Positions 1-34,158 are shown, numbered from the stretch's first letter. The stretch is DNA of 34,158 nucleotides from Flavobacteriales bacterium (GCA_020435995.1 JAGQYO010000037.1:1-34158); one strand, 5' to 3'. Numbers and translations: made by a program. Notes: a model not told the origin generated them from the letters alone.

Positions 1-48
1 GCTAATACTTCTTAACTAATTCGCATTATTCACTGCTTCATATATTGC

Positions 49-56
49 TACTTTTG
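49..56 (+). promoter_or_regulatory. Bacteroidota -7 element of ribBA
   Basis: TACTTTTG is a perfect TAnnTTTG word, ending 16 bases before the ribBA start codon. No convincing -33 TTTG lies at the usual spacing. The same 12 bases TACTTTTGCCGC recur in front of the thioesterase gene at 20575. Confidence 0.5.
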
Positions 57-72
57 CCGCTCAGAAAAAAAA

Positions 73-1206
73 ATGAAGGATAAGCTTAGCACCATAGAAG
101 AAGCCTTAGAGGATATAAAAAATGGCAAAATCGTAATTGTAGTTGATGATGAAGACCGTGAAAACGAAGGTGATTTCATTGTTGCAGCGGATTACGTAAC
201 GCCCGAGGTAATCAACTTTATGGCTACGCATGGTAGGGGATTGATTTGCTGCGCCCTACCTGAAGACAGGTGCGATGAGCTCAACCTCGAATTAATGGTA
301 AGCGACAATACAGCTTTGCATGCCACGCCGTTTACAGTTTCTGTAGATTTAATAGGCCACGGATGTAGCACAGGTATTTCAGCTTCGGATAGGGCACGCA
401 CGGTAAAAGCATTGGTAAATCCTTCTACCAAGCCTGAAGAATTGGGTAAACCTGGGCATATTTTTCCATTGAGAGCCAAAAAAGGTGGTGTGTTGAGAAG
501 AACTGGACATACCGAAGCAACTATAGATTTAGCTAGGTTGGCCGGTCTTTATCCAGGAGGCGTTTTGGTGGAAATCATGAATGAAGATGGTACCATGGCC
601 CGCCTTCCTCAGCTCATGGAAATTGCCGAACGATTTGATATGAAAGTCATTAGCATTGAAGACTTGGTGGATTATCGAATGCAACGCGAAAGATTGATAA
701 GCCGAGAGGTGGAAGTGGAGGTGGAAAGCGACTACGGCATGATTAAGCTTATTGGCTATAAGCAACTCACATCAGGCGATGAACACCTTGCGGTGGTAAT
801 GGGAACCTGGAGTGAAAGTGAATCGGTACTCGTTCGTGTTCACTCAAGCAGTAGTTTGGGAGATATATTTTCAGCCTTCAAACACGACAAGCCTTCTCTT
901 TTGGCAAAGGCATTTAGATCTATTCACAACGAGGGAAAAGGTGCCGTTATTTACATGCAACAAGGTATTCGGGGCCTAGGCTTGATCAATCGATTGAAAT
1001 CTTATAAGAATGACTTGGACCACGGTAGCAAGGAACTTCTCGATTTGAGTTATAAGATGGACAGCAAAGACTACGGAGTTGGCGCTCAAATAATTCGTGA
1101 TTTGGGAATAAGAAAAATGAGGCTAATAACCAACAAACCCCAAAACAGAACTGGATTAATAGGCTATGGCCTTGAAATAGTTGAAACCCTTCCCATAGGC
1201 GAATAA
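73..1206 (+). CDS. ribBA: 3,4-dihydroxy-2-butanone-4-phosphate synthase with degenerate GTP cyclohydrolase II domain
   Basis: The 377-residue protein makes the four-carbon precursor of riboflavin from ribulose 5-phosphate in the cytoplasm. Residues 1-205 are a complete DHBP synthase, with the acidic DDEDRENEGDF motif (25-35), THGRGLIC near 52 and RRTGHTEATIDLA near 142. Residues 215-377 follow the GTP cyclohydrolase II fold, but the zinc cysteines are gone: in the RVHSECLTGD-like stretch Cys is Ser260, and the CxC pair aligns with His271 and Lys273. The QEGRxIGL motif reads QQGIRGLGL. The second half is therefore unlikely to open GTP and may be structural. Such RibB with a RibA-like tail is known in Flavobacteria. 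An active RibA should be encoded elsewhere. The ATG follows an A-rich leader and a good -7 element. No FMN riboswitch fits in the 72 visible upstream bases. Confidence 0.93.
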   Translation: MKDKLSTIEEALEDIKNGKIVIVVDDEDRENEGDFIVAADYVTPEVINFMATHGRGLICCALPEDRCDELNLELMVSDNTALHATPFTVSVDLIGHGCSTGISASDRARTVKALVNPSTKPEELGKPGHIFPLRAKKGGVLRRTGHTEATIDLARLAGLYPGGVLVEIMNEDGTMARLPQLMEIAERFDMKVISIEDLVDYRMQRERLISREVEVEVESDYGMIKLIGYKQLTSGDEHLAVVMGTWSESESVLVRVHSSSSLGDIFSAFKHDKPSLLAKAFRSIHNEGKGAVIYMQQGIRGLGLINRLKSYKNDLDHGSKELLDLSYKMDSKDYGVGAQIIRDLGIRKMRLITNKPQNRTGLIGYGLEIVETLPIGE

Positions 1207-1212
1207 GCCAAC

Positions 1213-4200
1213 TTATTTCTTGGATTTTCTTTGGAAAATCGATCGTATAAGTGCGGGATATGATTCGAAGTCGTGTCTGAAAAACACGCCTACTCCTTGG
1301 GTTTGAGTACCAGAGTTTTGGCTTTCAAGCGAAACACTTTCTGTACGGTTAAAAACCTTTGCCCTCAACCTGCCATCTGCTCTGATTAGATATTCTAGTT
1401 TAAAGTCACCTACAAACTGACTCTGGTTGTTGTTGTTTGCCTGCGTATTGGCAGAGTTATCCACTCCAACGTTGCTCTCAAAGATCAAACGATCATTTAG
1501 CAAGTTTTTGGATACCGCAACTTCAACATTGTCTTTGGTTACCTGACTAAATCCTATATCAACCACATCATTATCCAATTTCGATAGCATCATATTTAAT
1601 TGATTGGCAATCATTTCACTACTCCATGCTCCTCCGCCAGTTCCTCCAAAATTGCTTTCCGGTGGCGAATATTTATTAAATAAGAGCAAGGAGAAAAACT
1701 GTTTGTTCACCTCATCTTGGGTAGGCATTTGACTTTTAACCTGAGCTTCAACGTCATTTCCTACATTTTTGAGCCTTATATCAAATTTAAAGTCTGGTGA
1801 AGACAGTTTACTTGAAATATTAAGTAGACATTCATTATCTACTTTTTTAGTTTGGGTAGTATCACCCAGAAGGGGACCTATAGAAGCCTTTACATCATAA
1901 ATAGCGGTGAGGTCTAAAAATGCGTCTAAAGGATCGCCGGTCCATGTGATTTTCCCACCAGATTCAAGCTTAAACTTCTTCGCAAAAATATTTTTATAGC
2001 TAAAATTGTAAATACCACTCACAATTTCGTAATCACCAAACATGGTGAAATTGGCGGCTTGGTCAATTTCCATTTTAATTTTCCCCGTTCCCTTGGTTTC
2101 AATTATGTCGCCCGTTGCTTCATCGAAAATAATTCGAGCTTTTGTGGTCGGGTCAATTTCCATATCAAAGAGCAGGTTGATACCAGTTAAATCTACTTTT
2201 TTCTCTACAATTTCCTCAACATTAAGCCAGGATGGACTAACGAAGGTGATAAAATCGGATTCACCAACGTCCTCCCCTCCTACCACTGGAATATTAATCA
2301 CACTGTTGTTATCCGTTTTGGCATAAATCTCAAGGAATACGTTATCGGCATATCCGGATACATTAATATCTCCCGTGAGAAACATATTGCCATAAAACAA
2401 TTCATTGTCTTTGCTCGTGGTATTAAGAGCCATGAATTTTTTAGCATTAATAGCTACATCGAAATTCATGTCTCTCCATTTATCGTGGTAAATGGTTCCC
2501 ACTACATTGGCTCCTTGTCCATTCTCATCAACCAGTCTCAATCTATTAAATCCAAACCAATCTTCTTTAAAAATGAGTGTTTCGTTGTGAATTAAATAGC
2601 TGGTATTCAGATAATCTACTCGAAATTGAACACTATCAAATTCTAGTTCACCAACCAGCACTGGAGAGTTGATACCACCTTGCAATTCAAGCGAGCCATA
2701 AATTTTGCCATCAATATTGTCCATAAATCGACTTACAATTGGCTCAATCATGTGTAGGTACAAGCCTTCGGTAGAAAAGAAAAAATCAAATGCCGTATCT
2801 CCACCATTTGGATAATAGTAGCCCATTAATTTTAAGGATTTTACGGTGTCCTTCACCAATAAATCGGGATAGCGAGTTAAATCCACATCCACTTCGAAGC
2901 GCGATGACTGATGGTTCCAAAATGATTCAATTACACCTGTTCCTAGTACTTTTTCATTAATGGCAATATCCTTCAACTCAATATCACTCATAATATATGG
3001 GTTAGTAGCCAGTGAATTTATTGCAATCACACCCCCAATCTCACCATTTAATTTCATCCCATTATCCCCTGAAATTTTTGATAAATTGGCCAAATTGAGT
3101 CCCTTTATCTGTACATAAAGTTCATCACCTGGAATCTCGGAATAGACGCCATTCACCTTGATGTATTTGCCTGAACTAAAAATATCAAGATTCTTAACAG
3201 TCACTTTGTTGGTGTCAATGACTATCCCATTTGACTTACCTATGAGCCAAATTGAATCGGCAACCATTACATCACTGCTATCTATCCGAACAAATATTTC
3301 TTGGCCTGGTAGCACGCCACCCCTGATGTCCAAGTAAATATGATTTTTATGAACTCCATTGCGTTCCATCGAAAACACAGTTCGCATACTGTCGTTTCCA
3401 AGTGAAATGTTGGTTTTTACATCCTGCACAATAACCTCATCATTTACCGCGAGCTGATAAAAATCAACAATCTGAACCACCGAGGAATCCTTCATATTAA
3501 GGTCGATTAGAAACTCATTAATTTCAATGCTATTCCACTGAACACCCTTACCAGTAACACTCAATGTGAACTCCTTTTCTTTAGAACTGAAACTCGACCT
3601 AATAAAAACGGGATAGGGTTGTTTAAGGCTCGGATAGAAAATTTCTAAGAGTGGGTTAAGATCGTTCAGCTCAATAAATGCGCTATACGTCTGCTCGGTG
3701 GTATCTGGATTTGCCATTGTAAAAAATGAAGGCATGGCCCCATGCATCATGTGCTTAATGGTACTAACAACATCACCCGGTTTGTAATTTCCGCGTAAAA
3801 GTCCTGATCCAATAGGGCTGGAAAATTCTAATCTACGAATGTCGTTTGCAAAATATGAGTGGAGCACTATCGATTCTGTTTCAAATTTCTTATCCCCCTC
3901 AATAATGACAAGGCTGTCCAAACTGACATCACCCACTATATCTTCGATAGATAGTCCGACAATATCGCTTGAGATTTTTCCACTTATAAAAAATGAAGAA
4001 TCTCGGGCCACAAGATTGGTTCGTGCTGGAAACAAAGAGTCTACATTCAGCCTAAATTCTAATTTTGGTTTTTTCTGACTAAAATCCAGTGAACCATTAA
4101 AACTCAAGTCGGCGTTCTTATCTTTTACGTTTACAAATCCTTCAAATTTTTCCTTTTCAATAAAGGCATCCACCGTTATTCCACGGTATTCATAGCCGTT

Positions 4201-5634
4201 ATAACCAAACCGGGATACATATCCCAGTACCTCAGACTGAATTTCGGCCAGAGACAATCCTTTGCCTATAACCTCCACATCCATGTCTAGTGGGCCAATG
4301 TTGTTTTGCCCGATCAATTTACCAATTGCAAAATCATTCAATTTCAGCAAGCCATCATAATGAGCTGTATCCTTTATAAAACTGAAATCTAAATCCGTTT
4401 TTCCCCTACCAATTGAGGTAGAAAAAACGCTGTTAGCTTTGAAATTGCGATAAGTACCCGTAAAATGTCCATTTAATTTTACTGTTCCCAAGGCAAGTAA
4501 ATCTGCTGGTAATTCAAGGTAATTGGGCGTATCAAACGGTGGTAATTGGATTTTTCTAGCGTCATGAACGTCAACTCTCGAATTAGTCAATTCTAATTCA
4601 ATCAATGTTTTATCAATATCGGGAAGGCCCTTCATTTTTAGTGAACCGAATAACTGCGTTTTGTCGGACAAACTGATCGCCATTTTATTGAATTCGAACT
4701 GAGATACCGTTCCTTTAAATTCTCCTCTCAAATTCAGTTCCTGGTGCATTCCAATTAATGGACCAGAAAAAAAGGCGATATCCTTCATATTGATTGAGCT
4801 TAACTCAAGATGGGAAACCATCTCTACACTATCAATAAAATTGGAAAAACCTTCATAATTGTTATGGGCCAATGAATAATCTCCACCTATATTACTGTGT
4901 GGCGTCACTATTATAAAGCTATCTAGTAGCATTTTAGCATCCGTCATGTGAAACTTACCAGCAAGTGAATCAAGTTGAAAGCCTGATTTCTCATTTAGCG
5001 CCAATTTATCTACCGATGCTCGTATTTCCCCTTTATGAAAATAAAATTCTGAAGCTTGGAGATCAAATTTTTGAATATCCAAATCTGAAAAGTTCACGGA
5101 CCTTACAACGGAGGTATCGTTTTCATCCTGCCATTTGAAAGAAACATCGGTTAAACCAATCTTATGCGCTAAAATGGTAAAGTCTGGTGTTTCACTTTGA
5201 CTTGTGTCCTCACTAGCGAACTTATCGATTATGAATTGTAGGTTGAGTACAGAATCTCCCTTAAATTGTTTTAGGTAAAACTTGGTATGATAAAGCTTGA
5301 GTTCATCAACAGTAAAAACCATGTTATCAAAGTCGGGCCAAACCAAATCAAGGTCAAGAATTCCCATGTATAGTAGGGTGTCTTTTCTAAGATCTTCTAC
5401 ATACAATCCTTGAATGCCGATCCTATCGAAGGAATGAACTTGAATCTTTTGAAAAGAAACTTCAACATTATACTCATCAAAAAGGAAGTGTGAAACGCTA
5501 TTAGCAAGGTAAGTTTGCACTGCGCTGAACCTTAATGACAAGATAAAGACCACCAACATCAATAAAATGAGGGCGATTAAATTTCGGAATATCTTGAGTG
5601 CTTTTTTGATAATTTTGAGCGCTATTGCTATCAA
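1213..5634 (-). CDS. tamB: TamB-like translocation/assembly module, AsmA/DUF490 family
   Basis: A 1473-residue envelope protein, with an N-terminal membrane anchor at residues 15-35 followed by a very long periplasmic beta-rich region. The last 300 residues carry the TamB domain, including IFAKKFKLESGGKITWTGDP and a C-terminal part with the barrel-facing stretch after it. TamB proteins bridge inner and outer membrane and are linked to lipid transport and outer-membrane protein assembly. It is divergent from tsaD, an arrangement common in Bacteroidota. The start used is a TTG. A TACATTTG word on this strand at 5636-5643 ends one base before it, so either that word is chance or translation starts further in; no conventional start exists before residue 25. 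The gene converges with ribBA, with 6 bases between the stops. Confidence 0.9.
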   Translation of the reverse strand: MIAIALKIIKKALKIFRNLIALILLMLVVFILSLRFSAVQTYLANSVSHFLFDEYNVEVSFQKIQVHSFDRIGIQGLYVEDLRKDTLLYMGILDLDLVWPDFDNMVFTVDELKLYHTKFYLKQFKGDSVLNLQFIIDKFASEDTSQSETPDFTILAHKIGLTDVSFKWQDENDTSVVRSVNFSDLDIQKFDLQASEFYFHKGEIRASVDKLALNEKSGFQLDSLAGKFHMTDAKMLLDSFIIVTPHSNIGGDYSLAHNNYEGFSNFIDSVEMVSHLELSSINMKDIAFFSGPLIGMHQELNLRGEFKGTVSQFEFNKMAISLSDKTQLFGSLKMKGLPDIDKTLIELELTNSRVDVHDARKIQLPPFDTPNYLELPADLLALGTVKLNGHFTGTYRNFKANSVFSTSIGRGKTDLDFSFIKDTAHYDGLLKLNDFAIGKLIGQNNIGPLDMDVEVIGKGLSLAEIQSEVLGYVSRFGYNGYEYRGITVDAFIEKEKFEGFVNVKDKNADLSFNGSLDFSQKKPKLEFRLNVDSLFPARTNLVARDSSFFISGKISSDIVGLSIEDIVGDVSLDSLVIIEGDKKFETESIVLHSYFANDIRRLEFSSPIGSGLLRGNYKPGDVVSTIKHMMHGAMPSFFTMANPDTTEQTYSAFIELNDLNPLLEIFYPSLKQPYPVFIRSSFSSKEKEFTLSVTGKGVQWNSIEINEFLIDLNMKDSSVVQIVDFYQLAVNDEVIVQDVKTNISLGNDSMRTVFSMERNGVHKNHIYLDIRGGVLPGQEIFVRIDSSDVMVADSIWLIGKSNGIVIDTNKVTVKNLDIFSSGKYIKVNGVYSEIPGDELYVQIKGLNLANLSKISGDNGMKLNGEIGGVIAINSLATNPYIMSDIELKDIAINEKVLGTGVIESFWNHQSSRFEVDVDLTRYPDLLVKDTVKSLKLMGYYYPNGGDTAFDFFFSTEGLYLHMIEPIVSRFMDNIDGKIYGSLELQGGINSPVLVGELEFDSVQFRVDYLNTSYLIHNETLIFKEDWFGFNRLRLVDENGQGANVVGTIYHDKWRDMNFDVAINAKKFMALNTTSKDNELFYGNMFLTGDINVSGYADNVFLEIYAKTDNNSVINIPVVGGEDVGESDFITFVSPSWLNVEEIVEKKVDLTGINLLFDMEIDPTTKARIIFDEATGDIIETKGTGKIKMEIDQAANFTMFGDYEIVSGIYNFSYKNIFAKKFKLESGGKITWTGDPLDAFLDLTAIYDVKASIGPLLGDTTQTKKVDNECLLNISSKLSSPDFKFDIRLKNVGNDVEAQVKSQMPTQDEVNKQFFSLLLFNKYSPPESNFGGTGGGAWSSEMIANQLNMMLSKLDNDVVDIGFSQVTKDNVEVAVSKNLLNDRLIFESNVGVDNSANTQANNNNQSQFVGDFKLEYLIRADGRLRAKVFNRTESVSLESQNSGTQTQGVGVFFRHDFESYPALIRSIFQRKSKK

Positions 5635-5651
5635 ACAAATGTATTACTAAG

Positions 5652-6671
5652 TTGAAAAGGCCTATCAAGATTTTAGCCATAGAATCTTCCTGTGACGATA
5701 CGTCGGCTGCAGTGCTCTATAACAGACGGGTTGTGGCCAATTTAATTGCCAATCAGAGTGTACATGCCAATTATGGCGGAGTTGTTCCAGAACTTGCATC
5801 AAGAGAGCACCAAAAAAACATAATACCAGTAGTTGATGCATGTATGAAAAAGGCAAATTGCGAGCTACATGACATTGACGCAGTTGCATTTACACAAGGC
5901 CCCGGACTTTTAGGCTCCTTGTTGGTTGGCGCAAATTTCGCCAAGGGCTTGAGCCTTGCCCTCAACAAACCATTGATAGCAGTAAACCACATGAAAGCTC
6001 ATATTCTCGCTCATTTTATTGAAAATAACGAATACGCTACACCACCTGCTTTTCCGTTGCTATGTCTCACTGTTTCTGGGGGCCACACACAAATAGTGCT
6101 TGTAAAAGGGCCTTTTGATATGCAAATAATCGGTCAAACCTTAGACGATGCCGCAGGTGAAGCCTACGATAAAATAGCTAAACAGCTAGGGTTGCCCTAT
6201 CCAGGAGGACCACAAATTGACAAATTAGCTCAACAAGGAATGGCAAAATTTGAGTTTTCTAAAAGTTCGATAGGTAACTTCGATTTTAGTTTTAGTGGGC
6301 TAAAAACTTCGGTACTCTACTTCTTGCAAAAAGAAATGAAAAAGAATGATCAATTTATCAATGAGAACTTAGCGGATTTATGTGCTTCGGTTCAATTGAA
6401 CATTGTGGATACCCTTATCCAAAAGTTACACAGTGCAGCCAAGGAACTTAATATTGATCGGTTAGCGTTAGCTGGTGGCGTTTCAGCCAATTCATATTTG
6501 AGGCTTCGGCTTACCCAATTAGGCGAGCAAGAAGGCTTAAGTACTTTTATACCTCGATTTGAATATTGTACCGATAATGCAGCGATGATTGGTATCGTAG
6601 GATATTATGCTTTTCTCGAAAAAAAGTTTGAAAGCATAGAAGTAGTACCTTCCGCTAGGTTGCCATTTTAA
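5652..6671 (+). CDS. tsaD: tRNA N6-adenosine threonylcarbamoyltransferase
   Basis: This enzyme transfers threonylcarbamoyl from TC-AMP to A37 of ANN-decoding tRNAs, working with TsaB and TsaE in the cytoplasm. The roughly 339-residue protein has the family order complete: ILAIESSCDDTSAA at the N-terminus, the metal motif HMKAH, SGGHTQ, FDFSFSGLKT, GGVSANSYLR and the C-terminal CTDNAAMIG. The TTG at 5652 is preferred because it gives the usual short N-terminus (KRPIKILAIESS). The reading frame extends to another TTG at 5625, which would overlap tamB. With the starts chosen, the divergent genes are only 17 bases apart, so each promoter must lie near or inside its neighbour. No TAnnTTTG was seen for tsaD. 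Confidence 0.93.
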   Translation: MKRPIKILAIESSCDDTSAAVLYNRRVVANLIANQSVHANYGGVVPELASREHQKNIIPVVDACMKKANCELHDIDAVAFTQGPGLLGSLLVGANFAKGLSLALNKPLIAVNHMKAHILAHFIENNEYATPPAFPLLCLTVSGGHTQIVLVKGPFDMQIIGQTLDDAAGEAYDKIAKQLGLPYPGGPQIDKLAQQGMAKFEFSKSSIGNFDFSFSGLKTSVLYFLQKEMKKNDQFINENLADLCASVQLNIVDTLIQKLHSAAKELNIDRLALAGGVSANSYLRLRLTQLGEQEGLSTFIPRFEYCTDNAAMIGIVGYYAFLEKKFESIEVVPSARLPF

Positions 6672-6676
6672 GAAAG

Positions 6677-7417
6677 ATGGCATCACGTTTAACTTTGCTT
6701 TTATGTCTTGTTGTTAAAGTTGCCATTTCGCAAAACCATTCTGAATATAGTCGTTCCAATGATTCATTAGCGTTTTCTGAATTTTCTCATAAAATAGAAA
6801 AACTTCCAAAATCGGTACTGTCCACCAACCCAATGTCGATGTTATTGTCCTCAGAAATTGCGTTTTTCACCAGCGAATATCGCTTAGTAGGGGAATTTGT
6901 AACAGGGCAAAAATCGAGTTTACTGTTGGGACTAAGCTACATGGGAATGGGACCTATTTTGGCAGCGGCCATAAACCAAGATACCTCTATGAAACAAGGG
7001 GGCTATAATAGCCAAAACTTCACCATGACGGGGTTTAGGCTTCAGCTAGGATACCGCTTCTACTTTCTTAAAAAAGGTATTGGCCCAAATCATGAAAGCT
7101 ACACCCCCGCACCGTTTGGGTTCTACATTTTTCCAAGGCTTTCCTATTCGAAAGCAGAATTTTACTTAACGAGCCAAAAATCTGACAGGTTGAGGATTCA
7201 GTTCTACAACGCCTCATTAAATACTGGATATCAGTTTCTTGTGGGTAAACACTTGGTCTTCGATGTTTTTGTTGGAGCTGGATATAAAAACAATCAAATA
7301 CTTGAAATTAATGGGTCAAGTACTAGCCAAATGAACGATCCAGAAATTGAAGAATCTTTTTTATTTGGAAGCCCATTGAAGATTAACATAGGAAGTGCAA
7401 TTGGGATTGCATTCTAA
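6677..7417 (+). CDS. putative outer-membrane beta-barrel protein, function unknown
   Basis: A 246-residue protein that starts 5 bases after tsaD and is probably co-transcribed with it. An uncleaved-looking hydrophobic N-terminus, LTLLLCLVVKVAISQ, fits a signal peptide cut near residue 19. The rest is rich in alternating aromatic and small residues: strands such as FRLQLGYRFYFLKKG, FGFYIFPRLSYSKAEFYL, ASLNTGYQFLVG and FDVFVGAGYK resemble short outer-membrane barrels of Bacteroidota (DUF3575/PorT-like size). It ends in a Phe after an alternating strand, as many outer-membrane barrels do. The family is not recognised with certainty and no enzymatic motif is visible. Confidence 0.65.
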   Translation: MASRLTLLLCLVVKVAISQNHSEYSRSNDSLAFSEFSHKIEKLPKSVLSTNPMSMLLSSEIAFFTSEYRLVGEFVTGQKSSLLLGLSYMGMGPILAAAINQDTSMKQGGYNSQNFTMTGFRLQLGYRFYFLKKGIGPNHESYTPAPFGFYIFPRLSYSKAEFYLTSQKSDRLRIQFYNASLNTGYQFLVGKHLVFDVFVGAGYKNNQILEINGSSTSQMNDPEIEESFLFGSPLKINIGSAIGIAF

Positions 7418-7496
7418 CCGATTTAAAAAAGAATAAGTCAAGCTATTTAATTAGTCACCGTAAAGCCCTTAATTTTAGGATTTATAATTTAAAATC

Positions 7497-7973
7497 ATGA
7501 AAAACAATTTATTGTTGTTGGGTTTATGTTGTCTTTTTGGCTCATGCGGAGCACAAAGTTCAAGCGAATTAAATAAACCAACATTTGAAATCGAGAAAAC
7601 CGAAGTAGAATGGAAAAAAGAGTTGAGCGAAGAAGCCTATCGCATTCTTCGCGAAAAGGATACCGAACAGGCTTGGTCGGGCGAATACAATGACAACAAA
7701 AGAGCCGGCGTTTATGTTTGTATTGGATGTTCAAACCCACTGTTTAACAGTGAAACCAAGTTTGATTCTGGGTCGGGATGGCCAAGTTTTTGGGATAAGT
7801 ACAAATCTCAAAGTATCCAATTAATACAAGATACAACGCTTGGAATGACGCGCTCGGAAGTAGTCTGCAACCGATGTGGTGGTCACTTAGGCCACGTATT
7901 TAATGATGGGCCAAAGCCAACAGGTTTGCGGTATTGTATTAATTCTGGAGCACTTCAATTCAAGCCAAAATAA
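7497..7973 (+). CDS. msrB: lipoprotein methionine-R-sulfoxide reductase B
   Basis: A 158-residue MsrB that reduces the R epimer of methionine sulfoxide in oxidised proteins. It has a lipoprotein signal, with lipobox LFGSC and lipidated Cys17, so it works outside the cytoplasm as an envelope repair enzyme. Zinc-binding pairs are Cys75/Cys78 and Cys124/Cys127. The catalytic residue is Cys147 in RYCINSGAL, and the GSGWPSF substrate loop lies near residue 92. No second redox Cys is evident besides the lipid-bearing one, so recycling would need an external thiol. The stop codon runs into a strong bidirectional terminator. Confidence 0.95.
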   Translation: MKNNLLLLGLCCLFGSCGAQSSSELNKPTFEIEKTEVEWKKELSEEAYRILREKDTEQAWSGEYNDNKRAGVYVCIGCSNPLFNSETKFDSGSGWPSFWDKYKSQSIQLIQDTTLGMTRSEVVCNRCGGHLGHVFNDGPKPTGLRYCINSGALQFKPK

Positions 7974-7998
7974 AAAAAGCCGCTATGCGGCTTTTTTT
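7972..7998. terminator. bidirectional Rho-independent terminator
   Basis: AAAAAAAGCCGC and GCGGCTTTTTTT form a perfect 12-base inverted repeat around the loop TAT. The A and T tracts let it stop both msrB on the plus strand and the five-gene minus-strand run ending at 8015. Confidence 0.93.
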
Positions 7999-8014
7999 TA
8001 AATTAATTTATAGA

Positions 8015-8539
8015 CTATTTAGTACCTGACGTGCTTGCATCACCAGAGCTCTCAAAAGCTTTTGAAACTTCATCTTCAAATCCAGTCATTAAAATCACAC
8101 AACCCTTAGCAAAGGAACCACCATTCTCATCAATATATGCTGGAATCAAGAAATCTACATAAACAGAGTATAAGCCGCTGCCTGGCTCTGGTTCAAAATT
8201 GAAATTCTTTTCAGAGCTATTAGCCTCAAACAACTTCTCTCTTTTTTTCTCTCCTTGAGGTTTGTCATAAATCTCAATCTTCAAGTCGTTAGGCAATAAC
8301 TCCGTATTAAATACAAATCGGTATCTAGCATCATAATAAAGCGGAATACTAATCTCCTCGATGTAATTGAACCTTTTATACGTAATACGCTTAACAACCA
8401 TGTTGGTGTACTTATACGGCACCAAAGCCTTGCGGCATTTGATTACAGGTTCAGTTTTGGGGCAGTAATCAGAAGATTGTGAAAATCCCTGACCGCCAAT
8501 GATTAAGCCTAAAAACAACGACAATATAACTTTCTTCAT
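8015..8539 (-). CDS. secreted family-A protein A1 (unrecognised)
   Basis: A 174-residue exported protein with a signal peptide cut after about residue 21 (GGQGFSQ). It belongs with 9443-9916 and 10899-11423 to one unrecognised family. Shared marks here are Cys26, Cys35, the YRFVFNTE block at 73-80, the DKP turn at 92-94, an IPA motif near 132, and GCVI with Cys147. The pattern predicts a small all-beta domain held by a Cys26/Cys147-type disulfide, which is inference. The C-terminal tail is Ser/Thr/Gly-rich. It is the last gene of the five-gene run, 11 bases after B1, and is followed by the terminator at 7972-7998. Function unknown. Confidence 0.8.
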   Translation of the reverse strand: MKKVILSLFLGLIIGGQGFSQSSDYCPKTEPVIKCRKALVPYKYTNMVVKRITYKRFNYIEEISIPLYYDARYRFVFNTELLPNDLKIEIYDKPQGEKKREKLFEANSSEKNFNFEPEPGSGLYSVYVDFLIPAYIDENGGSFAKGCVILMTGFEDEVSKAFESSGDASTSGTK

Positions 8540-8550
8540 AAACTTAAAGA

Positions 8551-9429
8551 CTATGGGTTAACGATCGACTTTCTAATTTCTACAATTGAATTAGATAATT
8601 GATCTAAATGCTCTTGTGATAATTTGTAATCCTTGAATGAAGCAATATTTTGCGCATTTTTATTCTCTTCTAACTGATTAAAAAACTGTTCAAGCTGAAC
8701 CAATTGTTTCCTAATCTCTTTAAGTTCATCCGTTTGATTCTCATTCGACCGAAGCGCCTTATTTAAATTATTAAGGATAGTCATTTGTTCCACGAGTCTT
8801 CCACTCAAGCTATGGCGATTCGACTTATCCGAAGCTTTCACGCCAAGATACATTCCTTCAACCCATGCACCAGCAAAGATCATGTAGGTCACATCCTGTA
8901 AATTGTTGTCGTCAACAAACATGTCTGTCCTCGCTTGAATATCAATCATCACATTAATTACAGAATCTCGGTTGCCAAGATTAGCTTCGAAACGCTGCAT
9001 CAAATCTTGAGATTCAAATACAGTTCCAAATCCAATTTTGTCACTTAATTCAGAAACAACTTTGAGGTAATTAACAGCATCTTGGCTTTGACCATTTAAC
9101 ACAATGTATGCTAAATCTGCTGAGTAAATTCCAAAATTTAGAATCTTAGAAGTTTGCGATACATATTTTTCAGAATTAGAAGTGGGGTTCGTGGCGCCTT
9201 TGATGTAATTCAATCCTGATTTTTGAAAGATAGACCCAATTTGAAGCGCTGAAGGGAGGTAAAAAGTCTCTACCATTTCTTCTTCGCCAGACTCAGCCAT
9301 TTCGTTCAACATTTCATCCTGAGCCCTTTCGGTCTCACTCATTTCTATATTGCCTTCATCGCCCGATGATCCGCATGAGGCCAAAAACAACCCCGAAATG
9401 ATTATACCTGTTACTATACGAAGCTTCAT
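8551..9429 (-). CDS. lipoprotein family-B protein B1 (unrecognised)
   Basis: A 292-residue lipoprotein. The start at 9429 gives MKLRIVTG and lipobox LASC with Cys19; the frame runs upstream to 9474, but that start would overlap A2 and bury the signal. After an acidic linker (residues 25-55) comes a predicted helical domain. It aligns without gaps to the paralogue at 9949-10830: PSALQI near 59, LNFGIYSADL at 97-106, DSVIN near 155, GAWVEGMY at 187-194 and RLVEQMTIL shortly after. Similar hypothetical lipoproteins with an NFG-YSADL block occur widely in Bacteroidota as far as I recall, but I know no function. It lies 13 bases after A2 and 11 bases before A1. Confidence 0.8.
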   Translation of the reverse strand: MKLRIVTGIIISGLFLASCGSSGDEGNIEMSETERAQDEMLNEMAESGEEEMVETFYLPSALQIGSIFQKSGLNYIKGATNPTSNSEKYVSQTSKILNFGIYSADLAYIVLNGQSQDAVNYLKVVSELSDKIGFGTVFESQDLMQRFEANLGNRDSVINVMIDIQARTDMFVDDNNLQDVTYMIFAGAWVEGMYLGVKASDKSNRHSLSGRLVEQMTILNNLNKALRSNENQTDELKEIRKQLVQLEQFFNQLEENKNAQNIASFKDYKLSQEHLDQLSNSIVEIRKSIVNP

Positions 9430-9442
9430 ATATTCTACTAGT

Positions 9443-9916
9443 TTAGTGTTTGAATCCAGAATAAAAGATAACACATCCCTTATCTATTTCATTTTTGTTT
9501 GTATTTCCCGATGCAGGGATGATATAATTTATATAAATACGGTTATGCGTTGAACTCTTAGGGGGATCAAAAACAAAATGTTTTTCATTGCTCGTTCCCG
9601 TATATATCTTCTTTCTTGATTCAACGTTTGCTGGTTTATCATAAATCTCTATTCTCACATTTTGAGACAAACCTTCCGTGTTAAACACAAACCTATAATT
9701 TGCCGAATGAAACAAGGGTACTTCTACTTCCTTAAATTGACTCTCACCTGTGAAAGTAATCTTCGTGATTTTAAAAGCATAATAGCTAAAAGGTTTTAAA
9801 TCCTTCTTGCATCTCTTTTGCAAATCGTCTCCCCATTTGCAAGCATCTTTTACAGTTTGGGCATGAGACATCATGCCAAACGTTGCCAATACAACTAATA
9901 TTACTAATCTTTTCAT
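9443..9916 (-). CDS. secreted family-A protein A2 (unrecognised)
   Basis: A 157-residue exported paralogue of A1 and A3, with signal peptide cut after MMSHAQ (about residue 20). Conserved features are Cys26 and Cys36, YRFVFNTE at 74-81 (identical to A1), the DKP turn at 93-95, IPA near 133 and GCVI with Cys148. It lacks the C-terminal tail of A1 and ends shortly after the GF motif. It is the central gene of the A3-B2-A2-B1-A1 run, 32 bases after B2 and 13 bases before B1. No catalytic motif was seen; a binding or structural role alongside the B lipoproteins is only inference. Confidence 0.8.
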   Translation of the reverse strand: MKRLVILVVLATFGMMSHAQTVKDACKWGDDLQKRCKKDLKPFSYYAFKITKITFTGESQFKEVEVPLFHSANYRFVFNTEGLSQNVRIEIYDKPANVESRKKIYTGTSNEKHFVFDPPKSSTHNRIYINYIIPASGNTNKNEIDKGCVIFYSGFKH

Positions 9917-9948
9917 ATTCTCTTTCTCATTATTTCAATCCCGCTCTA

Positions 9949-10830
9949 CTATATTCCTTGCTTTGTAATCCCTTTGCGGATACCCGCCATTAAATCATAC
10001 AACTTTACAAAATGTGATGTACTCATTACCGAAATATCATAAGAATATTCATCATCTCCTTTTAATCCTTCAATAGAATCAAAGTAAGTTTGAACTTCTA
10101 CCAATTTTTTCTGAAGCCCCTCTGTTTCAGCATTTTTATTTGGTTGAATTTCTAACCCTTTTATAAGGTTCGGTAAAATCGTCATTTGTTCAACAAGACG
10201 CTCTCTTAACATTTCATTTTCACTAGCCCTAGCAGCGTCCAAGCCTATGTACATTCCTTCAACCCATGCACCAGTAAATATAATCATTGCTGTATGTTCT
10301 TCATTTTGTTCAGCAATCAACATATCTGTTTTTTCTTGAAATTCGAGCATAATGTTAATTACCGAATCTTGTTTACCGATATTCTTTTCAAATCTTTCAA
10401 AAATAGGACCAGCATTAAAAATACCAGATAAACCAGTTTCATCAGCCAATTGTCTAATTGACTTTAGATATTGAATAGACAGTTGTGATTGGTCATTCAG
10501 AACACAATAGAATAAATCCGCGCTATAAGCTCCAAAATTCAAAAGTTTTTCAAATTTTGAATAATAATTTGCCGTATTAGCAGGATTGTTACAAATCCCA
10601 TCCACAAACACAAGGCCCGAGCTTCTAAAAATACTACTTATCTGAAGAGCTGATGGAATAATAAATTCAGGCTCGTCTGAATCTTCCTCCGATACAACAA
10701 CGTCTTCTGTAAGCGCTGAGTCATTACTTTCTGTAGGATTAGCATCACCCATTTCTGCACCTCCTCCACACGACATTGTCAAACCTGTAACCAAGACCAA
10801 TGCAATGAAGCTATACTTTTTTAATTTCAT
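9949..10830 (-). CDS. lipoprotein family-B protein B2 (unrecognised)
   Basis: A 293-residue lipoprotein with lipobox TMSC (Cys21), an acidic Ser/Glu/Asp linker at residues 25-55 and a helical domain colinear with B1. LNFGAYSADL at 97-106 and GAWVEGMY at 187-194 fall at exactly the same residue numbers as in B1, so the two are direct paralogues. A TATATTCG word at 10854-10861 on this strand, one base off TAnnTTTG, could be an internal promoter in the 68-base gap after A3. Function unknown; the position suggests it works in the envelope with the A proteins. Confidence 0.8.
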   Translation of the reverse strand: MKLKKYSFIALVLVTGLTMSCGGGAEMGDANPTESNDSALTEDVVVSEEDSDEPEFIIPSALQISSIFRSSGLVFVDGICNNPANTANYYSKFEKLLNFGAYSADLFYCVLNDQSQLSIQYLKSIRQLADETGLSGIFNAGPIFERFEKNIGKQDSVINIMLEFQEKTDMLIAEQNEEHTAMIIFTGAWVEGMYIGLDAARASENEMLRERLVEQMTILPNLIKGLEIQPNKNAETEGLQKKLVEVQTYFDSIEGLKGDDEYSYDISVMSTSHFVKLYDLMAGIRKGITKQGI

Positions 10831-10898
10831 ATTTGTTTAATTGTGTTTCGTTGCGAATATAAAAATTTATAGGATTAAGCTTTCCAGAGTTATTGCAA

Positions 10899-11423
10899 CT
10901 AAAAATCTAAATCTGAATAGCCTGAACCGATTACTATGCACCCTCGGTTTCGAACATCATTCTGATACTCTTTATCTGCGGGTATTTTAATTGTGACATA
11001 AATTCTCGTTCCTGAATAATCTTCTGGAGATTCATAACTTAAATGCTTATCACTCGACTCCTTGAGAATTTTTGCCGAACTCTGCTTATGTGGCTTATCC
11101 GATAACCTGATATCAACGTTGGTTGGCATTCCTTCAGAGTTGATGATGAATTTATATTTAGTAGAATGGTAAATGGGAACAGCAAACTCGACTACCTGAG
11201 AATATGATTTATAATGAATCTTTTGGGTACTGATCTTATCCAATTTAAATGGCGTTACGTCCGCTTTAATTTTCTCCACGGATTCTTCCCTTTTACACAA
11301 ATCCGATATCTTCAAGCTCGACTCAATGACATCATCGGATTGTTTTTTATCTTTTTTCTGACCATACCCTTGAAATGATAGACATAAAAAAAAGATACAT
11401 AAAAATGAAAAAAATCTGCTCAT
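10899..11423 (-). CDS. secreted family-A protein A3 (unrecognised, most divergent)
   Basis: A 174-residue exported protein, the first gene of the five-gene run. The signal peptide is Phe/Cys-rich and is cut near GYGQ (residue 22). A Lys/Ser-rich linker to about residue 40 is absent from A1 and A2. Family marks are Cys43, the YKFIINSE block at 90-97 (YRFVFNTE in A1/A2), SDKP at 108-111, IPA near 147 and GCIV with Cys162. The second N-terminal Cys found in A1 and A2 is missing, which supports pairing of the first and last Cys. A TATTTTCG word at 11437-11444 on this strand, one base off TAnnTTTG, lies 13 bases upstream of the start. Confidence 0.78.
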   Translation of the reverse strand: MSRFFSFLCIFFLCLSFQGYGQKKDKKQSDDVIESSLKISDLCKREESVEKIKADVTPFKLDKISTQKIHYKSYSQVVEFAVPIYHSTKYKFIINSEGMPTNVDIRLSDKPHKQSSAKILKESSDKHLSYESPEDYSGTRIYVTIKIPADKEYQNDVRNRGCIVIGSGYSDLDF

Positions 11424-11596
11424 ACTATATACAGTTCGAAAATAGGCTTTATCAATTTCATGGGCGAAAATACTAAGTTTTTTCTCTTTTAAAAGTCCTG
11501 ACGTGATTTTAATTTTACAAGAAAATCTAACTTAAATAACTGTTTTTCATGCTTTTAACTATTTTTTCACTTATATCTGTATTATATAAAGTTTTA

Positions 11597-11604
11597 TATT
11601 TTTG
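11597..11604 (+). promoter_or_regulatory. -7 element of the antiporter gene
   Basis: TATTTTTG matches TAnnTTTG exactly, leaving a leader of roughly 40 bases before the start at 11649. A weak TCTG lies 17 bases upstream as a possible -33. The rest of the 225-base gap is very AT-rich, with no other structure seen. Confidence 0.4.
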
Positions 11605-11648
11605 GTCAAGAACACTCAGAATTAATTTCAAATTTAATTTATCTCAAA

Positions 11649-13211
11649 ATGACAAGAATTGCTCAATACTTAATGATGACAATGGCTGCCATGCTTTTTG
11701 CTTCGTTTTCATACGCTAATTTCAATCCCGTGCCAAGCTTTAGTGGTACCCAACAAATTGTTGCATCTGTAGATGACTCCGGTTTTGGTTTAGGCCAACA
11801 CGATGCAGAAGAAGTTGAACAGGCCCCTCAAGAAGAAGCATCCCATAGCGGACATGCGGACAAAGGCATTGGGGTACTAGATCTCATTGCTATTTTGGTG
11901 CTATTAGCTGCCGTTTTTACTTTTATAAACATCCATTACATAAAACTACCTGGCACCATTGGACTTATGATGCAAGCTCTTGTTTTAAGCCTACTAATTG
12001 TTGGTATCGGGATGTTTGTTCCAGCCATACGAGAAGGTGCCGAAGACATCATGCGTAACGTGGATTTTAGTGAGGTTCTGCTTAATATTATGTTGAGTTT
12101 CTTGCTTTATGCTGGGGCACTTCATGTGGACATCGATAAACTAAAAGAAGAATCGGCCTCTGTATTTATACTAGCTGTATTCGGCACGCTTTTGTCTACT
12201 TTTATTGTAGCTACCTCTATTTATTATCTTCTTGGTTTCTTTGACCTTGGCTTCAATATTAAGTTTATCCACTGCTTGTTGTTGGGGGCATTGATATCTC
12301 CAACTGATCCAATTGCCGTACTAGCCATCTTAAAAACGACTAATATTTCAAAAAACCTTCAGATAAAAATTGAAGGAGAATCATTGTTTAATGATGGAAT
12401 TGGTGTTGTAGTTTTCTTAACCATCTTAGCTATTGCTACCGGTGGGAGTGGCCATGGTGGCGGTGCTGCCGAAGAAATTACCGCAGGAAGTGTTGCATTA
12501 TTGTTTGGAAAAGAAGTTTTCGGTGGTGTACTTTTAGGAATCGCATTTGGTGCCCTAGGATATTGGTTATTAGTTGTGATTGATAATGCCCATGAAGAAC
12601 TTGAGGTTCTTACCACACTTGCTTTGGTCCTTGTAGGAACTCAAATTGCCGTTCACCTTCATATCTCAGCGCCACTCGCTATGGTAGTTATGGGTCTTAT
12701 TATCGGAAGAGGAAATGCCAGTCACGGAGAATTGGATGCCGATGGAAATGAAATTGAGGGAATTGCGGGTGAATATGTAATGAAGTTCTGGCATTTGGTT
12801 GATGAGGCCATGAATGCCATTCTCTTCATTTTAATTGGTCTGGAAATGTTGATCATCATTGAGGCAAGTTCCACGGCATTCCTAGTAATAGGGGTCATTA
12901 GTATTTTCATCATTCTTTGTGGCCGCTTTTTGGGTGTTGTTATCCCAGTTACTGCGCTTGATTTTTTCAAAAAATCGGATAAAGGAACCATACCAATTCT
13001 TACTTGGGGTGGTTTAAGAGGAGGTATTTCTATTGCCTTGGCTCTTTCACTTTCGGCATCCGACCTTGGAAAAGGGGATATAGAATTAGGACGTTCCATC
13101 AAGTACCTAATTGTAACTATCACATATTGTGTGGTTGTGTTCTCTATCCTTGTTCAAGGTTTAACTATTGAGAAACTGGTAAACAAATACTTAAAAGACG
13201 CAGAGAACTAG
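11649..13211 (+). CDS. CPA1-type Na+/H+ antiporter with N-terminal signal-like extension
   Basis: A 520-residue membrane antiporter exchanging Na+ (or K+) for protons, for pH and salt homeostasis. The CPA1/NhaP core begins near residue 75 and has about 12 hydrophobic segments. It includes the ion-site motif SPTDP at 217-221, GESLFND from residue 243, and WGGLRGGISIALALSLS near the end, all standard for the family. Residues 1-24 look like a cleavable signal peptide (SFSYANF). They are followed by about 45 mostly acidic and His-containing residues (QHDAEEVEQAP, SHSGHADKG) before the first core helix. That would put an acidic segment outside the membrane. The gene is monocistronic, ending in the terminator at 13230-13264. 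Confidence 0.92.
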   Translation: MTRIAQYLMMTMAAMLFASFSYANFNPVPSFSGTQQIVASVDDSGFGLGQHDAEEVEQAPQEEASHSGHADKGIGVLDLIAILVLLAAVFTFINIHYIKLPGTIGLMMQALVLSLLIVGIGMFVPAIREGAEDIMRNVDFSEVLLNIMLSFLLYAGALHVDIDKLKEESASVFILAVFGTLLSTFIVATSIYYLLGFFDLGFNIKFIHCLLLGALISPTDPIAVLAILKTTNISKNLQIKIEGESLFNDGIGVVVFLTILAIATGGSGHGGGAAEEITAGSVALLFGKEVFGGVLLGIAFGALGYWLLVVIDNAHEELEVLTTLALVLVGTQIAVHLHISAPLAMVVMGLIIGRGNASHGELDADGNEIEGIAGEYVMKFWHLVDEAMNAILFILIGLEMLIIIEASSTAFLVIGVISIFIILCGRFLGVVIPVTALDFFKKSDKGTIPILTWGGLRGGISIALALSLSASDLGKGDIELGRSIKYLIVTITYCVVVFSILVQGLTIEKLVNKYLKDAEN

Positions 13212-13229
13212 TTACAAAACGTTTCAAAT

Positions 13230-13264
13230 AAAAAAGGCGTTGAATCACTTCAACGCCTTTTTTT
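13230..13264. terminator. bidirectional Rho-independent terminator
   Basis: A 15-base inverted repeat (AAAAAAGGCGTTGAA / TTCAACGCCTTTTTT) around the loop TCAC, with A and T tracts on both sides. It serves the antiporter gene and the convergent pepD gene, whose stop is at 13290. Confidence 0.93.
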
Positions 13265-13289
13265 GTCTGATTTACCGAAAAGCAGTTCC

Positions 13290-14750
13290 TTATTTTTCAG
13301 GAAAGTCCTTTAATATTTTTAATAAATACTTCCAGAACCTTTCGGTGGTACCTATGTGCGCTTTTTCGTCAGGTGAATGTGCATTCTTAATAGTAGGACC
13401 AAAAGAAATCATATCGAGCTGCGTTTGTGTGCGGCTGATAATTCCACATTCCAAACCAGCATGTATAGCGCTCACAACAGGCTCTGTTCCAAAAAACTCC
13501 TTGTGGATGCCTTTCATAGTCTCTAGTATAGCAGAGTCTGGATTTGGGGTCCAGCCAGGGTAGGATCCGCCATGCGTAACTTTAGCACCTATCAATGAAA
13601 ATACGGATTCAATCTGATTTTTTAAATCAATCTTAGGTTCTTCAACGGAGCTTCTGGTTAGAAAATCGACCACCATAACTCCATCTTTTACGGCTACTCG
13701 GCTCATGTTTGTAGAGGTTTCTACCAATCCCTCAAAATCGTTGCTCATGCGATATACACCATTTCGAGCTGCGTTCAACGATTGAATAATTTTAAAATTA
13801 TCCTCCCTTATAATATGTTTTGCAGCATCTTCTACAGCCTCAAATTCAATGATTAAGTCAGGATCAGTATTTTTATGTTCGTTGCGAACAACTGATTCGA
13901 ATTCTTGAATTATCGCCTTCATTGCCGATGCATTTGAAGCTTCTACTGTAACCGTTGATAGAACCTCTCTCGGAATTGCATTTCTAAGGCTTCCTCCTTC
14001 AAACGATACCAATCTGACATCAAATTTTTGTTGAATTAACGTGAGTAGCCTTGCGAGCATTTTGTTGCTATTTCCCCTTTGTAGATGTATATCACAACCC
14101 GAATGCCCTCCAAATAATCCTTTGATATTTAACTTAAAAGTTTGGTAAGACGAGGGTACATTCTCGGAGGAATATAGAAAGCTAACAGAAGTATCAATTC
14201 CACCTGCGCATCCTATACACAATTCACCTTCATCTTCAGTATCCAAATTCAAAAGAATGTCACCCTTTACCCAACCTGGTTCTAGGTTATTGGCTCCAGT
14301 CATACCAGTTTCTTCGTCGGCGGTAAATAAAGCTTCTATTGGTCCGTGTTGGATGTCATTTGAAGAAAGCACCGCCATAGCCGCAGCTACCCCAAGACCA
14401 TTATCTGCACCTAGCGTGGTACCGCGCGCCTTAACCCAATCGCCATCGATGTACATCTTTATCCCCTCAGTGGAAAAGTCAAAATTAGTATTGCCATTTT
14501 TTTGATGCACCATATCTAAATGCCCTTGAAGCACTGCAGTCTTTTTATTCTCCATACCAGGAGTTGCCGGCTTTCTGATGATGATGTTACCCGTTTTATC
14601 TTTTATCGTTTCCAAACCCAGACTTTGGCCAAAATCCATCATAAACTGTTGAATTTGTTCTTCCTTTTTGGAAGCCCTAGGCACGGCATTTAAGTCGGCA
14701 AAATGATTCCACACAATTTTCGGCTCCAAGTTTCTTACTTCTTCAATCAT
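13290..14750 (-). CDS. pepD: cytosol non-specific dipeptidase (aminoacyl-histidine dipeptidase), M20 family
   Basis: A 486-residue zinc dipeptidase hydrolysing Xaa-His and many other dipeptides in the cytoplasm. M20C motifs appear in order: AVLQGHLDMV (first metal His and Asp), TTLGADNGLG (bridging Asp), DEETGMTGA (catalytic and metal Glu), LDTEDEGELCIGCAGG, GGHSGCDIHLQRGN in the lid or dimerisation domain, and FGPTIKNAHSPDE near the C-terminus. Length and motif spacing match the family. A TATATTTG -7 word lies 28 bases upstream of the ATG on this strand, at 14779-14786. The gene is divergent from miaE and convergent with the antiporter gene. Confidence 0.95.
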   Translation of the reverse strand: MIEEVRNLEPKIVWNHFADLNAVPRASKKEEQIQQFMMDFGQSLGLETIKDKTGNIIIRKPATPGMENKKTAVLQGHLDMVHQKNGNTNFDFSTEGIKMYIDGDWVKARGTTLGADNGLGVAAAMAVLSSNDIQHGPIEALFTADEETGMTGANNLEPGWVKGDILLNLDTEDEGELCIGCAGGIDTSVSFLYSSENVPSSYQTFKLNIKGLFGGHSGCDIHLQRGNSNKMLARLLTLIQQKFDVRLVSFEGGSLRNAIPREVLSTVTVEASNASAMKAIIQEFESVVRNEHKNTDPDLIIEFEAVEDAAKHIIREDNFKIIQSLNAARNGVYRMSNDFEGLVETSTNMSRVAVKDGVMVVDFLTRSSVEEPKIDLKNQIESVFSLIGAKVTHGGSYPGWTPNPDSAILETMKGIHKEFFGTEPVVSAIHAGLECGIISRTQTQLDMISFGPTIKNAHSPDEKAHIGTTERFWKYLLKILKDFPEK

Positions 14751-14778
14751 GTCTTGCTATTCTTTTTTGTTAATTGGC

Positions 14779-14786
14779 CAAATATA
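14779..14786 (-). promoter_or_regulatory. -7 element of pepD
   Basis: TATATTTG on the minus strand is a perfect TAnnTTTG, with a 28-base leader to the pepD ATG at 14750. No TTTG was seen at -33 spacing. Confidence 0.4.
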
Positions 14787-14821
14787 TCCATTTTTACCCC
14801 TTTTAATTGGAGGGTAACAAT

Positions 14822-15406
14822 ATGGACTACGAAATAGAATTGGCTTGGAAAACACCACTAAATTGGACTGATAAAATTATTGCCGACTTCCCCTCTTTTT
14901 TAAGAGATCATGCCGATTGCGAGCGCAAAGCATCCGCAATGGCTATGAGTTTTGTGGCCAAATGCCCCGATAAAAAAGAAATGATATTAGAACTCATCGA
15001 AACAGCGCTTGAAGAACTGGTCCATTTCAAATTAGTTTATGAAATAATGGCTTCACGTGATATTAGCCTCGACCATGAAATAAAAACGGACGAATATGTT
15101 AAAAGCCTAATAGACCTTTGCAGAAGTGGCCGCGACTTTCGACTACTCGATCGTCTTATAGTGGCCGCAGTGGTAGAAGCAAGAGGCGCCGAACGATTTA
15201 GGCTAGTTGCCGAAGCATTGAAGGACGCTGAATTAAAACAATTTTATGAAATGTTGTGGAAGTCAGAGCACAAACACAGCGATATTTTTCTGAAACTAGC
15301 TGAGCAATTTTGGCCAAAAGAGATTATCTTGGACCGCTTAAAGTTTTTTATACAAGCAGAAGGAGTAATTTGCAGCAAACTCCCGTTTAGAGCGGCGTTA
15401 CATTAA
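14822..15406 (+). CDS. miaE: tRNA-(ms2io6A)-hydroxylase, MiaE family
   Basis: A 194-residue di-iron protein expected to hydroxylate the isopentenyl side chain of modified A37 in tRNA. The ferritin-like four-helix fold is recognised by DHADCERKASAMAMSF (Glu and following helix), EELVHFKLVYEIM (ExxH), VVEARGAERFRLVAEAL (Glu) and SEHKHSDIF (ExxH). The ATG at 14822 is chosen because a strong GGAGGG at 14809-14814 sits at good distance; the frame also offers a TTG at 14807 inside that Shine-Dalgarno stretch. Such a clear ribosome site is unusual in this window. yqgE follows after 9 bases. Confidence 0.9.
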   Translation: MDYEIELAWKTPLNWTDKIIADFPSFLRDHADCERKASAMAMSFVAKCPDKKEMILELIETALEELVHFKLVYEIMASRDISLDHEIKTDEYVKSLIDLCRSGRDFRLLDRLIVAAVVEARGAERFRLVAEALKDAELKQFYEMLWKSEHKHSDIFLKLAEQFWPKEIILDRLKFFIQAEGVICSKLPFRAALH

Positions 15407-15415
15407 ATTTAGATT

Positions 15416-16018
15416 TTGAACAAAGGAAGGGCTTTCGACAAATTTTTTAACCAATTAGATTTTTCTAATGGTGAGCCGGCGTGTGGAAAATTACTGATCT
15501 CCGAACCCTTTCTTGCAGATCCAAATTTTAACCATACCGTTATTCTTTTGGTTCGACACAATGAGGAAGGGAGCTTAGGTTTTGTCTTAAATAATCCATC
15601 GCCATTTACGATAAATGAAGTGGTAGATAGTTTTCCGCCATTTGGCAATGACGTTGGTATAGGTGGCCCTGTGGGGGTTAATAGTCTCTTTTATATTCAC
15701 AAGATTGGCGAAAAATTAGCTGGAAGTTACTCTATTACAGATGGTTTGTATTGGGGTGGTGATTTTGAAATTCTCAAAGAAATGGTACGAAACAAAGAAG
15801 TTTCTCCTTCTGATATCTTGTTTTTTGTGGGCTACTCAGGCTGGGAGCCAAAACAACTCGAACGTGAAATAAAAGATGAGAGTTGGATTGTAACGGACAC
15901 CACCCTGAACGAGGTAATGAAACAAAGTGGCAAAACAATGTGGGCCGATGTTCTCAAAGAGCGTGGCAAAGCACTTAAAATTTTATCCAATTTCCCTGCT
16001 GATCCGGCTCTTAATTAA
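15416..16018 (+). CDS. yqgE: YqgE/AlgH family protein
   Basis: A 200-residue member of the UPF0301 family, function not settled. Visible family blocks are GKLLISEPFLADPNFNHTVILLVRHNEEGSLGFVLN at residues 23-60, the GGPV motif near 80 and GYSGWEPKQLEREI near 142, all well conserved. The only start fitting the frame is TTG at 15416, since no in-frame ATG or GTG lies before the conserved block. That gives about 20 non-conserved N-terminal residues. It lies 9 bases after miaE, probably in the same transcript. It converges with the aminotransferase gene, sharing the four bases TTAA (16015-16018) as both stop codons. Confidence 0.88.
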   Translation: MNKGRAFDKFFNQLDFSNGEPACGKLLISEPFLADPNFNHTVILLVRHNEEGSLGFVLNNPSPFTINEVVDSFPPFGNDVGIGGPVGVNSLFYIHKIGEKLAGSYSITDGLYWGGDFEILKEMVRNKEVSPSDILFFVGYSGWEPKQLEREIKDESWIVTDTTLNEVMKQSGKTMWADVLKERGKALKILSNFPADPALN

Positions 16019-16860
16019 ACCCCCAAAGACTCATTGAGCATAAGGCTTATCTCCTTGGTTTTGGAACAATAATATCGTTTTAAGCCAAAGCCAGAAACCC
16101 ATTGAATTCCGTGTATAGCATTGGTCAAAAATACTTCATCACTATTCTGTACAAATGCAAGGTCAAAATCCAGCTCATGTAAAACCATGCCTTTGCTGTG
16201 AAGCAATTGGATAACCTGAGCCCTCATGGTTCCAGGTAAACACCCACTCGACAATGGCGGCGTGTAAACCGCTCCATTGACCACACAAAAGATATTGGAG
16301 CTTATAGCCTCGCACACGTTTTTCAAATTATTTAGCACAATTAGCTCATCAAATACTGTCTTTTTTTTCGCCAAACCAGCTTTCACAAAAAATACCGAAC
16401 TCGTTGATTTGATGCTCGAAAGCGTATTAATTGGTTTCAATAAATCCTCAAAAACACCTAATTGCAAGCCCTTTAAGGAGAAGGAGAATGGTTTGCCTGC
16501 CAGTTCTTTAACATGTAGTATAAAATGTGAATCATTTTCGTCCGGCGTGTAGAGCCCTCCCTCCTTTCGGAAAACTATCAGTTTAACCTTTCCGTTTTTA
16601 ACTTGGTTTTTGGCGGCTAATTCCAAAATAGATTTTTCTAAAGTAATTGCAGTAGATATATGCTTGCTTAACCTGATTTCTAAAAAACGGGCACCAAACA
16701 ACAACCGCCCTAGGTGCAATTCAAGCCCAATGATTTTTCCCTCAATTATCCTAATTGATTCGAAGAGACCATCACCATAGTTAAAGGAGCGGTTGGATAA
16801 TCCAATATCCACAGAATTTTGATCCTCTATCCAACCGTCTAAATTTACCCAACTAGTCAC
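16015..16860 (-). CDS. class IV PLP aminotransferase (aminodeoxychorismate lyase / branched-chain type)
   Basis: A 281-residue fold-type IV PLP enzyme. The N-terminal NRSFNYGDGLFESIRI motif, the Lys of IKSTSS near residue 145 (Schiff-base candidate), the NVCEAISSNIF block and LPGTMRAQVI match PabC/IlvE/DAAT-like proteins. These do not separate 4-amino-4-deoxychorismate lyase (folate) from an amino-acid transaminase, so substrate is left open. PabC-like is my first choice, from size and the Bacteroidota context. Its ATG overlaps the stop of the upstream phosphatase gene by 4 bases (ATGA), implying translational coupling. It is the last gene of a three-gene operon. Confidence 0.85.
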   Translation of the reverse strand: MTSWVNLDGWIEDQNSVDIGLSNRSFNYGDGLFESIRIIEGKIIGLELHLGRLLFGARFLEIRLSKHISTAITLEKSILELAAKNQVKNGKVKLIVFRKEGGLYTPDENDSHFILHVKELAGKPFSFSLKGLQLGVFEDLLKPINTLSSIKSTSSVFFVKAGLAKKKTVFDELIVLNNLKNVCEAISSNIFCVVNGAVYTPPLSSGCLPGTMRAQVIQLLHSKGMVLHELDFDLAFVQNSDEVFLTNAIHGIQWVSGFGLKRYYCSKTKEISLMLNESLGV

Positions 16861-17336
16861 TTCAAATAATCAATTATATGATTCAACGGCCCATTGGCAT
16901 CAACCTTAAACGCTTTTAAACCAACCTTTTCGGCGGCTACAATATCTCTTTGAGAATCCCCTATCATTACAGATGTCGACACATTAATTCCATAAATATA
17001 AATCGCTTTTTCGAACATCAAACTTTCTGGTTTACGACTTAAAGATTCTGAAAAATCGCTGTGATATGGCGAGTAAAAAACATCGAGCATCTCAATGCCA
17101 TTTTTCTCCAATTCTGATTGCATATACCGATGCAATGCTTTTACATCTTGGTGGGTATAAAGTCCTTTGGCAATCCCTCCTTGATTAGTAATCACAATGT
17201 GTTTGAAGCCCATTTTGGAAGTTTTTTGTAAAAAAGAAATAATGTCAACTGTAAATTTCCAATCTTCTATTTTCCAAGTATAGTCACCTCGTTCTTGGTT
17301 AATTACACCATCTCTATCCAAAAAAATAGCCTTCAT
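16857..17336 (-). CDS. HAD-IIIA phosphatase, GmhB/HisB-N like, without zinc cysteines
   Basis: A roughly 159-residue HAD-superfamily phosphatase. Asp7 and Asp9 in FLDRDGVIN are the nucleophile and acid/base, ITNQGG near 49-54 is motif II, and GDSQRDI near 127 carries the motif IV acid. The family resembles D-glycero-D-manno-heptose-1,7-bisphosphate 7-phosphatase. The zinc-loop cysteines of GmhB (CPxH...CxC) are Ser89 (SPYH92), Ser98 and Ser100 (SLSRKP), so no structural zinc is expected. The start at 17336 or 17339 removes a 28-residue extension and overlaps the rhomboid stop (TGATG/ATGA). Substrate is uncertain: a heptose or other sugar phosphate. Confidence 0.85.
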   Translation of the reverse strand: MKAIFLDRDGVINQERGDYTWKIEDWKFTVDIISFLQKTSKMGFKHIVITNQGGIAKGLYTHQDVKALHRYMQSELEKNGIEMLDVFYSPYHSDFSESLSRKPESLMFEKAIYIYGINVSTSVMIGDSQRDIVAAEKVGLKAFKVDANGPLNHIIDYLK

Positions 17337-17947
17337 CATCCAAGTATTTGACTTATAAATAACGAAAATAATTTGGGCTCTAAAACAATTGGAAACAAAA
17401 ACCCAAAAAATGCTCCCCAATAGTGAGCGTCGTGAGCTACGTTATCACCCGATCGTTTGTCCAGATATATTTCTAACCCGATATAAAGTGGGCCGAAAAT
17501 AAATGCCGGTATGCCTATAGGAATAAACATGATATAGATTTTGCTCATGGGTTGTAATATGATGCTGGTAAACAAAACAGCCGAAACTGCTCCAGAAGCA
17601 CCCACCGCATTATAATGTGCATTGTCGCCCTGTTTTTTCAGGCCAGGTATCGATGCAAATGCGACCCCGCCAACATAGAGCAAAATATAGAAAAACACCC
17701 CTTTTTCCAGAAAAAGTCCATCAAAGTAAAGCTCAACTAAGCGCCCGAAATTGAACAAAACAAACATGTTTACAATAAGGTGCATCCAATCGGCATGGAT
17801 AACAGCATGGGTGAGCAACCGCCACCATTCGCTTCTATGTTTTACTTGATAGGGTGAAAACGAAAACCGATAAAACAATTCTCGATTTCCGAATGCGCTG
17901 GCCGAAACCAAGGCGGTGAGAATAATAATGACAAGGGTAACGCTCAT
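17336..17947 (-). CDS. rhomboid family intramembrane serine protease
   Basis: A 203-residue membrane protease with six predicted transmembrane helices. HLIVN (His56, Asn60) is the oxyanion HxxxN motif, Ser118 in GASGA is the nucleophile, and His175 in AHDAHYWGA completes the dyad. It cleaves transmembrane proteins within the membrane; substrate unknown. It heads the operon with the HAD phosphatase and aminotransferase, its stop overlapping the next start. A TACATTTG -7 word at 17952-17959 is only 4 bases upstream of the ATG, suggesting a leaderless mRNA. Confidence 0.93.
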   Translation of the reverse strand: MSVTLVIIILTALVSASAFGNRELFYRFSFSPYQVKHRSEWWRLLTHAVIHADWMHLIVNMFVLFNFGRLVELYFDGLFLEKGVFFYILLYVGGVAFASIPGLKKQGDNAHYNAVGASGAVSAVLFTSIILQPMSKIYIMFIPIGIPAFIFGPLYIGLEIYLDKRSGDNVAHDAHYWGAFFGFLFPIVLEPKLFSLFISQILG

Positions 17948-17951
17948 GCGG

Positions 17952-17959
17952 CAAATGTA
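17952..17959 (-). promoter_or_regulatory. -7 element of the rhomboid operon, leaderless geometry
   Basis: TACATTTG on the minus strand is followed by CCGC and then the ATG. With the usual start about 5-8 bases downstream of the element, transcription would begin at or within a few bases of the ATG. No clear -33 was seen. Confidence 0.5.
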
Positions 17960-18052
17960 TTCAAAGCGGAATCTTTATGCTCCGAGAAAATAGACTGAAC
18001 ACATTTTAACTTTGATATTTATAATTGCTGAAACAGTTACGATTGCATACCT

Positions 18053-18060
18053 TATATTTG
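18053..18060 (+). promoter_or_regulatory. -7 element of the small Lys/Cys-rich gene
   Basis: TATATTTG is a perfect TAnnTTTG, 26 bases upstream of the ATG at 18087. No TTG lies at the proper -33 spacing. Confidence 0.5.
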
Positions 18061-18086
18061 GCATTCAATTAAATTAAAAAATAAAG

Positions 18087-18332
18087 ATGAAAAAATATAT
18101 CGTAATCGCTCTTACTGCTGGATTCATGGCAAGTTTTGCAACTGCCTCTTTAATGGCCAATGACATGGTTACCAAAACTCAGATTACTCAGACAGAAAAA
18201 GAGAAAGGCAAAAAAGACAAAAAGGATAAAAAATCGAACTCTGAGACTACAAAGTCCGATTCAAAAGCTAAATCAGGCTGCAGCGGTGAAGAAAAGAAAC
18301 CAGGTTGCTGCGCTAGCAAAAAAGCATCATAA
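18087..18332 (+). CDS. small secreted Lys-rich, Cys-tailed protein (unrecognised)
   Basis: An 81-residue protein with a signal peptide at residues 1-24 (ALTAGFMASFATASLMAN). A highly charged Lys/Ser/Thr stretch at 35-62 contains KGKKDKKDKKSNS. The last 20 residues hold three Cys in GCSGEEKKPGCCASKK. The mature protein is probably disordered and strongly basic; the Cys-rich end could bind metal or form disulfides, but this is inference. The gene has its own promoter word and its own terminator, so it appears to be a single-gene unit. The family is not recognised; similar short Lys-rich secreted proteins occur in Bacteroidota. Confidence 0.7.
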   Translation: MKKYIVIALTAGFMASFATASLMANDMVTKTQITQTEKEKGKKDKKDKKSNSETTKSDSKAKSGCSGEEKKPGCCASKKAS

Positions 18333-18355
18333 GTATTAAGCGAAGAATTAAAAAG

Positions 18356-18393
18356 ACCCTTCATTCATAACATTATGATTGAAGGGTTTTTTT
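18356..18393 (+). terminator. Rho-independent terminator overlapping the next promoter
   Basis: ACCCTTCATTCATAA pairs with TTATGATTGAAGGGT (one mismatch) around a 2-3-base loop, followed by a run of seven T. It ends the small gene at 18332. Its right arm contains the ATTG that serves as -33 for the following aminotransferase. Confidence 0.85.
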
Positions 18394-18407
18394 ATGCCCT
18401 AATTTTG
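18378..18407 (+). promoter_or_regulatory. promoter of the class III aminotransferase, leaderless geometry
   Basis: ATTG (18378-18381) as -33, 18 bases, then the perfect -7 TAATTTTG (18400-18407). The ATG at 18414 follows after only 6 bases. This decides against the longer frame that begins at 18375 inside the terminator. Confidence 0.6.
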
Positions 18408-18413
18408 CCTTCA

Positions 18414-19583
18414 ATGAAATCTCATACTGCAAATACTTCGGAGCATCCTATTGGTTTAAAAATTACAAAAGCCAAGGGCGTTTTTGTTTTTGATGAACGT
18501 GGTAAGGCTTATTACGATTTAATCGCTGGTGTGGGCGTTAACAACCTTGGACACCATCTTCAGGAAATAAACGAAGCGGTTTCGGCTCAGATGAAATTAC
18601 ATAGCCATGTGATGGTTTATGGTGAATATGAACAAAACGTTTTAATTCGATTCTCCCAAAAACTCACTTCACTTTTACCCCCATCACTTCATAAGATTTA
18701 CCCCGTAAACTCAGGAACCGAAGCCAATGAAGCAGCCATAAAACTCTGCCGCAAAGCAACAGGAAGAACCCAAATTATTTCTTTTAAGGGTGCATACCAC
18801 GGAAACACGTTGGGGTCGATGAGTATATCTTGGAACGAAACCAAAAAAGCACCTTTTCGACCACTCCTACCCGATGTATATTTTATTGAACTCAACAACT
18901 TTGAAAACCTCAATGAAATAACTCACAAAACAGCAGGCGTATTTCTAGAAACCATCCAGGGTGATGCAGGAGTGCGAATTCCAGAAAAAACCTATTTGCA
19001 AAAACTTAAACAGCGATGTGAAGAAGTAGGTGCCCTACTTGTACTCGATGAAATACAGTGTGGGTACGGGCGTACTGGTCATTTTTCGGCATTTGAGTCT
19101 TTCGGAGTTGTACCCGATATGTTAACTCTGGGAAAGGCCTTAGGAGCTGGGTTACCCATTGGAGCCCTCGTGGCTTCTCAACACTTGCTAAAACATTTTG
19201 AATCGAAACCAGCTTTGGGTCATATTACCACTTTTGGAGGAAATCCCGTAGTGGCGGCAGCAGCATTGGCTGGCTTACAATACCTAACCAAAAACAACAT
19301 TGTTTCCAAAGTGGAAGAAAAAGGGCAGCTATTTCAAAACCTTTTAAGCAGCCACCAAGCTGTAAAAGGGTTTAGAAGAAAGGGTTTGATGTTAGCCATT
19401 GATTTAAAAAACCCAGATGTGGTAACTCAGTGCATTGAAAAATGTAGAGCAGAAGGGGTTTTGCTTTTCTGGTTTTTAAGCCTTCCTTCTTCTTTTAGGA
19501 TATCACCACCTCTAACCATTACGGATGATGAAATCCAAAGGTCTTGCAACATCATACTTTCGGTGTTTGATCAATTGGACTAA
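18414..19583 (+). CDS. class III PLP aminotransferase (acetylornithine / ornithine-type)
   Basis: A 389-residue fold-type I aminotransferase. Visible are the PLP phosphate-binding NSGTEANEAAIKLCRKATGR, FKGAYHGNT, LVLDEIQCGYGRTG (Asp to the pyridine N) and the Schiff-base Lys in TLGKALGAGLPIGALVAS, followed by HITTFGGNPVVAAAALA. The family includes acetylornithine, 4-aminobutyrate and ornithine aminotransferases. Neither the sequence nor the neighbours (no arginine genes nearby) fixes the substrate. The start at 18414 (MKSHTANTSEHP) is preferred because the 13 residues before it would be translated from a terminator hairpin and lie upstream of the -7 element. Confidence 0.88.
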   Translation: MKSHTANTSEHPIGLKITKAKGVFVFDERGKAYYDLIAGVGVNNLGHHLQEINEAVSAQMKLHSHVMVYGEYEQNVLIRFSQKLTSLLPPSLHKIYPVNSGTEANEAAIKLCRKATGRTQIISFKGAYHGNTLGSMSISWNETKKAPFRPLLPDVYFIELNNFENLNEITHKTAGVFLETIQGDAGVRIPEKTYLQKLKQRCEEVGALLVLDEIQCGYGRTGHFSAFESFGVVPDMLTLGKALGAGLPIGALVASQHLLKHFESKPALGHITTFGGNPVVAAAALAGLQYLTKNNIVSKVEEKGQLFQNLLSSHQAVKGFRRKGLMLAIDLKNPDVVTQCIEKCRAEGVLLFWFLSLPSSFRISPPLTITDDEIQRSCNIILSVFDQLD

Positions 19584-19649
19584 AAAATAATCTGCCTTTT
19601 TTTTAGTTCAACAACCAATTAAGCTTTTATCTACTTTTAAGTATATCCA

Positions 19650-19657
19650 TATTTTAG
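19650..19657 (+). promoter_or_regulatory. possible -7 element of the MscS gene
   Basis: TATTTTAG differs from TAnnTTTG by one base and lies 24 bases upstream of the ATG. Another near match, TACTTTTA, is at 19632-19639. Weak support. Confidence 0.25.
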
Positions 19658-19681
19658 CAACTCAATCAGAATAAGGTATAT

Positions 19682-20515
19682 ATGGAAACTCTCAATTTAA
19701 ATTTGATCGACAAATACGCCCACAAAATGGTAGAATTGGCAGCAGAATACGGGCCCAAATTCATCCTTGCCATAGTTGTATTAATCGTAGGGCTTCGGGC
19801 CATCAAGTGGGTTAGTAAACTAATTTTAGTCATCTTCGAAAAACGAGAAGTCGACCCCACGCTTCGACCATTTGTACTAAACCTTCTTGATTGGATTCTA
19901 AAAGCCATGCTTTTTATAAGTGTAGCGGCAATGATAGGAATCGAAACCACCTCATTTGTGGCTATTGTAGGAGCTTTAGGCTTGGCAGTTGGATTTGCGC
20001 TTCAAGGCACGCTAGGAAACTTTGCCGGAGGGGTAATGCTCTTACTCTTCAAACCCTACAAAGTGGGCGACCTTATTGATGTGAATGGACATTTAGGTGA
20101 AGTGGAAGAAATTCAAATTTTTGTGACTAAATTGATCACACCAGACGGAAAAGTGAAGATTATTCCCAACGGATCGATTTCGAATGAGAGTTGCACAAAT
20201 TATTCTTCATTCGGAACAAGAAGAGTTGATTTGACCATAGGAGTTTCCTACAGCAGCGATTTAAAAAAGGCACGTGAGGTTTTACTCAAAGTAATGAACG
20301 ATCATCCGTTGGTATTGGAAGAACCCGCACCTTTGGTTGGCGTGTTAGAGTTGGCCGATAGTGCTGTGAGTTTAGCCGTACGACCTTGGACCAACGCAGA
20401 AAACTACTGGGACGTGCACTTTGATATTCTCGAGTTTGGAAAAGAAGCCTTAGATCGGGAGGGTATATCTATCCCCTTTCCCCAGCAAGATGTATATGTT
20501 CACTCAGTTAAATGA
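19682..20515 (+). CDS. small-conductance mechanosensitive channel, MscS family
   Basis: A 277-residue inner-membrane channel that opens on membrane tension to release solutes in hypo-osmotic shock. Three N-terminal hydrophobic segments (about 25-47, 65-85, 90-118) are followed by the pore-lining TM3 with the Gly/Ala pattern ALGLAVGFALQGTLGNFAGGVMLL and the KPYKVGDLI entry to the beta domain. IIPNGSISNESCTNYS marks the middle domain. The C-terminal alpha-beta domain ends near residue 275. Length matches E. coli MscS (286). It is a single gene with its own leader. Confidence 0.93.
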   Translation: METLNLNLIDKYAHKMVELAAEYGPKFILAIVVLIVGLRAIKWVSKLILVIFEKREVDPTLRPFVLNLLDWILKAMLFISVAAMIGIETTSFVAIVGALGLAVGFALQGTLGNFAGGVMLLLFKPYKVGDLIDVNGHLGEVEEIQIFVTKLITPDGKVKIIPNGSISNESCTNYSSFGTRRVDLTIGVSYSSDLKKAREVLLKVMNDHPLVLEEPAPLVGVLELADSAVSLAVRPWTNAENYWDVHFDILEFGKEALDREGISIPFPQQDVYVHSVK

Positions 20516-20574
20516 TAGGGTTAAAAGTTAACCTTCATTAAGGTGAGGTTATAATGCTGTTCTTTTAATACAAC

Positions 20575-20582
20575 TACTTTTG
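20575..20582 (+). promoter_or_regulatory. -7 element of the thioesterase-zupT pair
   Basis: TACTTTTG is a perfect TAnnTTTG, 20 bases upstream of the ATG at 20603. The 12-base context TACTTTTGCCGC is identical to that of ribBA at 49-60. No -33 TTG was seen. Confidence 0.5.
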
Positions 20583-20602
20583 CCGCGCAAAATAAATAGG
20601 CT

Positions 20603-20992
20603 ATGGAACTCTTGATGCAAAAGCTCTGTATGGGTAAAGACCTAGGGATTCACGGAAATCTTTTCGGTGGAATAATGCTGGCGTGGATTGATGAAGCAGC
20701 TGCGAGTTATGCTGCAGCCATTTGCCATAGTCCCAATATGGTAACGGTTAAAATTGACGAAGTAAATTTCAAAAAACCCGTTAAAATCGGTTTTCAAATC
20801 CGAATATATGGCGATGTAGAAAAGGTAGGCAATACGTCTATAACTTTAAATATCGAGGCCAGAAAATACAATGTATATAGCGCAGAAGAAACCTTAGTTT
20901 GTACCACAAAAATTGTGTTTGTCAGAATTGATGAAGCGGGAGAAGCTATTCCAATTCCACAACCAGTAAGAGAACGCTACAACGCCACATAA
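20603..20992 (+). CDS. acyl-CoA thioesterase, YciA-like hotdog fold
   Basis: A 129-residue hotdog-fold thioesterase hydrolysing acyl-CoAs in the cytoplasm. The N-terminal GNLFGGIMLAWIDEAAASYAA holds the HGNxFGG-type motif and the catalytic Asp of WIDE. VTVKIDEVNFKKPVKIG and the ETLVCTTKIVFVRID strand match YciA and BFIT-type enzymes. It is one domain, about the family length. The stop TAA is immediately followed by the ATG of the metal transporter, so the two genes are read from one mRNA, although no functional link is obvious. Confidence 0.9.
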   Translation: MELLMQKLCMGKDLGIHGNLFGGIMLAWIDEAAASYAAAICHSPNMVTVKIDEVNFKKPVKIGFQIRIYGDVEKVGNTSITLNIEARKYNVYSAEETLVCTTKIVFVRIDEAGEAIPIPQPVRERYNAT

Positions 20993-21805
20993 ATGGATAC
21001 CGAGCATCTTTATCTAGCATTTGCACTAACTACACTTGCGGGTTTAAGTACTGGCATAGGCGCAGCCATCGCCTTTTTCGCTAAAAAAACGGATACCAAG
21101 CTGCTGTCGTCGGCTATGGGGTTTTCGGGTGGAGTAATGATTTATATCTCCTTTATGGAATTACTTCCAGAGGGGTTAAAACAAGTGAATTCAGACCTAG
21201 GCAAGGCGGCTGGCAACTGGGTTACCGTAGGTGCCTTTTTTGCTGGTATGCTCCTCACTGCACTTATTGACAAAATGGTTCCTTCATTTGAGAACCCTCA
21301 CGAATTTGATAAAACGGCAGAACCCACGGGAGATGAAGCTCAGTTTAAAGAACTATATCGAATGGGATTATTCACTGCTCTGGTCATTGGCATTCACAAC
21401 TTTCCAGAGGGAATTGCAACATTTATGAGTGCATTAAAAGATCCCTCACTCGGGGTTTCCATTGCAATTGCCGTGGCTATTCACAATATCCCTGAAGGAA
21501 TTGCAGTTTCCACACCTATTTTTTATGCCACAGGAAACAAAAAGAAGGCATTTTGGCTCAGTTTATCATCGGGCCTCGCCGAGCCGATAGGTGCTCTGTG
21601 CGCCTATTTGGTGCTCCGAAACTTCCTTTCTGATTTGGTTATGGGAATTGTTTTTGCCGGCATTGCAGGCATCATGGTATTTATTTCATTTGATCAATTG
21701 TTGCCCGCCGCTCAAAAATACGGCTCACATCACCGCTCGATGTATGGCCTCATTGCCGGAATGGCGGTTATGGCATTGAGTTTATTGATGTCGCATTACC
21801 ATTAG
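20993..21805 (+). CDS. zupT: ZIP-family metal transporter, ZupT-like
   Basis: A 270-residue inner-membrane zinc (and probably other divalent metal) importer with eight predicted transmembrane helices. The metal-site motifs of helices IV and V are both intact: HNFPEGIATFMSAL and HNIPEGIAVSTPIFYATG. These match bacterial ZupT. A cytoplasmic loop of about 25 charged residues (VPSFENPHEFDKTAEPTGDEA) lies before helix IV and lacks the His-rich run of some ZIPs. It starts directly at the thioesterase stop with no spacer, so translation is presumably coupled. Confidence 0.92.
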   Translation: MDTEHLYLAFALTTLAGLSTGIGAAIAFFAKKTDTKLLSSAMGFSGGVMIYISFMELLPEGLKQVNSDLGKAAGNWVTVGAFFAGMLLTALIDKMVPSFENPHEFDKTAEPTGDEAQFKELYRMGLFTALVIGIHNFPEGIATFMSALKDPSLGVSIAIAVAIHNIPEGIAVSTPIFYATGNKKKAFWLSLSSGLAEPIGALCAYLVLRNFLSDLVMGIVFAGIAGIMVFISFDQLLPAAQKYGSHHRSMYGLIAGMAVMALSLLMSHYH

Positions 21806-21814
21806 ATTTAACCA

Positions 21815-21970
21815 CCAGTTGATAACAACTGGCGATAAATAGTCATTTCAGTTGTGATTTTTCTGAAACAAGTTCAGCATAATCACAACCAAAACACTAC
21901 TCACTAATTAAAATAAATGAAAGCCTGATTAGTTAGATATTGTTTTACGATGGCCTGAGAAAGAATCAGG
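21815..21970. other. intergenic cluster of three inverted repeats
   Basis: The 196-base convergent gap holds CCAGTTG/CAACTGG around ATAA (21815-21832). It also holds a nested hairpin with outer stem GTTGTGATT/AATCACAAC (21851-21859, 21881-21889) and inner stem CTGAA/TTCAG (21863-21867, 21873-21877). A third repeat, CCTGATT/AATCAGG (21924-21930, 21964-21970), has a 33-base loop. None has a proper T tract, so they are not standard terminators. A small RNA, processing site or factor-dependent terminator is possible. Confidence 0.4.
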
Positions 21971-22001
21971 TAAGCTAACCTTCCCAATTAGAAGCATCAA
22001 A

Positions 22002-22313
22002 CTACGGATACACCACTTCCCCATCCCAGGCCATCATGCCACCTGAAAGGTTATACAGTGTACCGAAACCCATTTGGGCCATGGCCCCACAAGCAGTTCC
22101 GCTTCGGTTGCCACTGCGACAAATCATATAGTAATTCTTTGACTTGTCCATTTTACTTACTTTTTCCATAAAAGTAGGGTCGAATAGATTGATATTCTCC
22201 GCGCCCTTAATCATTCCTTCACTACATTCTTCCGGACTTCTTACATCAATCAACACCGCATTTTTATCTTGCTCAAGCAAGTTTCGCATTTCGTTTGGTG
22301 AAATATTCTTCAT
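22002..22313 (-). CDS. single-domain rhodanese (sulfurtransferase)
   Basis: A 103-residue cytoplasmic rhodanese that accepts and hands on sulfane sulfur as a Cys persulfide. LIDVRSPEECSEGMIKGAENI is the family N-terminal block. The active loop is CRSGNRSG with the catalytic Cys near residue 64, and LSGGMMAWDGEV closes the domain. It lies 24 bases after the MBL-rhodanese gene on the same strand. This resembles the pairing of CstA/PspE-type rhodaneses with persulfide dioxygenases, so it probably shuttles sulfur for that enzyme. Confidence 0.92.
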   Translation of the reverse strand: MKNISPNEMRNLLEQDKNAVLIDVRSPEECSEGMIKGAENINLFDPTFMEKVSKMDKSKNYYMICRSGNRSGTACGAMAQMGFGTLYNLSGGMMAWDGEVVYP

Positions 22314-22337
22314 TCTATTGAGGTTTATTTATTTCGT

Positions 22338-23744
22338 TTATAATTCACTTGGGCATACATAGGCCGATTTGGGAATATCAGTCTCTTTTAACGCTTCAAA
22401 CCCACCTTCTACGTTTACTACATCATGCATTCCTCTCGATTTCATGATTGAAGCAAAAATTAGTGATCGGTATCCACTTTTACAGTGTAGAAAAAGCGTA
22501 CTGTTTTTGTCCAGCTTATCCATATTGCTATTGATATAATCTAGGGGAATATTGGCAGCGTTGTGTACATGCTCCGAATCGTATTCGCCCTGTTTTCTTA
22601 CATCCACTACACTCAGCTCATTCGATTTCATTTTTAAGGCCAAATCTGTAGCAGATATTCCAACCACCTCATCTATCTCTTTACCGGCTTGTTTCCAAGC
22701 TTCTATTCCACCTTTTAAATAACCCAAGGTAGCGTCGTATCCTACACGAGAAAGTCGAGTAATTACTTCTTCTTCTTGTCCTCCAGGAGCTATAAAAAGA
22801 ATAGGTTGGTGAATATCGACAATCAAGGCTCCCACCCAAGGGGCAAACCCGCCATCCAATCCTATAAAAATACTCCCCGGAATATGCTCCTTTGCATAGT
22901 CCTCTTTACTTCTTGTATCCAAAATAAGTGCGTGATGTTCATTCGCTATGCGCTCAAATTCATCTGCCGACCAAGCCCGATTTCCTGCACTCATTACGTC
23001 ATCAAATTCGGCGTAACCCGATTTGTTCATCATGGCATTTTTTGGAAAATATTGAGGAGGAGGTAAAATACCCTCCGTTACCTCTTTTACAAATTCTTCT
23101 TTTGTCATGTCAGCACGCAAAGCGTAATTGGTAAGCTTTTGATTACCCAATGTATCAAATGTTTCTGAGCTTAAGTTTTTGCCGCAGGCCGAACCCGCTC
23201 CATGCCCAGGGTATACAATTATGTCATCAGGAAGTGTCATAACTCTGTTTCGAAGCGAATCGAAAAGCATTTTCGCCAAATCTTCTTTAGATAGGTCAGA
23301 TTTTACCGCTAAATCGGGACGTCCAACATCTCCAATAAAAAGAGTATCACCTGAGAATAAAGCTACTTCCTTACCGTTTTCATCCTTGAGCAAATAGCAA
23401 GTGCTTTCTAAGGTATGCCCTGGGGTATGAATCACTTGAATGGTCACGTTACCCAACTTCAGTTCTTCGCCATCAGTGGCGGTGTGAATGGCAAATTCAG
23501 TTTTGGCGGTAGGACCGAAAACAATTTCTGCTCCTGTCTTTTTAGCCAAATCAACGTGTCCTGAAACAAAATCAGCGTGAAAATGTGTTTCTAAAATGTA
23601 TTTGATTTCTGCGCCATTTTGTTTCGCTTTTTCAACATACTGAGAGGTTTCGCGAAGTGGATCAATGATGGCAACTTCACCATTCGATTCGATGTAATAG
23701 GCGGCCTCGGCCAAACATCCTGTATATAGTTGTTCTATTATCAT
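22338..23744 (-). CDS. CstB-like persulfide dioxygenase-rhodanese fusion
   Basis: A 468-residue protein with three domains. Residues 1-240 are a metallo-beta-lactamase fold: by comparison with ETHE1, the Fe ligands are His54 (in HFHADF), His110 (HTPGHT) and Asp133 (SGDTLF); Phe59 replaces the last His of HxHxDH. Residues 265-365 are a rhodanese-like domain whose active loop reads IAPGGQEEE without Cys. Residues 370-468 are a complete rhodanese with Cys421 in HCKSGYRS. The order matches staphylococcal CstB, which oxidises persulfides to thiosulfate. The start at 23744 (MIIEQLYTG) is chosen because a perfect -7 element lies inside the longer frame, which reaches 23801. Confidence 0.92.
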   Translation of the reverse strand: MIIEQLYTGCLAEAAYYIESNGEVAIIDPLRETSQYVEKAKQNGAEIKYILETHFHADFVSGHVDLAKKTGAEIVFGPTAKTEFAIHTATDGEELKLGNVTIQVIHTPGHTLESTCYLLKDENGKEVALFSGDTLFIGDVGRPDLAVKSDLSKEDLAKMLFDSLRNRVMTLPDDIIVYPGHGAGSACGKNLSSETFDTLGNQKLTNYALRADMTKEEFVKEVTEGILPPPQYFPKNAMMNKSGYAEFDDVMSAGNRAWSADEFERIANEHHALILDTRSKEDYAKEHIPGSIFIGLDGGFAPWVGALIVDIHQPILFIAPGGQEEEVITRLSRVGYDATLGYLKGGIEAWKQAGKEIDEVVGISATDLALKMKSNELSVVDVRKQGEYDSEHVHNAANIPLDYINSNMDKLDKNSTLFLHCKSGYRSLIFASIMKSRGMHDVVNVEGGFEALKETDIPKSAYVCPSEL

Positions 23745-23774
23745 AGTGCTGTAATTCTTAATTGTTTTCGATTG

Positions 23775-23802
23775 CAAATGTAAAAGCTCTACTTCGATCA
23801 AA
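23775..23802 (-). promoter_or_regulatory. promoter of the persulfide operon
   Basis: On the minus strand, TTTG (23799-23802), 16 bases, then the perfect -7 TACATTTG (23775-23782), with a leader of about 25-30 bases to the ATG at 23744. Just upstream lies the palindrome at 23806-23819. Confidence 0.6.
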
Positions 23803-23805
23803 ACG

Positions 23806-23819
23806 GTAACAATTGTTAC
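23806..23819. promoter_or_regulatory. perfect 14-bp palindrome, candidate Crp/Fnr-type operator
   Basis: GTAACAATTGTTAC equals its own reverse complement. Written GTAAC-N4-GTTAC, it has the half-site spacing typical of Crp/Fnr-family operators. It is centred about 44 bases upstream of the predicted start of the persulfide operon, a class II activator position, and about 60 bases upstream of rarA. Confidence 0.5.
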
Positions 23820-23861
23820 TTCAATTTGGATTTAGAGTGAAACTATTGGAAGGAGTATAGA

Positions 23862-23869
23862 TACATTTG
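23862..23869 (+). promoter_or_regulatory. -7 element of rarA, leaderless geometry
   Basis: TACATTTG is followed by TAAC and the ATG at 23874, so the mRNA probably starts at or close to the initiation codon. No TTTG lies at proper -33 spacing. Confidence 0.5.
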
Positions 23870-23873
23870 TAAC

Positions 23874-25160
23874 ATGTCGATAAGTACCCCTTTGGCCGAA
23901 AGGCTACGCCCCAAAACCCTGAACGATTATTTCGGACAAAACCATTTGGTAGGTGAAGGTGCAGTGCTGAGAAGAGCTATTGAAGCGGGTGTGATTCCGT
24001 CCATTATTTTTTGGGGCCCTCCTGGAGTAGGAAAAACCACTTTGGCCAACATTATTGCCAACAGCATGAAAAGGCCATTTTATACCCTATCCGCCATTAA
24101 TAGCGGTGTAAAGGATGTAAGAGAAGTCATCGCCAAAGCTGAAAAACAAGGCTTTTTTGGTACCAACAATCCCATCTTATTTATTGATGAAATCCATCGG
24201 TTTTCTAAGTCGCAGCAGGACTCGTTGTTGGGTGCTGTAGAAAAAGGAACCATCACGCTGATTGGAGCCACTACCGAGAACCCTTCTTTCGAGGTAATTT
24301 CAGCATTACTCTCGCGCTGCCAAGTTTATGTACTCGAATCGTTCGACAAAAACCAACTCGAAAAACTCATTGAAAAAGCCTTAAAAGAGGACGAAGTGCT
24401 ATCAAAATTAAAAGTTAAAATAAAAGAGAACGAAGCCCTTCTAAGGTTATCCGGAGGCGATGCACGGAAGTTGCTCAACACCTTAGAAATAGTAGCAGGA
24501 TCGCTGCAAAATGGAAATAAAACCATTGAAATAACGGATCAAAAAGTAGTGGATGTGGTGCAGCAAAACATGGCACGGTATGACAAAACCGGCGAACAGC
24601 ATTACGACATTGTTTCGGCTTTTATCAAATCCATGCGCGGGTCAGATCCCAATGCAGCGGTGTATTATTTGGCCAGAATGGTTGAGGGAGGCGAAGACCC
24701 GAAATTTATAGCCCGACGAATGCTCATATTTGCCAGTGAGGATATTGGATTGGCCAACCCAACGGCCCTTGTTATTGCCAATACCTGCTTTGAAGCAGTA
24801 GCAAAAATTGGCTACCCCGAATGTGACATTATTCTTTCACAAGCTGCCTTATATTTAGCTACTTCGCCCAAAAGCAATAGCGCTTATGCAGCGATTAGAA
24901 ATACTCGAAAACTTGTTCGCGAAACCGGCGATTTACCCGTACCTCTTCACCTAAGAAATGCGCCTACCAAACTCATGAAGGAGCTGAGCTATGGCAAGGA
25001 TTATCACTACGCGCATAGTTACGAAGGTAATTTTGTAGAAGACGAATATTTGCCCGAAGAACTCAAAGGAAAGGCGTTGTACAACCCTGGACAAAACCAA
25101 AAAGAACAAGCAATCAGCGATAAGCTTCGCCAGCAATGGAAGGGGAAATACGGATATTGA
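23874..25160 (+). CDS. rarA: replication-associated recombination protein A (MgsA/WRNIP1 AAA+ ATPase)
   Basis: A 428-residue clamp-loader-like AAA+ ATPase acting at stalled replication forks. PLAERLRPKTLNDYFGQNHL starts the protein as in all RarA, with Walker A GPPGVGKTT near 46-54, Walker B ILFIDEIHRF near 100 and sensor GATTENPSFEV near 127. SGGDARKLLNTLEI and then the tetramerisation region with KSMRGSDPNAAVYYLARM and LHLRNAPTKLMKELSYGKDYHYAH complete the family pattern. It is divergent from the persulfide operon and is a single gene. Confidence 0.95.
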   Translation: MSISTPLAERLRPKTLNDYFGQNHLVGEGAVLRRAIEAGVIPSIIFWGPPGVGKTTLANIIANSMKRPFYTLSAINSGVKDVREVIAKAEKQGFFGTNNPILFIDEIHRFSKSQQDSLLGAVEKGTITLIGATTENPSFEVISALLSRCQVYVLESFDKNQLEKLIEKALKEDEVLSKLKVKIKENEALLRLSGGDARKLLNTLEIVAGSLQNGNKTIEITDQKVVDVVQQNMARYDKTGEQHYDIVSAFIKSMRGSDPNAAVYYLARMVEGGEDPKFIARRMLIFASEDIGLANPTALVIANTCFEAVAKIGYPECDIILSQAALYLATSPKSNSAYAAIRNTRKLVRETGDLPVPLHLRNAPTKLMKELSYGKDYHYAHSYEGNFVEDEYLPEELKGKALYNPGQNQKEQAISDKLRQQWKGKYGY

Positions 25161-25459
25161 GTAGTTGTTAGTGGAAGTAGATCCATTCTTTTTCCATTTT
25201 CGATAAAAAGCGCGACCTAATACGCAAAGTTTTACTACAAACCCAAATTAGTTCAGATATAGACCTTGCTACATTCATTTTATTTCTGCTCCATCACGCC
25301 TTTCAATTCAATAAGATAATTTTTTCCTAATCTTAAAATGAAGGTTATCTATTATAGGTGAATAGGACCTGCTCAAAAACAATGAGGCTCAGCAGCGGTT
25401 AATTTAACTAATGCAACTAGATTTGCACATATTACGGACGCTTATTAAGATCTGAATAC
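25161..25459. other. 299-base gap without a gene
   Basis: AT-rich spacer between rarA and the YeiH-type gene. Apart from the -7 word at 25418-25425 no reading frame of note, strong hairpin, repeat or RNA gene was seen. No LysR regulator, the usual partner of yeiH in Proteobacteria, is present here. Confidence 0.5.
25418..25425 (+). promoter_or_regulatory. -7 element of the YeiH-type gene
   Basis: TAGATTTG is a perfect TAnnTTTG, giving a leader of about 30 bases before the TTG at 25460. Its TAG is also the in-frame stop that limits the reading frame upstream. Confidence 0.45.
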
Positions 25460-26374
25460 TTGCTGCAAAAAGCACTCTTCGTTGCCCTGCTGGGCATCCT
25501 CGTTGTTTTCCCTATTAAGGCGCCAATCGCCCTCATACTAGGTCTTGTGTTCGCTTTGTTTTTCGATAACACATTTGAAAAATACCGCAAAACATGGATC
25601 AACTGGATGCTCAAACTGGCCGTGATTGGACTCGGATTTGGCATGAACATTACCGAAACCGTTAAAACTGGAATGGACGGGCTTTTCCTCACTATTTCTT
25701 CAATAGTGTTTGTTATTGGTGGTGGCTATTTTCTCGCAAAGGCATTTCATCTAGACCGTTCCATTGGACACCTCATCTCTTCGGGAACTGCTATTTGCGG
25801 TGGAAGCGCCATTGCTGCAGTTGCTCCACTCATCAAGGCTAATGAAAAGCAAATTAGCCTATCGCTTGGTATCGTGTTTTTACTCAACTCAATTGCCCTG
25901 CTTGTCTTCCCTCCCATCGGGCATTTTTTCGATCTCAGTCAACATCAATTCGGGCTTTGGAGCGCTATCGCCATTCACGATACATCCTCGGTTGTTGGCG
26001 CAGCACTTACATACGGAGATGAAGCTCTCAAAGTGGCCACCACCGTCAAACTCGCTAGGGTTTTATGGATCATCCCTTTGTCGTTTCTGACAGTGTTTAT
26101 GTTTAAAGGCTCCAACGAAAAAATCAAAATCCCTTGGTTTATCGTATTCTTTTTAACCGTTATTGCAATAAATTCTATCTTCCCTTTTCCAGAGGAACTA
26201 GCTAGTAAGGTTATCTTCACCTCTAAAAAATTACTTGTGTTGGTCATTTTTATGGTCGGCTCGGGATTGTCCGTAGCTAAAATCAAGGAGGCTGGATGGA
26301 AACCGCTAGCTTTTGGATCGCTTCTGTGGTTAGGCGTTTCGATAATGAGCTTAACTCTTATTTTAGCGACCTAG
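25460..26374 (+). CDS. YeiH/UPF0324 family putative membrane transporter
   Basis: A 304-residue integral membrane protein with about 9-10 hydrophobic segments. Family landmarks are LKLAVIGLGFGMNI, the SSGTAICGGSAIAAVAPLIKA block near 110-130 and AIHDTSSVVGAALTYGDEALKVATTVKLAR near 175. UPF0324 members are called sulfate exporters in databases from weak evidence, and the true substrate is not established. The start is a TTG; the frame is open back to 25421 but holds no ATG or GTG there. Confidence 0.85.
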   Translation: MLQKALFVALLGILVVFPIKAPIALILGLVFALFFDNTFEKYRKTWINWMLKLAVIGLGFGMNITETVKTGMDGLFLTISSIVFVIGGGYFLAKAFHLDRSIGHLISSGTAICGGSAIAAVAPLIKANEKQISLSLGIVFLLNSIALLVFPPIGHFFDLSQHQFGLWSAIAIHDTSSVVGAALTYGDEALKVATTVKLARVLWIIPLSFLTVFMFKGSNEKIKIPWFIVFFLTVIAINSIFPFPEELASKVIFTSKKLLVLVIFMVGSGLSVAKIKEAGWKPLAFGSLLWLGVSIMSLTLILAT

Positions 26375-26438
26375 TTTATGCTTTATCGGTCGTTGAAAGA
26401 TTCCTGTTTTATCGCCACTTCTTACCCTAGCCATTATT

Positions 26439-26446
26439 TATGTTTG
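26439..26446 (+). promoter_or_regulatory. -7 element of the MBOAT gene
   Basis: TATGTTTG is a perfect TAnnTTTG with a leader of about 40 bases to the ATG at 26494. No clear -33. Confidence 0.4.
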
Positions 26447-26493
26447 GCTCAGCTTAAATAGAATCTATAGGTAAAAGAATGTACTAGAAGAAA

Positions 26494-27930
26494 ATGTTTT
26501 TCAACTCCATTGATTTCGCACTATTCTTACCCTTGGTATTTGCCTTGTACTGGCTTATTCCAGGTCGGTTTATCAAAATTCAAAATATCCTGATCGTTGT
26601 TGCTAGCTATGTATTCTATGGCTGGTGGGATTGGCGTTTTCTCTTCCTTATTTTCTTCAGTACTGTGGTCGATTTTTCCATTGGTTTAGCCCTAAAAGAC
26701 GAACTCCGACAGAGTAAAAGAAAAACTTACTTATGGATGAGTCTGATTGTCAACTTAGGACTTCTTGGATTCTTCAAATACTTCAATTTCTTCTTAGATA
26801 ATTTTGTTGCTGCATTCACTTTTTTCGGTTACCCCATAGGAGAGTCTTCCTTGAATATTATCCTCCCAGTTGGAATTAGTTTTTACACTTTCCAGACCCT
26901 GAGCTACACCATTGATGTGTACCGTCGAAACTTAGAACCTACAAAGGATTTTGTGGCCTTCACGGCCTTTGTTTCCTTCTTTCCGCAATTGGTAGCCGGA
27001 CCCATCGAAAGAGCAACCAACCTCCTACCCCAATTCTCTATTAAACGAGAATTTAACCAGGCCAATGCCATTGCAGGTCTGCAACAAATCCTTTGGGGAT
27101 TGTTCAAAAAAACCGTTATTGCAGATAATTGCGCAGTATACGCGAACATGGTTTTTGAAAATCCAGCATCTCAAAACGGAAGCACTTTGGCCATCGGGGC
27201 GGTTATGTTTGCCTTTCAGATTTATGGTGATTTTTCAGGTTATTCTGATATCGCCATCGGCACTTCTCGACTATTCGGGTTTAACCTTATGCAAAACTTT
27301 GCTACACCTTATTTCGCGAGAGATATGGCCGAGTTTTGGCGAAGGTGGCACATCTCACTTTCCACTTGGTTTCGAGACTATTTGTACATCCCCTTAGGTG
27401 GCGGAAGAGGCACTCGCGCTACGGTAATTAGAAACACATTTGTTATCTTTTTGGTGAGTGGTTTTTGGCATGGTGCCAACTGGACCTTTGTGGTTTGGGG
27501 AGGGCTTCATGCACTCTATTTTTTGCCCCTTCTTCTACTTGGAAAAAACAGAAGAAACCTGGAAGTGGTGGCTCAAGGAAGTCTATTTCCATCTATGATG
27601 GATGTCTTTAACATCCTCTCCACATTTATACTTTCTACCTTGGCATGGATCTTTTTCCGAGCGGCCAACCTCACTCAAGCATTTGATTATATCGGTGGAA
27701 TTTTTAATGATAGTATTCTAAAATCACCTGAGCTTGTACCTCAGGCAACAACCATTTTCCTGCTGCTTTTTATAGTGGCCGAATGGCTAGGCAGAGAACA
27801 TAAGTTTGCGTTGGCGGTGATTTCTAATAAATGGAATCGCCCCGTTCGATGGGCTATTTACATGGTTTTAATTATCTGTATTTTCTTTTGGGGAACCCAA
27901 GATCAGGAGTTTATTTATTTTCAATTTTAA
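26494..27930 (+). CDS. membrane-bound O-acyltransferase (MBOAT), AlgI/DltB-like
   Basis: A 478-residue multi-spanning protein transferring acyl groups (usually acetyl) across or onto extracytoplasmic glycans or polymers. The start, FNSIDFALFLPLVFALYWLIP, is typical of AlgI-like MBOATs. PVGISFYTFQTLSYTIDVYR and FFPQLVAGPIERA follow, and the active-site block is MAEFWRRWHISLSTWFRDYLYIPLGG. The catalytic His326 lies in GFWHGANW, with a second conserved His in GGLHALYF. No alginate genes are nearby, so the polymer acylated is unknown. The SGNH-like gene two bases downstream is probably its partner. Confidence 0.92.
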   Translation: MFFNSIDFALFLPLVFALYWLIPGRFIKIQNILIVVASYVFYGWWDWRFLFLIFFSTVVDFSIGLALKDELRQSKRKTYLWMSLIVNLGLLGFFKYFNFFLDNFVAAFTFFGYPIGESSLNIILPVGISFYTFQTLSYTIDVYRRNLEPTKDFVAFTAFVSFFPQLVAGPIERATNLLPQFSIKREFNQANAIAGLQQILWGLFKKTVIADNCAVYANMVFENPASQNGSTLAIGAVMFAFQIYGDFSGYSDIAIGTSRLFGFNLMQNFATPYFARDMAEFWRRWHISLSTWFRDYLYIPLGGGRGTRATVIRNTFVIFLVSGFWHGANWTFVVWGGLHALYFLPLLLLGKNRRNLEVVAQGSLFPSMMDVFNILSTFILSTLAWIFFRAANLTQAFDYIGGIFNDSILKSPELVPQATTIFLLLFIVAEWLGREHKFALAVISNKWNRPVRWAIYMVLIICIFFWGTQDQEFIYFQF

Positions 27931-27932
27931 CT

Positions 27933-28901
27933 GTGAAGGCATTTCTTAAATCCACGCTACTTTTTATGCTGATAAGCATTGGACTTGGACTGCTATTTGT
28001 CCTTACCCTACACTATACCATTCGCCACGGTGATTATCTAAAAATTGATTCTTCCATAAAGCATCTCATTGCCGGACATTCGATTCCAGCTTGTTCGTTG
28101 AGTGATGAGTACATTCCAGGATTTTTAAATATATCGCAAGACAGCGAAGGGTATTCCTTCACTTTTTTCAAAATAAAGGCAGCTATTGAGGCAAATCCAC
28201 AAATCGAAAGTGTGTTTGTAGAATATGAAACAAGCCAAATCGACGAGTTTGCCAAACATCGGATTTATGGCAACTACCTGCGTCAAAATGTACCTCGTCA
28301 TTTTGGAATAATGGACCTAGGACCCTTGGTCGATTATTTTATTAAAAATGGGGAGCTCACGGAATTTGTATTTGTCATTCGAAAAACCATTGAAGACAAC
28401 CTTGCTTTTATATGGAAAAAAGACAGGAACATTCCCGCCGATATATGGGATACCCACATCACCCCGAATGTGGCATTCACAGGTGAAGTACCCACAAAAG
28501 ATGAGGAAATGGTTGATTCTAACTCCTACATCGTTTTTGAAGAGAATTTGACTTACCTCGATTCTATTGTAGCTTTTTGCCAAGCCTCAAATGTTAAAGT
28601 ATATCTTTTTAGAAGTCCTACAATGGAGAAAAAATTCAAAAATGAATTGATCTTTCTGGACATCGCAAAAACCAGATACAAGAATATTCCGTTTCTCGAT
28701 TTTGACCAAATTTTGCTCCCAGTACCCGCTTATTGCGACATAGTGCACATCAACGTTGATGGCCAAAGGTTTTTCTCTAAATTCTTTAATTCACTAGCAG
28801 TTGATGGGGTTTTCGACGATCCAAACTATCAAGCCATTATTGAAGAACGTGGCAAAAAACTTTCGGAAATGGATGTTTCGAAAGACTACATACTTTTTTA
28901 A
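27933..28901 (+). CDS. membrane-anchored SGNH-like protein, presumed MBOAT partner
   Basis: A 322-residue protein with one N-terminal membrane anchor (residues 8-28) and an extracytoplasmic domain. A GTG at 27933, two bases after the MBOAT stop, is the natural start; the frame continues upstream into that gene and is not meaningful there. AGHSIPACSL puts Ser50 where SGNH/GDSL enzymes have GDS, with His49 replacing the Asp. D269-IV-H272 matches the block V DxxH. This architecture is like AlgJ/AlgX or PatB partners of MBOAT proteins, which complete O-acetyl transfer. The family is otherwise unrecognised; the catalytic assignment is inference. Confidence 0.75.
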   Translation: MKAFLKSTLLFMLISIGLGLLFVLTLHYTIRHGDYLKIDSSIKHLIAGHSIPACSLSDEYIPGFLNISQDSEGYSFTFFKIKAAIEANPQIESVFVEYETSQIDEFAKHRIYGNYLRQNVPRHFGIMDLGPLVDYFIKNGELTEFVFVIRKTIEDNLAFIWKKDRNIPADIWDTHITPNVAFTGEVPTKDEEMVDSNSYIVFEENLTYLDSIVAFCQASNVKVYLFRSPTMEKKFKNELIFLDIAKTRYKNIPFLDFDQILLPVPAYCDIVHINVDGQRFFSKFFNSLAVDGVFDDPNYQAIIEERGKKLSEMDVSKDYILF

Positions 28902-28915
28902 ATCTAATCTGAACC

Positions 28916-28964
28916 CCACCAACCACCTACCACCTACTACCTACCACCTACCACCTACCACCAA
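28916..28964. repeat. heptamer tandem repeat (CCACCTA)
   Basis: Seven contiguous 7-base units: CCACCAA, CCACCTA twice, CTACCTA, CCACCTA twice and CCACCAA. It lies between the SGNH-like gene and the fusion pseudogene. Seven bases per unit would shift the frame if coding, and no gene crosses it. Confidence 0.9.
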
Positions 28965-29059
28965 CTTTTGACCGAAATGGGCTTCCTTGCTCAGTAGTTT
29001 GAATATTAATTCCTTTTAAAAAAACATACCTTTCCATCTCAAACACTTAATACCCATTC

Positions 29060-29473
29060 ATGAAAGCATCTGACTTATTTGTTAAGGCCCTCGAAAACGA
29101 AGGCGTAGAGTACATTTTTGGCATTCCAGGAGAAGAAAACCTTGATATTTTGGATTCGCTGCGCAACTCAAGTATCGAATTGATTTTAACGCGGCACGAA
29201 CAAGGTGCGGGTTTTATGGCCGCAACTTATGGCCGACTAACCGGAAAACCCTGGGTTTGTATGTCGAACTTAGGGCCTGGAACAACTAACTTAGTTACGC
29301 TGGCTGCTTATGCGCTGAATACAATTAAGCGTTTGAATACAATCGCTTTTAGGGTAAACTGGATGCCATTTGGTGGTCGCGATTCGACAGGGATAGGCAT
29401 GGGACGAATTCAGTACTCAATAAACGAAATGACCCACGAAAAACTGATGGTCATCAAAAGTCCAATGCTTTAA
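29060..29473 (+). pseudogene. in-frame fusion scar: acetolactate synthase-like start + aldehyde dehydrogenase-like end
   Basis: A 137-codon open frame. Residues 1-86 are the beginning of a thiamine-diphosphate enzyme of the acetolactate synthase type: KASDLFVKALENEGVEYIFG, the catalytic-type Glu of GIPGEENLD, RHEQGAGFMA and GPGTTNLVTLAAYAL. Residues 96-137 are the C-terminus of an aldehyde dehydrogenase of the NADP-GAPDH-like group: FRVNWMPFGG, DSTGIGMG, YSINEMTHEKLMVI. Parent proteins are about 550 and 475 residues, so almost all of both is missing. The junction encodes LNTI-KR-LNTI from a 10-base direct repeat. The product cannot perform either reaction. It is best read as the remnant of a deletion joining two adjacent genes; an assembly artefact is the alternative. 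Confidence 0.78.
29316..29343. repeat. 10-base direct repeat at the fusion junction
   Basis: TGAATACAAT occurs at 29316-29325 and 29334-29343, separated by TAAGCGTT. It lies precisely where the acetolactate synthase-like part changes to the aldehyde dehydrogenase-like part. Confidence 0.85.
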
Positions 29474-29493
29474 TTCAGACCTTTGTTATCTCA

Positions 29494-30012
29494 ATGACTT
29501 TAAAAGAAATCTATGATGAACATAAAAACCTCGTGTACAACGTGGCTTTACAGTATGTGCAAAATGTAAAGGAAGCGGAAGAAATAACCCAAGATGTATT
29601 TCTAAGCATTCATGAAAAACTCAACACATTTAAAGCTGACTCCAGCCTCAAAACATGGATTTATAGGATTACGGTAAACAAATCACTCGACTTAATAAAG
29701 GCTCGTAAGCGCATCAAGCGCTGGGGCATATTTGTGTCGACCGACGACGAAACGAAATACAAAACCAACGTAAAGGAATTCAACCATCCAGGCGTTCAGC
29801 TCGAACAAAAGGAAGCTATGGAAAAGCTCTTTAAGGCGATAAATGAATTACCCGAAAACCAAAAAACTGCTCTAATTCTTCTAAAAATAGATGACCTCAA
29901 AATGAATGAAGCTGCCGAAATTATGGAGGTTTCGATGAAGGCCATCGAGTCGTTATTTCAACGGGCGAAAAAAAATCTTGCAATTAAATTAAATCTAAAC
30001 GAAGGAATATGA
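29494..30012 (+). CDS. ECF RNA polymerase sigma factor
   Basis: A 172-residue RpoE-type sigma factor. Region 2 spans about residues 9-75, with EEITQDVFLSIHEKLNTFKADSSLKTWIYRITVNKSLD. Region 4 spans about 110-165, with INELPENQKTALILLKIDDLKMNEAAEIMEVSMKAIESLFQRAKKNL. Between them lies a Lys-rich linker. Its stop overlaps the start of the one-TM gene (ATGA), and a Spy/CnrX-like gene overlaps next, so the three form one sigma/anti-sigma/sensor unit. GACCTTTG at 29478-29485 is one base off a -7 element and 8 bases from the ATG. Confidence 0.92.
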   Translation: MTLKEIYDEHKNLVYNVALQYVQNVKEAEEITQDVFLSIHEKLNTFKADSSLKTWIYRITVNKSLDLIKARKRIKRWGIFVSTDDETKYKTNVKEFNHPGVQLEQKEAMEKLFKAINELPENQKTALILLKIDDLKMNEAAEIMEVSMKAIESLFQRAKKNLAIKLNLNEGI

Positions 30013-30290
30013 ACAGTTCGTCGTCAAAGGACAGCATGGAAATGATATTAGGCCAATTGGAAAATATTAAGCGAGCCGAAATTTCGGATCGCGTTTATGA
30101 TCGGATCGTTGAACGTATTTCAAAAACCTCTGAAAAAATCCCAGTGGTTTGGGTGAGAGCGGCGGCAGCTGTTTTCTTGTGCTTGCTCGCAATTGAAATA
30201 TTATCAGTGAACTCATTAACTAAGGAAAAAAACAAATCAGAAGTAGCGCAACTAGTTCCTCAAAGCAATAATTACCTGTACAATGAATAA
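30009..30290 (+). CDS. small one-TM protein, putative anti-sigma factor
   Basis: A 93-residue protein with an amphipathic N-terminal cytoplasmic part (residues 1-47, ISDRVYDRIVERISK), a single transmembrane helix at about 49-67 (VRAAAAVFLCLLAIEIL) and a short outer tail. No zinc HCC motif was seen. Size, topology and position right after an ECF sigma factor, with a 4-base overlap, fit a CnrY-like or minimal membrane anti-sigma factor; sequence alone does not prove this. It overlaps the next gene by 8 bases. Confidence 0.7.
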   Translation: MNSSSSKDSMEMILGQLENIKRAEISDRVYDRIVERISKTSEKIPVVWVRAAAAVFLCLLAIEILSVNSLTKEKNKSEVAQLVPQSNNYLYNE

Positions 30291-30735
30291 AACAACATTT
30301 TGCAAATGGGGATTTTGGTCAGTGGCCATATTAAATGTTATGCTCATGGCATTTTTCTTCTTAGGAAAAGGCAAACGAGGGCATGGACCAGAAGGGCCAA
30401 AAAAAATTATCATTCAAAAGCTAGGGTTTGATGACGTTCAGAAAGCGCAATACGAAGTCCTTATAAAAAATCATCAAAGCGAAATAAGCGACCATGACAA
30501 CAGAATTAAGGAACTCAAAAATGCCCTATATAAGGATCTAGTGAATCCTTTGAGCCAGCCAGAAATCGATTCTATAATTATGGAAATCACGGGCAGTCAA
30601 ACCGCAATTGAGGCAATTCATTTGGCACACTTCCGAGACATTAAAGCACTTTGCACACCCGAGCAAATTCCCGCCTACGAGAATTTAGCCGCAGAAATTG
30701 AAGGATTATTTTCAAGGCGGCATCCAAAGCCATAG
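30283..30735 (+). CDS. membrane-anchored Spy/CpxP/CnrX-like protein
   Basis: A 150-residue protein with an N-terminal membrane anchor (residues 11-27, SVAILNVMLMAFFFLG) and a helical extracytoplasmic domain. LGFDDVQKAQY near 47 and LCTPEQIPAYENL near 126 occupy the places of the two LTxxQ motifs of Spy/CpxP and metal-resistance (CnrX) proteins. Possible metal ligands are the His and Asp of SDHDNRIKEL and the HxxH of AIHLAHF. In CnrYXH the third protein senses metal and releases the sigma factor through the anti-sigma factor. An equivalent role is inferred here; a chaperone-like role is the alternative. Confidence 0.72.
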   Translation: MNKTTFCKWGFWSVAILNVMLMAFFFLGKGKRGHGPEGPKKIIIQKLGFDDVQKAQYEVLIKNHQSEISDHDNRIKELKNALYKDLVNPLSQPEIDSIIMEITGSQTAIEAIHLAHFRDIKALCTPEQIPAYENLAAEIEGLFSRRHPKP

Positions 30736-30761
30736 AATAAATTGATAACTATGATTTAACT

Positions 30762-30782
30762 AACCTTTTTAAAAGGTTTTAC
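30762..30782 (+). terminator. possible terminator after the sigma/sensor unit
   Basis: AACCTTTT and AAAAGGTT form an 8-base inverted repeat with almost no loop, followed by TTTT and then ACC. The T tract is short, so efficiency is doubtful. The remainder of the 212-base gap to the MerR gene shows no clear feature. Confidence 0.4.
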
Positions 30783-30947
30783 CATTTCCCAAGTAGTACA
30801 CTCCAATATGATACTATACTGCCACTTTTGTTTTAGCCAGATTTTGGTTCATGGCCATATTACATGTTAGTAATTATGACTCAAGTAATGAAATTCTAAA
30901 CCAAATCATTAAATCTTTGTTCTACCCCTGAACTAGGACACTGATAC

Positions 30948-31832
30948 ATGCGGAAATATCAAATAAAGGATCTTGAAAGGTTAACCGGCATTAAGGCGCA
31001 TACCATTCGTATATGGGAAAAAAGGTATAACCTGCTCACCCCCGAGCGCACCGACACCAACATCCGATATTACCAAGACGATGATTTGCGAAAGCTACTC
31101 AACGTGACTTTGCTTATGGGCAAGGGACAAAAGATTTCCAAACTCAGCAATTTGAGCGAAAAAGAACTGTATTCTGAAGTTCAGAAATCGCTCACAAACA
31201 CCATTGAAATTTCTAAAGATTTAGAAACCTTTCTGATAGGACTTACCATCGCCATGGTAGAACTAGATGAAGATAAATTCAACCAGATTTATTACAAATC
31301 CATTCACCAAAAGGGCTTTCAACATACCATTACCGATTTGATCTATCCTTTTTTGGTGAAGATTGGTTTTATGTGGGGGGTGAATGAAATCAACCCGGCT
31401 CAGGAGCATTTTGTATCCAATTTAATCCGCCAAAAAATGTTGGCTGCCATCAACGAGCTTCCGAGCAATGTGAGCCAAAAAGATGTTTACGTACTCTATC
31501 TTCCTCAGAACGAACTCCATGAAATCGGCCTCATAATGGCCCATTATTTATTAAAAGTTCGTGGGTATAAAGTGTATTATTTAGGCCAAGACGTACCATT
31601 CGATGATTTAAAAGCCGTAGTCGATTACGTCAACCCGAGCCACATCATGACCATTCTTACTACTTTCAATACACAAGAGCAGGTTCAAGAAATTCACGAT
31701 ACCAGTGTACTTCATTTTAAATCGGCAAAACTTGCGTTCGCCGGCCTTTTCACTCATGGCTTTGAAATAAAAGTCAGCCCCAAAGTGACCAACCTATTAG
31801 GTGCTCAAGATTTTATTGAGTATTTGTCGTAA
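30948..31832 (+). CDS. MerR-family regulator with cobalamin-binding-like domain (CarH/LitR type)
   Basis: A 294-residue regulator. Residues 1-70 are a MerR winged helix (IKDLERLTGIKAHTIRIWEKRYNLLTPERT). Residues 85-170 are the helical cap, containing the Wx9EH signature of B12 photoreceptors (Trp143, Glu153, His154). Residues 175-294 are a B12-binding-like domain with E-L-H191-E-I-G, His191 being the candidate cobalt ligand. Later landmarks are weaker: SxL is TTF, and the GG near the end reads AGLFTHG. It sits beside an ECF sigma factor and crtI/crtB, as in many Bacteroidota, and probably represses them through the TGTTTAA array. Whether it binds B12 and responds to light is untested. Confidence 0.88.
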   Translation: MRKYQIKDLERLTGIKAHTIRIWEKRYNLLTPERTDTNIRYYQDDDLRKLLNVTLLMGKGQKISKLSNLSEKELYSEVQKSLTNTIEISKDLETFLIGLTIAMVELDEDKFNQIYYKSIHQKGFQHTITDLIYPFLVKIGFMWGVNEINPAQEHFVSNLIRQKMLAAINELPSNVSQKDVYVLYLPQNELHEIGLIMAHYLLKVRGYKVYYLGQDVPFDDLKAVVDYVNPSHIMTILTTFNTQEQVQEIHDTSVLHFKSAKLAFAGLFTHGFEIKVSPKVTNLLGAQDFIEYLS

Positions 31833-31853
31833 GACTTTCAGCCAAATTCAATT

Positions 31854-32026
31854 TGTTTAATTTTTTTAACGCTTTTTTTAAACAAGTAGTTTATTCCCTA
31901 TTAACAACACTTTCAGAGTATACATTTCTTTTTTGTTTAACTTTTTTGTGTTTTTCTTGAACATTTACTTGGTGTTTTAGATTTCAATCTTACTTTTGTT
32001 TAATCTTTAAACGTTATGATTAAACA
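31854..32026. repeat. three inverted TGTTTAA/TTAAACA pairs, candidate MerR operator array
   Basis: Pair 1: TGTTTAA 31854-31860, 17 bases, TTAAACA 31878-31884. Pair 2: TGTTTAA 31934-31940, 16 bases, TTGAACA 31957-31963 (one mismatch). Pair 3: TGTTTAA 31997-32003, 16 bases, TTAAACA 32020-32026. An extra TGTTTTA lies at 31973-31979, 24 bases before pair 3. Pair 3 overlaps the -7 element and ends two bases before the sigma-gene ATG. Confidence 0.7.
31969..31998 (+). promoter_or_regulatory. promoter of the carotenoid sigma/crt operon
   Basis: TTGG (31969-31972) as -33, 18 bases, then the perfect -7 TACTTTTG (31991-31998). Transcription should start near 32004, giving a leader of about 25 bases. 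The third inverted pair covers the end of the -7 box and the whole leader, so a bound protein would block initiation. Confidence 0.65.
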
Positions 32027-32028
32027 TT

Positions 32029-32541
32029 ATGTCAACAATAGAATTAAATAGGTACCTACTCGAGTACCAAAACCCATTGAGTTTTTTTGCATTGAAACTT
32101 ACTGCAGATGAAGATGACGCAAAGGATTTGCTTCAGGAAACTATGCTTAGGGCTCTGAAGTACAAAGACAAACTTCAAGCAAACACATCCATAAAGGCCT
32201 GGTTGTACACCATAATGAAGAACACCTTCATTAACCAATACCGAAGGTCAGTAAAGCTCAATCAAATCGTGGGCACCATGCAGCATCAGGGATACGTTTC
32301 TACTGCCTCTTCGGCATTATCCATTTCTCCCGAAAAAGGAATTAACCTCGAGGACATGAATGCCGAAATCAGAAACCTAAGCGACGAATATAGAATCCCA
32401 TTTCAGATGAAGCTAGAAGGTTTTAAATACAAAGAAATTGGAGAGCATCTGGGTATTCCTATCGGTACGGTAAAGTCGAGGATTTTTCTGGCGAGAAAAG
32501 AACTTATGGTAAAACTTAAAGACTTCAACCCTCATGTCTAA
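32029..32541 (+). CDS. ECF RNA polymerase sigma factor of the carotenoid cluster
   Basis: A 170-residue sigma-70 family protein. Region 2 is at about residues 10-75, with DDAKDLLQETMLRALKYKDK and SIKAWLYTIMKNTFINQYRR. Region 4 is at about 112-163, with LSDEYRIPFQMKLEGFKYKEIGEHLGIPIGTVKSRIFLARKEL. No anti-sigma factor is adjacent. Control is probably at transcription, by the upstream MerR protein acting on the TGTTTAA array. Its stop overlaps the crtI start by 8 bases. A sigma factor in this place is frequent in Bacteroidota carotenoid clusters; its target promoters are unknown. Confidence 0.92.
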   Translation: MSTIELNRYLLEYQNPLSFFALKLTADEDDAKDLLQETMLRALKYKDKLQANTSIKAWLYTIMKNTFINQYRRSVKLNQIVGTMQHQGYVSTASSALSISPEKGINLEDMNAEIRNLSDEYRIPFQMKLEGFKYKEIGEHLGIPIGTVKSRIFLARKELMVKLKDFNPHV

Positions 32542-34030
32542 GTCGGTTGCCGTAATAGGTTCTGGATTCGCTGGACTTTCCGCTGCAAGTTATCTGGCGC
32601 AGGCTGGATTTGATGTACACGTGTTCGAAAAGAACAGCAAACCTGGAGGAAGAGCACGGAGCTTTACTGCCGAAGGTTTTAGTTTCGATATGGGCCCCAG
32701 TTGGTATTGGATGCCCGATGTTTTTGAAAAGTACTTTGCCGACTTTGGGAAGACTCCCTCCGACTACTACGACCTCAAACGCTTGTCACCTTCATACCGC
32801 GTATTTTTTGAAGAAGACGACGTGTGGGATATTCCCTCCAAACTGAGTGAACTATATGAATTGTTCGACTCTGTAGAACCCGGGGCCGGAAAAGAACTAA
32901 AAGCCTTTTTAAAGGATGCCGCCTACAAGTATGATGTTGGTATGAATAGATTGGTTTACAAACCATCGGAGAGCCTATTAGAATTTGTAGAAAAGGACAT
33001 CATAGTCGACAGCCTTAAACTTCAACTTTTTACCTCAATAAGTTCGCTCATTCGCAAACATTTCAAAAACCCAAAGCTTCACCAATTGCTTGAATTTCCC
33101 GTTTTGTTCCTAGGTGCCAAACCACAAAACACACCTGCCCTATACAGCCTGATGAACTATGCCGACATGGAACTTGGCACTTGGTATCCTGACGGAGGCA
33201 TGGTAAAAATAGCAGATGGCATGTACGACCTTGCAAAAAATTTAGGTGTTAAATTTCATTTTAACGCACCTATTGAATCGATAATAGCCGTGGGTTCAGA
33301 GGTGATTGGGGTGCGTGTAGAAAACCATCTCCATCATGTGGATTTTGTGGTGGGCGGTGCAGATTACCACCATATCGAAGCAGAACTACTTCAACCTGAA
33401 TATAGAAATTACACCAACAAATATTGGAATAGCCGAACCATGGCGCCTTCTAGCTTACTCTTCTATTTAGGAGTGAACAAAAAAGTAGATAACCTCCTTC
33501 ACCACAATTTGTTTTTCGATACTGATTTTGAAAAACATGCAAAAGAGATTTATGACCTTCCAGAATGGCCCAGCGAGCCACTCTTCTATGTGTGTGCTCC
33601 GTCAAAAACAGACGATCACGTGGCACCCGAGGGCTGTGAGAATTTATTCGTTTTGATGCCCATCGCACCCGATTTGAAAGATAATGATGTGTTGAGGCAG
33701 AAATACTACCACATCATTATGGATAGACTTGAAAAATTCACACAAACCAATATTCGAGATCATGTAGTGTATAAAAAAAGCTTTGCTGTAAGCGATTTTA
33801 AGAGCGAATACAACTCCTTCAAGGGCAATGCCTACGGGTTGGCCAATACATTGAAACAAACCGCCTTTCTAAAGCCAAAAATGCGCAACAAAAAGTTGAG
33901 CAATCTATTTTATACAGGCCAACTAACTACTCCCGGACCAGGCGTTCCGCCTTCACTTATTTCAGGTAAGGTGGTGGCCGAACTCATTCAAAAACAAGTA
34001 AAAAAACACGCACATGAAAGCACTATTTGA
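32534..34030 (+). CDS. crtI: phytoene desaturase (CrtI)
   Basis: A 498-residue FAD-dependent desaturase converting phytoene to lycopene (or an intermediate) in carotenoid biosynthesis, at the inner membrane. The N-terminal dinucleotide fold is AVIGSGFAGLSAASYLAQAG, then FEKNSKPGGRARSF and FDMGPSWYWMPDVFEKYF. The C-terminal FAD block is LSNLFYTGQLTTPGPGVPPSLISGKVVAEL. Length is standard. It overlaps the sigma gene by 8 bases at its start and the phytoene synthase gene by 17 bases at its end, so the operon is tightly coupled. Confidence 0.96.
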   Translation: MSKSVAVIGSGFAGLSAASYLAQAGFDVHVFEKNSKPGGRARSFTAEGFSFDMGPSWYWMPDVFEKYFADFGKTPSDYYDLKRLSPSYRVFFEEDDVWDIPSKLSELYELFDSVEPGAGKELKAFLKDAAYKYDVGMNRLVYKPSESLLEFVEKDIIVDSLKLQLFTSISSLIRKHFKNPKLHQLLEFPVLFLGAKPQNTPALYSLMNYADMELGTWYPDGGMVKIADGMYDLAKNLGVKFHFNAPIESIIAVGSEVIGVRVENHLHHVDFVVGGADYHHIEAELLQPEYRNYTNKYWNSRTMAPSSLLFYLGVNKKVDNLLHHNLFFDTDFEKHAKEIYDLPEWPSEPLFYVCAPSKTDDHVAPEGCENLFVLMPIAPDLKDNDVLRQKYYHIIMDRLEKFTQTNIRDHVVYKKSFAVSDFKSEYNSFKGNAYGLANTLKQTAFLKPKMRNKKLSNLFYTGQLTTPGPGVPPSLISGKVVAELIQKQVKKHAHESTI

Positions 34031-34158
34031 TTCGGTATCGTACCAATGTAGCAAATTCACAACTGAGGCATATTCTACGTCATTTTCGTTGGGAATTAGA
34101 TTTCTGGACGCAGACTTTCGCAATGCAGTATATTCCGTCTATGGTTTTGTGCGATTTG
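34014..34158 (+). CDS. crtB: phytoene synthase (CrtB), 3' end beyond the window
   Basis: The first 48 codons of a squalene/phytoene synthase, cut by the right edge. The ATG at 34014 lies inside the end of crtI in another frame. KFTTEAYSTSFSLGIRFLD and AVYSVYGFVRF are the standard N-terminal helices of CrtB. The enzyme condenses two geranylgeranyl diphosphates to phytoene, the substrate of CrtI. The active-site DxxxD motifs lie beyond the window and cannot be checked. Confidence 0.9.
   Translation, partial: MKALFDSVSYQCSKFTTEAYSTSFSLGIRFLDADFRNAVYSVYGFVRF

Follow-up and report, generated by a model that had tools for sequence, protein, structure and literature searches.

The five minus-strand genes described here most plausibly, though by a narrow preference, form an array grown from a two-gene envelope module, in which a lipoprotein (B) and a small secreted protein (A) work together with an ABCG-like half transporter that has a TerB-like N-terminus. 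Comparison of genes and gene neighbourhoods across 149 relatives' genomes, several of them incomplete, shows that B and A form a conserved unit and that genes for B and for this transporter are linked and occur together throughout the class. The initial annotation of the same DNA had proposed that each lipoprotein acts with a cognate secreted partner at the cell envelope, an interpretation that our results partly support.

The window, that is, the whole stretch of DNA analysed, is a contig of 34,158 nucleotides (C138) from a Flavobacteriales genome (G000) of 3.76 Mb and 98.9% completeness. All five open reading frames reported in the first annotation were confirmed; they are closely spaced and transcribed in the order A1-B1-A2-B2-A3 (Table 1). 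The intergenic gaps of 68, 32, 13 and 11 bases are correct as reported, provided that B2 begins at the ATG at 9429, which is best taken as its start, since reading from the GTG at 9474 would make it overlap A2. A terminator had been said to close the run, and a hairpin with a 12-pair stem was found at 7998-7972; since a T tail is present on each strand, it can also serve the MsrB-like gene that ends at 7973 on the plus strand. Promoter-like matches around the array were not above shuffled expectation. Elsewhere in the window, at 29060-29473, a 137-residue ORF resembles the N-terminal part of an enzyme of the acetolactate-synthase type before a stop ends it, and is possibly a truncated gene.

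Table 1. Features of the array and its flanks, in window coordinates.
Feature	Coordinates	Strand	Evidence
A1, small secreted protein, 174 aa, first of the run	10899..11423	(-)	ORF; A profile match, E 1e-45
B1, helical lipoprotein, 293 aa, lipobox Cys21	9949..10830	(-)	ORF, alignment, AlphaFold2, tree
A2, small secreted beta-sandwich protein, 157 aa, 3' partner of B1	9443..9916	(-)	ORF, alignment, AlphaFold2, tree
B2, helical lipoprotein, 292 aa from ATG at 9429, lipobox Cys19	8551..9429	(-)	ORF, alignment
A3, small secreted protein, 174 aa, 3' partner of B2	8015..8539	(-)	ORF, profile match, pairwise alignment
Intrinsic terminator-like hairpin ending the run, two-sided	7972..7998	(-)	Stem search and inspection by eye
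Candidate promoter TTGACC-17-TATAAT, ~160 bases 5' of A1	11581..11609	(-)	Motif match
Na+/H+ exchanger-family antiporter gene, flanking synteny marker	11649..13211	(+)	PF00999, E 3e-53

Aligned over 293 columns, B1 and B2 have 40% identity (E 2e-70), and both carry LNFG-YSADL at 97-106 and GAWVEGMY at 187-194, as first noticed; their alignment, described earlier as gapless, is so over about residues 57-256, while at full length it has nine gap positions in the 293 columns. In two alignments the lipobox cysteine is kept in every B protein, and the conserved residues include aromatic and acidic members, among them FxGxWxE. Immediately past the lipobox, glycine occupies position +2 in 88 of 139 B proteins and acidic residues account for only 6-32% at +2 to +6, so that no simple +2 or acidic export signal is clear in this set. 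The AlphaFold2 model of B is all-helical (mean pLDDT 89). Pfam gave no match among 75 B proteins, NCBIfam holds no B family and returned only noise below cut-off, and neither Foldseek nor VIA-align produced a convincing fold relative; matches to cytochrome bd (Z 6.8) and to bacteriorhodopsin-type proteins were rejected as helix-packing noise. The best Foldseek match is EfeO (E 0.13), and VIA-align aligned 156 residues of EfeM at Z 5.6 and rmsd 7.2, from which B could be read as a distant periplasmic relative of the metal-binding imelysin/EfeO proteins, and the module as one that acquires metal. However, these scores lie within the noise range for helical proteins and B has no Pfam match, and we regard this reading as exceedingly unlikely. 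The imelysin (Peptidase_M75, PF09375) assignment was also rejected by hhalign, which with 29 imelysin proteins of relatives aligned the signal peptide only, at a probability of 2%.

The A proteins form a second family, not related to B. A2 shares 36% identity with A3 (E 2e-35) and 33% with A1 (E 1e-25), the three pairwise values spanning 31-36%. The pattern originally proposed for them, Cys...YRFVFNTE...DKP...GC(V/I)I, captures a homology that is clear, but it is loose in A1, which reads YKFIINSE in place of YRFVFNTE. Two cysteines, C26 and C148, are invariant in the alignment, one near the mature N-terminus and the other in the GC(V/I) motif, and AlphaFold2 gives a confident beta-sandwich (mean pLDDT 95). 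Neither NCBIfam nor Pfam holds an A family, both returning only noise below cut-off, and a sequence search of solved structures with the A and B profiles matched neither; the two families are indeed unrecognised in Pfam and NCBIfam, as the initial annotation had it. A distant kinship of A with PPC domains (PF04151) is suggested by profile-profile comparison with the PPC domains of relatives, which covers 72 columns at a probability of 67% (E 5e-5). No A protein scores over the Pfam gathering cut-off: 2 of 103 match below it (best E 4e-4), and the PPC profile retrieves one A protein at 23.3 bits against a cut-off of 25.9. Structural searches of A with Foldseek and VIA-align returned a spread of unrelated beta-sandwiches; in VIA-align, Ena2A and the TMED1 GOLD domain reached Z 9.1 at 6-11% identity, and many unrelated sandwiches Z 7-9.

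The pairing of the two families extends far beyond this genome, the opposite of the rare adjacency that, by the initial annotation's own account, would have refuted it. B is present in 103 of the 149 genomes, with up to eight copies per genome; A was found in 51 by single-sequence search, and profile search adds remote A genes beside remote B genes. The B genes were sorted into 91 distinct close and 91 divergent ones. A same-strand A gene adjoins 89 of the 91 close B genes, lying downstream in 86 and only upstream in 3; of the two B genes left over, one runs off its contig. A also lies directly downstream of 67 of the 91 divergent B genes; given these proportions, the linkage is not due to chance. 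Because A lies mostly downstream of B, the basic unit is B-then-A and not the A-B pair supposed initially: B comes first in 86 of the 91 close loci and in each of the 67 divergent ones with an adjoining A. The members of 153 BA pairs are separated by a median of 12 bases, and distances within A increase with those within B (Mantel r 0.86, permutation maximum 0.05), a correlation that is partly shared ancestry. The arrangements seen are BA, BAA, BAAA, ABABA and BABABA; one B followed by three tandem A genes occurs at L077-L080, L082, L085, L092 and L102, and A copy number therefore varies independently of B.

Several loci outside the array were also recorded. In this genome, contig C11 (L179) carries two B paralogs with no adjoining A, at 4663-5568 on the minus strand and 7261-8085 on the plus strand, about 1.7 kb apart, and a third BA locus, of the divergent class-wide type, lies on contig C110 (L180, 6272-7628, minus strand) between dprA-like and TatD-like genes. 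In several genomes B or BA directly adjoins an apparent polA (L189, L166, L169, L172, L173), and another B/BA subtype adjoins a prfC-like gene (L196, L197).

The ABABA order is kept in seven further genomes and appears as BABABA in an eighth (G007); the nearest organism-named records with the same array are three Crocinitomicaceae metagenome assemblies (L062, L065, L067), and the host therefore most likely belongs near that family within the Flavobacteriales. Trees built from 37 B and 45 A proteins sort the genes according to their place in the array, with A1, A2, A3, B1 and B2 each forming one group across nine genomes (G000, G002, G005, G007, G009, G011, G017, G022 and G025). The expansion is thus old and was kept without visible shuffling, and the repeated, order-preserving duplication postulated at the outset is borne out as one old event. 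The A1 clade is common to G000 and G007, and in G007 a B gene precedes A1. Since B precedes A nearly everywhere and G007 has this extra B, we read the array as (B)A-BA-BA, in which A1 is probably the orphaned partner of a B gene lost in most lineages; the alternative is that the extra B was gained in G007.

The age of the array also bears on whether it might be an arms-race cassette, in which A would act as a secreted effector or a toxin of bacteriocin type and B as the lipoprotein that carries it or confers immunity. A small secreted partner adjoining a lipoprotein in a tandem array would fit such a cassette, as would the faster evolution of A (mean column identity 27%, against 37% for B). 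We nevertheless find it very unlikely: nine genomes keep position and order and show no recent exchange, A has a single fold from end to end and lacks a variable toxin terminus, B has no matches in phages or plasmids, and neither A nor B has PADLOC matches. A mobile element was rejected on the same absence of B relatives from phages and plasmids, and anti-phage defence with 0 PADLOC families for all five array proteins.

The main clue, missed by the initial annotation, is an association with an ABCG-like transporter and with the regulators SiaB and SiaC. A gene that recurs beside divergent B loci encodes about 1000 residues, with an ATPase domain ahead of an ABC-2 membrane domain, and its product most closely resembles ABCG/White half transporters. 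Its ortholog in this genome (contig C122, 5327-8329) matches PF00005 at 263-409 and PF01061 at 556-775 in one chain, both over cut-off, and a homolog in G003 matches TIGR00955 at 243.7 bits (E 4e-72), below the curated cut-off of 736. In one member the N-terminal region gave a weak match to TerB (E 0.0017, below cut-off); PADLOC matches of the transporter to mad3/mad8 are confined to the ATPase region.

The linkage counts are lower bounds. A transporter gene lies within 3 kb of 38 of the 91 divergent and 5 of the 91 close B genes, and of the 129 transporter genes in the 149 genomes at least 56 lie within 6 kb of a B gene, where chance would give 0.8. Presence and absence of the two agree in 141 of 149 genomes (97 with both, 44 with neither), leaving six with B only, four of which are 83% complete or less, and two with the transporter only; Fisher's test on this co-occurrence (1e-28) ignores shared ancestry and is descriptive only. 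Within the window's own family (f1), a close-type BA pair stands beside the transporter in eight genomes (G001, G004, G010, G014, G018, G019, G023 and G007). The order in G007 is BABABA, Na+/H+ antiporter, transporter, smpB, the array being two genes from the transporter. In the window the array adjoins the Na+/H+ exchanger gene that it has in common with G007, and the orthologous transporter, sister to that of G007 (SH-aLRT 99), adjoins smpB on C122. Comparison of the two arrangements indicates that array and transporter were probably once neighbours and have since parted in this lineage; neither of the two transporter genes of this genome now adjoins B or A. In seven f1 genomes (L272-L277 and L285) the ABCG-like gene has a pyridine nucleotide-disulphide oxidoreductase gene as its neighbour, which in six of the seven separates BA from the transporter. 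At L181, L183 and L184, B adjoins the ABCG-like gene with no A found, and B may therefore be the core partner of the transporter.

These counts must be weighed against another reading, in which the B/A pairs are lipoprotein-secreted complexes of the surface or periplasm, serving for example adhesion or envelope maintenance, functionally separate from the transporter and linked to it by inherited local gene order. Most close BA loci are not near a transporter (86 of the 91 have none within 3 kb), and BA stands beside many unrelated genes, such as polA, prfC and dprA. However, the linkage of BA to the transporter is found again in distant families whose gene order differs, and neither its excess over expectation nor the matching presence and absence of the two genes speaks for such a separation, which we judge unlikely, if well short of negligible. 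Also counting against our preferred reading are the B genes without A, two of them in this genome, the position of both transporter genes of this genome away from any B or A gene, and the absence of SiaC from several f1 genomes that keep B and the transporter.

SiaC (PF09345) and a SiaB-family kinase are encoded near many B-linked transporters, and some clusters include a HAMP/PAS/GAF-SpoIIE protein that would take the part of SiaA. At least 31 of the 129 transporter genes in the 149 genomes have SiaC within 4.5 kb, against 0.4 expected. In one relative (L182), SiaC (PF09345, 131 bits, cut-off 24.5), SiaB kinase (NF038262, 180.5 bits, cut-off 85) and a SiaA-like PP2C phosphatase with SpoIIE and HAMP domains are encoded together; the window holds no such cluster, and the SiaC of this genome lies on contig C150, away from the array. 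The Sia part is not obligatory, since several f1 genomes keep B and the transporter with SiaC absent. In the open-licence literature we found no description of SiaB/SiaC or ABCG systems in Bacteroidota; an earlier account under a locus name is possible.

Taking the module to work with the transporter, B and A would be its envelope partners, which either exchange a substrate with it or report on it. A transporter dimer would drive the substrate across the inner membrane. ABCG transporters move sterols and lipids in eukaryotes, and from this likeness one may guess, and only guess, that the substrate is lipid-like. B, lipid-anchored at a membrane and facing the periplasm or the surface, would receive or sense the substrate through its conserved aromatic and acidic residues; A, presumably stabilised by a disulphide, would dock on B, as their conserved pairing suggests, and then deliver to, or bind, the outside. 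Where the cluster also encodes a phosphatase-kinase switch of the SiaA/SiaB/SiaC type, as in many lineages, this would regulate how active the transporter is, possibly by way of its TerB-like region; the copies within ABABA would have diverged for different substrates or surfaces.

A more far-reaching version, which we put forward tentatively and hold to be rather doubtful, makes B and A the periplasmic and surface parts of a so far undescribed ABCG-type transport machine, bacterial and class-wide, which a Sia serine/threonine switch would gate. It would give Bacteroidota a route of their own for carrying lipids or other hydrophobic cargo to the outer surface or away from it, and would have been expanded here into paralogous sets. 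The A and B families occur in most of the Bacteroidota genomes examined, unnamed in Pfam and NCBIfam and with no assigned role, and linking them to a single transporter and a single regulator merges three unknowns into a system that can be tested. If true, it would amount to a class-wide envelope transport route of Bacteroidota built on a bacterial relative of the eukaryotic sterol/lipid ABCG transporters.

A, the transporter and the Sia cluster each have a nearest known counterpart, from which they differ. A resembles the PPC domain in its modelled beta-sandwich and in a distant profile-profile match; however, it is free-standing, with a signal peptide and a conserved cysteine pair, and has no peptidase attached. 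The linked transporter has the order of ABC domain and membrane domain of ABCG/White-type half transporters (TIGR00955), but it is bacterial, has about 1000 residues with an extra N-terminal region of about 240, and is tied to B, A and Sia genes. In Pseudomonas aeruginosa, SiaD is controlled by SiaC, whose phosphorylation depends on SiaA and SiaB (PMC7647112, PMC8457831), and DUF1987/SiaC proteins have been suggested to commonly modulate adjacent proteins (PMC8457831). As in that SiaABCD switch, a SiaB-family kinase and SiaC are clustered here, with a SpoIIE-type phosphatase bearing HAMP in L182; however, whereas the target there is the diguanylate cyclase SiaD, the neighbours here are the ABCG-like transporter, B and A, and in this genome the Sia genes do not adjoin the array.
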